Of a stretch of 51,142 bases of DNA, positions 1 through 51,142 are shown piece by piece. This DNA comes from a virus. Numbering within the stretch: position 1 is the stretch's first letter; each line of letters opens with the position of its first letter. Location: positions 1-51,142 of IMG/VR virus record IMGVR_UViG_3300008117_000058. One strand, written 5' to 3'. The notes beneath the pieces are model-generated. The model did not search any database and was not told where the DNA came from. It worked only from the letters and a program-made list of their open reading frames with translations. A program made the translations under genes and the position numbers.

Positions 1-459
1 TAAATTATATAATTCTTTTTTTTCTATTTTATATTTAAAATTTGGGTTATTTTCACCACTAAAAGTTTTTTCATTTTTTACTTTTTCACTCCTTTTTATT
101 AAGGTTTTTTTAGATAAAGTTTTACCATACATTGGATTTTTATCCCCAATGTTTTTTAATCTTCTTTTTTCTTTTGTTTCATCACTTTGTTTACAACCTA
201 AACACCCATTACCACCAGATGAAATGTTATAACCATTCTCAATGCTTTTTAGTTCTTTTATCCAATATATCTCTTTTATATCTAATTCTTCTTTATCTAA
301 ACAAATATCTAATATTTCTTTTTTAAAATTTTCTTTACCATATTTATTGATAGCCTTTTTAATAATAGTCCCAGAACCTAAATATTCTGGGTTATTCTTA
401 GAATCTTGACCAATATAAAATTTATTGTTAATTAAATTTGTTGTTTTATATATAATCAT
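1..459 (-). CDS. GIY-YIG homing endonuclease (Seg-like), 3' end outside window
   Basis: Open reading frame of 153 codons with an ATG at 459-457 and no stop before the window edge, so the C-terminus is missing. The N-terminus carries the GIY-YIG nuclease signature (IIYKTTN at residues 2-8, then FYIGQ with Y15-I16-G17). The C-terminal part holds two NUMOD3-like DNA-binding motifs, GDKNPMYGKTLS and GENNPNFKYK. This arrangement is that of T4 Seg-type free-standing homing endonucleases, which cut a cognate site in a related phage and spread by repair. It is the first of three unrelated nuclease genes on this strand within 5 kb. A TATAAATA-like element lies about 50 nt upstream. Confidence 0.88.
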   Translation of the reverse strand, partial: MIIYKTTNLINNKFYIGQDSKNNPEYLGSGTIIKKAINKYGKENFKKEILDICLDKEELDIKEIYWIKELKSIENGYNISSGGNGCLGCKQSDETKEKRRLKNIGDKNPMYGKTLSKKTLIKRSEKVKNEKTFSGENNPNFKYKIEKKELYNL

Positions 460-508
460 ATTTTGTTAATACGTGTAATCGGTGTTATTTTGTTATTTTC
501 CATATCTT

Positions 509-523
509 TTATTATAAATATTA
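509..523 (-). promoter_or_regulatory. Late-promoter-like element upstream of the GIY-YIG gene
   Basis: Read on the minus strand this is TAATATTTATAATAA, the same ATATTTATAA core that precedes many genes here. It sits about 49 nt from the start codon, farther than the 8-12 nt seen elsewhere. The surrounding 460-613 intergenic stretch is otherwise low-complexity A/T; I could not identify a separate promoter for the divergent SNF2 gene. Confidence 0.35.
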
Positions 524-613
524 ATCTAATAAATAATAATCACAACTATTGATTTTTATTTAAAATTTTATTATATTTAAATATAATAACATTGTTTAAA
601 TTGACAAATAAAA

Positions 614-2461
614 GTGATTGATATTAATGATTTAAAAAGCCATTCAGCGTTGTCTTTATTGGAAGACTATGATGGTATAAATCCGTATATTAAAAAGCTT
701 AAAAATGAATTCATTAAAAACAAAAAGATTCAATTAACAGAGAATCAATCTAGATATATAGTAGATAATCACGATAAAGAACCACAATATATTAATAGAG
801 TAATAGGTATTACACCTTATTTAGGTGAGGAACTTAAAAAGTTAGATGATTTGTCATTTATACCAGAAAAAGTCCTTATTGAATTTATATTAGCAGATAC
901 AGATAAAAGTTTTCATATTTATGGTAAATTAAAGCAAAACCAAAAGGAATCAAAAATGTATTGGTTACCAAAAACACAAGTAACTGATGACCCTTATTTT
1001 GAACCAATTGATGTAAATGTAGATTTATCAAAATATAATGAAATACTTAGTAAATACGGTAAAACATTATACAAACACCAAGAAGATGGTATTAAATTTT
1101 TATTATCTAGAAATGGTTGTATATTAGCAGACGACATGGGTTTAGGTAAATCCATGCAATCAATTATTGCTGCACTAGAAAGTGGTGCTGAAAAAATCCT
1201 TATAGTTACCACATCATCAACAAAAATAAACTGGCAGCGTGAAATAAATGTATTTTGCGATGAAACAACAATTGTTGATGGGAAGAAATGGGATTCAAAT
1301 AAATTTACAATAATAAATTTTGACATACTTAAAAACTTTCATACTTTACCACCTACAAAAAAACTAAAAGAAGGCGAAAAAGAACCTATATTGATTAAAG
1401 ATATGGTTAATGAAAAATTTGATTTATGTATTGTCGATGAAGCACATAATTTAAAAAATAATGAAAGTATCAGAGGTAAAATCATGGTTGATTTATGCGT
1501 CAAGCATAATATACCAAAAGTATGGCTTCTTACTGGTACTCCAGTCGCAAATAGACCTATGGACTTTTTTAATCTTTTAAAGATAATTAAGTCACCTATT
1601 GCAGATAATTGGAAACACTATGCAGTAAGATACTGTGAAGGTAAAAAGTTCTTTAGAACGCTTAAAAACGGCCAAAGAAAGCAAATATGGATAACAGATG
1701 GTGCTAGTAATTTAGAAGAATTAGCAAACAAAACAAAAAACATATTATTAAGACGTTTAAAGACTGACGCTATAGACATGCCAGACAAAATAGTTACTCC
1801 AATGTATCATCAACTAGATAAAAACGGTTGGAGAATGTATGATAAACTATGGGATGAATATGTTGAATTGAAAAAGAAACAAGGCAAAAGAACAAACGAA
1901 TCACAAAAAGATTTGGTTGAACTTATATTATTAAGACAATTCATTGCTAACGAAGCGATTCCATACACAATTGAAATGGTTGAGAACGCTATTGAAATGG
2001 GACGTAAAGTAATTGTGTTTACATCATTTTCAGATGAATTAGAAATAATTGCGAATCATTTTGGTAAGGCAGCTGTTAAACATAACGGTCCAATGTCATC
2101 AGCTAAAAAACAACATTCAGTTGACCAATTCCAAAACAATGAAAAAGTAAAAGTTTTTGTTGGAAACATAAAAAGTGCTGGTGTTGGTATTACGTTGACT
2201 GAAGCAACTGTTGTTATATTTAATTCGTTTGATTGGGTTACTGGTAATAATGAACAAGCAGAAGATAGAGCGTATCGTATTGGACAAAATAATGACGTTA
2301 ATGTATATTATCAATTATTTGAAGATACGATTTCAGTTAGGATGTGGGAAACTTTAAAACAAAAAAAACAAGTAATTAACACAATATTAGGTGTTGATAA
2401 TGCATCAAAAGAAGATGAAACTGATTTGTTAATTCAAAAAATATTAGATGGTGAATTATAA
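614..2461 (+). CDS. SNF2-family DNA helicase/translocase
   Basis: 615-residue superfamily 2 ATPase of the SNF2 type, predicted to translocate on or remodel DNA in phage replication, recombination or repair. Motif I is DDMGLGKS (173-180), motif II DEAH (275-278), motif III LLTGTP (305-310), and motif VI QAEDRAYRIGQ (about 548-558), so both RecA-like lobes are complete. The N-terminal 150 residues are unassigned. The start is GTG at 614, because an in-frame TGA lies at 602-604 and no ATG is nearby. The last 71 residues are encoded a second time at 3482-3688, beyond the HNH gene. The stop overlaps the convergent HNH gene by 6 nt. T4 UvsW is a functional analogue at most; the motif details are closer to SMARCAL1/Rad54-like proteins. 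Confidence 0.93.
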   Translation: MIDINDLKSHSALSLLEDYDGINPYIKKLKNEFIKNKKIQLTENQSRYIVDNHDKEPQYINRVIGITPYLGEELKKLDDLSFIPEKVLIEFILADTDKSFHIYGKLKQNQKESKMYWLPKTQVTDDPYFEPIDVNVDLSKYNEILSKYGKTLYKHQEDGIKFLLSRNGCILADDMGLGKSMQSIIAALESGAEKILIVTTSSTKINWQREINVFCDETTIVDGKKWDSNKFTIINFDILKNFHTLPPTKKLKEGEKEPILIKDMVNEKFDLCIVDEAHNLKNNESIRGKIMVDLCVKHNIPKVWLLTGTPVANRPMDFFNLLKIIKSPIADNWKHYAVRYCEGKKFFRTLKNGQRKQIWITDGASNLEELANKTKNILLRRLKTDAIDMPDKIVTPMYHQLDKNGWRMYDKLWDEYVELKKKQGKRTNESQKDLVELILLRQFIANEAIPYTIEMVENAIEMGRKVIVFTSFSDELEIIANHFGKAAVKHNGPMSSAKKQHSVDQFQNNEKVKVFVGNIKSAGVGITLTEATVVIFNSFDWVTGNNEQAEDRAYRIGQNNDVNVYYQLFEDTISVRMWETLKQKKQVINTILGVDNASKEDETDLLIQKILDGEL

Positions 2462-2965
2462 CTTTTTACGTTTAATTTTATTTCTATTTAGATTACCTTC
2501 ATAATAAACACCATTAATCACCCTAGTAGTACTCCACATAGGTCTTAAATTTTCCAATGCATTGACAACACTAGGGTGCTCAGTTGTATCAAAACTACTT
2601 ACTGGTCTAATATGGTCAACATGCCACTCGCCATGGTTATCCCAACACATACCTTCTGTGAATAACTGTTCAATATGTTCTTTAAATTCTAAGGCAGAGT
2701 AACCAAGAAGGTCTATAGTATAACCTTCTTTTTTGGTGTTTAATCGCCATAATGACATTTTAAGAACGCTTCTCCATAAACCAACGTGTTTATTTTTTAA
2801 TCCATATTCTCGTCTTTTATCTTGGTTTTTTTGATTATATTCTTTTTTATAATTATTTTTACATTCTTTACATTGACAATGATAACCATCTTTACCTAAT
2901 TTATTAACGTGAAATTCATTAATTGATTTCTCAATATTACATTTAGTACATATTTTACTTTGCAT
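2456..2965 (-). CDS. HNH homing endonuclease with N-terminal zinc-binding motif
   Basis: 169 residues from the ATG at 2965; an earlier ATG at 2986 would add 7 residues inside the upstream gene. CTKC (6-9) and CQCKEC (30-35) form a likely zinc ribbon. The nuclease signature is WHVDHIRP (113-120) followed by NALENLRPMW (134-143), as in free-standing phage HNH endonucleases that nick or cut a conserved gene. It overlaps the RHH gene upstream by 11 nt and the SNF2 stop codon by 6 nt, facing it. It lies between the intact SNF2 3' end and a second, truncated copy of that end, so it is the probable agent of that rearrangement. Confidence 0.9.
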   Translation of the reverse strand: MQSKICTKCNIEKSINEFHVNKLGKDGYHCQCKECKNNYKKEYNQKNQDKRREYGLKNKHVGLWRSVLKMSLWRLNTKKEGYTIDLLGYSALEFKEHIEQLFTEGMCWDNHGEWHVDHIRPVSSFDTTEHPSVVNALENLRPMWSTTRVINGVYYEGNLNRNKIKRKKL

Positions 2966-3362
2966 TTGGAATAACTGTGAAATCAATATTATATGGTGTT
3001 GAATCTTCTAAGTAAAATTGAACATAACCATAAGTCATATTATTTTCTTTATTAAATAATATATCTGACACTATGGTTTCAAAACCTAAATTCTCTTTTA
3101 ATGCATCTTCTAAAACTTTTTTAAGTGTGTCAGTAAATTCGAATAATCCATTATTTAAAATTTTATTTAATACCATTTTAGTTAATAATATTCTAATTGA
3201 TTTTTCTTGTGCTAAATAAACACCATCTTCTATACAATTAATATCATCATTTATAAAATTAACTATTTTATCACTCATTGATAAAGATTCAATTTTGCAT
3301 TTATTTTTAAACTTACGTTTAAGTTCAGAATTTATTCTAATTTTTATTTCCGTTTCTTTCAT
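2955..3362 (-). CDS. Ribbon-helix-helix-like protein linked to the HNH gene
   Basis: 135 residues. The N-terminus (about 1-40) reads like an Arc/MetJ-type DNA-binding segment: a short strand EIKIRIN followed by helices around ELKRKFKNKCKI and SMSDKIVNFI. The rest is not recognised. It is transcribed before the HNH gene and overlaps it by 11 nt, so the two probably travel together; the protein may regulate the nuclease or assist target binding. Nothing equivalent accompanies the other two nuclease genes here. The RHH assignment comes from pattern only and is moderate at best. Confidence 0.55.
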   Translation of the reverse strand: MKETEIKIRINSELKRKFKNKCKIESLSMSDKIVNFINDDINCIEDGVYLAQEKSIRILLTKMVLNKILNNGLFEFTDTLKKVLEDALKENLGFETIVSDILFNKENNMTYGYVQFYLEDSTPYNIDFTVIPNAK

Positions 3363-3481
3363 TTTAATTAATTTAATTAAACTATTATTTGTGGTAACAT
3401 TGTACCCACATTAATAAATATATTAATATTATTAAAAAAGTGAATAATATTTACTTTCTTTTTAAAAATATTTATCATTAT

Positions 3482-3688
3482 AACAATGAGCAAGCTGAAG
3501 ACCGTGCGTATCGTATAGGTCAAAATAATGACGTTAACGTTTACTATCAATTATTTGAAAATAGCATTTCAACTAGAATGTGGGAAATGTTAAGAAACAA
3601 AAAAGATATAATTTCAACCATTATGGGTGAAAAAACAATAACAGAGGATGAAATAACTGCTTTATTAGCAGAACAATTAATAGATTAA
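3482..3688 (+). pseudogene. Displaced 3' end of a second SNF2 helicase copy
   Basis: Sixty-eight codons matching the end of the SNF2 helicase from NNEQAEDRAYRIGQ onward. The first 26 residues are identical to the intact gene but differ at 11 nucleotides, all silent; after that the two diverge (for example FENSISTRMW against FEDTISVRMW). The frame runs open from a GTG at 3440, but the 13 residues before the match resemble nothing and no ATP-binding part exists, so it cannot be a working helicase. It ends 5 nt before the glutaredoxin start, as if it were the original upstream neighbour of that gene. Confidence 0.85.
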
Positions 3689-3693
3689 TTATT

Positions 3694-3954
3694 ATGGTAA
3701 CAATTTATGGTTTTAAAGGGTGCCCTTATTGCACAGAATTAAAAGAAATTTTAACAAACGAAGGTGTCGAATTTAGAGATGTCGATATTGAACTAGATGA
3801 AAACACTGAAGAGTTTGAAAAAGTTAGGGAAGTTTCAAAAGCTGATGAAGTTCCTATCATAAAGGTTGGTAACCAATTATTGGTACCAAACGTTTCGTTT
3901 AAAAGTATCGAAGAAGCTAGTTTACTGGTAATAAAGTTTTTAAATGAAATGTAA
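3694..3954 (+). CDS. Glutaredoxin
   Basis: 86 residues, the full length of a small glutaredoxin. The dithiol active site is CPYC (residues 10-13) after the first strand VTIYGFKG, and the cis-proline lies in DEVPIIKVGN (P54). Such phage proteins reduce disulfides with glutathione or a similar thiol and often serve ribonucleotide reductase, which is not in this window. It starts 5 nt after the SNF2 remnant, which suggests an ancestral SNF2-glutaredoxin operon. Its last 38 nt overlap the convergent Vsr-like nuclease gene. Confidence 0.93.
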   Translation: MVTIYGFKGCPYCTELKEILTNEGVEFRDVDIELDENTEEFEKVREVSKADEVPIIKVGNQLLVPNVSFKSIEEASLLVIKFLNEM

Positions 3955-5002
3955 TATCTTCAAAATAAGGTATTCTTATTAAGTTTATTTTATTGACTAA
4001 ACAGTAATTATTTTTTATTGAATCGTTTTGTTTAGTCAATAAAAAACCTTTTTCAGCACCAAATCTATTAACTGGTTTAAAATGTTGTATCCCATCGTAT
4101 TCGATACAAGTATTATAGTCTGGTAAATAGAAATCAAACGGTAAAACATTTATATTTTTACAATCAAAAAAAGTATGTTGTTGGTTAAAATTTATATTAT
4201 TTTTAATCAACAATTCACGAATAGTTTTTTCACCTTTTGATTCTTTACAAATAGGACAACCTTGACCCTTTAAATGCATATTTGGTGTTTGTTTAAATAA
4301 ACCATGGTTTGGACATATTATATCTATTTTAATTTTAGATTTTTTATATATTGTTTTAGTGTAATTATATTTATCACCGTGTTTTAATTTAGCCTCATTA
4401 ATAAATTCATTAGTTGTTTTATTCTTACCAACACATTTTGGACAACCTTGTTTTAATGTTAAATGTTGGTTTGGTGTTTGTTCAAACATACCATGACTAT
4501 TACATATAATTTTAACTTTAGTTTTAGTATCATAATAATCAACTAATGAATAATCATAATTATTGTTATGTATTAACTTAGCTTGTTTTATAAACTCATT
4601 GGTTGTTTTATTTAAACCGTTACATTTACCACATGTTTGACCATTTAGGTGATTTGTTGGTGTTTGCTCAAACACACCATGAGTTTTACATATTATTTTA
4701 ACTTTGGTTTTTGCGTTAACATAGTCAACTAATGAATAATCATATTTATCACCATGTATTAATTTAGCTTCAGAAACAAAAACGTTTTTATTTTTTCTGG
4801 TGTTTTTACTAATATTAATATAACCACATTTATTACACCCTTGTTTTCTATAAATATGATGATGTGGTGTCTGTTCAAATTCACCATGAATATTACATAT
4901 TATTTTAACTTTTGAGTCAATTCTTTTATAATCCACTAACGAATAATCATACTTATTATTATGTATTAATATAGCCTTATTTATAAATTTTAATTTATCC
5001 AT
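3917..5002 (-). CDS. Vsr-like homing endonuclease with four zinc-ribbon-type repeats
   Basis: 361 residues. Four tandem repeats of about 55 residues fill roughly 4-240; each has the pattern YDYSLVDY, KVKIIC, HG.FEQTP, then a CxxC pair, consistent with DUF723-type DNA-recognition repeats. The C-terminal domain (about 250-361) has FDFYLPDYNTCIEYDGIQHF, a Vsr/EDxHD-type fold of the PD-(D/E)XK superfamily, with CPIC just before it. This is the layout of large phage homing endonucleases related to I-Bth0305I. The gene converges on glutaredoxin with a 38-nt antisense overlap, and a promoter-like octamer sits 10 nt upstream of its ATG. Confidence 0.85.
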   Translation of the reverse strand: MDKLKFINKAILIHNNKYDYSLVDYKRIDSKVKIICNIHGEFEQTPHHHIYRKQGCNKCGYINISKNTRKNKNVFVSEAKLIHGDKYDYSLVDYVNAKTKVKIICKTHGVFEQTPTNHLNGQTCGKCNGLNKTTNEFIKQAKLIHNNNYDYSLVDYYDTKTKVKIICNSHGMFEQTPNQHLTLKQGCPKCVGKNKTTNEFINEAKLKHGDKYNYTKTIYKKSKIKIDIICPNHGLFKQTPNMHLKGQGCPICKESKGEKTIRELLIKNNINFNQQHTFFDCKNINVLPFDFYLPDYNTCIEYDGIQHFKPVNRFGAEKGFLLTKQNDSIKNNYCLVNKINLIRIPYFEDITFHLKTLLPVN

Positions 5003-5012
5003 TATTTTTATT

Positions 5013-5026
5013 TTAATATAAATATC
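5013..5026 (-). promoter_or_regulatory. Late-promoter-like element for the Vsr-like nuclease gene
   Basis: On the minus strand this reads GATATTTATATTAA; the octamer TATATTAA ends 10 nt before the ATG at 5002. Core and spacing match the elements before structural genes elsewhere in the window. Confidence 0.45.
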
Positions 5027-5108
5027 TATTATTTTTATAAAATACGAGTTAGGTAGCGATTAAGTTACGAATTAACAAAGAAATTTTTAGCATAATTGTG
5101 TTTATTCT

Positions 5109-5126
5109 CATATTTATAAGTAAATA
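5109..5126 (+). promoter_or_regulatory. Late-promoter-like element for the neck-like gene
   Basis: Reads CATATTTATAAGTAAATA; the octamer TATAAGTA (5115-5122) ends 12 nt before the ATG at 5135. It is one mismatch from the T4 late promoter TATAAATA. Confidence 0.5.
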
Positions 5127-5134
5127 AATAAATT

Positions 5135-6277
5135 ATGGGAGTTAGTTTAGACGATAAAGAAAAATTATTCAGACAGTTGCGTCATTCATTAGGTGCACCA
5201 ACTCGTCAAATTGAATTAACAGATGAACAATTATGTACTCTTCTTGAAATTTGTATTGAAGATTATGCTCAATACGTTCAAGAATGGTTAATTGAGCATC
5301 AATGGCAATCATTGATTGGTCAAAATCTAGATACATTGGATATGGCGTTTGCGTTGAGTGTTAGAAATTTTGATTTCATGACACAATACACTTACGCGTA
5401 TTCAAAACAAGTTGGTTTACAAACTAGAGGCCCATGGGAACTTAAAAAAGATTTTGTGACTCTTGAATCTGGAAGACAAGTATATCAAATACCAGCTGGT
5501 CGTGAAATAAATGAAGTACTTTGGATTACACCTCCAGCAACTAGCCAAGCGTTATTAGCTAACTATGGTGGTATTGACTATGGATTTGGTGGTGGATTTT
5601 CACAAATAGGTGGTGGTGTTGGTACTGGCGGACCTGGTTTTGCTCGTTCTGGTTATTATATTGCACCAGCATTTGATATTTTATTAACTGCTGCTGATAT
5701 GAACTTAAAAAATCGTATCGTAAGAAGTGAATTGGTTCATAAAATAACAGCTGGACCAGACGGTACAAAACTATTACACTTGATGAGCACTCCAGGTTCT
5801 AAATTATCTTTTGGACAAGGTATTGGTGGTGTTGGTAGTGCAATTAATTTAACTGGTTGTCAAGTATGGTATTTCTATTATGACACAAATCCAGATAACG
5901 TTGACCAATGTAGAAAAGATAATCCAGACATTATCAAAATGCCTAACCAAGTTCCACTATCTAAATTAGATTATGCAGACTTTAATGAACCAACAAAAAC
6001 ACTAGTACGTCAATTGTTTATTGCTGAAGGTAAAAGAACACTAGGTAGAGTTAGAGGTAAATTTGGTGGTATTGTAGGTGTTGAAGGCGCAGAAAGGACA
6101 ATGGATTATGATTCATTATTATCTGAAGGTAATGAAGAGAAAAAAGCAGTGTTAGAAAGACTTGACGCTAGATTAGAAAGATTATCATCAACAAAACAAT
6201 TAGAACGAGGCGCTAACGAAGCTGAAAACTTAAACAAAACACTAAAATACAGACCACTAGGGTTCTGGGTATATTAA
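5135..6277 (+). CDS. Putative virion structural protein, neck (gp13-like)
   Basis: 380 residues. The N-terminus (about 5-110) is helical and charged, with LRHSLGAPTRQIELTDEQL and an LCTLLEICIEDYAQYVQEWL helix. A Gly-rich stretch follows at about 145-170 (GGGFSQIGGGVGTGGPGFAR), and the C-terminus is a charged helix ending in LGFWVY. The N-terminal style reminds me of T4-like neck/head-completion proteins (T4 gp13 is 309 residues), and the gene sits behind a late-type promoter with a terminator after it. A general virion structural role is more certain than the neck assignment. It stands alone, with no other head genes nearby in the window. Confidence 0.5.
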   Translation: MGVSLDDKEKLFRQLRHSLGAPTRQIELTDEQLCTLLEICIEDYAQYVQEWLIEHQWQSLIGQNLDTLDMAFALSVRNFDFMTQYTYAYSKQVGLQTRGPWELKKDFVTLESGRQVYQIPAGREINEVLWITPPATSQALLANYGGIDYGFGGGFSQIGGGVGTGGPGFARSGYYIAPAFDILLTAADMNLKNRIVRSELVHKITAGPDGTKLLHLMSTPGSKLSFGQGIGGVGSAINLTGCQVWYFYYDTNPDNVDQCRKDNPDIIKMPNQVPLSKLDYADFNEPTKTLVRQLFIAEGKRTLGRVRGKFGGIVGVEGAERTMDYDSLLSEGNEEKKAVLERLDARLERLSSTKQLERGANEAENLNKTLKYRPLGFWVY

Positions 6278-6283
6278 AATAAA

Positions 6284-6305
6284 AAAGGGGCTATTAAGCC
6301 CCTTT
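6284..6305. terminator. Bidirectional intrinsic terminator between neck-like gene and DNA polymerase
   Basis: Perfect 8-bp stem AAAGGGGC / GCCCCTTT with a TATTAA loop, flanked by A on the left and T on the right. It lies 6 nt after the plus-strand stop (6277) and 5 nt after the minus-strand stop (6311), so it can end both convergent transcripts. Confidence 0.85.
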
Positions 6306-6310
6306 GTTAT

Positions 6311-9300
6311 TTAGAATCCCCACTCATCTTCTTCCTCTTCTTTTACTTGCAATTCCGCTTCTTTATCCATTCCGTTTATACTAGCCAATTCTTCTAGTAA
6401 TTCATCTGGCATCTCACCAAAAGTATCATCATATTCATCATCAAGAAGTAATTCTTCATCGTTTCTAATAATGTTCCCATTTTCATCTTCTTCTAATTCA
6501 TCATCATCTTCTTCTTCATTTTCAGAATATTTACGTTTAGGTTTTACTTCTACTTTAACGTTATTAAAAAGTTCAGTTTCTAACTTACGAACCCCTTCAA
6601 CAATTACGTTAACATTTAGTTCTTCAGTTGTTGGGTCAATATCGCATGGTTCTTTATCTATGTATTCTGAATAATTATTAGTTTTACCAGTCATTATTTC
6701 GAATTCAGTGATATAATCTAACCATTGTTCATATCTATCATCATCATTATCTTTACCGTTGAGTTTGTAATACTTTTCTCGTTCAATCGCTTCTTTTTCA
6801 TATTTAAAAGCGTCTGTAATATGATAAAGCGGTTCGCCCCATTTTCTAGAAATTAACATACCAGAACCTCCATCATCAACACCAACAATAGTTAAAATTT
6901 CAACACCTAAATCACCATAAGTTCTAATATTTTTTAAATGATTTACCTCTAAATGTTTAAATAATTTATCCAACTGTTCTTTTTCATGTTTAACTCCTTC
7001 TTCTTTAGCAATTCTCATTCTTTCATGGTAATCAGCTCTTATTTCTTCCCACTCTTCAACTTCCATATTATTTGGAACTTTATTTACTTTATCCCAGAAT
7101 TTGATTTCTTTATCTTCCATTCTCATAAGGTCTTCATATGAATCTTGGTCACCATCTTTAAATGGCATTCCAGAAACCAATTCGCATTCACCTTTAGTAA
7201 AGATAGTTCTATCTTTTAAACGTTCAGTAGTTTTCTTAGTTGTTTTATCTTTAACTTTAACAATATCCAATAATATTTTTGAACGAATATCTGGGTGGAA
7301 ACAAACAAGAAGTGGTTTAACTTTTTTATTAAACGCTTCTAAGTAACGTGCAACATTATATTCATCAGTATATAAAGACTCATCAATATCTTTAATTCTA
7401 GCTTCAATATTTTGATACTCTTCACTATCTTTACTACCATTTTCAGCTAATGTAATTAACGCTTTTTTAAGCATATCCATTTCTTTAATGTTTTCAAAAT
7501 CTTTTTCAACAGTATCTTGGTCAATTAACTTACAATTAAGTTCTGTAACCTTTTCAACTTTTGGTAAAGTACCATGTTCAGCAAAATAAGCATCTTTTTC
7601 TTTTTTGGTCATCTTATTCTTTTCAACTGTTTTTAAATCACCATGAGATTTAGCAGAACCAGTGTTTATGTAATATAATACGTCACCCAAAGTAACATCT
7701 AAGTTACTTCTAATTGCTAATTCCATATGCGCTTGTTTAGGCATCGGATTACCAGCTTTATTCTTTGTTAGAGACTTCTTTTTGTAATCAGCAATGGTTG
7801 ACTTCACTTTTGCTTTTGAAGCCATCTTAACAAGCGGAATTTGATAATTATAAATCTTATCTACGTATTCATGATAGAACTTTACAAATGAATAACCATC
7901 ACCATCCAATAACATTCTAATACCTTTACCTAAAAACTCTTCGATAAACACAGACATTTTTTTAGACTTAACTGAGTTACCAACCAACTTGATTTTACCA
8001 CCTATATCGTTAGCATAGTTTTTACGAGCAAAGTTAATTGTTGAATTACAGATATCATCTAAGTCCAACCCCATACGACCTTCCATAAAGTTTTCATTGA
8101 ATTCAGCCAACACAGCTTCTAAACCAGTTAATTCTTTACCACCGTCTTCTTCTGTTTTCCAATGTGAACCTTTAGCAACATATTTAAATTCATCGATATT
8201 ATCTGGCGCTGCTAAGTTACAACCATCAGTATCCATCACTAACGGTCTGAAACCATACTTTTCAGTAAAGTGACGAACCATCAAACGTAAGTATTGACGA
8301 CCACGACATGTTGTCTCTTCAGCAGAGTCAGTATCACCCCAGTTAAAGATATATGGCGCACCATATGAACCAAACCATGAGTTAGCAAGAATTTTAAGAG
8401 GTAACTGTTTCTTATCATACAAGTTTGCCAACGCTTTATGTTCAGCAATTTGTTTTTTTATTGATTCTAACTCTTCTGGCAACATAGCGGCTACTCTAGC
8501 TTTAATTTCAGCTATTTGTTCTTCTGTCATGGTTTTTGGGTCTGGTTTAATCAGCTTTTCAAGTTTCTTAGCTTTACCTTTTTCAATACCAGTTAAGAAT
8601 TTAAACTTATCACGTGTATCAACAACATATGTTAACATACCTTCCATCACCCCAGAAATATCCAAATCTGGGAAAATACCATGTGTTAACTGTGTTTTAG
8701 GGTAAAGAGCAGCGTAGTCTAACTTATATACATTTCTAGCGTAACCTACTTCTAATAATCTAGATAAACCACCAGTAAATTCTCTTTTAGGCAATCCTTC
8801 TGGTATTGCTAATCCTCTTTCATATGACCATGCAGCCATGATAAGTTTCCATTGACCAGCAGTACCCATTGTTGATGAACGCATAAAGGTTGTCGGTAAC
8901 ATTTTTGCAATCAAGAAAGATGCTTGGTTGAATATCTTATCAATCTGTTCAGTTTCCCATAAGTCATCACACAAATAACGCTGAACAATATAATCACCTT
9001 TTACTATTCTATAACCATCTTTTAATGGTTTCTTATCGGTAATCATATACCAATCACCATCTGCGTTATTAAAAGCATAATTGTTTACTTTATCAGCCCA
9101 TGTTGTGTTAATTTTATCACCTGGGACATATACACGGTTAGGTTTAGCAATTTCAGAATATTGTGTTATATACTTCAAACCCCAACTTTTTATTTCAGAG
9201 TTAATAGCCATCGCTCTACGAACAGCATGTGAAATATCCATAACACTATAACCATACATATAAGTTTGCTGATACCTCTCAGTTTCTCCACCTAATTTAA

Positions 9301-10171
9301 GTGTTGTGCTTTTACGTTGTATTTTAGATAATCTATTAAGAGTAATAGCCAATTCAGTGATTGGAATAGATAAACGTTCAGCACGTTCAAATAAGAAAGG
9401 CCAGTCAAAGTTTTCTGAGTTGTAACCAGTAATAATGTCTGGTTGAACAGCATCGATTATTTTAAAAAACTTTTCAATATTTTCACGCTCACTATTTCTT
9501 TTTTCTAGAGCTGTATCACCAATAGTTTCTAACACACCTTCTAAACCTCTATTATCTCTAACACCTATTTGAAAGATTGCGTTTCTACTAGCGAATAATC
9601 CTTCGGTCTCTAAGTCAAATTGAAATCTATGTACATCGTCATAATCTTCAATACCTTTAAATAAACGTTTACCAGTTTGAATAAGATATTGCTCAGTAGG
9701 GCTAAACATAACAAATAAACTTCTATACATAGGTGTGGTTTTATCACCATCAATGATGTGTTTATCACTAAACACATCAATACCTCCCTCTTTAAAAAAT
9801 TTAATTAGATTGTTATATGAATGTTTACATGTTGCCATGTATTTATAACCATTCTCCATACGAGTTGGTGTATAACCATTTTCATCAGATGTTGTTAGTT
9901 TAGTTATTTTAACACCATATTCATTACAAGCTTTGATGATTCTTTGATGTTTACCACCATAAATCATTTTGGTAACTTCTTCTTTAAACCATAAAAATGG
10001 TTTATATTTATCATCATAAAGATATTTACCCTTTTCTGGGTCGTTGATAACCAACGTAACATTTGGTTCATTATAAGCAGATTCAATCGCTACTATGTAT
10101 TTTTGAGGGTTAGAACCTTGCAAAAAGTTTTCAATTTCTTCATTACTTACTCTTGTTTTTGTACTACTCAT
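6311..10171 (-). CDS. Family B DNA polymerase with 3'-5' exonuclease (T4 gp43-like)
   Basis: 1286 residues, the phage replicative polymerase. Proofreading motifs: Exo I FDLETEG (185-191), Exo II NSENFDWPF (251-259), Exo III YLCDD (399-403). Polymerase motifs: A LDYAALYP (484-491), B KILANSWFGSYG (593-604), C MDTDG (646-650). T4 gp43 has about 900 residues; the excess lies mainly after motif C, including a long charged thumb-region expansion and an acidic tail from about 1195 rich in E and D. The protein ends in DEWGF, placed like the clamp-binding peptide at the end of T4-type polymerases. No intein junction motifs were seen. A promoter-like octamer ends 9 nt before the ATG. Confidence 0.95.
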   Translation of the reverse strand: MSSTKTRVSNEEIENFLQGSNPQKYIVAIESAYNEPNVTLVINDPEKGKYLYDDKYKPFLWFKEEVTKMIYGGKHQRIIKACNEYGVKITKLTTSDENGYTPTRMENGYKYMATCKHSYNNLIKFFKEGGIDVFSDKHIIDGDKTTPMYRSLFVMFSPTEQYLIQTGKRLFKGIEDYDDVHRFQFDLETEGLFASRNAIFQIGVRDNRGLEGVLETIGDTALEKRNSERENIEKFFKIIDAVQPDIITGYNSENFDWPFLFERAERLSIPITELAITLNRLSKIQRKSTTLKLGGETERYQQTYMYGYSVMDISHAVRRAMAINSEIKSWGLKYITQYSEIAKPNRVYVPGDKINTTWADKVNNYAFNNADGDWYMITDKKPLKDGYRIVKGDYIVQRYLCDDLWETEQIDKIFNQASFLIAKMLPTTFMRSSTMGTAGQWKLIMAAWSYERGLAIPEGLPKREFTGGLSRLLEVGYARNVYKLDYAALYPKTQLTHGIFPDLDISGVMEGMLTYVVDTRDKFKFLTGIEKGKAKKLEKLIKPDPKTMTEEQIAEIKARVAAMLPEELESIKKQIAEHKALANLYDKKQLPLKILANSWFGSYGAPYIFNWGDTDSAEETTCRGRQYLRLMVRHFTEKYGFRPLVMDTDGCNLAAPDNIDEFKYVAKGSHWKTEEDGGKELTGLEAVLAEFNENFMEGRMGLDLDDICNSTINFARKNYANDIGGKIKLVGNSVKSKKMSVFIEEFLGKGIRMLLDGDGYSFVKFYHEYVDKIYNYQIPLVKMASKAKVKSTIADYKKKSLTKNKAGNPMPKQAHMELAIRSNLDVTLGDVLYYINTGSAKSHGDLKTVEKNKMTKKEKDAYFAEHGTLPKVEKVTELNCKLIDQDTVEKDFENIKEMDMLKKALITLAENGSKDSEEYQNIEARIKDIDESLYTDEYNVARYLEAFNKKVKPLLVCFHPDIRSKILLDIVKVKDKTTKKTTERLKDRTIFTKGECELVSGMPFKDGDQDSYEDLMRMEDKEIKFWDKVNKVPNNMEVEEWEEIRADYHERMRIAKEEGVKHEKEQLDKLFKHLEVNHLKNIRTYGDLGVEILTIVGVDDGGSGMLISRKWGEPLYHITDAFKYEKEAIEREKYYKLNGKDNDDDRYEQWLDYITEFEIMTGKTNNYSEYIDKEPCDIDPTTEELNVNVIVEGVRKLETELFNNVKVEVKPKRKYSENEEEDDDELEEDENGNIIRNDEELLLDDEYDDTFGEMPDELLEELASINGMDKEAELQVKEEEEDEWGF

Positions 10172-10181
10172 AAAATTAATT

Positions 10182-10195
10182 TTTTATAAATATAC
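10182..10195 (-). promoter_or_regulatory. Late-promoter-like element upstream of DNA polymerase
   Basis: On the minus strand GTATATTTATAAAA; the octamer TATAAAAA ends 9 nt before the polymerase ATG. An octamer here is surprising if it is strictly late, since polymerase should be expressed early or middle. Confidence 0.4.
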
Positions 10196-10241
10196 AAACA
10201 AAACTAATACAATTCAATAGGGTGACCAATATTTTTTTTTT

Positions 10242-10262
10242 AACTTTGTACGTTACAAAGTT
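10242..10262. repeat. Perfect inverted repeat, possible operator upstream of DNA polymerase
   Basis: AACTTTGTA, spacer CGT, TACAAAGTT: a 9-bp perfect inverted repeat about 70 nt upstream of the polymerase start. A run of T precedes it on the plus strand, so neither direction has the U-tract an intrinsic terminator needs after the stem. Position and symmetry fit a repressor or activator site better. Confidence 0.5.
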
Positions 10263-10287
10263 ACGAATTTTATATCAGAATGTCAAG

Positions 10288-10662
10288 TTATTTTTTAATT
10301 GACCCATCTAAAACATTAATAAATAATTCTTCTCTTATAGGTACAATAAGGGTTCCGCTACCATCTAAAAAAGTAATTTCAAATTGGCCAGCATATCTAC
10401 CAGCTATAGATGTTTGTTTTGAAGTAAATTGATAAACCAAATAAAATTCATCACAAATACAATTACTTTTAGGTAAAACTTCTTCAATACCAGCATTACT
10501 ACACGCAACACGTTTTACACCAGTTACAACATCAGTCATACTAAATGTAATAGTAGCGTTTTGTATCTTATCGTGAAACTTATTAAAGTCGTTTCTACCA
10601 TCTTTGATAAGTTCAAGTTTAAGCTTTGGTAACGTTGCGTTTTTATTTATGTGAAATTCCAT
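10288..10662 (-). CDS. Small beta-rich tail/baseplate protein (BppU-N-like)
   Basis: 124 residues, probably all beta. It opens with the strand MEFHINKNATLPKLKLELIK and contains ITFSMTDVVTGVKR, an AGRYAGQFEITF strand pair and a C-terminal PIREELFINVLDG. This resembles the Ig-like N-terminal domain of baseplate upper proteins that hold receptor-binding proteins. The four internal cysteines (around 54, 67, 69 and nearby) are not explained. It follows two fibre genes on the same strand and is the last gene of that unit. The resemblance is weak; a structural role is inferred mainly from context. Confidence 0.5.
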   Translation of the reverse strand: MEFHINKNATLPKLKLELIKDGRNDFNKFHDKIQNATITFSMTDVVTGVKRVACSNAGIEEVLPKSNCICDEFYLVYQFTSKQTSIAGRYAGQFEITFLDGSGTLIVPIREELFINVLDGSIKK

Positions 10663-10670
10663 ATTTTTTT

Positions 10671-10686
10671 TTATTAATAAATATTA
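10671..10686 (-). promoter_or_regulatory. Late-promoter-like element before the BppU-like gene
   Basis: On the minus strand TAATATTTATTAATAA; the octamer TATTAATA ends 9 nt before the ATG at 10662. It lies in the short gap after the LamG-like gene and could give this gene its own transcript. Confidence 0.35.
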
Positions 10687-10687
10687 T

Positions 10688-11533
10688 TTAGTTAATAAAC
10701 CCATATTTAGATTTAAAATAATTCCAAACAGTAATTAACCCAGCATCTGGTACAGCACCATCATAGACCAAAACTTCAGCAACATCAATTGGGCTTGATT
10801 GTTTAAATGTTGTTCCATCAAACCCACCAGCTATATAAAATTTACCATTAACTCCTACAGATTTCATGTTTTTATTCCCACCAATAGCAGTTAAAGTATC
10901 TTTAATAGTAGTACCAACATAACCATTAACAGTTCCACCACTCATCCTAAATGTATAGTAGAAAAATTTTTCATCATCAACACCTAAACTACCCCATGGA
11001 ACACTTATAGTTGTTTTGTTTAACGAATTATTATAATACCACATATCAATAAACGTTGGTGAAGAATCACCATCTATACCAAAACCTTCAGTTTCATTAG
11101 TCCATTCTGCGTTATATTCAATAATAGGGGCTCCAGAGCTCCATGTTCTATTTGGATTTTTTCTAATAACGAAAAAAATGGTAAATCCACTTGAAATATT
11201 TTGTAAACTACTTGAGTTAGGGGCTGCAAGATATTCTGAATTATTATCATTAAACCCAATATAAGGGAATGATGAACTAGTACCACTAGGTGCAAAAGTT
11301 GTTGCTGAATATGTAGGTGAACTAGTAGTTGTAGCAGTTAAATTATTACCATATATTGTTTGGTCTTGCCATAATCTAATATCAGTATTATTAAGTGTTG
11401 CTGCACTATATGGTAACCCATTATAAACTCCCTTCAAAGAATCAACCCATACTATAGCTTTAGCTGACCCAAATACTGGAATTGGGTCACCAGAACTATA
11501 TCCTTCTCTATAATTAAATGGTATGTTAAACAT
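10688..11533 (-). CDS. LamG/concanavalin-like tail adhesin
   Basis: 281 residues. The body is a jelly-roll of the concanavalin A/LamG type: aromatic strands such as GFTIFFVIRKN and FFYYTFRMSGG, a central EGFGIDGD turn, and the closing DVAEVLVYDGAVPDAG helix followed by WNYFKSKYGF, the usual end of this domain in Bacteroidota and phage proteins. It probably binds a surface glycan as part of the tail. The start codon shares one base with the stop of the fibre gene upstream (TAATG), so translation is coupled. The first 30 residues may be an attachment peptide. Confidence 0.72.
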   Translation of the reverse strand: MFNIPFNYREGYSSGDPIPVFGSAKAIVWVDSLKGVYNGLPYSAATLNNTDIRLWQDQTIYGNNLTATTTSSPTYSATTFAPSGTSSSFPYIGFNDNNSEYLAAPNSSSLQNISSGFTIFFVIRKNPNRTWSSGAPIIEYNAEWTNETEGFGIDGDSSPTFIDMWYYNNSLNKTTISVPWGSLGVDDEKFFYYTFRMSGGTVNGYVGTTIKDTLTAIGGNKNMKSVGVNGKFYIAGGFDGTTFKQSSPIDVAEVLVYDGAVPDAGLITVWNYFKSKYGFIN

Positions 11534-13551
11534 TATCTAAAATCTTTTGCTATTAGACCATACAAGTTTGTACCGTCACTTATAAATGTTAGAATATCAA
11601 CACCATTTGCTGTTGACGTTAATATTGGTGCTATACCAGATTGCCATTTGTATTCAGAACCCCAATTAACTGTTCTAGAACCACTTGCATTTTGTTTAAG
11701 TATTATAGTATAAACAGCACCGTTAGCAATATTAGTACCACCACTAATGTTAGTAGTTGCTGCTGATAAAATAACAGTTTGAATGTTGCTATTATTCCAA
11801 TTAGGTATATGTGTTGATGTTACAGTTCCAGCACTATAAATAGGGTTATTAGATTGCCCAGTAAATGTTAAATTACCATCTAATTTAATATTACCAGATA
11901 CATGTAACCTTTCTGTTGGAGCAACAATACCAATACCAATTTTACCATTAGCTGTAGGTTCTGCTGTTGGATTCCCACCGATTACAGATTGAGTACCACT
12001 ACCAAATATTATACCACCTATATTTAAACCATTATTAGTTAAATTTGGTAATGTTACATTTGTACCAATTATTATATTATTAGAACCAACAAAACCTCCA
12101 CCAAATCCTTTACCAGCTTGATAACCAATAAAATTACTATAACTTGAACCAGATGTAAAACCACCAGCAGAGTCACCAATAAAATTACTATATGTTAAAC
12201 CAGTTGTTTGATAACCACTTGATTTACCAATAAAATTAGAATAAGTTACATCTTTAGACCTATAACCAGTATCTCCACCAATATAAACATCATAAGTTAA
12301 ACCAGATGTTTCATAACCACTATTACCACCTATAAATGAACAATAACTTGGGTTAATTGATTTATATCCAGAATATTGACCAATAAAATTATTATAATTT
12401 GAACCAGTTGACTCTTTACCAGCAGAAACACCGATAAAGTTAGATTCACTAGCTTTAGTAGCACTATAACCAGCTTCATACCCAATAAAATTTGAATTAT
12501 TAGCTTTTTCCGCACCATAACCAGCGTTAAAACCAAATAAATTTGTACCAGATGCACCAGTAGCGCCATAACCAGCATAACTACCTAAGAAAATACTGTC
12601 AGTAACACCACTGGCATTAAAACCAGTAGCTAATAAACCAGTTGAAAATAAAGATGATGTGTTAACAACTGATATTGGAGATGTACCACCAAAACCAGTA
12701 ACAGTAAATGTACCACCAGTATTATTTCTAAAAGTAGCCGTTCCATTAGAATAAGTACCACCAGTTACCCTTACATCTATTGGTAAATTTAAATATGTAG
12801 TAGCAGACACACTACCATTAACAGTTAAACCAGTTAAATTATTTAATAATAAACTAATGTCTGCTTGATTGTTTGTTTGTTTTAGTGTTAAAATATTATT
12901 ATTAAATGTTAACCCAGTGACATAAGTGTCTGTTTGTCCAGTCAAGAAACCAGAAACACTAAACGTACCACCAGTATTGTTTGTAAACACGGCTACACCA
13001 CTATTTGGGTTGTATGTACCACCAGTAATAGTCATATCAGTAGCTAAAATAGATAAATTTTGAGTAAAATTGGTATTATCGTTTCTACTTATAATTAAAT
13101 CATAATTACTAGGGTTAAACGTCATACCAGTAGTATAAATGTCATCAGATGTTTTAAAATAACCAGTTACGTTAAATGTACCACCAGTATTGTTGATAAA
13201 TGTAGTAGTACCATTACTAGAATTATAAGTACCACCAGTTGTAAAAACATCTTTAGGTAAATTAAAATATGTAGTTGCAGATACGGTTGTTGTTGTTAAA
13301 CCGTTTGTAAATATTGTTTGTCCATTCACAGTACCTCCAGTAAATGTACTTCCACCACTAGTAGCAGCACTAAAAGTAATAGTTTCTCCGTTATATTTTT
13401 TTAATGTAACTAATCCTCCATTATTTTCAGCTTCATAAATTATATGACCTTTTAGATATATAAAGTTATTATCAACATCTTGGTGTGATAATACTGCGTT
13501 TCTAGTTAAATCGTTAGCGTAAGGGCTATTTAATATTCTTAAAATTATCAT
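11533..13551 (-). CDS. Tail fibre with NFIG/AGY beta-roll repeats
   Basis: 672 residues. The N-terminus ILNSPYANDLTRNAVLSHQ probably attaches the fibre. Residues about 80-290 hold repeats of GGTYN...F.NNTGGTF.V.GF, a Gly/Thr-rich beta pattern. Residues about 320-500 hold roughly ten repeats of about 20 residues of the form SNFIG..AGY, predicted to stack as a trimeric beta-roll like the YadA head. After KIGIGIVAPTERLHVSGNI, the last 90 residues (ILSAATTNISGG to LYGLIAKDFR) look like a receptor-binding tip. Late-type octamer 15 nt before its ATG; TAATG-coupled to the LamG-like gene. Confidence 0.8.
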   Translation of the reverse strand: MIILRILNSPYANDLTRNAVLSHQDVDNNFIYLKGHIIYEAENNGGLVTLKKYNGETITFSAATSGGSTFTGGTVNGQTIFTNGLTTTTVSATTYFNLPKDVFTTGGTYNSSNGTTTFINNTGGTFNVTGYFKTSDDIYTTGMTFNPSNYDLIISRNDNTNFTQNLSILATDMTITGGTYNPNSGVAVFTNNTGGTFSVSGFLTGQTDTYVTGLTFNNNILTLKQTNNQADISLLLNNLTGLTVNGSVSATTYLNLPIDVRVTGGTYSNGTATFRNNTGGTFTVTGFGGTSPISVVNTSSLFSTGLLATGFNASGVTDSIFLGSYAGYGATGASGTNLFGFNAGYGAEKANNSNFIGYEAGYSATKASESNFIGVSAGKESTGSNYNNFIGQYSGYKSINPSYCSFIGGNSGYETSGLTYDVYIGGDTGYRSKDVTYSNFIGKSSGYQTTGLTYSNFIGDSAGGFTSGSSYSNFIGYQAGKGFGGGFVGSNNIIIGTNVTLPNLTNNGLNIGGIIFGSGTQSVIGGNPTAEPTANGKIGIGIVAPTERLHVSGNIKLDGNLTFTGQSNNPIYSAGTVTSTHIPNWNNSNIQTVILSAATTNISGGTNIANGAVYTIILKQNASGSRTVNWGSEYKWQSGIAPILTSTANGVDILTFISDGTNLYGLIAKDFR

Positions 13552-13566
13552 TTTTTTAATGTTTTT

Positions 13567-13580
13567 TATTTATAAATATC
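13567..13580 (-). promoter_or_regulatory. Late promoter (exact TATAAATA) for the fibre operon
   Basis: On the minus strand GATATTTATAAATA; the octamer occupies 13574-13567, 15 nt before the ATG at 13551. It is paired with the divergent element at 13601-13615. Confidence 0.6.
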
Positions 13581-13600
13581 TTAATTTTTATCTTTTATTA

Positions 13601-13615
13601 ATATTTATAAATAAA
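13601..13615 (+). promoter_or_regulatory. Late promoter (exact TATAAATA) for the 13624-16151 cluster
   Basis: ATATTTATAAATAAA with the octamer at 13606-13613, 10 nt before the ATG at 13624. It forms a compact divergent promoter pair with the minus-strand element 20 nt away. Confidence 0.6.
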
Positions 13616-13623
13616 AAAACAAA

Positions 13624-13881
13624 ATGAAATTAATTAATATGATTTACTGGTTACTAACATCATTTTTCTTTATCATATATTGGGTTATGTTACCTAATTG
13701 GATAAGTAGTGGTGATGTTGATTTATATGGTTTAATTGGTTCTGGTATTGCAGCAAATGGTGCGTTTATTGGAAATATAGTATGGACAATTATTACTAAA
13801 AATGATGTTTATAAACTTGAACATAATGGTGAAGATATGCCATTTGTTAAGAAATTTAAATCTTTATTTAAAATAAAATGA
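13624..13881 (+). CDS. Small membrane protein, two predicted TM segments
   Basis: 85 residues with two hydrophobic helices: about 5-25 (MIYWLLTSFFFIIYWVMLP) and about 37-58 (GLIGSGIAANGAFIGNIVW), then a basic tail KKFKSLFKIK. Size and topology would fit a holin or other inner-membrane phage protein, but nothing in the sequence proves this and no endolysin lies next to it. It is first in a four-gene plus-strand run behind a late-type promoter and overlaps the next gene by ATGA. Confidence 0.7.
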   Translation: MKLINMIYWLLTSFFFIIYWVMLPNWISSGDVDLYGLIGSGIAANGAFIGNIVWTIITKNDVYKLEHNGEDMPFVKKFKSLFKIK

Positions 13882-14264
13882 TACTATTAACGATATTAGG
13901 ATTATTATTTGTCGCAGCATCAAGTGTAGCCGAAGCCATTATGGATAAAATTCAATTTCATTATGATAAATCTATATTTTCTCAAGATAAATACAAACAA
14001 ACATTTTGGGACCCAACAAAATCATGGGTTAACAAATGGAAAGATAGTAGTGCTAGAGAAGAAAGATTTTTAGGTTCTTCTACCATTTTTGTATTTACGA
14101 CAGATGCATGGCATCTATTTAAATTTTTTAGAAACACATTTTTATTTATAGGTTTACCTCTATTATCATTTGGTTCTATGAATATAATATTAGCCGCTAT
14201 TTTAGCTAGAGTTATTTATGGGTTAGTATTTACAATTTGTTTTGATAAATTACTAATTAAATAA
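13878..14264 (+). CDS. Membrane protein resembling a Bacteroidota family of unknown function
   Basis: 128 residues. A hydrophobic N-terminus (LLTILGLLFVAASSVAEAIMD) could be a membrane anchor. A soluble loop follows with FWDPTKSWVNKWK, then FLGSSTIFVFTTDAWHLFKF, then two hydrophobic segments (about 84-104 and 103-123). The FWDP..SW.NKWK and DAWHLF segments remind me of uncharacterised membrane proteins in Flavobacteriia, suggesting acquisition from a host; this is from memory. It overlaps the preceding membrane-protein gene by 4 nt, so the two are likely co-expressed. Confidence 0.65.
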   Translation: MILLTILGLLFVAASSVAEAIMDKIQFHYDKSIFSQDKYKQTFWDPTKSWVNKWKDSSAREERFLGSSTIFVFTTDAWHLFKFFRNTFLFIGLPLLSFGSMNIILAAILARVIYGLVFTICFDKLLIK

Positions 14265-14269
14265 ACATT

Positions 14270-14845
14270 ATGGATGAAAAATTAGTCGATTTACAAATAA
14301 ATAAATTGATTCAAGAATATTCTTTTTTAAAATCCGATGAAGAATTAAAGAAAGAGTTGATAAATGCAAAACAAAAAGACTTTTTAGATTTAGTTAATGG
14401 AAAATTAAATAAGTTAAATCCAGAAGAATCTAATCATGAACCAAAAACAAAACAAGAACCAAAATCAACAAAGATTGAACCCAAAATAGATATTTCTGGT
14501 ATATCTGAAAATACTAAAATTCGTATTAAAAAAATATATAGAAATATAGTTAAAGTAACGCATCCAGATAAAGTTGATTCGGATGATTTGAAAGAATTAT
14601 ATATGGAAGCTACTGAAGCATATGAAGCTTATAATATATTTGAATTATGTTTTATTTCCAAAAAATTAAATATAAAAGTAAAATTATCACTAGAAGAAAC
14701 AAAAACATTAAATGAATTGATAAACTCCAAAAAAGATGAAATAAAGAAAATAGAATCATCCTTTATTTGGTTATGGTTAACAGCATCTAATGAGAATGAT
14801 AAAAATGAATTAGTTGATAGATTTATTGAAAAACACTATAAATAA
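14270..14845 (+). CDS. J-domain (DnaJ-like) protein
   Basis: 191 residues. After a charged N-terminal region (1-75), a segment at about 80-125 reads as a J-domain: helix II RIKKIYRNIVKVT, the diagnostic HPDK loop (98-101), then helix III DDLKELYMEATEAYEAYNIF. The C-terminal helices are unassigned. There is no Gly/Phe region or zinc domain, so it is a type III J-protein that would stimulate host DnaK on a particular client. It sits between two membrane proteins and a glycosyltransferase, which does not identify the client; fibre folding or takeover of host DnaK are possibilities. Confidence 0.8.
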   Translation: MDEKLVDLQINKLIQEYSFLKSDEELKKELINAKQKDFLDLVNGKLNKLNPEESNHEPKTKQEPKSTKIEPKIDISGISENTKIRIKKIYRNIVKVTHPDKVDSDDLKELYMEATEAYEAYNIFELCFISKKLNIKVKLSLEETKTLNELINSKKDEIKKIESSFIWLWLTASNENDKNELVDRFIEKHYK

Positions 14846-14853
14846 AATTATAT

Positions 14854-16056
14854 ATGGAAAAATTAAAAATTGGAATAACAATTGGGTTAAAAGATAACAA
14901 AGAATCTATTTGGACAAACGGAATTAAACAAAATATTCTTATGTTAACAAGATTATTAAAAAATTCAAAAAATAATTATGAAATTAAACTTCTAAATACC
15001 ATCGAAGTTGATTGGAGTACAAAACCTAGTTATTTAAAAGATATCGATATTTGTACATTTAAAGATAATTTTATGGATGTGGATTTATTGATTGTTATGG
15101 GAGCACAAATATCAAATGAAGATATCAAAAAGTTTAAGTCTAACCCGAATAAAAAAGTAATTGCATATAAATGTGGTAACAATTATGTAATCGCTATGGA
15201 AAACATATTATTTAAAGAAAATGACCCAACTAAAATATATAGATTTGATGAAGAGTATGATGAAATCTGGTATATACCACAACAAGATGAGGTAAATAGT
15301 GGTTTTTATAAAACATTATATAGAACAAATGCTTTTATAGTACCATTTGTTTGGCATAATCAATATTTATTAGAAGCTGTTACCGCTGTTGAAAGTTCAT
15401 TTAGACAAGGCACTTTTAGAAAAGATTATAGGTATGAAATAGGTAAAGAAAAAAAGACTATTGGTGTCATGGAACCTAATTTAAATATTGTTAAATTTTC
15501 ACTAATACCAGCAATGATTACTGAAGAATGTTACAGAGGTGAAATAGGTCAAAAACATATAAAATCTTTAATGATAACAAACTCTGAAAAAATAACTAAA
15601 CATAAAGAGTTTATGGGTATTATAAAATCTTTTGATTTATTTAAAGATAAAAAAATATCTGCTGAAAATAGGTATCAAACAGCTTATATATTAACTCAAT
15701 TTATTGATGTATTGGTTTGTCATCAAATATTAAACCCTTTGAATTATTTATATTTAGACGCTGCTTATTTAGGCTACCCAGTGCTTCACAACGCACCAAT
15801 GTGTAAAGACTTAGGTTATTACTATGAAAACTCTGATACTGTCTCTGGAGCCAAACAATTGGATTATATTTTGACTGAACATGATAAAAATATTGACGCT
15901 TATAATGAAAGAAATGATAAAGTATTAATGAGGTATTATGCCGATAACCCAAAACTTGTTAAAACATATGATAAATTGATTCATAATCTTTTCAATGGTG
16001 GTAATCATGGATTGGAATATAACCCAAAAACAAATCTTTATAAAAATTTAAAATAA
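14854..16056 (+). CDS. DUF2827-like glycosyltransferase (GT-B type)
   Basis: 400 residues with the pattern of DUF2827: KIGITIGLKDNKESIWTNGI at the N-terminus, a DLLIVMGAQIS strand, the segment AYKCGNNYVIAMEN, DEIWYIPQQ, FIVPFVWHN, and a C-terminal Rossmann half with ILNPLNYLYLDAAYLGYPVLHN, the donor-binding region of GT-B enzymes. The family is annotated as glycosyltransferase-like from its fold; donor and acceptor are unknown. It is apart from the main glycan cluster (32649-49207) but may serve the same product. It starts 8 nt after the J-domain gene. Confidence 0.75.
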   Translation: MEKLKIGITIGLKDNKESIWTNGIKQNILMLTRLLKNSKNNYEIKLLNTIEVDWSTKPSYLKDIDICTFKDNFMDVDLLIVMGAQISNEDIKKFKSNPNKKVIAYKCGNNYVIAMENILFKENDPTKIYRFDEEYDEIWYIPQQDEVNSGFYKTLYRTNAFIVPFVWHNQYLLEAVTAVESSFRQGTFRKDYRYEIGKEKKTIGVMEPNLNIVKFSLIPAMITEECYRGEIGQKHIKSLMITNSEKITKHKEFMGIIKSFDLFKDKKISAENRYQTAYILTQFIDVLVCHQILNPLNYLYLDAAYLGYPVLHNAPMCKDLGYYYENSDTVSGAKQLDYILTEHDKNIDAYNERNDKVLMRYYADNPKLVKTYDKLIHNLFNGGNHGLEYNPKTNLYKNLK

Positions 16057-16061
16057 AAATT

Positions 16062-16151
16062 ATGGAAAATATAATAGAAATTTATAACGAATTTAGTGAT
16101 TATGGTTCACCAAATTTAATTTATTTAATCACACACGAAATAAACCATTAA
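16062..16151 (+). CDS. 29-residue hypothetical ORF
   Basis: Short frame (begins MENIIEIYNEF, ends THEINH) with an ATG 5 nt after the DUF2827-like stop and a TAA running into the terminator, the spacing of genuine genes here. It has no recognisable motif. It may instead be the start of a decayed gene. Confidence 0.35.
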   Translation: MENIIEIYNEFSDYGSPNLIYLITHEINH

Positions 16152-16153
16152 AA

Positions 16154-16184
16154 AAAAAAGGAGACCATTTAAGTCTCCTTTTTT
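16154..16184. terminator. Bidirectional intrinsic terminator
   Basis: Stem AAAAAAGGAGAC / GTCTCCTTTTTT with a 7-nt loop CATTTAA; A-run on the left, T-run on the right. It ends the 13624-16151 plus-strand cluster and could also stop minus-strand fibre transcripts. Confidence 0.85.
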
Positions 16185-16187
16185 AAT

Positions 16188-16209
16188 AACTCAAAACTAA
16201 ATTTGAGTT
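16188..16209. repeat. Inverted repeat at the end of the minus-strand fibre unit
   Basis: AACTCAAA and TTTGAGTT form an 8-bp stem with a 6-nt loop, 14 nt after the stop of the small gene at 16223. It may be an additional terminator for the minus strand; no clear U-tract follows. Confidence 0.4.
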
Positions 16210-16222
16210 GACCTATTTATAT

Positions 16223-16411
16223 TTAAGGTCTGTTTTCTATTTTATCGATACCAAACGATTTCAAAGCTGCTTTCCATGATTCTTCAGTTTTGTAAGTATC
16301 AATTGGGTTTTTTGTTTCTAGTATTCCACCAGTTTTAATTTTACCATAGTGTACTTTTTCACCTTTAACGATGAACCAAGCATCTTCTGTTGCTATAAAT
16401 TTATTTTCCAT
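16223..16411 (-). CDS. Small fibre-associated protein, paralogue of 19577-19780
   Basis: 62 residues. It shares a pattern with the product of 19577-19780: DAWFIVKGEKVHYGKIKTGG here against DTWYIIDGEIKHNGKLAKGK there, then LET and EE(S/E)WKA.L. Both genes directly follow a very large fibre gene on the minus strand, about 30-90 nt downstream. Known fibre genes are often followed by a small chaperone or cap gene, so a fibre-assembly or tip role is the best guess, without proof. Product family not recognised. Confidence 0.7.
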   Translation of the reverse strand: MENKFIATEDAWFIVKGEKVHYGKIKTGGILETKNPIDTYKTEESWKAALKSFGIDKIENRP

Positions 16412-16441
16412 ATTTTATTTAATTTTTATTTCATTTGTTAT

Positions 16442-19400
16442 TTACCAAGATTGGATAGTCCATCCTTTACTAATTAATCCACTAACAGCAGAGTTTGAAG
16501 CTGAAGACCTTCCAGTTGCGTTATAAAAATAACCATTAGTTTTAGTATTTCCATTCAAATCAATAAGTGCATCATCTAACACAGCACCACTTACCTTTGA
16601 TACCCCAATAAACCCTAAATTATTTAATCCACTCAAGTTAATTGATTCTAAAGGTAGTAATGTGTTTCCATTAGACCTATTAATACTTAATTGAGTCAAA
16701 TTAGTTTGTTGAGATAAATCTAAATTAGTGTTTGTGATATCATTTAAGTTTAATTGGTCTAAATTAACATCACTTAAAATTGAATCTAAATCAAGTGATT
16801 GTGAATTACTACAACCAAAAGTAACTATATTTGTATCACTTAAACCTAATACAGACGTTAGATTAGTAGCGTTTGCAACATTTAATAAAATTAAATTATT
16901 GTTATTAGTTAAATCTAATGTTTCTGGTATACTCAATTCATATGTTAAATGAGTAAGTAAAGTATTATTAGATAAATCTAAAGAAGCTATACTTAAAGGA
17001 ATTTTAGCTGAATAATCTGGTGTCCAACCTTGTTGTAAGGCTAGACTAGTTAAATTAACTAAATCAGATACATCTAAAGTTTCAAGACTTGGAACATTTT
17101 CCATATTCAAATTAGTAACATTTGATAGACCAGTTAAATCTAAATTACTCAATAACGGTGCGTTACCAATAGTAAGATTTATAACACCAGTTGGTAAAGA
17201 TAAACTAGTTAATAATTGAGAGTTACGAATATCTAATTGAGTAGCATTACTTTCTGATAAATCCATTGATACTAAAGAAGTACCTTCTAACCATAATTTA
17301 TTAGCATTGGACACCGTTGAGACATCAAATTGTGATATACCACACCCATATACTTTAAATTTATCTAAATTAGATGGGTTACTAATTAATATATTCTCTA
17401 ATGGGAATACACTTTCAGTTTGATTACCAACCATAACTAATTTAAGTGTTGAAATATTACTTAAATCAATAGTCGTTAATGTAGTTGAATCACGATAAAT
17501 AAATGTTTCTAATGATGTTAATGATGTTAAATCCAATGATGATGACCTATTATAAGAAAACAACCATAATCCTTTAAGGGTTTGTGGTAAAACTGGTTGA
17601 TAAGCATATGCTTCTTGTGTATATAAATAAATTATCTCACCAGACATTGTACCATCAGATAAACATGGGTAATAATTTATTGTTTTGTTTGGTATTGAAT
17701 CAGTAATTGCTTTTTCAAACCATATTAATGATGAAGGTATATTGTATTCATCTGGCACATATGTTGACGTATCACCATTTCCTAATATTTCTTCAACACC
17801 ATCCCAGTATCTTATTTTGATATATCCAGTACTTGAACCTATCCCCATATATGTGTATTCAGTACCAGTTACATTAACTGTAAATGAACCTTCTTGTGGT
17901 ACAAATGGTGATGTATTTATTACACCTCTTACCGCTAATCTACCATTTCCAACTATTTGTAAATCCAAACCATAGAATGACCAATATAAGTTATTCAACA
18001 AGTTATTATAATCAGCATTACTCGCAGCAGTTCTACCATTACTTGAACTAAAATAACCATTACTTACACCATGTTGGTTAAGTTGTTGTAGGATTTGATT
18101 ATTAGCTGATGGTGTCATCATAGAGTTTTCTCCCAACTCTAAAATGGTTAAATTTGGTAAATTAGACACATCTAATGATGTTAATTGATTCATATATAAA
18201 CTTAAAGTACTTAAATTACCTAAATCTGTAGCATCAAAATTTGTGATTTGATTCTCATTTAAATATAGCTCAGTCAAGTTTGTCAATCCAGTACCATTAA
18301 ATGATGTTAATTGATTAATATTCATTTCCAAATTTTCTAAACTAGATAAACCAGTTCCATCAAATGAAGATATTTGATTTTCATCTAAACCTAAATAAGT
18401 TAAACTAGATAAACCAGTTCCGTTAAATGACGTTAATTGGTTACCAACTAAACCTAACCCAGTCAAATTAGTTAAACCAGTTCCATCAAATGACGTTAAT
18501 TGGTTCGAAGATAACCCTAAATAACCACTTAAATTAGTTGGAAAAACAAAATTATCTAATGATGTTAATTGGTTCACATCTAAGTACAAATTAGTTAAAT
18601 TAGATAAACCAGTCCCATCAAATGACGTTAATTGGTTACCCATTAAACCTAACCCAGTCAAATTAGATAAACCAGTCCCATCAAATGACGTTAATTGGTT
18701 ATAATTTAACCATAATTGAGTTAAATTAGTCGGAAAAACAAAATCTTCTAATGATGTTAATTGATTATTTGATAAATCTAAACTAGGTAAACTAATCAAA
18801 TCTGTACCATCAAATGAAGTTAATTGGTTACCACCTAAATATAAAGTAGTCAAATTAGATAAACCAGTCCCATCAAATGACGTTAATTGGTTATTATTTA
18901 ACCATAATTCAGTCAAATTAGATAAACCAGTCCCATCAAATGAAGTTAATTGACCAGTAGGGCTTGACCAATGCCCAAATTTTAATTTAGTTAAACTAGT
19001 TAACCCATTACCATCAAATGAAGATATGGTAGGTATATTCCAACCACCCCAACCGTTGAAATTCAATTCAGTAATAAGTCCCATATCACCACCAATAAAA
19101 GTTGTTATTGGGTTATTAGCTAAATTTAAATAAGTTAAACTAGATAAACCAGTCCCATCAAATGAAGTTATTGGGTTATTAGCTAAATTTAAATTAGTTA
19201 AACTAGATAACCCAGTACCATCAAATGATGTTAATCTTTGGTTTGTTAAATTTAAAGATGTTAAATTATTTAATCCAGTTGTATCAAATGAAGTAATTTG
19301 ATTAGGATAACCATTAGGACAGTTAAATTCAGTTAAATAACCACTAGGATTACCGTTAACATCACAAGGTATGACTGTGAACTCGCCATTAGCGTTTGTT

Positions 19401-19552
19401 ACTGTAACCGACCCATTATAACCAATCCAAGTGCTGCTGGTATAAACTTGCGAGTCAACACCATTATGATTATATTTAAAAAAACCGCTTGATGTTCTTA
19501 CCAAAATTTGTATAGGTTGTCCTACTGATTTTGACGTTATAAATGTTGCCAT
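16442..19552 (-). CDS. Leucine-rich-repeat tail fibre/adhesin
   Basis: 1036 residues. The N-terminal 80 residues carry a beta module (about 1-60). A first LRR solenoid (about 85-480) has some 18 repeats of 21-23 residues of the form LTSFDGTGLSNLT.LYL..N. It closes with a cap, SNGYFSSSNGRTAASN (about 500-515). A middle beta domain follows (about 530-650), then a second, more irregular LRR block (about 670-985) and a second cap, TNGYFYNATGRSSASN, ending in GWTIQSW. The LRR type is that of Bacteroidota surface proteins; here it probably forms a receptor-binding fibre. No reverse transcriptase or variable-repeat pattern was seen. Confidence 0.85.
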   Translation of the reverse strand: MATFITSKSVGQPIQILVRTSSGFFKYNHNGVDSQVYTSSTWIGYNGSVTVTNANGEFTVIPCDVNGNPSGYLTEFNCPNGYPNQITSFDTTGLNNLTSLNLTNQRLTSFDGTGLSSLTNLNLANNPITSFDGTGLSSLTYLNLANNPITTFIGGDMGLITELNFNGWGGWNIPTISSFDGNGLTSLTKLKFGHWSSPTGQLTSFDGTGLSNLTELWLNNNQLTSFDGTGLSNLTTLYLGGNQLTSFDGTDLISLPSLDLSNNQLTSLEDFVFPTNLTQLWLNYNQLTSFDGTGLSNLTGLGLMGNQLTSFDGTGLSNLTNLYLDVNQLTSLDNFVFPTNLSGYLGLSSNQLTSFDGTGLTNLTGLGLVGNQLTSFNGTGLSSLTYLGLDENQISSFDGTGLSSLENLEMNINQLTSFNGTGLTNLTELYLNENQITNFDATDLGNLSTLSLYMNQLTSLDVSNLPNLTILELGENSMMTPSANNQILQQLNQHGVSNGYFSSSNGRTAASNADYNNLLNNLYWSFYGLDLQIVGNGRLAVRGVINTSPFVPQEGSFTVNVTGTEYTYMGIGSSTGYIKIRYWDGVEEILGNGDTSTYVPDEYNIPSSLIWFEKAITDSIPNKTINYYPCLSDGTMSGEIIYLYTQEAYAYQPVLPQTLKGLWLFSYNRSSSLDLTSLTSLETFIYRDSTTLTTIDLSNISTLKLVMVGNQTESVFPLENILISNPSNLDKFKVYGCGISQFDVSTVSNANKLWLEGTSLVSMDLSESNATQLDIRNSQLLTSLSLPTGVINLTIGNAPLLSNLDLTGLSNVTNLNMENVPSLETLDVSDLVNLTSLALQQGWTPDYSAKIPLSIASLDLSNNTLLTHLTYELSIPETLDLTNNNNLILLNVANATNLTSVLGLSDTNIVTFGCSNSQSLDLDSILSDVNLDQLNLNDITNTNLDLSQQTNLTQLSINRSNGNTLLPLESINLSGLNNLGFIGVSKVSGAVLDDALIDLNGNTKTNGYFYNATGRSSASNSAVSGLISKGWTIQSW

Positions 19553-19576
19553 AATTTTTTATTTTTTTATTAATTA

Positions 19577-19780
19577 TTATTTATTTAATTCTGGATTTTC
19601 AAAACCTAACGGTTTCTTATCTAACCCTAATTTTGTTAACTCAGCTTTCCATTCTTCTTCAGTTTCAAATGTTTTAACTTCCAAGATGGTTTCAAGAGTT
19701 TTACCTTTTGCTAGTTTACCATTGTGTTTGATTTCACCATCAATGATATACCATGTATCTTTTATTGCTTTTATTTTCAT
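19577..19780 (-). CDS. Small fibre-associated protein, paralogue of 16223-16411
   Basis: 67 residues: DTWYIIDGEIKHNGKLAKGK followed by TLET and TEEEWKAELTKLGLD. It is clearly homologous to the 62-residue product at 16223-16411. It lies after the coiled-coil fibre gene (19867) and before the LRR gene (ATG at 19552), so transcription order is fibre, small protein, fibre, small protein. A hairpin separates it from the fibre gene upstream. Function unknown; fibre chaperone or cap is an inference from position. Confidence 0.7.
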   Translation of the reverse strand: MKIKAIKDTWYIIDGEIKHNGKLAKGKTLETILEVKTFETEEEWKAELTKLGLDKKPLGFENPELNK

Positions 19781-19804
19781 AATTATTAATTATTTAATTT
19801 ATTA

Positions 19805-19850
19805 TTAACACATAAGGGGAGGATTAACCTCCCCCCTATTTATGTGTTAA
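19805..19850. terminator. Long hairpin between coiled-coil fibre and small gene
   Basis: Outer 11-bp stem TTAACACATAA / TTATGTGTTAA and inner 7-bp stem GGGGAGG / CCTCCCC, with a 5-nt bulge (19835-19839) and a 5-nt loop. It is the most stable structure in the fibre region, located between the fibre stop (19867) and the small gene start (19780). It may be a terminator, an mRNA 3' stabiliser or a processing signal; no U-run follows on the minus strand. Confidence 0.6.
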
Positions 19851-19866
19851 TTATTGTTATTAATTG

Positions 19867-22824
19867 TTAGTATACACCGTAAGCTCTTACTTTATCACCA
19901 ACAGATGGTGCTATAAAGAAAGTTACGCTACTTACTACACCATCTACTACGTTTGCAGTGTAATCTTCACTGTCTAGTAATAAACCGTTTAAGTAAATTA
20001 ATTCTGAACCTTCTCTAACATCACTAGCTAATGAGAATTCTGTAATAATTTCGTTAGGTGTTTCTACTACAGCAACACGCTTAGCGTAAATATTAGCAAA
20101 ATCTAAAGCTAAAGATGCTTCAGCACTTTCAGCTCTTGCAACCTCGCTTGACATATCAGCAACTACCTCAGCGAATGAGTCAATTGATGTTAAGTCAGTG
20201 TTAGCGATGATGTAAGATACCTCAGAAGATAATTCTAAAGCAATTGACGCTTCAGCAGCTTCAGCTCTTGATATTTCAGCAGATAATTCAGAAGATAAAC
20301 CAGAACCTAATGAACCAGCAACAGTATCAACATACAATTTGTTAGCAGCATCACCATCGTTGGTTGGAGTAGGAAGGTTTTTAATTGTTTTAGTACCATC
20401 ATTTTCAGAAAAATCTAAACTTCCATGAACATAAATATCAGAATTATTAATGTCGTTTAAATTATATGTACTAATCATATTTACATTAGTAACTTGATGA
20501 GTACCCATATCAATACTACCACTCATAGTACCACCAGCTAAATCTAATTTAAGAGCATCAGCATTATCAACATACAATTTGTTAGTAGCATCACCATCGT
20601 TTGTTGGTGCTGGTAAGTTGATAATAGGGATTTCATTATTACCGTCTAATGGTGAAAATAATTTAATAGTTTCATCAGAAGTTATGTAATTAGTTTGTAA
20701 TGATATTGCAACAACATTAGTTACATTAGTAATATTGTTTTCACCCATGTCAATATTACCACTCATAGTACCACCAGCTAAGTCTAATTTAGCAGCAGCC
20801 AATAAAGCTTCAGCTTCGATAGCACGAGATTCTTCAGCAGATACCGCAGCAATTCTTAAAGAAGCTTCAGCATCGATTGCATTTCCTCTGTTAACAACTT
20901 CAGAAGATAAATCAGCAGTTAATACCGCTTCAGCAGATTCAGCTCTTGCAATCTCAGCAGATAAATCTGTTGTAGCAGCATTTGCTAAGTTTGTAATTGC
21001 ACTATTTAAATCACCATCAGCAGATTGGAAAGCAGCAACAACTTCAGTTAATGAATCGATAGCAGCTGGGTCAACGTTATTTGTGATGAAATCAATTTGA
21101 CTTTGTAATGAAGCATCAGCAGCATCTACATAAGTTTTATTAGTAGCATCACCACCTTCTGTTGGTGCTGGTAGGTTGATTGGTAGTTTAGTGGTTCCAA
21201 AATCTAGGTCATTATTAACAATTATATAATCACCATTTAATGAATATAAATTATCTGTTGTAAGACCCATGGTTGATATAAAATCACCTTGAATACTAGC
21301 AGCATTTGTAATATCATAATCACCCATATTAATACTACCACTCATTGTTCCACCAGCTAAATCTAATTTAGCAGCAGCCAATGAAGCTTCAGCTTCTTCA
21401 GCTCTTGATACTTCAGTAGATAATGTAGCCATTACGTCAACTTCACCAACTCTCAATACTGATTCAATATCAACTTCACCAGCAAATGTTCTTACACCAG
21501 ATTCTGGAGCAGCAATAGTGTCTTTCAATCTAATTGTGTTATCAGCAGTGTTAAGTTCAATTGTTTGTTCATCAGTTAATGCTAATGATTCAATTTCTGT
21601 AGAAATTGTTGAAGCTAATGATTCGTCAGCAGCAATTCTATCAGAAACAACTGTAGCTATACTAGAAGATACTTCAGCAGAAATAGAAGCACCACCATCT
21701 AAACGAGCAGAAATTTCAGCAGATAAATCAGCAGCAATAGAAGCATCAGCAGCATCTACGTATAATTTGTTAGTAGCATCACCATCGTTTGTTGGATTAG
21801 GTAAGTTAGTAATAGCATTACCATTTTGATTAATTTCAGAATATGATGTTATATTAGAAGCATCTTTTGCACCTATCGAATTAGTAGCAAGGTCAGTTAC
21901 TGAAATAGCTGGTAAATTTCTTATATAACTACCATTCATATCAATATCTCCACTCATAGTACCACCAGCTAAATCTAATTTAGCATCATCCAATGAAGCT
22001 TCAGCAGATTCAGCTCTTGCTTGTTCTTCATTCACATCAGAAATTCTAGCTTCAATTTCAGCAGATAAATCTAAAGCAATAGAAGTGTCAGCAGAAATTC
22101 TAGCAACTTCTTCTAAAGATACAGCAGCAGCTCTATCAACTAATTCAGTAGATAAATCAGCAGCTAAAGATGCATCACCAGCAACTCTAGAAGATACTTC
22201 AGCTGATAAATCAGAACCAGCAGCGTTAGCTAAGTTTGTAATTGCGTTGTTGATATCACCATCAGCTGATTGGAAAGCAGATACGATTTCAGTTAATGAA
22301 TCGATAGCAGCACCATCAACGTTAGAAATAACAAATTCAACTTTTGTATTTAACGATGCTTCAGCAGCGATAGCTCTTGACGCTTCAGCAGCTAAATCAG
22401 AAGCCAACGAACCTTCAGCAGCGATAGCTCTTTCTTCTTCAGCATCAACATCAGCAATTCTTAATGATTCTTCAGCATCAATGTTATTTTGTAATGAAAT
22501 CTCAGCAACTATTCTGCTAGAAATTTCAGCTGACATAGCAGCAGTTACTGATACATCACCAGCAACTCTATCAGATACTTCAGCTGATATTGCAGCAGCT
22601 CTTGCCGATACTTCAGTTGATAAATTAGAAGCTAAAGATAAGTCACCAGCTACTCTAGATGAAGCTTCAGCTGACATGTCAGCACTTGTTGCAGAATTAA
22701 TCGATGCAACCGCTTCAGAAACCCCAGAGATATCAGTTAATACGATACCTTGTGGGTTTGTAATTAACGCGTTGTCCAAAATTAAATCGGACTGTCTATT
22801 TAAGACGATTTTTGTATTTGCCAT
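19867..22824 (-). CDS. Long tail fibre with alpha-helical coiled-coil repeats
   Basis: 985 residues. Most of it is made of Ala/Ser/Glu-rich heptad segments such as ADLSAEISARL and EASRAIAAEASLNTK, which should form a trimeric coiled coil. These are broken by about four modules of the type LDLAGGTMSG.IDM, then NLP.PT..GDATNKLYVD, the collar-like repeat known from T4/lambda-type side fibres. The C-terminal 70 residues (EIITEFSLASDVREG to VRAYGVY) are a small beta domain with IYLNGLLLDSEDY, shared with the neighbour at 23234. No lysine-rich region or enzymatic domain was seen. The start has a (TTA)7 run upstream. Confidence 0.85.
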   Translation of the reverse strand: MANTKIVLNRQSDLILDNALITNPQGIVLTDISGVSEAVASINSATSADMSAEASSRVAGDLSLASNLSTEVSARAAAISAEVSDRVAGDVSVTAAMSAEISSRIVAEISLQNNIDAEESLRIADVDAEEERAIAAEGSLASDLAAEASRAIAAEASLNTKVEFVISNVDGAAIDSLTEIVSAFQSADGDINNAITNLANAAGSDLSAEVSSRVAGDASLAADLSTELVDRAAAVSLEEVARISADTSIALDLSAEIEARISDVNEEQARAESAEASLDDAKLDLAGGTMSGDIDMNGSYIRNLPAISVTDLATNSIGAKDASNITSYSEINQNGNAITNLPNPTNDGDATNKLYVDAADASIAADLSAEISARLDGGASISAEVSSSIATVVSDRIAADESLASTISTEIESLALTDEQTIELNTADNTIRLKDTIAAPESGVRTFAGEVDIESVLRVGEVDVMATLSTEVSRAEEAEASLAAAKLDLAGGTMSGSINMGDYDITNAASIQGDFISTMGLTTDNLYSLNGDYIIVNNDLDFGTTKLPINLPAPTEGGDATNKTYVDAADASLQSQIDFITNNVDPAAIDSLTEVVAAFQSADGDLNSAITNLANAATTDLSAEIARAESAEAVLTADLSSEVVNRGNAIDAEASLRIAAVSAEESRAIEAEALLAAAKLDLAGGTMSGNIDMGENNITNVTNVVAISLQTNYITSDETIKLFSPLDGNNEIPIINLPAPTNDGDATNKLYVDNADALKLDLAGGTMSGSIDMGTHQVTNVNMISTYNLNDINNSDIYVHGSLDFSENDGTKTIKNLPTPTNDGDAANKLYVDTVAGSLGSGLSSELSAEISRAEAAEASIALELSSEVSYIIANTDLTSIDSFAEVVADMSSEVARAESAEASLALDFANIYAKRVAVVETPNEIITEFSLASDVREGSELIYLNGLLLDSEDYTANVVDGVVSSVTFFIAPSVGDKVRAYGVY

Positions 22825-22844
22825 AATTTTATTTAATTACGTTG

Positions 22845-22865
22845 TTATTATTATTATTATTATTA
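22845..22865. repeat. (TTA)7 trinucleotide repeat in the fibre leader
   Basis: Seven tandem TTA units 21 nt upstream of the coiled-coil fibre start codon (22824). On the transcribed strand it reads (TAA)7. Length changes would alter the leader, not the reading frame. Confidence 0.8.
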
Positions 22866-22931
22866 AACATAGTAATCCACTTAACTATTATTAAATAATA
22901 GAAATTTTATAAACAAATATGATAAAAATCT

Positions 22932-23168
22932 TTATTTGTTATTATAAAGTAAATTTTTTATGTTTTTGATTGCATTTGTATATGCTAACGGTTCACATGT
23001 ACCGTTTTCTGTGAGATATTCATTCACATATTTGATTAACTCTTGGGTTTCTTCAAAAACAAAATTAGATTTTGTTTTTACTTTAGTTAAGTTAAATTTT
23101 AAACCCTTAGTCTTGAGATAGGCGGTTAAATATAAATCTGATGTTACATAAGTTTTATTATCATCCAT
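22932..23168 (-). CDS. DUF5659-like small protein
   Basis: 78 residues from the ATG at 23168; an ATG at 23180 would add four residues but abuts a promoter-like GCATATTTATTAGTAAATA. The pattern (TYVTSDLYLTAYLKTKGLKF, then a Lys/Phe-rich FVFEE, then a C-terminal helix ending KNIKNLLYN) resembles DUF5659, a small family found in phages and mobile elements with no known function. It sits alone between two fibre genes, where it seems out of place. Confidence 0.55.
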   Translation of the reverse strand: MDDNKTYVTSDLYLTAYLKTKGLKFNLTKVKTKSNFVFEETQELIKYVNEYLTENGTCEPLAYTNAIKNIKNLLYNNK

Positions 23169-23233
23169 TTTAATATACATATTTACTAATAAATATGCGA
23201 TAATAAATTAAAAACACATAAAATGAAAAAAAA

Positions 23234-23737
23234 TTAAAGAGTTCTATAACTACATCTAATTCGAGAATTAATCATTGGTGGTTCAGTAAAAATAATATAC
23301 TTTCCATTTACGATATAATCTTCACCAATATCTTGTAAAAGACCATTTAGATATACGTGTTCTGATTTATTTATTGGTTCGTATACTAATTCAAATACTT
23401 TATTATCATCATTTGCAATACCAGATGGTATCTCTTTATCTACATATTTTATATCTTGTGTTAATGATGTTTGAAAGAATAATTCAACCCAATCAGTTAT
23501 TTCACCAGTCCATTCTATATTTTTTAATCTATAATATCTCTCACCACCATTGATACCGACAATCATACCAGCTCTTCTTCTTTCTTCTGGTATTTCTAAC
23601 ATATCATCAATGGTTTCAACATTTCTAAAACCATCAATTCCGTACAAAGGGTCTATTACAGCATATGTATCATTGGTATCAATTGGGCTAATATAACCCA
23701 TGATTCCAGTACCACCTAATTTATTAAATTTAGTCAT
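23234..23737 (-). CDS. Small tail protein with a fibre-type C-terminal module
   Basis: 167 residues. The N-terminal half (about 1-90) includes GGTGIMGYISPIDTNDTYAV and MLEIPEERRRAGMIVG, then WVELFFQTS, a pattern seen in phage tail and baseplate accessory proteins. The C-terminal 75 residues (KVFELVYEPINKSEHVYLNG to RIRCSYRTL) match the C-terminal module of the coiled-coil fibre: both have a Y-L-N-G-L-L turn, a D-Y strand and an (I/V)R..Y end. It follows the LamG-like gene at 23757 by 19 nt and is likely co-translated with it. Confidence 0.6.
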   Translation of the reverse strand: MTKFNKLGGTGIMGYISPIDTNDTYAVIDPLYGIDGFRNVETIDDMLEIPEERRRAGMIVGINGGERYYRLKNIEWTGEITDWVELFFQTSLTQDIKYVDKEIPSGIANDDNKVFELVYEPINKSEHVYLNGLLQDIGEDYIVNGKYIIFTEPPMINSRIRCSYRTL

Positions 23738-23756
23738 AAAACTTTAAATCCATTTT

Positions 23757-25901
23757 TTAATCACAAAACCAGATGTCTAGTTCACCATTTGTTTTATTAT
23801 AAGTTCTATATACTGTATAATTAACAGTAAAGCCATTATCATCTAAAATATTAATATTTGATAATTCTATATAAGGTACATCATAACCTTCACAACCATT
23901 TGAACTATTTTTTAAATTAGTTGGTTGTATAAAATCAGATGGAACTAATATATATCCATAACTATTTGTATTTGATGAAAAAGTTATATAATTATTAATA
24001 ATTTCATTACTTAAAGTAAAGTTTAGATTGTTAATATCATTTAAAGTAATGAAGCTAGTGGTTAATTTACCATGATAATACCCACTAGGTGCTTTTGTTA
24101 TAGTTGTACTCACGCCATTTAAACCTAAATTATAGTTATTTTGTATATCATTATATGTTAAATCACATATACTAAATTTAAATTGTTTAATCCCACCAAT
24201 AAATGTACCAGCAAAATTAGTTTCTATTGGTAAATCCCTATCATTAAAATCTAAACCATCAAATGTTTGACTTTCTAATAAACCTTGACTACCACCACCT
24301 AAACTAAAATTAAATGGAACACCTAATTGTTTATCTTTATATTCTAATATACGCCTAGCTATAAATTCATCAAACTCATCAATAAAATATTTTAATTTAC
24401 CGTTTATATAAAAAGATAATCTACCTTTTCTTGGTTTTGACGTTTTTAAATCACAGTCACTTTTAAAATCAGTAACATATTTTATAACAACATACTCCCA
24501 TTGATTAGGACTGATTATACCAGCATCAGAATAACCTTCTTCTATTGTAACACCACTAACATAAATAACACCAGTAGATGCTGTAACGCATTGACCAGTA
24601 ACTGTTAACAATCTATAACCAATACTACCATCATCTTTAATTCTAAATCCAATAGCGTTATCAATAATGTCTAAATTGTAATCTAGTTCAGTTATTTCAG
24701 AAGTAAAACCACTAAACGTACAAACTGTGTCTTTACCATATCCATCACCATTTCCACCACATGAAAAACAATTACATCTACCTTCATGTCCACGACCATA
24801 AATTAAAAATGGGTTGGTATTATTTGTCACATGTTTTGAAGTGTTAACCACGACAATACCATTACCATCATAAGAACATGCTCTTTGTGAACCTAAACCA
24901 TCATGTACATTACCACAAACAGAACATCTAGAACATGTTGAACCAGTGTTTGTATCCACAATATCAACTTCATTAATAAAAGTACCAGTTGATGCTGTTG
25001 ATAATGGGTATCTATCATCTAACGCCCTACCATATATCAAGAATGGGTTTGTAATCAAATCAATTTCAACTTGTGGTGGGTCTAACGGAACTGCAACACC
25101 ATAATCACCAATAATAAACATATCGGATTCTTTAGGTATTGTACACCATTCACTTAATGTATCGGTACAACCAGTAGCTACAGTACAACCACTAGTACAA
25201 CCAGTATCAGCACCATTCCAAATATTCCAATATTTATTTTCTGCTCTAGTGCCCATATAAAAGAAAAATCCTTTATTATTAGGGTAAACATCATTTAATG
25301 TTGTTCCAGTATATGTACAAATATCTTGTTTATTTAACCAAAACTCAGCAGCCCAAGCTTGATTAACCCTAGTTGGTAAAACTTCATAAGAATATCCATC
25401 TATTTTATAATAACCTTGATAAAAACCACCACAAAATTGAGCATAAGTAGTGGCACCACTTATAATATCTATTGGGTATATAAAATTACCAGTTGTACCA
25501 GTAACTCTAGTCATTTGAAGTCTAGTATCACCAGATGGTATAACTAAAGTGGTACCAGTCAAAGCACTTAACAAAGCTAAATTACTAGTATCACCAGATG
25601 GTTTGTTAAACGTAACCAAACCATTGTCAATACCAGTTAAACCAATAGTATTAAAAGTATAACCAGTATTTATAGCTTTATTCCATGTGACCAAACTATA
25701 AATCGATGTTGCTGACATTTGACTATTGGCAAAAGTTGTAGGATTATTAAAATCATACCAAACAACTAGACATTCACCATATGCTGGAGGACCATCATTA
25801 CAATTATTATATTCGTCAGTTGCTAAAAAGAAATCCCAGTAATCTGAATTTGACAATTTAACATCTAATTTATTAAAATTAAAATTCTTTATATTTCCCA
25901 T
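23757..25901 (-). CDS. Large LamG-like tail protein with cysteine clusters
   Basis: 714 residues. The N-terminus FNFNKLDVKLSNSDYW is probably an attachment peptide. The core has concanavalin/LamG-like features: LVVWYDFNNPTTFANS near the start, AAEFWLNKQD, NQWEYVVIKYV, RLSFYINGKLKYFID (the usual LamG strand) and GGIKQFKFSICDLTYNDIQNNYN near the end. Two similar NPFLIYGR blocks carry cysteine clusters, CSRCSVCG and CNCFSCGG, which could bind metal or form disulfides. Its start codon overlaps the stop of the HAEG fibre by one base (TAATG). Probably an adhesin or fibre connector. Confidence 0.7.
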   Translation of the reverse strand: MGNIKNFNFNKLDVKLSNSDYWDFFLATDEYNNCNDGPPAYGECLVVWYDFNNPTTFANSQMSATSIYSLVTWNKAINTGYTFNTIGLTGIDNGLVTFNKPSGDTSNLALLSALTGTTLVIPSGDTRLQMTRVTGTTGNFIYPIDIISGATTYAQFCGGFYQGYYKIDGYSYEVLPTRVNQAWAAEFWLNKQDICTYTGTTLNDVYPNNKGFFFYMGTRAENKYWNIWNGADTGCTSGCTVATGCTDTLSEWCTIPKESDMFIIGDYGVAVPLDPPQVEIDLITNPFLIYGRALDDRYPLSTASTGTFINEVDIVDTNTGSTCSRCSVCGNVHDGLGSQRACSYDGNGIVVVNTSKHVTNNTNPFLIYGRGHEGRCNCFSCGGNGDGYGKDTVCTFSGFTSEITELDYNLDIIDNAIGFRIKDDGSIGYRLLTVTGQCVTASTGVIYVSGVTIEEGYSDAGIISPNQWEYVVIKYVTDFKSDCDLKTSKPRKGRLSFYINGKLKYFIDEFDEFIARRILEYKDKQLGVPFNFSLGGGSQGLLESQTFDGLDFNDRDLPIETNFAGTFIGGIKQFKFSICDLTYNDIQNNYNLGLNGVSTTITKAPSGYYHGKLTTSFITLNDINNLNFTLSNEIINNYITFSSNTNSYGYILVPSDFIQPTNLKNSSNGCEGYDVPYIELSNINILDDNGFTVNYTVYRTYNKTNGELDIWFCD

Positions 25902-28900
25902 TAGAAGTTTTCTAAATTAGTTCTCTTCCAACCAGTACTAGTTTTTACGTATAGGAAGTTATCATCTCTTGTTATATTACCTTCATTACCATTAACATCA
26001 TTTGTTGAAGATGGAGTGTAAAAAGGAATAGTTAACGCATTAGGTTTAAAATCGTTGTTTGTTACAAAATTACCTTCATTATCTGTTACTAATTCAGATG
26101 CGTTGTCTTGACCTTTAGCGTGTAACACTCTTAAACCACCACCTACAGCTGTTATATGGTTACCATTGAAATTTAATTCAATGTTATTATCTTCAGCTAA
26201 TACTGTTTGTGTTTCTAAATACGTGTTATTAACAATACTTGAACCAGTTGATAATTCTTTAATAGCTTCAACTAACAATGCTGTTACATTATCATAATGA
26301 ACACCCATATATTGTTCGTCTGAATTTTTGTTAATAAAAGTTAATTCTGGAACTATTTTATTAACTTCTTGTGCGATAAAACCAATTCTAACATCACCAT
26401 TTTCTTCTTCTTTCCAATTATAATTTACACCTCTTAATTGTTTAACTTTTTCTAAGGCGTTTGTTAATGTATTGATATTTGTTTTTAATCTTTCATCAGA
26501 TGTATTTGTAGTTAATGTACCATCAGATGTGTAATGTAACGCACCAGCTGATGCTGATGAACCAATACTTCTAAATCTAGCATTACCGTTAACATCCAAT
26601 CTTTGTGTAGGGTCTTGATTATACGGTATATTAATAGCAACAAATCCTCTTGATGAGCCAGAACCTTGTATATGTAAATCTGGATTATTAGTTGCACCAG
26701 CACCAGTTGATTGACCAGCATAAAATCTAATATAATCAGCTCCAGTACCAAGTGTAGAACCATCATTTGAAATAATATTTAAACCATTTGTGTATATACC
26801 AGCATAAATAAACGCATCACCTTGATAACCATACACTGTATATGTTGGGTCATCCCATGCTCTAACACCTAAAGATATTGAAGCTGTTTGATTTGCGGTG
26901 TTAGCAGTACCAGCAATGACACCAAATAAAGGTAAACCAGTTGTAGCTGATAAGTTAAAAGCACCACCGTTAGCAGCCGTACCGTTATAAAATAAACGAC
27001 TATCTGTATCACCATACGCATCTATAGTATATTGAGGTACCATTGTGTTAATACCAAACTTAGAATCTGATGTGGTATTTTTTAAGATTAAATCACCATA
27101 ATTTTTAAGTATCATCTTAGTATCAGCACTAGTTGTAAAAACAGTACTATCACTTCTAGTTGCAAATAAAATATCTGGTACTGTTGCTGAGTTAACGCCA
27201 ATTAATAAATTATTTGACGTATCTGGTGTTATACTAAAATTAGCGGTAGAACCACCCCCATCTTGTGTTAACAATAGTTCAGCATTATCATTTTCATTTA
27301 TATTATCTGTATCAGCTTGAATTAATATTTTAGCTTCATTTGAACTTTTTAAATGTAATAATTGTAAAGGGTTATCATTATTAATACCAATATAACCTCT
27401 AGTCGAACCAGTACCTTGTATGTGTAAATCTGGTGTATAAATAGATTCAGCATTTTGTCCAGCGTAAAACCTAATATAATCTTCCGTACCAGTACCTGGT
27501 GCTGAAATAATGTTTAACCCATTATTATCAATACTTGAATATAAGAAACTATCATTATTTTTACCATATTCATCCCAAAGAGCCACACTACTACCCCTAA
27601 CACCAACTCTAATTGAATTACTACTATTTATATTACTTTCTATGTATGTTAAAGTGTTATTACCACCATTCATTATAACACTATTTTCATTACTAGTATT
27701 AAAATTAGTATAAAAATTACTATTTGCATTGGTAGCATATAAGTTATTTATATAGACAGTATTATTTGACGTACCAGTAATATTTTTACCAAATACAACT
27801 GTATTAATACCAGTTGCTTGTGAATTTTCACCATGCACAAATGAATGTAAACCACTAGATATCGAATCACTACCACCAGCATGTGAACGATTACCACTAG
27901 CCACACAATTATAACCTTCAGCATGTGAAGCATCACCACTAGCTAATGTGTTATTACCTTCAGCATGGGCTTGAGCACCATTAGCTGTTGTATAAGCACC
28001 TTCAGCATGACTAGCAATACCATTAGCAGTTGTTATATAACCCTCAGCATGACTATCATCACCTTGAGCTATCGTACTTTGACCTTCAGCATGTGAACGA
28101 GCTCCAAATGAACTTGTATTACTACCTTCAGCATGTGATGCGTAACCACCAGCTATGGTAAAATATCCTTCAGCGTGTGATGTAGTGCCAGATGCTATTG
28201 ATGACCATCCTTCAGCATGTGAACCAACCCCACTTGCTATAGTTAACACACCTTCAGCATGAGATGCATCACCAGAAGCTGTACCACCACTGTATAATGA
28301 ACTAAACACGAAAGCACCACCTTCAGCATGTGAACCTTGACCAGTTGCTTGTGAAAAATATCCTTCAGCGTGTGAACGTATACCACTAGCCATAGTACTT
28401 TCACCTTCAGCATGTGCATTATCACCACTAGCTATTGTTTGGTTACCTTCAGCATGTGAACTCCACCCACTACTAATAGTTTGGTAACCTTCAGCATGTG
28501 AACCATAATCACCTAACGCATTAGTATCTTGACCTTCAGCATGTGAATAATCACCACCAGCTATAGTATTAGTACCTTCAGATACTGATGTAATACCAGA
28601 TGCTATACCACCAGAACCAGCTAATACAGCTGAATTAGCACCAGTACCAGCAGTCCATATTGTTGCTGTTGTGGCACTTGAATTAAAAACCCAACCACCC
28701 ATACCTTCTGAATCCAAACAAGTCCAAACATATCCAACTTGTGGATTATCTGAAATTATTAACTTTTCAGTTCTAGTTATTCCAGATACGTCAACCCATA
28801 TTGTTCTTCCAGTATAATCTAAAGAGGTTGCAGAATAAGTTTCAAATGTATTTGTCGTTATAGTACCACTATATGTCGTTGGAGTTAATTGAGCAATTGT

Positions 28901-29287
28901 TACAACTGAAATATCAAAATTAACACCAGAATATGTTAACGCAACAGTATTACCATCAATAACGGTTGTAGTATTTGCAGTCCATATAGCACCAGTTTGT
29001 TGTGTTAAACCAGACGTTGAAGATGTTAACGCTGATAGAGCTGTAATACCTAATTGCATTCTAGGGTCAGCCCAACTATAAACAGTTGAAGTATTATCTC
29101 CAGAAAACGTACTAGCTATATAAGTTTGTGTGTTAGTAATAGCACTAGCAGTTAAGTTTGGACCAGTAGGTAACAAATCAAAAGGTACACCAAATGATGT
29201 ACCACCAGATAAAACTGTTCTAGTTATTGGTCTTTGTTTTGCTTGTCTATTGTCTGAAAAATCTAATTTTGTTCTAAATCCACTCAT
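25901..29287 (-). CDS. HAEG-repeat tail fibre with S74 intramolecular chaperone
   Basis: 1128 residues. Residues about 1-230 are beta-rich. About 240-450 hold 15 HAEG steps and one HAGG (SHAEGYQTISSGW type), a left-handed beta-roll like the YadA head. The middle has fibre shaft modules such as FLYSSIDNNGLNIISAPG and LHIQG(S/T)GS(S/T)RG, each present twice. The S74 (endosialidase-type) chaperone starts at TSDERLKTNI (929), with the expected Ser at the cleavage site, and contains GFIAQEVNKIVPEL. About 115 residues follow it, ending NFLYVKTSTGWKR. S74 domains trimerise fibres and then cleave themselves off. Confidence 0.88.
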   Translation of the reverse strand: MSGFRTKLDFSDNRQAKQRPITRTVLSGGTSFGVPFDLLPTGPNLTASAITNTQTYIASTFSGDNTSTVYSWADPRMQLGITALSALTSSTSGLTQQTGAIWTANTTTVIDGNTVALTYSGVNFDISVVTIAQLTPTTYSGTITTNTFETYSATSLDYTGRTIWVDVSGITRTEKLIISDNPQVGYVWTCLDSEGMGGWVFNSSATTATIWTAGTGANSAVLAGSGGIASGITSVSEGTNTIAGGDYSHAEGQDTNALGDYGSHAEGYQTISSGWSSHAEGNQTIASGDNAHAEGESTMASGIRSHAEGYFSQATGQGSHAEGGAFVFSSLYSGGTASGDASHAEGVLTIASGVGSHAEGWSSIASGTTSHAEGYFTIAGGYASHAEGSNTSSFGARSHAEGQSTIAQGDDSHAEGYITTANGIASHAEGAYTTANGAQAHAEGNNTLASGDASHAEGYNCVASGNRSHAGGSDSISSGLHSFVHGENSQATGINTVVFGKNITGTSNNTVYINNLYATNANSNFYTNFNTSNENSVIMNGGNNTLTYIESNINSSNSIRVGVRGSSVALWDEYGKNNDSFLYSSIDNNGLNIISAPGTGTEDYIRFYAGQNAESIYTPDLHIQGTGSTRGYIGINNDNPLQLLHLKSSNEAKILIQADTDNINENDNAELLLTQDGGGSTANFSITPDTSNNLLIGVNSATVPDILFATRSDSTVFTTSADTKMILKNYGDLILKNTTSDSKFGINTMVPQYTIDAYGDTDSRLFYNGTAANGGAFNLSATTGLPLFGVIAGTANTANQTASISLGVRAWDDPTYTVYGYQGDAFIYAGIYTNGLNIISNDGSTLGTGADYIRFYAGQSTGAGATNNPDLHIQGSGSSRGFVAINIPYNQDPTQRLDVNGNARFRSIGSSASAGALHYTSDGTLTTNTSDERLKTNINTLTNALEKVKQLRGVNYNWKEEENGDVRIGFIAQEVNKIVPELTFINKNSDEQYMGVHYDNVTALLVEAIKELSTGSSIVNNTYLETQTVLAEDNNIELNFNGNHITAVGGGLRVLHAKGQDNASELVTDNEGNFVTNNDFKPNALTIPFYTPSSTNDVNGNEGNITRDDNFLYVKTSTGWKRTNLENF
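27870..28552. repeat. DNA repeats encoding the HAEG beta-roll
   Basis: The 14-nt string CCTTCAGCATGTGA and close variants recur about every 40-60 nt inside the fibre gene, encoding (S/R)HAEG on the minus strand. The spacer sequence varies and stays in frame. This is a protein repeat, not CRISPR, but offers homology for recombination between repeats. Confidence 0.8.
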
Positions 29288-29297
29288 TTTATCAATT

Positions 29298-29313
29298 TTA
29301 TTATAAATATTCT
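29298..29313 (-). promoter_or_regulatory. Late-promoter-like element for the HAEG fibre operon
   Basis: On the minus strand AGAATATTTATAATAA; octamer TATAATAA ends 10 nt before the ATG at 29287. Confidence 0.5.
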
Positions 29314-29324
29314 AGTTTTTGAAT

Positions 29325-29339
29325 ATATTTATAAATAAA
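29325..29339 (+). promoter_or_regulatory. Late promoter (exact TATAAATA) for the 29348-32557 cluster
   Basis: ATATTTATAAATAAA, the same 15-mer as at 13601-13615; the octamer at 29330-29337 ends 10 nt before the ATG at 29348. It forms a divergent pair with the minus-strand element. Confidence 0.6.
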
Positions 29340-29347
29340 GATTTTTT

Positions 29348-29839
29348 ATGAATAGAATAACAAAAAAACAATTAGACGAACTAGTAGGTGGTGATTTCAC
29401 TAGCAGCGGTAGTGATATTAATATTATAGGTAACAGAGAAATACAAACTGGTCCTATTGAAAAACCATACAACGATGATTCTACCTATGAAAAAGGAATA
29501 CCAACGTTTACAGATGTAGTTTTTGCTAGATATAGACAAAACATTCCATGGTTTGCTGTTTATAGTTTTGGTGGTTCTAGAACTGGTGGTATTACACTTA
29601 ATTACGGTTTAGCTGAAAATAAAAATAAAGTTTTAACAAAAGAAAATATTGAAGAAATAATTGAAGATTTAGTGAAAAGAAAAATTTCTAAAGATGAAAT
29701 TGAAAAAGATTATAATCCAGATGTTGAAAAAGTATTGGATAAAATTACTGATTTGGATTTATCTGAAGAACAAATAGAAGAATTGTTAAAAGCTTTAGAA
29801 GAAAAAAAGAATAACCCTTCAAAAACAAAAAACATTTAA
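29348..29839 (+). CDS. Hypothetical protein, probable virion component
   Basis: 163 residues, not recognised. The N-terminus is polar (MNRITKKQLDELVGGDF), a middle beta-like part contains FARYRQNIPWFAVYSFGGSR, and the C-terminal 70 residues are charged helices with EEIIEDLVKRK and LSEEQIEELLKALEEKK, probably coiled coil. It opens a six-gene unit with one strong late-type promoter and a terminator at the end, so a late function (virion or assembly) is likely. Confidence 0.65.
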   Translation: MNRITKKQLDELVGGDFTSSGSDINIIGNREIQTGPIEKPYNDDSTYEKGIPTFTDVVFARYRQNIPWFAVYSFGGSRTGGITLNYGLAENKNKVLTKENIEEIIEDLVKRKISKDEIEKDYNPDVEKVLDKITDLDLSEEQIEELLKALEEKKNNPSKTKNI

Positions 29840-29840
29840 C

Positions 29841-30263
29841 ATGGCTAACAGAGCAATAAAAGATAATAATTTAACTATAAACAACGAAACAAAGAAGTAT
29901 AAAGCTTATGCTACTGAAGAAACACGTTTAAGACAAGCTAAAGAGTTATGTGAAGTACAGAAAAATTGTTCTGAATATCATAGATTAGGTGGTGAAAATA
30001 GATTAAAAGAAGTTGAAAACTTAGTTCACCAAGAACAAAAAAAAGATGAATTAAGAAGAAAGATTCAAGACGTTACTAGTCATAAAAACGTTCATCAATC
30101 TGAGAAAAACCCAACAGAAGTTTCAACACCTAATGTTGCTAAAAAAAACAATAATAAAAATGGAATGATTTTACCTATTTCTGACGCTTTGAAAGAAGAA
30201 ATTTCAACAATGAAATATTTAATAGAGTATATGAATAACAATAACAACAAAATAAATTTATAA
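29841..30263 (+). CDS. Hypothetical charged helical protein
   Basis: 140 residues, Lys/Glu/Asn-rich and mostly helical, with two cysteines (CEVQKNC, about 33-39). There is a low-complexity Lys/Asn run near 105-110 (AKKNNNKNG) and a C-terminal helix DALKEEISTMKYLIEYM. No family recognised. It starts 1 nt after the upstream stop and lies 4 nt before the paralogous pair, so it belongs to the same transcript. Confidence 0.6.
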   Translation: MANRAIKDNNLTINNETKKYKAYATEETRLRQAKELCEVQKNCSEYHRLGGENRLKEVENLVHQEQKKDELRRKIQDVTSHKNVHQSEKNPTEVSTPNVAKKNNNKNGMILPISDALKEEISTMKYLIEYMNNNNNKINL

Positions 30264-30267
30264 AAAT

Positions 30268-30741
30268 ATGCCAACTCCTTACATTTACGGTCAAACTCCG
30301 TTAGAAAAATTCGCAATAAATGGTAATCCATTATATGGTAATAGTGGTAGACTTTGGTTAATCCAACAATCTAAAGTTGGTACTGGTAAATATGCATACA
30401 GTGGACCATATAAAAACCCAGATATTACTGGTAATTTAGGTGATAAATATAGCGTTTCACACACTAACGCTGTGGCTGATACTACTTCACCATATTTAGG
30501 TAAAGGTACTGGTGACGCTATTGATATCAATAACACTCAAAAAGGTATTACAGCTAGAAATAATTATGCTGGTGGTAGTTTTGAAGATATCAACGGTGTG
30601 TCATCACAAGTTGGTTCTGGTAGAAAAGCACAACAAGTTTTAAATTCTACTATATGTGGTTATGGTCCTAAAAGTATAGGTTATAAAGAATATGACAAAC
30701 AACCAGATATGTCAGCTAATAAAGGTCAAGTATCAATTTAA
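30268..30741 (+). CDS. Probable virion protein, first of a tandem paralogous pair
   Basis: 157 residues that begin MPTPYIYGQTPLEK, exactly like the next gene. Shared segments include RLWLIQQ(S/T)KVGTGK, SGPYKNP, TGNLGDKYSV, NAVADTT and GGSFEDING. It differs mainly by an insertion after LEK (FAINGNPLYGNSG) and by its last 35 residues. The Gly/Asn/Tyr-rich, low-charge composition suggests a beta-structured capsid or tail surface component. No family name comes to mind. Confidence 0.7.
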   Translation: MPTPYIYGQTPLEKFAINGNPLYGNSGRLWLIQQSKVGTGKYAYSGPYKNPDITGNLGDKYSVSHTNAVADTTSPYLGKGTGDAIDINNTQKGITARNNYAGGSFEDINGVSSQVGSGRKAQQVLNSTICGYGPKSIGYKEYDKQPDMSANKGQVSI

Positions 30742-30747
30742 TAATTT

Positions 30748-31176
30748 ATGCCAACTCCTTACATATACGGTCAAACACCATTAGAAAAAGCAGCAATTAC
30801 TCAACGCTTGTGGTTAATTCAACAAACTAAAGTTGGTACTGGTAAAGTATATTCTGGTCCATACAAAAATCCAGTTATTACTGGTAATTTAGGTGACAAA
30901 TATAGTGTTACACATACCAATGCTGTGGCTGATACAACAACACCTAGTTATGGTAAAGGTACTGGTGACCAAATAGATGTTAATGACACTAAAAAAGGTA
31001 TCACAGCTAGATACAATTATAATGGTGGTAGTTTTGAAGATATCAATGGTCAACCAAATCAAGGTTCTGGTAGGTCAAATTTAACAACATTAAATAGTAC
31101 TAGATTTGGTTACTTTCCAAATAATGAGTATGGTATTCCAGATATAACGTTAAATTCTGGAACTATTAAAATATAA
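30748..31176 (+). CDS. Probable virion protein, second of a tandem paralogous pair
   Basis: 142 residues, the paralogue of the product of 30268-30741 along nearly the whole length, and lacking its 13-residue N-terminal insertion. The C-terminal part (about 110-142) has diverged. Six nucleotides separate the two genes, the sign of an in-place tandem duplication. Keeping both suggests related but distinct positions in the virion, or hetero-oligomers. Confidence 0.7.
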   Translation: MPTPYIYGQTPLEKAAITQRLWLIQQTKVGTGKVYSGPYKNPVITGNLGDKYSVTHTNAVADTTTPSYGKGTGDQIDVNDTKKGITARYNYNGGSFEDINGQPNQGSGRSNLTTLNSTRFGYFPNNEYGIPDITLNSGTIKI

Positions 31177-31185
31177 AAAACATTA

Positions 31186-31971
31186 ATGAAGCTTTACAAT
31201 ATATACGAATCAATTATATTAGAAGAAATAACTAATTTGATGCAGCTAAACGAAGCTGCATCAGAAAGTGAAATTGATAATATTTTGAATGGTGACCCAA
31301 ATAAAAAAGGTAAGTTTTATTATGTGTCTTTCAAGTATCAAAGCAATAATGGTGAGATATCTAATAGATGGGTTCAAATTTTCCAAAGAAATATATCAAC
31401 TGCTAATAATGGCTTAATTGACGCTTACCAAGTTTCTAAGAATGGACAAGATTCAGCTCCATCAAATGAAAGTGGTAGTTTAACTGGTTGGAAAAAATTT
31501 AAATTAGATAGAATGTCGGAAATTAAAGTTTCTAAAGTGCCATTTTATGAAGCACCAAAACGTTATATTTCTGGATACAAAGCTGATGGTTCACCAAAAT
31601 GGGCTGCATTTAACCCAAATGGTAATAATTCGCCTACAGTACAAAGTACACAAAAAATTGCTGACATTGGTAGTTATCAATATGCTGATAGTACTATAAA
31701 ACAAAGAGAATATCAGAAGAAAAAAGCAGAAAAAGAAAAACAACAAAGAATAGAATTACAAAAACAAAATTTTGCAAATAGAAACCAAGCTCAAGATAAA
31801 GAGAAAAAAGAATTACAAAAAGTAGAATTTGATAAATTTAAACAAAGACAACAACAATTACAACAACAAAGAGATTTAGAAAAACAACAACAACAAAAGC
31901 AAGAACTACCTAAAGATAGTGATATAGAAAATAATGATATAGAAAATAAAGATGAACTAAATAACCTATAA
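31186..31971 (+). CDS. WYL-like domain protein with Gln-rich coiled-coil tail
   Basis: 261 residues. The N-terminus KLYNIYESIILEEITNLMQL is a helix. Residues about 42-115 read like a WYL-type SH3-like barrel: FYYVSFKYQSNNGEISNRW, then LIDAYQVS, then GWKKFKLDRMSEIKVSKV, matching the usual pattern of Tyr strand, AYQ strand and FKLDRI strand. From about 165 the chain is a Lys/Gln-rich coiled coil with QQQ runs. WYL domains bind ligands or nucleic acid in regulators; here there is no helix-turn-helix. The assignment is tentative and by eye. Confidence 0.45.
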   Translation: MKLYNIYESIILEEITNLMQLNEAASESEIDNILNGDPNKKGKFYYVSFKYQSNNGEISNRWVQIFQRNISTANNGLIDAYQVSKNGQDSAPSNESGSLTGWKKFKLDRMSEIKVSKVPFYEAPKRYISGYKADGSPKWAAFNPNGNNSPTVQSTQKIADIGSYQYADSTIKQREYQKKKAEKEKQQRIELQKQNFANRNQAQDKEKKELQKVEFDKFKQRQQQLQQQRDLEKQQQQKQELPKDSDIENNDIENKDELNNL

Positions 31972-31972
31972 T

Positions 31973-32557
31973 ATGGATACACCAGCACCAGTTAATTTAG
32001 CTGCACTTAAAGGTATTTTAGCAAACGCTAAAAAAGTTATGAACAAAGTAGAAGAAAATTCCACACCTACAAACGCTAAAAAAAGTGTTAGAGAAAGTTA
32101 CGATGATTACAATAACTATCAACAACCAATGTATAATGAAATGGATGAAAGAGAACCAGTGTATGAAAACTTTACACCATCTACACCATCTCAAATGCAA
32201 CCTCAAATGTACACACCAGAACAAGTAATGGCATCTAAATTACCGCCAGCTATAAAAGAGGCAATGCTTAAAAACCCGATACCTCAATTGCAAGGGCCAC
32301 CGTCTAAATTCAGTTTAGAAGATTTAGGTGATTTGGTAGAACAACCACAAAGAAAGTCACAACCATTACGTGAATCTAGCGGTAATCATCAACCACAAAT
32401 GTCTATTGACGCTAATATGTTAAAGGCAATGGTTAAAGAAGCAGTTGCTGAATATTTCAAAGAATCGTATGAAAAAAGGATTACAGAAACGACAATAGCA
32501 AAAACGATTAACCTATTAATTAAAGAAGGTAAATTACAAACAAAGAAAAAAATATAA
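31973..32557 (+). CDS. Hypothetical Pro/Gln-rich protein, possibly assembly-related
   Basis: 194 residues. A short N-terminal helix (NLAALKGILANAKKVMNKV) and a C-terminal helix pair (ANMLKAMVKEAVAEYFKESY, then TIAKTINLLIKEGKL) bracket a Pro/Gln/Met-rich disordered middle. This shape would fit a scaffold, prohead-core or linker protein, but no family is recognised. It starts 1 nt after the WYL-like gene and is the last gene before a terminator. Confidence 0.6.
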   Translation: MDTPAPVNLAALKGILANAKKVMNKVEENSTPTNAKKSVRESYDDYNNYQQPMYNEMDEREPVYENFTPSTPSQMQPQMYTPEQVMASKLPPAIKEAMLKNPIPQLQGPPSKFSLEDLGDLVEQPQRKSQPLRESSGNHQPQMSIDANMLKAMVKEAVAEYFKESYEKRITETTIAKTINLLIKEGKLQTKKKI

Positions 32558-32584
32558 AAAAAGGGGTGTAAAAACCCCTTTTTT
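32556..32584. terminator. Intrinsic terminator after the 29348-32557 cluster
   Basis: AAAAAAAGGGG, loop TGTAAAAA, CCCCTTTTTT. The strong stem with a U-run directly follows the stop codon and separates probable virion genes from the glycan cluster. Confidence 0.85.
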
Positions 32585-32648
32585 ATTTACATATAAATTA
32601 TAGTTGTTATAATTAAACTATTGATAAAAAGTTTTTAAAAGAAATTTT

Positions 32649-33920
32649 ATGAAAAAATTAAAAGTACTAGTAGTACCTAGTGATAGAACTGGAGTTAGTT
32701 ACTATCGCTCAACTAACCCACACATCGCATTAGAAAATAACTATCCAAATGAATTTCATGTTGACGTGGATTATGAACCACAATTAAACAACGATGAATG
32801 GTTAAAACAATATGATATTATTCATTACCACAGAACATTAGGTAACTATGACCAAATGGGTCCTTTATTAGAAAAATTAAATTCTTTAGGTATTGTTACT
32901 ATTATGGATTTAGATGACTATTGGTCCCCAGGGGAACACCACCCAGCATATCATTTAATCAAAGCGCATAAAATTGATGAAATGATTTTAAACAACATTA
33001 AATTAGCTAAAAACGTAACAACTACAACTAGTTTATTTGCAAATGAAATTGCTAAGTATAACAAGAATGTGCATGTCTTAGCTAACGCTATCAACCCATC
33101 AGAAAAACAATTTACACCTAATTTAGAACCTTCAAATGGAAGACTTAGAATTGGATGGTTAGGTGGTTCATCACATTTAAAAGATTTAGAAATTCTTAAA
33201 GGTATTGTTGGTAAACTTAAAACTGACGGTTTATTAGATAAAGTTCAATTTGTATTATGTGGTTTTGATATCAGAGGTACACATACTGAAATAGACCAAA
33301 ACACTGGCCAACAAAAAACTAGAAACATTACACCAATGGAAAGTTTTTGGTATCAATATGAAAGAATCTTTACTGATGACTACAAAACTGTAAGTCCAGA
33401 ACATAAAGATTTCTTGATGAAGTTTATACCTAACTCTGAATTTGATGGCGTTGCAAATGAAGCATATAGACGTGTTTGGACTAAACCAATTTCAACTTAT
33501 GCAACTAACTATAATTTATTTGATGTATCATTAGCTCCGTTAGAAGAAAACATTTTTAACAAAGTTAAATCACAATTAAAAGTTATTGAAGCTGGTTTTC
33601 ATCACAAAGCTATCATTGCTCAAAACTTTGGACCTTATACTTTAGATGTTAAGAACGCTATTAAATTTGGTGGTGGTTTTGAAGAAGATGGAAATGGTAT
33701 TTTAATTGATAAAGCTAAAAACCATAAAGATTGGTATTCATCAATTAAAAAATTAATACAAAATCCAGACGTAGTTAAACAGTTACAAGATAATCTATAT
33801 AACACAGTTAAAGATACTTATTCACTAGATAAAGTAACTGAACAACGAAGAGAACTTTACATTAATTTAGTTAACGAGAAAAAAGGTAAAACAACTAAAA
33901 AAGAAAAACAATTAGCATAA
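32649..33920 (+). CDS. GT-B glycosyltransferase (GT4-like)
   Basis: 423 residues. The N-terminal Rossmann half begins KVLVVPSDRTGVSYYRS and includes DIIHYHRTLG and MDLDDYWSPG. The C-terminal donor-binding half starts near LRIGWLGGSSHLKDLEIL (about 165) and ends with the SQLKVIEAGFHHKAIIAQ segment that replaces the usual E-x7-E region. No membrane segment, so it is cytosolic. It opens the glycan cluster after a terminator, 64 nt from the previous unit; no late octamer was found upstream. Its stop overlaps the next start by one base (TAATG). Sugar specificity unknown. Confidence 0.85.
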   Translation: MKKLKVLVVPSDRTGVSYYRSTNPHIALENNYPNEFHVDVDYEPQLNNDEWLKQYDIIHYHRTLGNYDQMGPLLEKLNSLGIVTIMDLDDYWSPGEHHPAYHLIKAHKIDEMILNNIKLAKNVTTTTSLFANEIAKYNKNVHVLANAINPSEKQFTPNLEPSNGRLRIGWLGGSSHLKDLEILKGIVGKLKTDGLLDKVQFVLCGFDIRGTHTEIDQNTGQQKTRNITPMESFWYQYERIFTDDYKTVSPEHKDFLMKFIPNSEFDGVANEAYRRVWTKPISTYATNYNLFDVSLAPLEENIFNKVKSQLKVIEAGFHHKAIIAQNFGPYTLDVKNAIKFGGGFEEDGNGILIDKAKNHKDWYSSIKKLIQNPDVVKQLQDNLYNTVKDTYSLDKVTEQRRELYINLVNEKKGKTTKKEKQLA

Positions 33921-34378
33921 TGGAAAAGAATGAAAAACTTAAAATTGTATTTGATTTTATCGCAGATTATTTAACTGAATCAAATACACATAAAGAAGAA
34001 CCAAAAAAAGTAGAGGTACCAGTTAATGAAGAACCAAGACTTGAACCTAATAAAGTTATTTTAGATAAAGATAAAGAAAAAGAGGTTAATCATATTCTAA
34101 ATGTTATGAAACATGCAGAATTTATTGATAAATATTCAAAAAAACGTGGTTCTAGTAAAATTGTACCACTTAATGAAAGAGATATGGATGAAGATGAAAT
34201 AGTTCAAATGGATAAAGCAATTATTGAAAATCGTAAAAAAGAAAGTAAAACGATGGATAGCTTTATTGAAACTCTTAGAGAATCTAAAAATATTATAGAT
34301 GATTTAGAAGTTAAAAAACCTATAATATCTAGTATTCCTCCATCGGTTTTAAATACTCTAGAAAGTAGTAAAAAATAA
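33920..34378 (+). CDS. Hypothetical charged protein
   Basis: 152 residues, not recognised. It is highly charged and probably helical or partly disordered: KIVFDFIADYLTESN at the N-terminus, a Glu/Lys/Pro-rich linker (about 27-50), then EVNHILNVMKHAEFIDKYSK. TAATG-coupled to the glycosyltransferase upstream. About 70 nt without a gene follow, with an AT-only inverted repeat (34402-34410 and 34430-34438). Confidence 0.6.
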   Translation: MEKNEKLKIVFDFIADYLTESNTHKEEPKKVEVPVNEEPRLEPNKVILDKDKEKEVNHILNVMKHAEFIDKYSKKRGSSKIVPLNERDMDEDEIVQMDKAIIENRKKESKTMDSFIETLRESKNIIDDLEVKKPIISSIPPSVLNTLESSKK

Positions 34379-34448
34379 TTTTTGATATTGATTTAATGGT
34401 TTTTTATTAGTATATTAGTAAAAATAATTCTAATAAAATAATAAAAAT

Positions 34449-35012
34449 ATGTCATTAACACAAGAAAAAATTGTTGCTAACACAAAAAAATATTTTGACA
34501 CTGCAACAAAATTAGGTTTTATGAATGATGAATTCATGAAATTTTTAGGTGAAGCTTTTATCAAAGCTCCAGCATCTACAATGGCAGACCTACATAATGC
34601 TTTTGAAGGTGGTTTAATTGACCACCTTCTTAGAGTAGGGTCTTACGCTGTTAAATTTAATAACGCATTACCAGAAGAAGAAAGAGTTGACCAAAACTCA
34701 TTATTAAAAGTATGTCTTCTTCACCAAATTGGTAAAGCTAATCTTTACAAGCCATGCGAATCAGAATGGCATAGAAAAAATCAAGGGAAAATGTATGAGT
34801 TCAACGACAACTTAGCATCTATGAGAGTAGGTGAAAGAAGTGTCTATTATGCGTTATCACATGGTATCACATTAACTGAAGAAGAATACACAGCAATCAT
34901 AAACTTAGATAAGACTGATGATAAAATGGCTGAGTATCGCAATTCAATGTTAGGTGATTTGTTAAAGACTGCTGCTATCTTTGCGATAAAACACGAAAAA
35001 AACAGAAAATAA
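34449..35012 (+). CDS. HD-domain-like protein with altered HD motif
   Basis: 187 residues. The pattern HNAFEGGLIDHLLRV, then LLKVCLLHQIGK, then a later LGDLLKTAAIF follows the HD phosphohydrolase fold (compare GGLLEHTL and LLHDIGK in YhaM-like proteins). The defining HD dipeptide is His-Gln here (about residues 98-99), so the usual metal-binding Asp is missing and catalysis is uncertain. It lies 1 nt before dUTPase, which points to nucleotide metabolism, though a non-catalytic binding role is equally possible. Confidence 0.65.
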   Translation: MSLTQEKIVANTKKYFDTATKLGFMNDEFMKFLGEAFIKAPASTMADLHNAFEGGLIDHLLRVGSYAVKFNNALPEEERVDQNSLLKVCLLHQIGKANLYKPCESEWHRKNQGKMYEFNDNLASMRVGERSVYYALSHGITLTEEEYTAIINLDKTDDKMAEYRNSMLGDLLKTAAIFAIKHEKNRK

Positions 35013-35013
35013 T

Positions 35014-35607
35014 ATGAGTTTATTTGATGAAAATTTACAAAAAAGAATGCAAGAAAAAATCTTGTTAATGGCTGACCCAGAAAGTGGTTACACTCAAGAA
35101 GATTTTGAAAACGAATTTAACAATATTGGCTATGCGACTATTAATTATGATGCTCATAAGATTAAATTTAATTTCAAAAATGAATCAAATAATCCAGACC
35201 CAGAATATGCAACGGTTGGTTCATCTGGGTTTGATTTAAGAGCTAATCTAGACGCTCCAGTTATAATTCAACCACATAGCGTTAAAATCATTCCTACGGG
35301 TCTTTATTTTGAAATTCCAGATAATTTTGAAATACAAGTTAGACCTAGAAGTGGATTGGCAGCTAAGAATGGTGTTACGGTTTTAAATTCACCTGGGACT
35401 GTTGATGCTGATTATCGTGGTGAGATTAAAGTAATTTTAATTAACCACAGTGAAATTGATTTTATCATTAATCATGGTGATAGAATTGCACAAGCGGTTA
35501 TTGCTTCTGTAATCGGTAAAAACTTTATTAATTTAAATAAAGTAGATAACATAGATGAAAACACTGAACGTGGTTCTGGTGGTTTCGGTTCAACTGGTGT
35601 AAAATGA
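35014..35607 (+). CDS. dut: dUTPase (trimeric, Dut type)
   Basis: 197 residues. It hydrolyses dUTP to dUMP and pyrophosphate, keeping uracil out of phage DNA and supplying dTMP synthesis. All five trimeric-dUTPase motifs are present: GSSGFDLRA (69-77), RPRSGLA (110-116), GTVDADYRGEIKV (128-140), GDRIAQ (155-160) and the Gly-rich RGSGGFGSTG (186-195). An N-terminal extension of about 60 residues, with DPESGYTQEDFENEF, is not part of the usual enzyme (about 150 residues). Its stop overlaps the next start as ATGA. Confidence 0.95.
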   Translation: MSLFDENLQKRMQEKILLMADPESGYTQEDFENEFNNIGYATINYDAHKIKFNFKNESNNPDPEYATVGSSGFDLRANLDAPVIIQPHSVKIIPTGLYFEIPDNFEIQVRPRSGLAAKNGVTVLNSPGTVDADYRGEIKVILINHSEIDFIINHGDRIAQAVIASVIGKNFINLNKVDNIDENTERGSGGFGSTGVK

Positions 35608-35864
35608 TAAAAGAAGAATTAATTGAAAAATTAAAAACACATGCAAAAACTGCTAACATATTTGGCGGTAGGTTTATTTCCGTTTCTGATGATGAAAACC
35701 ATTGGAGCTACCATATACCAGCGGTTGACGCATTAGAACCTTCAATAGATTTATCTACTGAAGGTTTTGTCATATATCGACCTAATTTAGGTTTTGATGA
35801 CAAAAGTTTTGAAAAAATAAGTTATGAAGATTTCATAACAAAGTATAATTTAAATAAAGAATGA
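35604..35864 (+). CDS. Small hypothetical protein
   Basis: 86 residues, not recognised. N-terminal helix IKEELIEKLKTHAKTA, then an acidic mid-part with HWSYHIPAVDALEPSID, then YEDFITKYNL. It is translationally coupled at both ends by ATGA overlaps (with dut and with the next glycosyltransferase), so it is very likely a real gene. Confidence 0.65.
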   Translation: MIKEELIEKLKTHAKTANIFGGRFISVSDDENHWSYHIPAVDALEPSIDLSTEGFVIYRPNLGFDDKSFEKISYEDFITKYNLNKE

Positions 35865-37510
35865 TAACAGTAGTATATTGTACTAGAGAAAGTAATCCTA
35901 AACATAAAGAACATTTGATTAAATCATCTGGATTACATAAACACATTGAAATAATTGAAATAGTTAACAAAGGTGAGTCTTTGACAAAATCATATAATAA
36001 AGGGTTGAAAAAAGCGACTAATGATATTGTTGTTTTTTGTCATGACGATTTAACCATTGAAACAAAACAATGGGGTAACAAACTTTTAAGAACGTTTGAA
36101 AAGAATCCAGAATATGGTATCATTGGTGTTGCTGGGACTAAATTTATGTCTGAAACTGGACAATGGTGGGTTAACCCTAAAAAAATGTATGGTAGAGTAC
36201 AACATACCCATGAAGGCAAAACATGGTTATCATCTTATTCTGAAGATTTAGGTCAATCAGTTGAAGAAGTAGTTATTGTTGATGGGTTATTTTTTGCTGT
36301 TGATAAAACTAAAATGAAAGTTAAGTTTAATGAGAAAGTTGAAGGTTTTCACTTTTACGATGTAACGTTTTGTTTTGAAAATCACCTTAAAGGTGTTAAG
36401 GTAGGTGTTGTTACATCTATTAGAGTCAACCACTTATCAATTGGTATGACAAACGAACAATGGGAATCTAACAGACAACAATTTGCTGAAACGTTTAAAG
36501 ACAAGTTACCAGTTAACATTAAAAAAGAATTACGTAAAGGTGAAAAATTAGATGTTCTTATTGGATGTTTAAGTTTTGCCAATTATACTGGTTCTGAATT
36601 ATATGTTTTTGAATTAGCAAAAAAACTAATCAAAGAAGGTTGTAACGTTAGCGTTTGCTCAACTATCGGTGAACCGTTGGCTAAAGCCGCTAAACAATTA
36701 GGTATCAAATTATATAATTTACAAGAACCTCCAGGGTTCAAATTAGGTGACGGTAAATGGTTACTTAAAACACCACAAGGTGATATTCCATCTCAACCAA
36801 ACACTTTGTATAAAGTTAGTAATATTGAGTTTGACGTGATTCATTTAAATCACAAACCAGTTACCGAACATTTATTACGTTTGTTTCCAGAAACTCCAGT
36901 TATCTGTTCTATCCACTCTGAAGTGATTAATTTAGAGGAACCAGTGTTGTCACCTCAGATTAAAAAATACATCGCTATTAGACCAGAAATTAAAGAACAC
37001 ATTGTAAATAATTTTAACATTGAAGCTGAAAAGGTTGAAGTTATTTATAACCCTATAAATGAAGAAAAGTTTAAACCTATTAAAACTACTGATAAAAGAG
37101 ATAAAAAAAGAATTTTATTTGTTGGTACTATAGATTATCTTAGACGACAAACTATTCAAGACCTTATCAATACTACTAGAGAAAACAATCAAGAGTTGTG
37201 GATTGTAGGTAAAGAAAATGATAATTATTTACCATATATGATTGAAAATGAAACTCATGTTAAATATTATGGTCCAACATCTAACGTTGAACAATACATA
37301 TATAAATGTGATGAAACTGCTGGAATATTATTAGGTAGAACGACTATTGAAGGTTGGATGTGTGGTAAAAAAGGTTGGATATATGACGTTGATTCATCTG
37401 GTAATATTTTAAGTAAAAAATTACATGAAATCCCAGAAGATATTGATAAGTTCAAAAGTGATAATGTTGTTAAAGAAATTAAACAACAATATGAATTAAT
37501 ATTAGATTAA
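35861..37510 (+). CDS. Two-domain glycosyltransferase: GT-A plus GT-B
   Basis: 549 residues. The N-terminal part (about 1-215) is a GT2-like GT-A domain: VVYCTRESNPKHKEHLIKSS, GESLTKSYNKGLKKA, VVFCHDDLTIET with HDD as the metal-binding motif. The rest (about 225-549) is a GT-B domain: LIGCLSFANYTGSELYVFE, CSIHSEVINLEEP, YIAIRPEIKEHIVNNF, VIYNPINEEKF, then KRILFVGTIDYLRRQ and GRTTIEGWMCGKKG. One protein could therefore add two sugars in sequence. ATGA overlap with the gene upstream; the next begins 1 nt after its stop. Confidence 0.87.
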   Translation: MITVVYCTRESNPKHKEHLIKSSGLHKHIEIIEIVNKGESLTKSYNKGLKKATNDIVVFCHDDLTIETKQWGNKLLRTFEKNPEYGIIGVAGTKFMSETGQWWVNPKKMYGRVQHTHEGKTWLSSYSEDLGQSVEEVVIVDGLFFAVDKTKMKVKFNEKVEGFHFYDVTFCFENHLKGVKVGVVTSIRVNHLSIGMTNEQWESNRQQFAETFKDKLPVNIKKELRKGEKLDVLIGCLSFANYTGSELYVFELAKKLIKEGCNVSVCSTIGEPLAKAAKQLGIKLYNLQEPPGFKLGDGKWLLKTPQGDIPSQPNTLYKVSNIEFDVIHLNHKPVTEHLLRLFPETPVICSIHSEVINLEEPVLSPQIKKYIAIRPEIKEHIVNNFNIEAEKVEVIYNPINEEKFKPIKTTDKRDKKRILFVGTIDYLRRQTIQDLINTTRENNQELWIVGKENDNYLPYMIENETHVKYYGPTSNVEQYIYKCDETAGILLGRTTIEGWMCGKKGWIYDVDSSGNILSKKLHEIPEDIDKFKSDNVVKEIKQQYELILD

Positions 37511-37511
37511 T

Positions 37512-38471
37512 ATGAGTATAATTAAAAAAGCTAAAATTTGGATTAATAGAAGATTAGCTATGTTATCTTTGGCTATGGGTAACGTTGAGAAAAACACATT
37601 TGGACAAACTGGTGAAATTTTAAGTAGCGATGTTAACCAAACTCAGCGTCATACACAAGGACAATTAGCTGATTCATTAAAACAAGGTGAGATAACACAA
37701 GAAGTGATGAATTTAAGATGGAGAACTTATAAAATCTTAAAAGAATCTGAAGGTGTTACCGCTGAAATAGTAGGTTATGATGAAGATGGTATGCCAATAG
37801 TTAAGACTAAAAAAGTGAATAAAAAATTAGGTCTAAAAAAAGTTAAATTAGACCCATCAGACGACTATAAATTAGAAATGGTTGTTGATAACTCTGAAAT
37901 TGTTATTGGTGGAAATAAAGCTATGGATAATGAAAATATATCTATGTTTGACGAAATCATTCAATCTGAAAATGAAAATGGTGATTTAATTGCAACACAT
38001 GGAGTTATTGATTCTATTGATTACTTTGCGACAAACAAATCAGAAAGGCCGATAATGATAGTTAGAGATAATTTACCTAATTTTTATTTAGAAAATTTCA
38101 CACTTAAATTAAACGTTAGAACGATAGACAAAACTAATAAATTACTAGAGTTTTATGTTAGTAAATACCCAGATGAATTTAACAGAACTAGTCGTTTGTT
38201 TATTAGTGAAATTAAAAAGATAATGTCTGGTCATGATAATTCTAGTATGTTAGAATTTGATTCTGTTAATTTTATAACATACAAAACATTAGGTGCTGAT
38301 GATTATTTAGAATACGAATATGACAATATAACATTCGATAAAATAATTGAATTTAACGGTCATTACGTTATCAAGTTTAACGCTAACGTAAAAACAAATG
38401 GTGTTGACATTCTAGAAAAACATAGAGTAGCTGAACTTGACATAAAATACGAACAAAAAGCAAAAAAATGA
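37512..38471 (+). CDS. Hypothetical protein inside the glycan operon
   Basis: 319 residues, not recognised. The N-terminus has SIIKKAKIWINRRLAMLSLA, possibly amphipathic, and VEKNTFGQTGEILSSD. The middle (about 85-150) is charged; the C-terminal half is beta-rich with repeating DYLEYEYDNITFDKIIEFN-like strands. The beta-rich look would suit a virion protein embedded among glycan genes, and so could make it the glycan acceptor, but that is speculation. ATGA overlap with the GT25-like gene downstream. Confidence 0.6.
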   Translation: MSIIKKAKIWINRRLAMLSLAMGNVEKNTFGQTGEILSSDVNQTQRHTQGQLADSLKQGEITQEVMNLRWRTYKILKESEGVTAEIVGYDEDGMPIVKTKKVNKKLGLKKVKLDPSDDYKLEMVVDNSEIVIGGNKAMDNENISMFDEIIQSENENGDLIATHGVIDSIDYFATNKSERPIMIVRDNLPNFYLENFTLKLNVRTIDKTNKLLEFYVSKYPDEFNRTSRLFISEIKKIMSGHDNSSMLEFDSVNFITYKTLGADDYLEYEYDNITFDKIIEFNGHYVIKFNANVKTNGVDILEKHRVAELDIKYEQKAKK

Positions 38472-39091
38472 TTAATTTAAAAAACTATTTTGACAGAGTA
38501 TATGTTATTAATTTAGATAGACGACCAGATAGATTTGAATCTTTTAACAAAGAATTAGAAAAACACGGTATTGAAGAAGTTGAACGTTTTTCAGCTATTG
38601 ATGGTACTACAATTATGTCCAATGGAATACCTTTATTAGTTGGTGAATTAGGTGTGTTAGAATCACATCATCAGATAATAAAAAAATGTATAGAAGACAA
38701 TGTTAAAAACGTCCTTATTTTAGAAGATGATGTTTATTTTACAAATGAAATTTTAAAATTAGATGACTACATTAAAAGTGTACCATCTGATTGGGATTTT
38801 ATTTATTTTGGTGGTAACCATGTTTATGGAGAGCCACCTCATTTAATAAACGATAAAATAATTAAATTGAATTTTACTGTTGCTCTACAATGTGTAGCGA
38901 TAAACAGTAGTATGTTCGAAATAATCGATTCTATTTTACTTAAAAGAAAAAAACAAGTTGACGCATATTATGCTGAATTACATAACAGATTTAACGCATA
39001 TGGTTTTTATCCTAACATGGCTAAACAAACAGCTGGGTTTAGTGATATACAAAACCGTTACATAGACTATTCAAATTTTTTTAATAACTAA
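38468..39091 (+). CDS. Glycosyltransferase family 25-like (LPS galactosyltransferase type)
   Basis: 207 residues. FDRVYVINLDRRPDRF at the N-terminus is the GT25 signature, followed by ELGVLESHHQIIKKCIED and VLILEDDVYF, where EDD supplies the metal-binding acids. The next recognised segment, DWDFIYFGGNHVYG, also fits. Known members add galactose or glucose to lipooligosaccharide, or glycosylate collagen; the acceptor here is unknown. ATGA overlap upstream and TAATG overlap downstream. Confidence 0.88.
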   Translation: MINLKNYFDRVYVINLDRRPDRFESFNKELEKHGIEEVERFSAIDGTTIMSNGIPLLVGELGVLESHHQIIKKCIEDNVKNVLILEDDVYFTNEILKLDDYIKSVPSDWDFIYFGGNHVYGEPPHLINDKIIKLNFTVALQCVAINSSMFEIIDSILLKRKKQVDAYYAELHNRFNAYGFYPNMAKQTAGFSDIQNRYIDYSNFFNN

Positions 39092-39918
39092 TGGAAAAAT
39101 ATAAAAACCAATTAATAATATTCTCTAAGAATAGAGCATGTCAATTAAATCTTTTATTAGATTCATTGAAGATGAATGCACCGTTGTTATTTGATAAAAT
39201 TAGCGTGTTATATAAATCTGATAATGAAGATTATTTATTAGGGTATCAAAAAATATTTGACAAATATCCTAGTGTTTATTTCTTTAATGAAAATAATTTT
39301 AGAAGAGATTTATTTAAGTTAATTGATGATGAAATAGAAGCAACAACTTTTATGGTTGATGACGCTGTTTTTTATAATCAAATACTAGCCAGAAAAATAG
39401 ATATTATTAGACCAGTAGTCAAAGATAATTATATATTTTCATTAAGACTAGGTAAGAATTGTGTTTATTCACACCCAGCTAATTTACATTATGAATTAGG
39501 TGAACATGAAGTTGATGGTGAATATATTACATTTGATTATACTAAACAACAAGTAGGTGATTTCAGTTACCCACTATCAACTGATGGTCATATTTTTAAT
39601 ACTAAATTAATCAAAGATTTGTTAATTGAAATCGATTTCAATAATCCAAATACATTAGAATCGTCTTTACAAAGTTTTATTGTTAGTAATTCAATACCTA
39701 AAGTTATGAAATCTTTCATTGAATCTAAAATAGTTAGTATTCCAGTTAATTTAGTTAATACGACATTTAACAATAGACATGGTTTAGAGTTTTATATGTC
39801 TGAAAAAGAATTAAACGATAAAATAATAAATGGTCAAACAATTGATTTAGCATCACTAGACTTTAATAATATTAATGGACCACACAAAGAAATAAAATAT
39901 AAATTTAAAAAAAAATAA
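39091..39918 (+). CDS. GT-A-type glycosyltransferase-like protein
   Basis: 275 residues. NQLIIFSKNRACQLNLLLDS is a GT-A start and EATTFMVDDAVFYNQ supplies a DD-type metal site. The remainder, including NYIFSLRLGKNCVYSHPANL and DGEYITFDYTKQQVGDFSYP, is unassigned. Similar proteins are annotated as glycosyltransferase family 2-like or of unknown function. The start overlaps the GT25 stop by one base. Confidence 0.7.
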   Translation: MEKYKNQLIIFSKNRACQLNLLLDSLKMNAPLLFDKISVLYKSDNEDYLLGYQKIFDKYPSVYFFNENNFRRDLFKLIDDEIEATTFMVDDAVFYNQILARKIDIIRPVVKDNYIFSLRLGKNCVYSHPANLHYELGEHEVDGEYITFDYTKQQVGDFSYPLSTDGHIFNTKLIKDLLIEIDFNNPNTLESSLQSFIVSNSIPKVMKSFIESKIVSIPVNLVNTTFNNRHGLEFYMSEKELNDKIINGQTIDLASLDFNNINGPHKEIKYKFKKK

Positions 39919-39919
39919 T

Positions 39920-40531
39920 ATGTTACTTAATTTAGACAATTTAAAAGAAAAATACGACCTAAAAATTAAAGGTGTATTACACATTGGGGCTCATGTAGGA
40001 CAAGAGTTTAACACTTACCAAAGACTAGGTATAAAAAACGTGATGTTTTTTGAACCAGTACCATCCACTTTTCAAAGATTAAAAGAAAATATTGGTGATA
40101 AAGCTGTATTGGTTAATACAGCATTAGGAAACACTATTGGTGAAGTTGAAATGTTCACCGAAACAATAAATCAAGGACAATCAAGTTCTGTTTTAGAACC
40201 AGAACATCATTTGGTGCAACACCCTAATATACAGTTTACTGGTAAAGAAAAAGTATCAATAACTAAATTAGATACGTTTATCAAAGATAAAGATAATTAT
40301 AATTTTATCAACGTAGATGTTCAAGGTTATGAATTAGAAGTTTTTAAAGGTGGTTCTGAATATTTAAAAACTATTGATTATATAATGACAGAAGTTAATA
40401 GAGCAGAACTTTACAAAGGTTGTGCTAGAATTGAAGATTTAGACTTATTCTTAGGTGAATACGGTTTTAATAGGTTAGAAACAACATGGGATGGTGGTAC
40501 ATGGGGTGATGCTTTTTATGTTAAAAGATAA
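39920..40531 (+). CDS. FkbM-family methyltransferase
   Basis: 203 residues. The SAM-binding site is GVLHIGAHVGQEFNTY (about 18-33), followed by VMFFEPVPSTFQRLKENIG, ALGNTIGEVEMFT, and the FkbM-typical KLDTFIKDKDNYNFINVDV with GYELEVFKGG. FkbM enzymes methylate hydroxyl groups, often on sugars, so the glycan is likely O-methylated. It is in frame order between a GT-A gene and the GT10-like gene, overlapping the latter by 14 nt. Confidence 0.9.
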   Translation: MLLNLDNLKEKYDLKIKGVLHIGAHVGQEFNTYQRLGIKNVMFFEPVPSTFQRLKENIGDKAVLVNTALGNTIGEVEMFTETINQGQSSSVLEPEHHLVQHPNIQFTGKEKVSITKLDTFIKDKDNYNFINVDVQGYELEVFKGGSEYLKTIDYIMTEVNRAELYKGCARIEDLDLFLGEYGFNRLETTWDGGTWGDAFYVKR

Positions 40532-41318
40532 ATTATATATACACGATAATATGTTTTCTCATGCAAAATCAAGTAGTTGGTATAATGAACCAGCACTATT
40601 TGATTGGGTGAGAAAATATGATGAAGATTATTTAATCTTCACTGATAATTCTTTGCAATATGTTGATAATTATAATAACCAAAAAAAATATGCTTGGTTA
40701 TTAGAATCACCAATTATCACACCATCAGCATATGAGTATATCAAGTATAATCATAATAAATTTGATTTAATTTTTACTTTTAGTAAAGAGCTTTTAACTA
40801 TTTCAGATAAATTCGTTTTAATACCATTAGGTGGATGTTGGATTGATAATGAAGATATGGTAATACATGAAAAAACAAAAAATGTTTCAATAATCCTATC
40901 ATCAAAAAAATCAAGCGTTGGTCATAGGTTAAGACATTCAATTTTGAAAAAATACCCTAATATTGATTTTTTTGGTCATGATAACTATATTGATAAAAAG
41001 ATTACAGCATTAAAAGATTATAGGTTTTCAATAATTATTGAAAACTGTAAAGAAGATTATTATTTTAGTGAAAAATTAATCGATTCTTTTGTAACTGGTA
41101 CAATACCAATATATTGGGGTTGTCCATCAATATATAAATTTTTCGATACGAATGGAATGTTAATTTTTGATACAATGGATGAATTAGAAAAAATAATGAG
41201 TAATCTTAGTGAAGATTTATATTTATCTAAACTTGAATCGATTGAACATAATTTTGAGGAAGCTAAAAAATATTTAGTAGCTGAAAATATAATTTACGAT
41301 AAATTAAAAATAATATGA
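40518..41318 (+). CDS. GT10-like (alpha-1,3/1,4-fucosyltransferase-type) glycosyltransferase
   Basis: 266 residues from the ATG at 40518; earlier ATGs at 40491 and 40509 lie deeper inside the FkbM gene and add nothing conserved. The C-terminal signature is RFSIIIENCKEDYYFSEKL, then FVTGTIPIYWGCPSI, the GDP-fucose-binding region of family 10. The N-terminal half (SWYNEPALFDWVRKYDED, YAWLLESPIITPSAYEY) is typical of short phage and bacterial members. Its presence with GMD points to a GDP-linked deoxysugar donor. ATGA overlap with the next gene. Confidence 0.83.
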   Translation: MLKDKLYIHDNMFSHAKSSSWYNEPALFDWVRKYDEDYLIFTDNSLQYVDNYNNQKKYAWLLESPIITPSAYEYIKYNHNKFDLIFTFSKELLTISDKFVLIPLGGCWIDNEDMVIHEKTKNVSIILSSKKSSVGHRLRHSILKKYPNIDFFGHDNYIDKKITALKDYRFSIIIENCKEDYYFSEKLIDSFVTGTIPIYWGCPSIYKFFDTNGMLIFDTMDELEKIMSNLSEDLYLSKLESIEHNFEEAKKYLVAENIIYDKLKII

Positions 41319-41998
41319 GAGTGATTAGTTTTTCTTTATATGGTGATAATCCAATATATACGATAGGTTGTTTAGAAAACGCTAAATTAATGGATAAATT
41401 TTTTAAGGGTTGGGAAATGTGGGTTTATCATAATGATACGGTACCTCAAAATATTTTAAATGAATTAATTAATTTTAATGTTAAATTAATAAATACAAAT
41501 GAATATAATGGTTTCTTTGGTTCATTATGGCGTTTTAGACCTATAATGGATAAAAATGTTGAATATTATATCTCTAGGGATTGTGATTCTAGAATAAGTT
41601 TACGTGATGAAATAGCAGTGAATGAATGGATTGAATCTGGGAAAAGTTTTCATATTTTAAGAGAACACCCAATTGGTCATTGGTGGGTTATTAATGCTGG
41701 TATGTGGGGTGCAAAAGGTGGTTCAATTCCAAACTTTAAAGAATTAATGAATGACTACTTACAAAGAAACAATCATACTGGTGATAAAACCATAGACCAA
41801 TGTTTTTTAAGAGACGTTATCCATCCAATTGTAGTTAAAGATTTGTTTTTACATGATGAATTTTTTAACTATGAAGGTATTGGCACACATATAAAAAGAG
41901 ATAGAATTTTAGATGATTTTGCTTTTATTGGTGAATCAGTAGATGAAAATAATATTCCTAGGGGTGACCAAAGGACTAGTATAAGACAAAAATATTAA
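41315..41998 (+). CDS. GT-A-type glycosyltransferase-like protein
   Basis: 227 residues. RVISFSLYGDNPIYTIGCLE at the N-terminus, GFFGSLWRFRPIMDKNVEY and YYISRDCDSRIS, where D-C-D is the metal-binding motif, then HWWVINAGMWGAKGG, a loop typical of small capsular-polysaccharide transferases. Specificity unknown. Starts within an ATGA overlap; the next gene begins 1 nt after its stop. Confidence 0.78.
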   Translation: MRVISFSLYGDNPIYTIGCLENAKLMDKFFKGWEMWVYHNDTVPQNILNELINFNVKLINTNEYNGFFGSLWRFRPIMDKNVEYYISRDCDSRISLRDEIAVNEWIESGKSFHILREHPIGHWWVINAGMWGAKGGSIPNFKELMNDYLQRNNHTGDKTIDQCFLRDVIHPIVVKDLFLHDEFFNYEGIGTHIKRDRILDDFAFIGESVDENNIPRGDQRTSIRQKY

Positions 41999-41999
41999 T

Positions 42000-42728
42000 A
42001 TGAAGATAGATTACGCAATAATGGGGTCTAATTTAAATCCAATGTATTTAGATTTTTGGTCAATAATTTCAAAAACTTGGAAAGAAATTTTTAACATAAC
42101 ACCAGTATTAGGTTTAATATGTGATGAGGATTCTAATTTAATTGAAGATGAATTCGGATTAGTTAAAAAATTTAAAGCTATAGACGGAATTGATACTGGT
42201 TTACAATCACAAATCGTTAGACATTGGTTAACAAAAGAACTAACTGGAAACATTATTATAAGTGATATAGATATGGTACCTTTATCAAAAGAATATTTTA
42301 TTGACCAAATTAAAAATTTTGATGAAACAAAGTTTTATGTTATGAGTTCCGATAATAATGAATGTAATATGAATAAGGAAATACCTATGTGTTATAATAT
42401 AGCGAATTCAAAAATTTATTCAAACGTTTTAGATTTAGGTGATAAGTGGGAAAATTTTGTAACCAAATTAAACTCAATGAATTTTGGATGGACTACTGAC
42501 CAAAACTACTTATGGATTAAAGTACACGAACAAATAAATAAAGACAAAGAAAGCGTAGTTTTATTAAATAGAGGATGGTCTATGGGTGCTAATAAACGAA
42601 TAGACCGTCTATGGTGGTCATACGAACCTAATTTAGTTAAGAATGGCTATTATATTGATTCTCATTTATTAAGACCATATAATGAAAATAAAGAGCGTGT
42701 TGATGCGCTTATTAATTTGTTATACTAA
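42000..42728 (+). CDS. GT-A-type glycosyltransferase-like protein
   Basis: 242 residues. DYAIMGSNLNPMYLDFWSI, then TGLQSQIVRHWLTKELTG, then NIIISDIDMVPLSKEYF, where D-I-D is the metal-binding motif, and NFGWTTDQNYLW. It matches the small DxD-containing family often found in phage glycan clusters. No family number assigned. TAATG overlap with the following gene. Confidence 0.75.
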   Translation: MKIDYAIMGSNLNPMYLDFWSIISKTWKEIFNITPVLGLICDEDSNLIEDEFGLVKKFKAIDGIDTGLQSQIVRHWLTKELTGNIIISDIDMVPLSKEYFIDQIKNFDETKFYVMSSDNNECNMNKEIPMCYNIANSKIYSNVLDLGDKWENFVTKLNSMNFGWTTDQNYLWIKVHEQINKDKESVVLLNRGWSMGANKRIDRLWWSYEPNLVKNGYYIDSHLLRPYNENKERVDALINLLY

Positions 42729-43483
42729 TGGAATTTATAACTGGTAATAAGTTTAAAAAAATATGTCATTATTCTTATGATGAAAATGGTTTTATCAAAC
42801 ATTCAGAACAAATAAACGGTGAAACCCTAAAGATATTTGTTAAGATTGATTATGTACATTCATTTTTTGAACTTAACTTAGATAAACAATATATTCTATT
42901 TACTCACAATGGAGATTTACCAGTAGATGATAATTATTTGCGTTATATGGACAACCCAAATCTATTAAAATGGTATGGTCAAAATATTATGACATATCAT
43001 CCAAAAGTAACTTCAATACCAATAGGTATTGCTAACGAAATTTGGCCTCATGGTGATGAAAAAGTATTTAATGAAGTGATAAATCAAAACTTACCAAAAG
43101 AACGTCTTATATACGTTAATTTTGACGTAAACACCAATAGACGTGAACGTAACTATTGTTTAAGTGAATTAAACCAAAGAGGGTTTGAAATGGGTGAAAA
43201 ATTACCTTTAAAACAATACTTACAAGAAGTTGCAAAAAGTTATTTTATTGTATCACCAAATGGTAATGGAATTGATTGTCATAAAACTTGGGAAGCGTTG
43301 TATTTGGGTGCAATACCAATAGTAACCAAATCAATAAATATAGAACATTACATTAATTATCCAATTATAATGATAGATTCATGGTCAGATTTTGACCAAT
43401 CATCATATACAATAGAACTATATAAAAAATTATGGTCTAATTTCGACCAAACAAAAATTTATTTTAATTATTTTATAAATTAA
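42728..43483 (+). CDS. Exostosin/GT47-like glycosyltransferase
   Basis: 251 residues. The N-terminus carries YILFTHNGDLPVDDNYLRY and VTSIPIGIANEIWPHG. The C-terminal donor-binding segment SYFIVSPNGNGIDCHKTWEA, then LYLGAIPIVTKS, is the exostosin-type pattern (GT-B fold). Donor and acceptor unknown. It starts on the last base of the preceding stop and ends 4 nt before the GT11-like gene. Confidence 0.75.
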   Translation: MEFITGNKFKKICHYSYDENGFIKHSEQINGETLKIFVKIDYVHSFFELNLDKQYILFTHNGDLPVDDNYLRYMDNPNLLKWYGQNIMTYHPKVTSIPIGIANEIWPHGDEKVFNEVINQNLPKERLIYVNFDVNTNRRERNYCLSELNQRGFEMGEKLPLKQYLQEVAKSYFIVSPNGNGIDCHKTWEALYLGAIPIVTKSINIEHYINYPIIMIDSWSDFDQSSYTIELYKKLWSNFDQTKIYFNYFIN

Positions 43484-43487
43484 AAAT

Positions 43488-44246
43488 ATGAGTGTATCAA
43501 TAAATTATAGTGGTAGGTTAGGTAACAATTTATTTCAATACGTTGCCGCCTATATTTTTGCTAAAAAATTTAATCTAAAAATAACTTCTAGTATTGTAGA
43601 AAATATTTTTGATTTACCATCATTGGTTGGTGATGTAACTAGTGATAATATAATCGATGTTGATGATAATAATTTTATGACATTGTTGGAATCTGAATCA
43701 TTAACACAAGCTCATTATCATTTTTTAGGATATTATCAAAATAGAGATTTTATCTTAAAATACAAAAACGAAATAAAATCTCTATTTAATTTAAAATTTA
43801 CTGATATTCCAAAGGATGAAGTTTTTGTTGCGTATAGGATTGGTGATATAAACGGTGAAAGACAAATGTTACCAATTGAATATTACAGAGAAGCGTTACA
43901 AAATATTGGTTGTGATAAGGGGTATATTACATCAGACACACCAAATCATCCAAATGTAATTCAATTATCAATTGAATTTAATTTAATTATTTATAATAAT
44001 TCACCAATAGAAACTATTGATTTTGCTAAAAATTTTAATAACTTAGTTTTAAGTGAAGGTAGTTTTAGTTGGTGGATGGGTTTTTTAAGTTCTGCTGAAA
44101 ATATCTACTACAATGAAAGACCTAGATTTTGGCATGGTGACATGTTCGTCATTCCAGAATGGAAAGCACTTAAATACGATTGGGACCAAACATGTATTAA
44201 CCCTAATAATAAATTAAATTGTAATAAAATAATTAAATATGTCTAA
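43488..44246 (+). CDS. GT11-like (alpha-1,2-fucosyltransferase-type) glycosyltransferase
   Basis: 252 residues. GRLGNNLFQYVAAYIFAKKF at the N-terminus is the family 11 start. VAYRIGD (about 115-121) replaces the HxRxGD motif that binds GDP-fucose, and LSEGSFSWWMGFLSS matches the usual SNSTFSWW segment. With the GT10-like gene and GMD this makes a fucose-type product likely. The C-terminus overlaps the gmd start by 8 nt. Confidence 0.85.
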   Translation: MSVSINYSGRLGNNLFQYVAAYIFAKKFNLKITSSIVENIFDLPSLVGDVTSDNIIDVDDNNFMTLLESESLTQAHYHFLGYYQNRDFILKYKNEIKSLFNLKFTDIPKDEVFVAYRIGDINGERQMLPIEYYREALQNIGCDKGYITSDTPNHPNVIQLSIEFNLIIYNNSPIETIDFAKNFNNLVLSEGSFSWWMGFLSSAENIYYNERPRFWHGDMFVIPEWKALKYDWDQTCINPNNKLNCNKIIKYV

Positions 44247-45252
44247 AAAAACTGCTTTAATTATAGGTGCTAACGGACAAGACGCATCGTATATGGCTGA
44301 ATTCCTTATTAAAAAAGGTTATGAAGTGCATGGTACTATTAGAAGAAATTCAGTGCCAGAATCACAAACAACTAGAATTGAATATTTACGTTCAGAAGAC
44401 TTAATAAATTTACATTATATGGATTTGACTGACCCAATTAGTGTTGAATCAATCATCAATGAAATTAAACCAGATGAAATTTATCATTTAGCGGCTCAAA
44501 GCCATGTTCAAATTAGTTTTGAATTACCTAAGTACACACTTGATGTTAACGCTGGTGGTACGTTATCTGTATTAGAAGCAGTTAGAAAATTTTCACCTAA
44601 TTCTAAAATTTATCATGCAGCAACATCTGAAATGTTTGGTAATTCATATGACGAAGATAAGTTCCAAAGAGAAACAACACCATTGATGCCAGTATCACCT
44701 TACGGTTGTAGTAAATTATATGCACATAGTTTATGTCATAACTATAGAAACGCTTATAATATGTTTATATGCTCTGGTATTTTATTTAACCATGAAAGCC
44801 CTAGAAGAGGTATAAACTTTGTTACAAATAAAGTAGTTTTAGAAGCTGTAAAAATTAAATTAGGTTTATCTGACAAATTAGTGTTAGGTAATTTAGCAGC
44901 AATGAGGGATTGGGGTCACGCCAAAGATTATATTAAAGGTATGTGGCTTATGTTACAACAAGATAAACCAGAAGATTATGTATTAGCTACTGGTGAATCT
45001 AGAAGCGTTGGTGAATTAGTTGATTATGTATTTGAAAAATTAAATTTAGATAAAAACAAATATTTAAAAACAGATAAAAAATTTGAAAGAGCCGAGGAAT
45101 TACATTATTTAAGAGGTGATTCTACAAAGGCTAGAAATATACTTGGTTGGAAACCAGAATATACATTTCACTCAATGATTGATGAGATGATTGAATATTG
45201 GGAAGAAAAATTAACGAGTAAAAATGATATGGTGTGGGTGGATTCTTTATGA
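44239..45252 (+). CDS. gmd: GDP-mannose 4,6-dehydratase
   Basis: 337 residues, full length. It converts GDP-mannose to GDP-4-keto-6-deoxymannose, the precursor of GDP-fucose, GDP-rhamnose or GDP-perosamine. The NADP-binding motif is GANGQDAS (10-17), the last Gly of the classical GITGQDGS being Ala. Catalytic residues T129-S130-E131 and Y155-GCS-K159 are present, and the family segment FNHESPRRG is at about 183-191. No fcl-type epimerase/reductase was found, so the next step depends on the host or on genes outside. A promoter-like element and 66-nt gap follow. Confidence 0.95.
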   Translation: MSKKTALIIGANGQDASYMAEFLIKKGYEVHGTIRRNSVPESQTTRIEYLRSEDLINLHYMDLTDPISVESIINEIKPDEIYHLAAQSHVQISFELPKYTLDVNAGGTLSVLEAVRKFSPNSKIYHAATSEMFGNSYDEDKFQRETTPLMPVSPYGCSKLYAHSLCHNYRNAYNMFICSGILFNHESPRRGINFVTNKVVLEAVKIKLGLSDKLVLGNLAAMRDWGHAKDYIKGMWLMLQQDKPEDYVLATGESRSVGELVDYVFEKLNLDKNKYLKTDKKFERAEELHYLRGDSTKARNILGWKPEYTFHSMIDEMIEYWEEKLTSKNDMVWVDSL

Positions 45253-45296
45253 TTGATAAACAAATCTAAATTATTTAAACCAATCTAAAAAATTAA

Positions 45297-45312
45297 GATA
45301 TTTATAATAAAG
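45297..45312 (+). promoter_or_regulatory. Late-promoter-like element before the PhoH-like gene
   Basis: GATATTTATAATAAAG; octamer TATAATAA (45303-45310) ends 8 nt before the ATG at 45319. Confidence 0.5.
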
Positions 45313-45318
45313 TTATAT

Positions 45319-46206
45319 ATGAACAAAAAACCTACAACAACAAAAACTACTAGAACTACTAGAACTAGGGCTAAAAAAGTTACAACAACTGAAGACGAAA
45401 ATTTTATAAAAGGACCAACAGTTTTATTATCTCAAATTAAAATTGATATTAAACATAAAAACGAAACTCAAAAGAAATTAACGAGTTCAATCAAAAATAA
45501 CGATGTTACATTTTGTACTGGCCCAGCTGGTACTGGTAAGACTCTGTTAAGCGTTGCTGAAGCATTGTTACTTTTAAAAAACAACCCAGATGTTTATCGT
45601 GAAATTAAATTGGTTAAATCAATTGAACAACTAAAAGGTGAAGATTTAGGTACATTGCCAGGTGATGAAAAAGATAAACTTAAATTTATCATGATGTCAT
45701 ATTTTGATGCTTTTTATAAACTTATTGGTGAAGAATTAACCAACAAATTAATGGAAGCTGGATATATCAAAATGGAAGTGTTTGGTTCTATCCGTGGTAG
45801 GTCTTTTTCTAACTGTATTATAATCATTGATGAATACCAAAACGTTAGACATAAAAACTCTAAAACATTCTTAACTAGATTCTCTGAGAACACAAAAGTA
45901 GTTGCTTTAGGTGATACTGGCCAAATTGACTTAAAAGATGAAACTGATAGTGCGTTAGAAGCATTAATCGAAGACGTTAAAAACAATCCAGAAGAAGGTG
46001 TTGCTGTAGTTGAATTTAACGCTGATGAAGTTGTTAGACATAGGTTAACGTCTTATTTCATAAAGTTATATGATAACAGAAGAAAAAGGATGATAGCTGA
46101 AAAAACTAGACAGACACCAATAGTAAAACCAGAACCACCAAAAAGTCAAATTATTAGAGAAAAAGGTTTATTTGGAAATATTTTATCAATTTTCTTAAAA
46201 AAATGA
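45319..46206 (+). CDS. PhoH-family ATPase
   Basis: 295 residues. Walker A is GPAGTGKT (68-75), Walker B is IIIIDEYQN (about 167-175), and sensor GDTGQID lies at 198-204, a PhoH-like P-loop ATPase. A Thr/Arg/Lys-rich basic N-terminal tail (about 1-25) may bind nucleic acid. PhoH-like proteins are common in phages, often with a proposed RNA-helicase or RNase-linked role, not settled. It begins a new unit behind a late-type octamer and is followed by 44 nt with a hairpin abutting the next ATG. Confidence 0.92.
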   Translation: MNKKPTTTKTTRTTRTRAKKVTTTEDENFIKGPTVLLSQIKIDIKHKNETQKKLTSSIKNNDVTFCTGPAGTGKTLLSVAEALLLLKNNPDVYREIKLVKSIEQLKGEDLGTLPGDEKDKLKFIMMSYFDAFYKLIGEELTNKLMEAGYIKMEVFGSIRGRSFSNCIIIIDEYQNVRHKNSKTFLTRFSENTKVVALGDTGQIDLKDETDSALEALIEDVKNNPEEGVAVVEFNADEVVRHRLTSYFIKLYDNRRKRMIAEKTRQTPIVKPEPPKSQIIREKGLFGNILSIFLKK

Positions 46207-46226
46207 ATTTTTAACTTTACTTATAA

Positions 46227-46250
46227 GCTACCATTTGTTAAATTGGTAGC
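46227..46250. promoter_or_regulatory. Hairpin directly abutting the start codon of the HAD-like gene
   Basis: GCTACCA and TGGTAGC form a 7-bp stem with a 10-nt loop; the stem's last base is the one before the ATG at 46251. No U-run follows, so it is not a typical terminator for the PhoH-like gene. It could hold back ribosomes from the start codon. Confidence 0.5.
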
Positions 46251-46856
46251 ATGAAGATAGGTATTACTATAAATGAGGTATTAAGAGATTTTATTGGACA
46301 ATTTGCTTATACGTATAATAAGTACATCGAGGAAATAGATATCACAAATGATGATATCACCAGTTTCAATTTAATTGAGCATTTTAAGTTTGACGACATC
46401 AACAAACTTAATAGGTTTCTGTATTTAGAAGCACCTCTAGAAATTTTTGGTCACGCTGACCAGATGTCAGATGGTTTAATGAACCATTTCAATAATTTCT
46501 TAACTGAAATTGAAGATGAAGGCGAACATGAGATTATATTAATAAGTAGAGAAGTTGAAAAGAGTATTCCTTCAACTTTTTTCTTTTTATCAAAAACTGG
46601 TTGCCGAATTAAAAACATCAAATTTGTTCTAAATTATGATGAAAAATGGGAAGATGTTGATGTATTAATCACAGCTAATCCTAAAACCTTAGAATTAAAA
46701 CCAAGCGGTAAAATTAGTATTAAAGTTAAAACTTCTTATAATAATGACGCATCGTCTGATTATGAGCTAGACTCCCTATTAGATTTTATTAACAATGAAG
46801 AATTAAGAAATAGAATCCTAAATACAAAAATAACAAATTACGAAGAAATTGATTAA
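46251..46856 (+). CDS. Degenerate HAD-like protein (5'-nucleotidase-type fold)
   Basis: 201 residues. KIGITINEVL at the N-terminus lines up with the KIGIDIDEVL-type motif I of small HAD 5'(3')-nucleotidases, but the two catalytic Asp residues are Thr and Asn. IILISREV and STFFFLSKTGCRI, then DVLITANP, fit motif II and III positions. It is therefore probably a catalytically dead HAD, perhaps a structural or regulatory nucleotide binder. The fold call is by eye. It ends 1 nt before the next start. Confidence 0.55.
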   Translation: MKIGITINEVLRDFIGQFAYTYNKYIEEIDITNDDITSFNLIEHFKFDDINKLNRFLYLEAPLEIFGHADQMSDGLMNHFNNFLTEIEDEGEHEIILISREVEKSIPSTFFFLSKTGCRIKNIKFVLNYDEKWEDVDVLITANPKTLELKPSGKISIKVKTSYNNDASSDYELDSLLDFINNEELRNRILNTKITNYEEID

Positions 46857-46857
46857 T

Positions 46858-47217
46858 ATGATTGAATTTGGAGGCAACATATATTACATTGATGTTGAAG
46901 CATTAGAAAACACGATAAAACCTATCGGTGCTAAAGGTAGTAAAAAAATCATTGAAAAAGAAACTAAAACTTATGCTGATGAAAATGGTAGAGTTTTAAG
47001 TGTTGAAATAACAGAAGTTGAAAGAGAACGACCTAGAGAAATTGACGCTACTAAATATGATATTTTAAGAGTTATGATTGAAATATTAATGGATGCGACT
47101 GAAGATACTGACGATGATTCTTTAGGTGCTGAAAGAGCGTTAGATAAAACATCACTAGGATATAAAATAGCTTTTAACACATTATACAATTACGGTATAT
47201 TAAAAGAAAAAGAATAA
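46858..47217 (+). CDS. Hypothetical acidic protein
   Basis: 119 residues from the ATG at 46858; an upstream TTG at 46849 overlaps the preceding stop and is less likely. IEFGGNIYYIDVEALENTI at the N-terminus, then charged SVEITEVERERPREIDATKY and a helical C-terminus with VMIEILMDATEDTDDDSLG. Not recognised. It separates the HAD-like gene from a glycosyltransferase and follows the former by 1 nt. Confidence 0.6.
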   Translation: MIEFGGNIYYIDVEALENTIKPIGAKGSKKIIEKETKTYADENGRVLSVEITEVERERPREIDATKYDILRVMIEILMDATEDTDDDSLGAERALDKTSLGYKIAFNTLYNYGILKEKE

Positions 47218-47238
47218 CCAAATAATAACATTAAAAAT

Positions 47239-48390
47239 ATGGAACAAAAAAAACAAATCGAAGAACAAATAAGTCAAATTACTTTGGCTTTAAATAACAT
47301 TGAAAATAAAAATTTTAATGTTTATTTCTTTGTGCTAGACACAAAAGGTAACCCAACAGCTGGAATCGCTAACATTTATGAACATGTTAAAATTTTAAAA
47401 GGGTTAGGTTACAATGCATGTATCTTACATGAAAAAAATGATTACAAATTAAGAGGCGACCAAGAAGGTAATGGTGTTGCTGATTGGCTAGGTGAAGAAT
47501 ACGCTGCACTACCACACGCATCAATTGAAGGTCAAGATTTAAATATCTCACCTTCTGACTTTGTGGTTATTCCAGAAATTTTTGCTAACATCATGGACCA
47601 ACTTAAAGGTTTCCCATGTAAAAAAATTGTTATGTCACAAAGCTATGATTATTTATTAGAATTGTTACAAATAGGTAAAAGATGGAATGTTGATTACGGA
47701 TTTAATGACGTTATAACAACATCTGAAAAACAAGCTGATTATGTAAAATCATTATTCCCATCAATTCAAACACACATTGTACCAGTTTCAATTTCTGACT
47801 ATTTTAAAGATAGTGACAAACCTAAAATCCCAGTAGTTTCTATTTTAACTAGAAACCATGGTGAAGCTGCTAAAATAGCAAAATCATTTTATTTACAATT
47901 CCCACTTTACAAATGGATTACTTTTAAAGAGTTAAGAGGATTACCTAAAACACAATTTGCTACTGAATTAGCTAAATCATGTTTAGCTGTGTGGATTGAT
48001 GACCAAGCTGGTTTTGGTACTTTCCCATTAGAAGCTATTGAATCTAACACACCAGTAATTGGTAAAATCCCTAACATGGTTCCAGAGTGGATGGAAACGA
48101 CAAATGACAAAGGTGTTAAAGTTATCAAAAATAATGGTATCTGGACTAACACTACGTTAAATATACCAGAATTAATTGCTAACTATTTAAAAGTTTGGTT
48201 TGAAGATTCATTACCACAAGAATTATTAAATGGTATGGAACAATCTAAAGGACAATACACTAGCGAAAAACAAATTACAGCGGCAACTGAAGTTTATACT
48301 AAAATTTTTGAAAATAGAAAATCTGAATTAAGTATTGTATTGGAAAAATTAACTGAAGCATTAATAGAGGTTGAACCTACTAACGCATAA
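47239..48390 (+). CDS. GT-B glycosyltransferase (GT4-like)
   Basis: 383 residues. After a helical N-terminus, NVYFFVLDTKGNPTAGIANI and IYEHVKILKGLGY open the first Rossmann half; DFVVIPEIFANIMDQLKGF and KIVMSQSYDYL follow. The donor half contains VVSILTRNHGEAAKIAKSF and the conserved GFGTFPLEAIESNTPVIGKI, where E and its spacing match the E-x7-E sugar-nucleotide site. Specificity unknown. Upstream neighbours are unrelated, so this may be part of a second glycan unit after the PhoH-like gene. Confidence 0.87.
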   Translation: MEQKKQIEEQISQITLALNNIENKNFNVYFFVLDTKGNPTAGIANIYEHVKILKGLGYNACILHEKNDYKLRGDQEGNGVADWLGEEYAALPHASIEGQDLNISPSDFVVIPEIFANIMDQLKGFPCKKIVMSQSYDYLLELLQIGKRWNVDYGFNDVITTSEKQADYVKSLFPSIQTHIVPVSISDYFKDSDKPKIPVVSILTRNHGEAAKIAKSFYLQFPLYKWITFKELRGLPKTQFATELAKSCLAVWIDDQAGFGTFPLEAIESNTPVIGKIPNMVPEWMETTNDKGVKVIKNNGIWTNTTLNIPELIANYLKVWFEDSLPQELLNGMEQSKGQYTSEKQITAATEVYTKIFENRKSELSIVLEKLTEALIEVEPTNA

Positions 48391-48412
48391 TAAAATATTA
48401 AAATAAAAAAAA

Positions 48413-49207
48413 ATGGAAAAAAATAATATAAGTGTAATCTTACCAGTGCATTCATTAAATAAAGAAACTAAAACTTTATTATATAATGCTATTAAGAGCG
48501 TTTTAACTCAAAACGTTAGACCAGAAACTTTAATAATTGTTGCCCCTAAAAATAGCGATGTTGTTAAACATGTAAAAACTATTGATTTTGGTGATTATAG
48601 CAATTCAGTTGTTATCGCTGAAAATGATGGTGCTACTGATTTCGCATCTCAAATCAATTATGGTGTGTCAGAATGTAAAACAGAATGGTTTTCAATTTTA
48701 GAACTTGATGATGAATATTCTAACATTTGGTTTAAAAATGTTATTGAATATAGAGCAGCACACACTAACGTAGATATCTTTATGCCTATCGTTATTGACG
48801 TTAATGAAAATAACGAATTTATTGGTTTTACTAACGAAGCTGTATGGGCTCAAAGTTTTTCTGATGAGTTAGGTATTTTAGATAATAACGCATTGTTAGC
48901 TTATCAAAACTTTAACATTGATGGATTTGTAATGAAAAAATCAATGTATGAAGAATTTGGTGGTTTTAAACCAAGTATTAAATTAACGTTCATTACTGAA
49001 TTCTTATTAAGAATGACGTTTAAAGACGCTAGAGTTATGATTATACCTAGATTTGGATATAAACATGTTAACCAACGTAAAGATTCATTATTTGCGTCAT
49101 ATAAAGAAACTATTGACCCAGTAGAAGCAAGATGGTGGTTAGCTACTGCTAAGAAAGAATATTATTTCACTAAAGATAGAAATATAACGTATGATTCACA
49201 AAGTTAA
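48413..49207 (+). CDS. GT2-like glycosyltransferase (GT-A fold)
   Basis: 264 residues. ISVILPVHSLNKETKTLLYN, then AIKSVLTQNVRPETLIIV, is the GT2 N-terminal nucleotide-binding region; EWFSILELDDEYSNIWF gives the metal-binding D-D. The C-terminal portion includes FVMKKSMYEEFGGFKPS, a frequent acceptor-site segment. Cytosolic, no TM helix. It is the last of the glycan-type genes; the sigma-like gene starts 3 nt later. Confidence 0.87.
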   Translation: MEKNNISVILPVHSLNKETKTLLYNAIKSVLTQNVRPETLIIVAPKNSDVVKHVKTIDFGDYSNSVVIAENDGATDFASQINYGVSECKTEWFSILELDDEYSNIWFKNVIEYRAAHTNVDIFMPIVIDVNENNEFIGFTNEAVWAQSFSDELGILDNNALLAYQNFNIDGFVMKKSMYEEFGGFKPSIKLTFITEFLLRMTFKDARVMIIPRFGYKHVNQRKDSLFASYKETIDPVEARWWLATAKKEYYFTKDRNITYDSQS

Positions 49208-49210
49208 AAA

Positions 49211-49936
49211 ATGGTTACAAAGCGAGGACGAAAAAGAAAAAACGAAATGTATTTTGGTCCAGAAGAAGAAGAAGCAGTAATCAAATTTTTAGAATCAACA
49301 GATGAAACAGAAAGGAATCTAATTTTTAACGAGTGGCTTAAAGGGCCACTCGATAAAATGATAGAGTCGATAATTAGAAAGTACAAATTGTATAGAAAAG
49401 GAGAAACATTTGAAGAGTTGCATAGCGACACCTTATCTTTTCTTATGACAAAAGTACACAAATTTGAAAGTGGTAGAGGCAAAAAAGCTTATTCATATTT
49501 TGGAACTATTAGTAAACATTATATTTTAGGGTTACTAATCAAAGATGAAAAATATATTAAACAAACAACATCTTACGAAGACTTAAACGACAGTCTTGAA
49601 GAAAGAGAGGATTTAACATACGTTATCGACAAAGACAACGTAGAAATGGGGGACTTCATTCAAAAGTTAATAGAAGAAATTAAAACAGAAATACAAAACG
49701 AAAATAACCATAAGAAAAAACTAAACGAAAACGAAATCAAAATTGGTTATGCGTTAATAGATATTTTAGAAAATTGGGAATTAGTTTTCTCATCAATGGA
49801 AGGAGGTTCAAAATATAATAAAAACTCTTTTTTAGAAACTATGAGAAATTATACTAACCTATCAACTAAAGATATTAGGATTGGAATGAAACGATATAAA
49901 CTACTATATGAAGTATTAAAAAACTATGGATTATAG
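49211..49936 (+). CDS. Late-transcription sigma factor (gp55-like)
   Basis: 241 residues. A basic N-terminus (TKRGRKRKNE) precedes a sigma70 region 2-like helical block: RNLIFNEWLKGPLDKMIESI, then GETFEELHSDTLSFLM and KVHKFESGRGKKAYSYFGTI, matching the gp55 pattern of D/E-rich helices and a conserved aromatic F-x-Y-F. The C-terminal helices (about 150-241) are unassigned. gp55 directs RNA polymerase to the T4 late octamer TATAAATA, and such octamers abound here. The T4 clamp and gp33 co-activator are not in the window. Confidence 0.8.
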   Translation: MVTKRGRKRKNEMYFGPEEEEAVIKFLESTDETERNLIFNEWLKGPLDKMIESIIRKYKLYRKGETFEELHSDTLSFLMTKVHKFESGRGKKAYSYFGTISKHYILGLLIKDEKYIKQTTSYEDLNDSLEEREDLTYVIDKDNVEMGDFIQKLIEEIKTEIQNENNHKKKLNENEIKIGYALIDILENWELVFSSMEGGSKYNKNSFLETMRNYTNLSTKDIRIGMKRYKLLYEVLKNYGL

Positions 49937-49966
49937 ATGTTTACATTAAAAATTTTAATATTTTAG

Positions 49967-49980
49967 GTATTTATATATAG
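49967..49980 (+). promoter_or_regulatory. Weak late-promoter-like element
   Basis: GTATTTATATATAG, with octamer TATATATA ending 29 nt before the ATG at 50009; spacing differs from the other elements. Confidence 0.3.
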
Positions 49981-50008
49981 ATAACAAACATTTTAAAACT
50001 AAAATAAA

Positions 50009-50401
50009 ATGCCTAGAAAAAAGAAACAAGACGTAAAAGTAAACGATACAGAATCATTAGAAGGTTTAATGCAAGAAACATATAATGATGCATGTTTACA
50101 AATAAATGACGCTCAAAAAACTATCAATGAATTATCAGCTAGTGCTTCACCAGTAGATGTTGATGATTTAACTAAGATTGCAAAAGAAAAGGGTAGTTTA
50201 TTAAAAGTTAAAGATTCAGCAATAAGAATTAAATTAGAAATCGCTAAATTACAAAGTGATATTATTAAAAATCGTGGTGATGTTGAATCAACTATTAACG
50301 AACGCAGCCAAGGTAGCGCATCATTAAATGATTATAAATCAATTAGAGAAATGATTAAGAATGGTGGGTTAAATGAAGATAACGACACAGAATTATTTTA
50401 A
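50009..50401 (+). CDS. Hypothetical helical protein
   Basis: 130 residues. Basic N-terminus (PRKKKQDVKV), then long helices with CLQINDAQKTINELSASA and KVKDSAIRIKLEIAKLQSDI, likely coiled coil, and an acidic end (NEDNDTELF). It has the size and shape of a small terminase subunit or assembly cofactor, but no motif proves it. It ends 3 nt before the next gene. Confidence 0.6.
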   Translation: MPRKKKQDVKVNDTESLEGLMQETYNDACLQINDAQKTINELSASASPVDVDDLTKIAKEKGSLLKVKDSAIRIKLEIAKLQSDIIKNRGDVESTINERSQGSASLNDYKSIREMIKNGGLNEDNDTELF

Positions 50402-50404
50402 CAT

Positions 50405-51142
50405 ATGGCATTAGTTGACCAAAAAAAGAAAGTTTTCGGTTATATCGCATCAGCTAGAGTTTTAACAGAGCAAATGCCTATAATGAAATTAATTAACTCT
50501 TTACCATCATTAAACAATGGTAAAGACCCTATTGTTTTTTTAACTGACTTGATAAAATCATTAATTGGTTATGAAGCATTACGAGATTCTGTTGTTGATA
50601 TTTTAACCTATTCATTTGATGAGATTGAGGTTAAAGTTAAAACGGCTTTAAAAAGAGAGTTAATATCACTAGTTAGTTGTGGTGTTAATCCTAGTATTCC
50701 TAACTTTTTAAAATCAACTGGTACTGGAATTAATATTGAAGTTAAAAAACTTGATTTTTTAGAAATGTTTAAAGTTGATGCTAACTCAAAAGTTGGTGTA
50801 TTACTATATGACGACATAACTTCACCATTGACACAATCTTCAGATTTTAACACTTTTTTATATGGTGTTATTCAAAATGATGGCGTTAAACAATCATGGA
50901 AAAACATTTTAGATATTACCTTTAATTCATTAGGTAATGTCAATAGACCTAATAATAGTTTAACTATCAAAGTTAATTCAAGTTATGACAATAAAACGTT
51001 AAATGATTTAAATAATGATTTTATTGATTCTCTTAAATTATTTAACGCTGAAAAAGTTGTTAATAATATTATTGACGTAATTTTCGGTTCAATATCAGTA
51101 TCTATTTCAAAAACAAAAAAACAATTAGACCAAGAAGGTAAA
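50405..51142 (+). CDS. Probable virion structural protein, 3' end outside window
   Basis: 246 codons from ATG, open to the window edge. It begins MALVDQKKKVFGYIASARVL and contains PIVFLTDLIKSLIGYEALRD and VNPSIPNFLKSTGTGINIEV, with no recognised family. The chain alternates helices and beta segments and is weakly acidic. It follows the helical gene at 50009 by 3 nt, so the two are co-transcribed, presumably as late genes next to the gp55-like sigma. Confidence 0.65.
   Translation, partial: MALVDQKKKVFGYIASARVLTEQMPIMKLINSLPSLNNGKDPIVFLTDLIKSLIGYEALRDSVVDILTYSFDEIEVKVKTALKRELISLVSCGVNPSIPNFLKSTGTGINIEVKKLDFLEMFKVDANSKVGVLLYDDITSPLTQSSDFNTFLYGVIQNDGVKQSWKNILDITFNSLGNVNRPNNSLTIKVNSSYDNKTLNDLNNDFIDSLKLFNAEKVVNNIIDVIFGSISVSISKTKKQLDQEGK

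Follow-up and report, generated by a model that had tools for sequence, protein, structure and literature searches.

Homing nucleases that insert into coding motifs usually come with an intron or an intein, or split the gene they enter. The closest known system to the phage locus considered here is that of the fungal mitochondrial 'gene hybrids', which were produced by mobile endonuclease ORFs in atp6 of Allomyces macrogynus, in atp6, atp9, cox2 and nad3 of a Glomus sp., in atp9 of Rhizopus and in cox2 of Mortierella (PMC3630166). In these hybrids, as in the phage element, a C-terminal end of foreign origin is joined in frame to the resident gene and followed by an endonuclease ORF, and the native end is displaced downstream, where it matches close relatives and the differences are mostly synonymous (PMC3630166). 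Unlike the fungal cases, the phage element has a nuclease of the endonuclease VII (HNH) type, encoded on the opposite strand and accompanied by a ribbon-helix-helix (RHH) gene; one element was transferred many times into one gene; a fixed missense mark lies by the junction; and a second nuclease family acts likewise elsewhere.

The closest engineered system is HomeR, a home-and-rescue drive built in Drosophila PolG2 with a re-coded end of 22-27 residues (PMC7968924). Like HomeR, the phage element would occupy the very site that it cuts, within a needed gene, and supply a replacement for the 3' end downstream of the cut, together with two homology arms. It differs in being natural, in having a protein nuclease, presumed here to cut, instead of Cas9 and a guide RNA, and in that its substitute end is a diverged homologue apparently protected by one missense codon, whereas HomeR depends on designed recoding. 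The initial annotation had likened the locus to an engineered cleave-and-rescue drive. The likeness to an engineered drive stands, while 'home-and-rescue' is the apter label because the element sits within the cut gene itself; the cleave-and-rescue or toxin-antidote class was rejected, since the element is at a junction inside its target gene.

Among phage enzymes, the free-standing homing endonucleases of the T4 type (seg and mob, with MobE in nrdA and MobA in gene 60) share with the mechanism proposed for the phage element intronless homing, break repair and co-conversion of flanking sequence, and some are HNH enzymes (PMC2988022). They lie next to the gene that they target, or break it up so that two polypeptides result, and in the passages searched none is described with a substitute end (PMC2988022). 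F-CphI, known from 'collaborative homing' at psbA of cyanophage S-PM2, is like the phage HNH enzyme free-standing, has the endonuclease VII motif and targets a conserved phage gene; F-CphI is protected by a group I intron, whereas the phage element is apparently protected by a captured end, without an intron (PMC6083498). No phage report of a gene-end/nuclease/gene-end layout was found in the open PMC literature, a coverage that mostly excludes subscription papers.

A helicase gene with two 3' ends

The window is the complete IMG/VR record IMGVR_UViG_3300008117_000058 (51,142 bases), and its features are collected in Table 1. The order initially annotated, an SNF2 helicase gene, HNH and RHH genes on the opposite strand, a second SNF2 end and a glutaredoxin gene, was found to be exact, as was the count of 11 nucleotide differences, every one silent, within the first 26 residues, which are equal in both ends. 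The two ends constitute a direct repeat of 205 nt with 73% identity and share 63% of amino acids over 68 aa (E about 1e-21), well above chance. The glutaredoxin ATG follows the stop of the displaced end (the remnant) by 5 nt. The same layout, with an SNF2 gene 100% identical, was present in L001 and L002 (IMG/VR, other metagenome ids), and since eight or more diverged relatives also show it, an assembly artefact was excluded.

Table 1. Coordinates of the features discussed, given as window positions
Feature	Position	Strand	Remarks
Hybrid SNF2 helicase gene	614..2461	+	615 aa; resident body and donor 3' end, fused in frame
Donor 3' end brought by the element	2239..2461	+	Sequence comparison, tree of ends
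Codon 543, ACT (Thr)	2240..2242	+	Candidate self-protection mark
HNH endonuclease, endonuclease VII type	2456..2986	-	phrog_1035, E 2e-24; motifs HGEWHVDHI, NALxNLRP
Ribbon-helix-helix (Arc-like) gene	2955..3362	-	Weak phrog_228/582 matches, Arc-like repressors
RHH-HNH leader	3363..3481	.	(T/G)ATAAATA late-promoter-like motif, - strand, abutting the remnant; low confidence
Displaced resident SNF2 3' end (remnant)	3482..3688	+	68 codons and stop, intact; stop at 3688
Glutaredoxin, C-terminal end replaced	3694..3954	+	SLLVIKFLNEM for AELTKKFLA; overlaps next nuclease gene
Second endonuclease, phrog_559 type	3917..5002	-	Unrelated to HNH; in glutaredoxin 3' end
Displaced resident glutaredoxin end (GAATTAACAAAGAAATTTTTAGCATAA)	5069..5095	+	27/27 identical to empty-site L006 end

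The HNH ORF, of 176 aa, has its first ATG at about 2968, and its stop codon and that of SNF2 overlap by 6 nt. The catalytic residues (HGEWHxDHI, NALxNL) are invariant across nine elements; a search of the PDB by sequence found no relative of the HNH protein. Complete elements pair the HNH gene with an RHH gene, the product of which is likely a regulator. Its DNA-binding N-terminus is kept, and the C-terminal part differs between elements (L074, L080 and L082 versus the window). The late-promoter-like motif of the leader showed weak enrichment in the window.

Relatives were collected by an SNF2 scan of viral contigs, which gave 67 loci, and further occupied loci were obtained from an HNH scan. 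Three kinds of allele were distinguished among the SNF2 loci: empty, element-bearing and derelict (L013). The empty alleles (L003, L004, L006, L008-L012, L016-L018, L022 and others) have a single remnant-like SNF2 end followed by glutaredoxin, the very junction that the initial annotation had predicted, and in the closest of them this end has 94-99% aa identity to the window remnant. Occupied alleles are L001/L002, which bear the window's element, L036-L039, L041/L053, L047 and L057, with L073/L074, L079, L080, L081/L082 and L087 added by the HNH scan. The same site is therefore empty in more than 25 alleles and occupied in about nine (at least nine distinct), so the element is optional. No cultured relative of the helicase was found above about 30% identity.

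In derelict L013 the donor end and the remnant adjoin, and HNH and RHH have been lost; since both ends are retained there in the absence of these genes, this allele indirectly points to the end that works. The donor end is in frame and conserved, is retained in L013 after HNH loss, and in each case ends in its own stop codon. The helicase gene stays whole, as first proposed, by the in-frame joining of a resident body to a donor end. Further signs of decay were a TnpB-type gene within the HNH 3' end of L041 (6401-7567), one mobile gene nested inside another, and an apparent terminase fragment in the remnant's expected place in L079.

Other insertions were observed in the same helicases. An intein is present at R552/C553 in motif VI of L015, L040, L048 and L049, eight codons from the element junction, and two kinds of element share motif VI as a hot spot; in-frame inserts of ~350 residues occur at the Walker A motif in L036-L039, L041, L047, L050 and others. 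A fragmented HNH copy (68% identity) lies elsewhere, upstream of SNF2, in L049 (1841-2575) and L048 (897-1630). In the window, 20690-21100 and 30256-30741 each have a similar copy (58-59% identity) downstream within about 1 kb, and these are probably repeats or paralogues in structural genes.

The mobile unit and its history

In the tree of ends, which was built on 71 columns and gives the donor clade moderate support, the donor ends all cluster together (1 change; 78% of bootstraps), and the next larger group takes in L026 and L054. Remnants fall with the native ends of their own lineage: that of the window with L004 (99% aa identity), those of L041 and L013 with L016, and that of L082 with L019/L021/L024. 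In the tree of bodies the element-bearing rows are scattered, and well-supported branches force at least six changes. A single clade of element-bearing bodies was rejected by the AU test (p 5e-56), also when the nine with close HNH were considered (p 1e-6). The window itself shows the same division, its SNF2 body being nearest to empty-site L003/L006/L004 and its 3' end lying in the donor clade. Distances between donor ends correlated with those between HNH genes at rho 0.83 and with those between bodies at 0.43, and the correlation of HNH with body distances was not significant (rho 0.24, p 0.16), the pairs being non-independent in all three comparisons.

The mobile unit was deduced to be the donor end together with HNH and RHH because the donor ends group and track HNH, the bodies scatter, and the remnants stay with their lineage. 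This comparison shows repeated transfer of the unit from the helicase allele of one phage to that of another; at every transfer the recipient retained its body, and its native end was shifted downstream, where it persists as an intact remnant. Transfer of the element was independent of the host-gene phylogeny, as is expected of a free-standing homing element. Two proposals of the initial annotation were borne out by these data, namely that the element arrived with its own diverged 3' end (the donor ends are one clade, and empty relatives have remnant-type ends) and that the resident end was displaced downstream.

The window remnant differs from L004 with dS 0.92 and dN 0.03. Remnants in general show mainly silent differences from the nearest native ends, the same pattern as among native ends, and the displacement is therefore probably recent. 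The intact remnants, with their few nonsynonymous changes, may also have kept some function.

The same layout in other genes

A second element of like design is present in the window at 3694-5095, in glutaredoxin; like codon 543 of SNF2, it had escaped the initial annotation. The glutaredoxin layout was also observed in L036/L039, where the remnant matches their own relative L049, and likewise in L008. In L013 (8380-9520) a neck-protein gene is followed by a phrog_559 nuclease and then by another neck 3' end, which bears the native terminator and matches L016. In L205 (3773-5767; L204 and L209 alike) a structural-region gene has a replaced 3' end, a nuclease and a displaced native end, and L210, L211 and L213 provide the empty site for the L204/L205 gene. 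Nearly all differences between the L205 copies are in the first ~66 nt by the junction, and beyond that the copies are almost identical.

A scan of the second nuclease family (79 loci) found long remnants in L204/L205 only. The test for short remnants inside single loci misses even the proven glutaredoxin case, and short remnants need empty relatives to be recognized. A match in L145 was rejected as a remnant since it is 2.9 kb distant and resembles an ordinary paralogue. No case of the layout was found in eight cultured-phage loci (including E. coli phage Bas82, Klebsiella KP13-7 and Yersinia phiR1-37), where the matches resemble internal nuclease repeats or chance. The layout class is thus recurrent, not universal. 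We lean slightly toward the view that phages hold a general class of unrelated homing nucleases inside conserved coding motifs, each with a self-protected substitute gene end. If this reading is true, insertion into essential genes would become safe without the help of an intron or intein.

Junction, probable self-protection and competing explanations

The element is inserted at codon 544/545, inside a conserved motif just before SNF2 motif VI, and the remnant starts at codon 545 or 546 in all cases. In the window the donor DNA has its left edge some 4-7 nt before the 2245/2246 junction; in L047 it lies up to 15 nt before the junction. This was deduced from the closest empty sequences: in the last 36 bases left of the junction the window differs from L003 at -7, -6 and -4 only, and L047 equals empty L019 from -60 to -16, after which codon 540 reads GAT in place of TCA and codon 543 reads ACT in place of CCA. 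Over codons 533-570 (12 before the junction and 26 after it) the sole fixed difference is codon 543, which is Thr (ACN) in 11/11 element alleles, including derelict L013, and Pro (CCN) in 27/27 ordinary empties. Pro/Thr543 is also the sole fixed amino-acid difference over codons 500-544. Pro543 corresponds in alignment to the 'WNP' proline of SNF2 proteins of solved structure (PDB relatives), and since it is conserved in SNF2, a cutter reading Pro543 would target a residue that recipients have little freedom to alter.

Thr543 is likely a self-protection mark, and comparison of the alleles suggests that it would block cutting; alternatively, the donor ends could have inherited Thr543 from a common ancestor without its conferring immunity. 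L026-L029 and L054 have Thr543 and a single donor-like helicase end without the element, and may represent either the lineage from which the end was captured or resistant alleles that have lost the element.

The explanation that we favor, with a probability of about 0.8, is that of a free-standing homing element within a conserved coding motif, carrying an in-frame substitute for all downstream sequence. In a mixed infection the HNH enzyme, perhaps regulated by the RHH protein, would cleave the empty allele close to WVPG|NNEQ, and the break would be mended by phage recombination with the element-bearing allele as template; the helicase body would serve as left homology arm, and the right arm would consist of the remnant and glutaredoxin. 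The hybrid gene would escape recutting because the donor DNA has Thr543 (ACN) for the conserved Pro543 (CCN), and the remnant would escape because the left half of the site is absent. The substitute end probably did not evolve by silent recoding but was captured, as a natural end, from another phage lineage (one like L026/L054).

Silent recoding had been proposed in the initial annotation, where the silent differences were taken to remove the nuclease target, and this claim was not supported for SNF2. If the right half of the site, from motif VI onward, had been recoded for protection, this would account for the 11 silent differences in 26 codons of the window and for the clustering of L205 differences beside the junction. 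However, the silent differences between the two ends vary from element to element and are not common to them, donor end and remnant are identical over the first 20 nt at the junction in L057, over 17 nt in L080 and from codon 551 to about 571 in L036, and pairs of native ends show similar synonymous divergence. The fixed difference is instead the missense change Pro543 to Thr. Protection by silent recoding is accordingly considered unlikely, and the silent differences of the window are, as far as such comparison can tell, ordinary divergence.

Passive hitch-hiking, in which ordinary phage recombination moved the helicase end and the adjoining nuclease gene without target-specific homing, is held to be distinctly improbable. 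Recombination is frequent in phages, cutting by the HNH enzyme is putative, and certain elements (L013; L041, whose HNH gene holds a TnpB-type gene) appear to be inactive, yet the junction is common to all transfers within about 2 codons, the displaced end stays in place, the HNH catalytic residues are retained, and the second nuclease family shows a like layout in other genes. A collapsed tandem SNF2 duplication or an intron with alternative 3' exons would explain two diverged 3' ends on one strand, but is scarcely credible: it is contradicted by the empty-site relatives, by the finding of two full tandem SNF2 genes, named at the outset as the refuting observation, in 0/67 loci, and by the grouping of remnants with the host lineage and of donor ends with each other. 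Rfam gave no intron family, with no group I/II match in 2000-5200. That the nuclease is enclosed by a group I intron or by an intein was rejected on this ground and because the nuclease is on the opposite strand and every donor end has its own stop.

On the evidence of these comparisons, the element is most probably a natural home-and-rescue homing element in uncultured phages; its history is well explained, and its biochemical steps would be those proposed above. Its substitute gene end would solve the problem of insertion into a coding motif in the way that engineers' home-and-rescue drives do. The alleles of this one gene (about nine occupied, one derelict and more than 25 empty) would constitute a natural record of the spread, self-protection and decay of a drive. 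The explanation predicts that a single codon (543) separates cut from uncut alleles, and it would account for hybrid genes and orphan gene ends that are likely misread by annotation.
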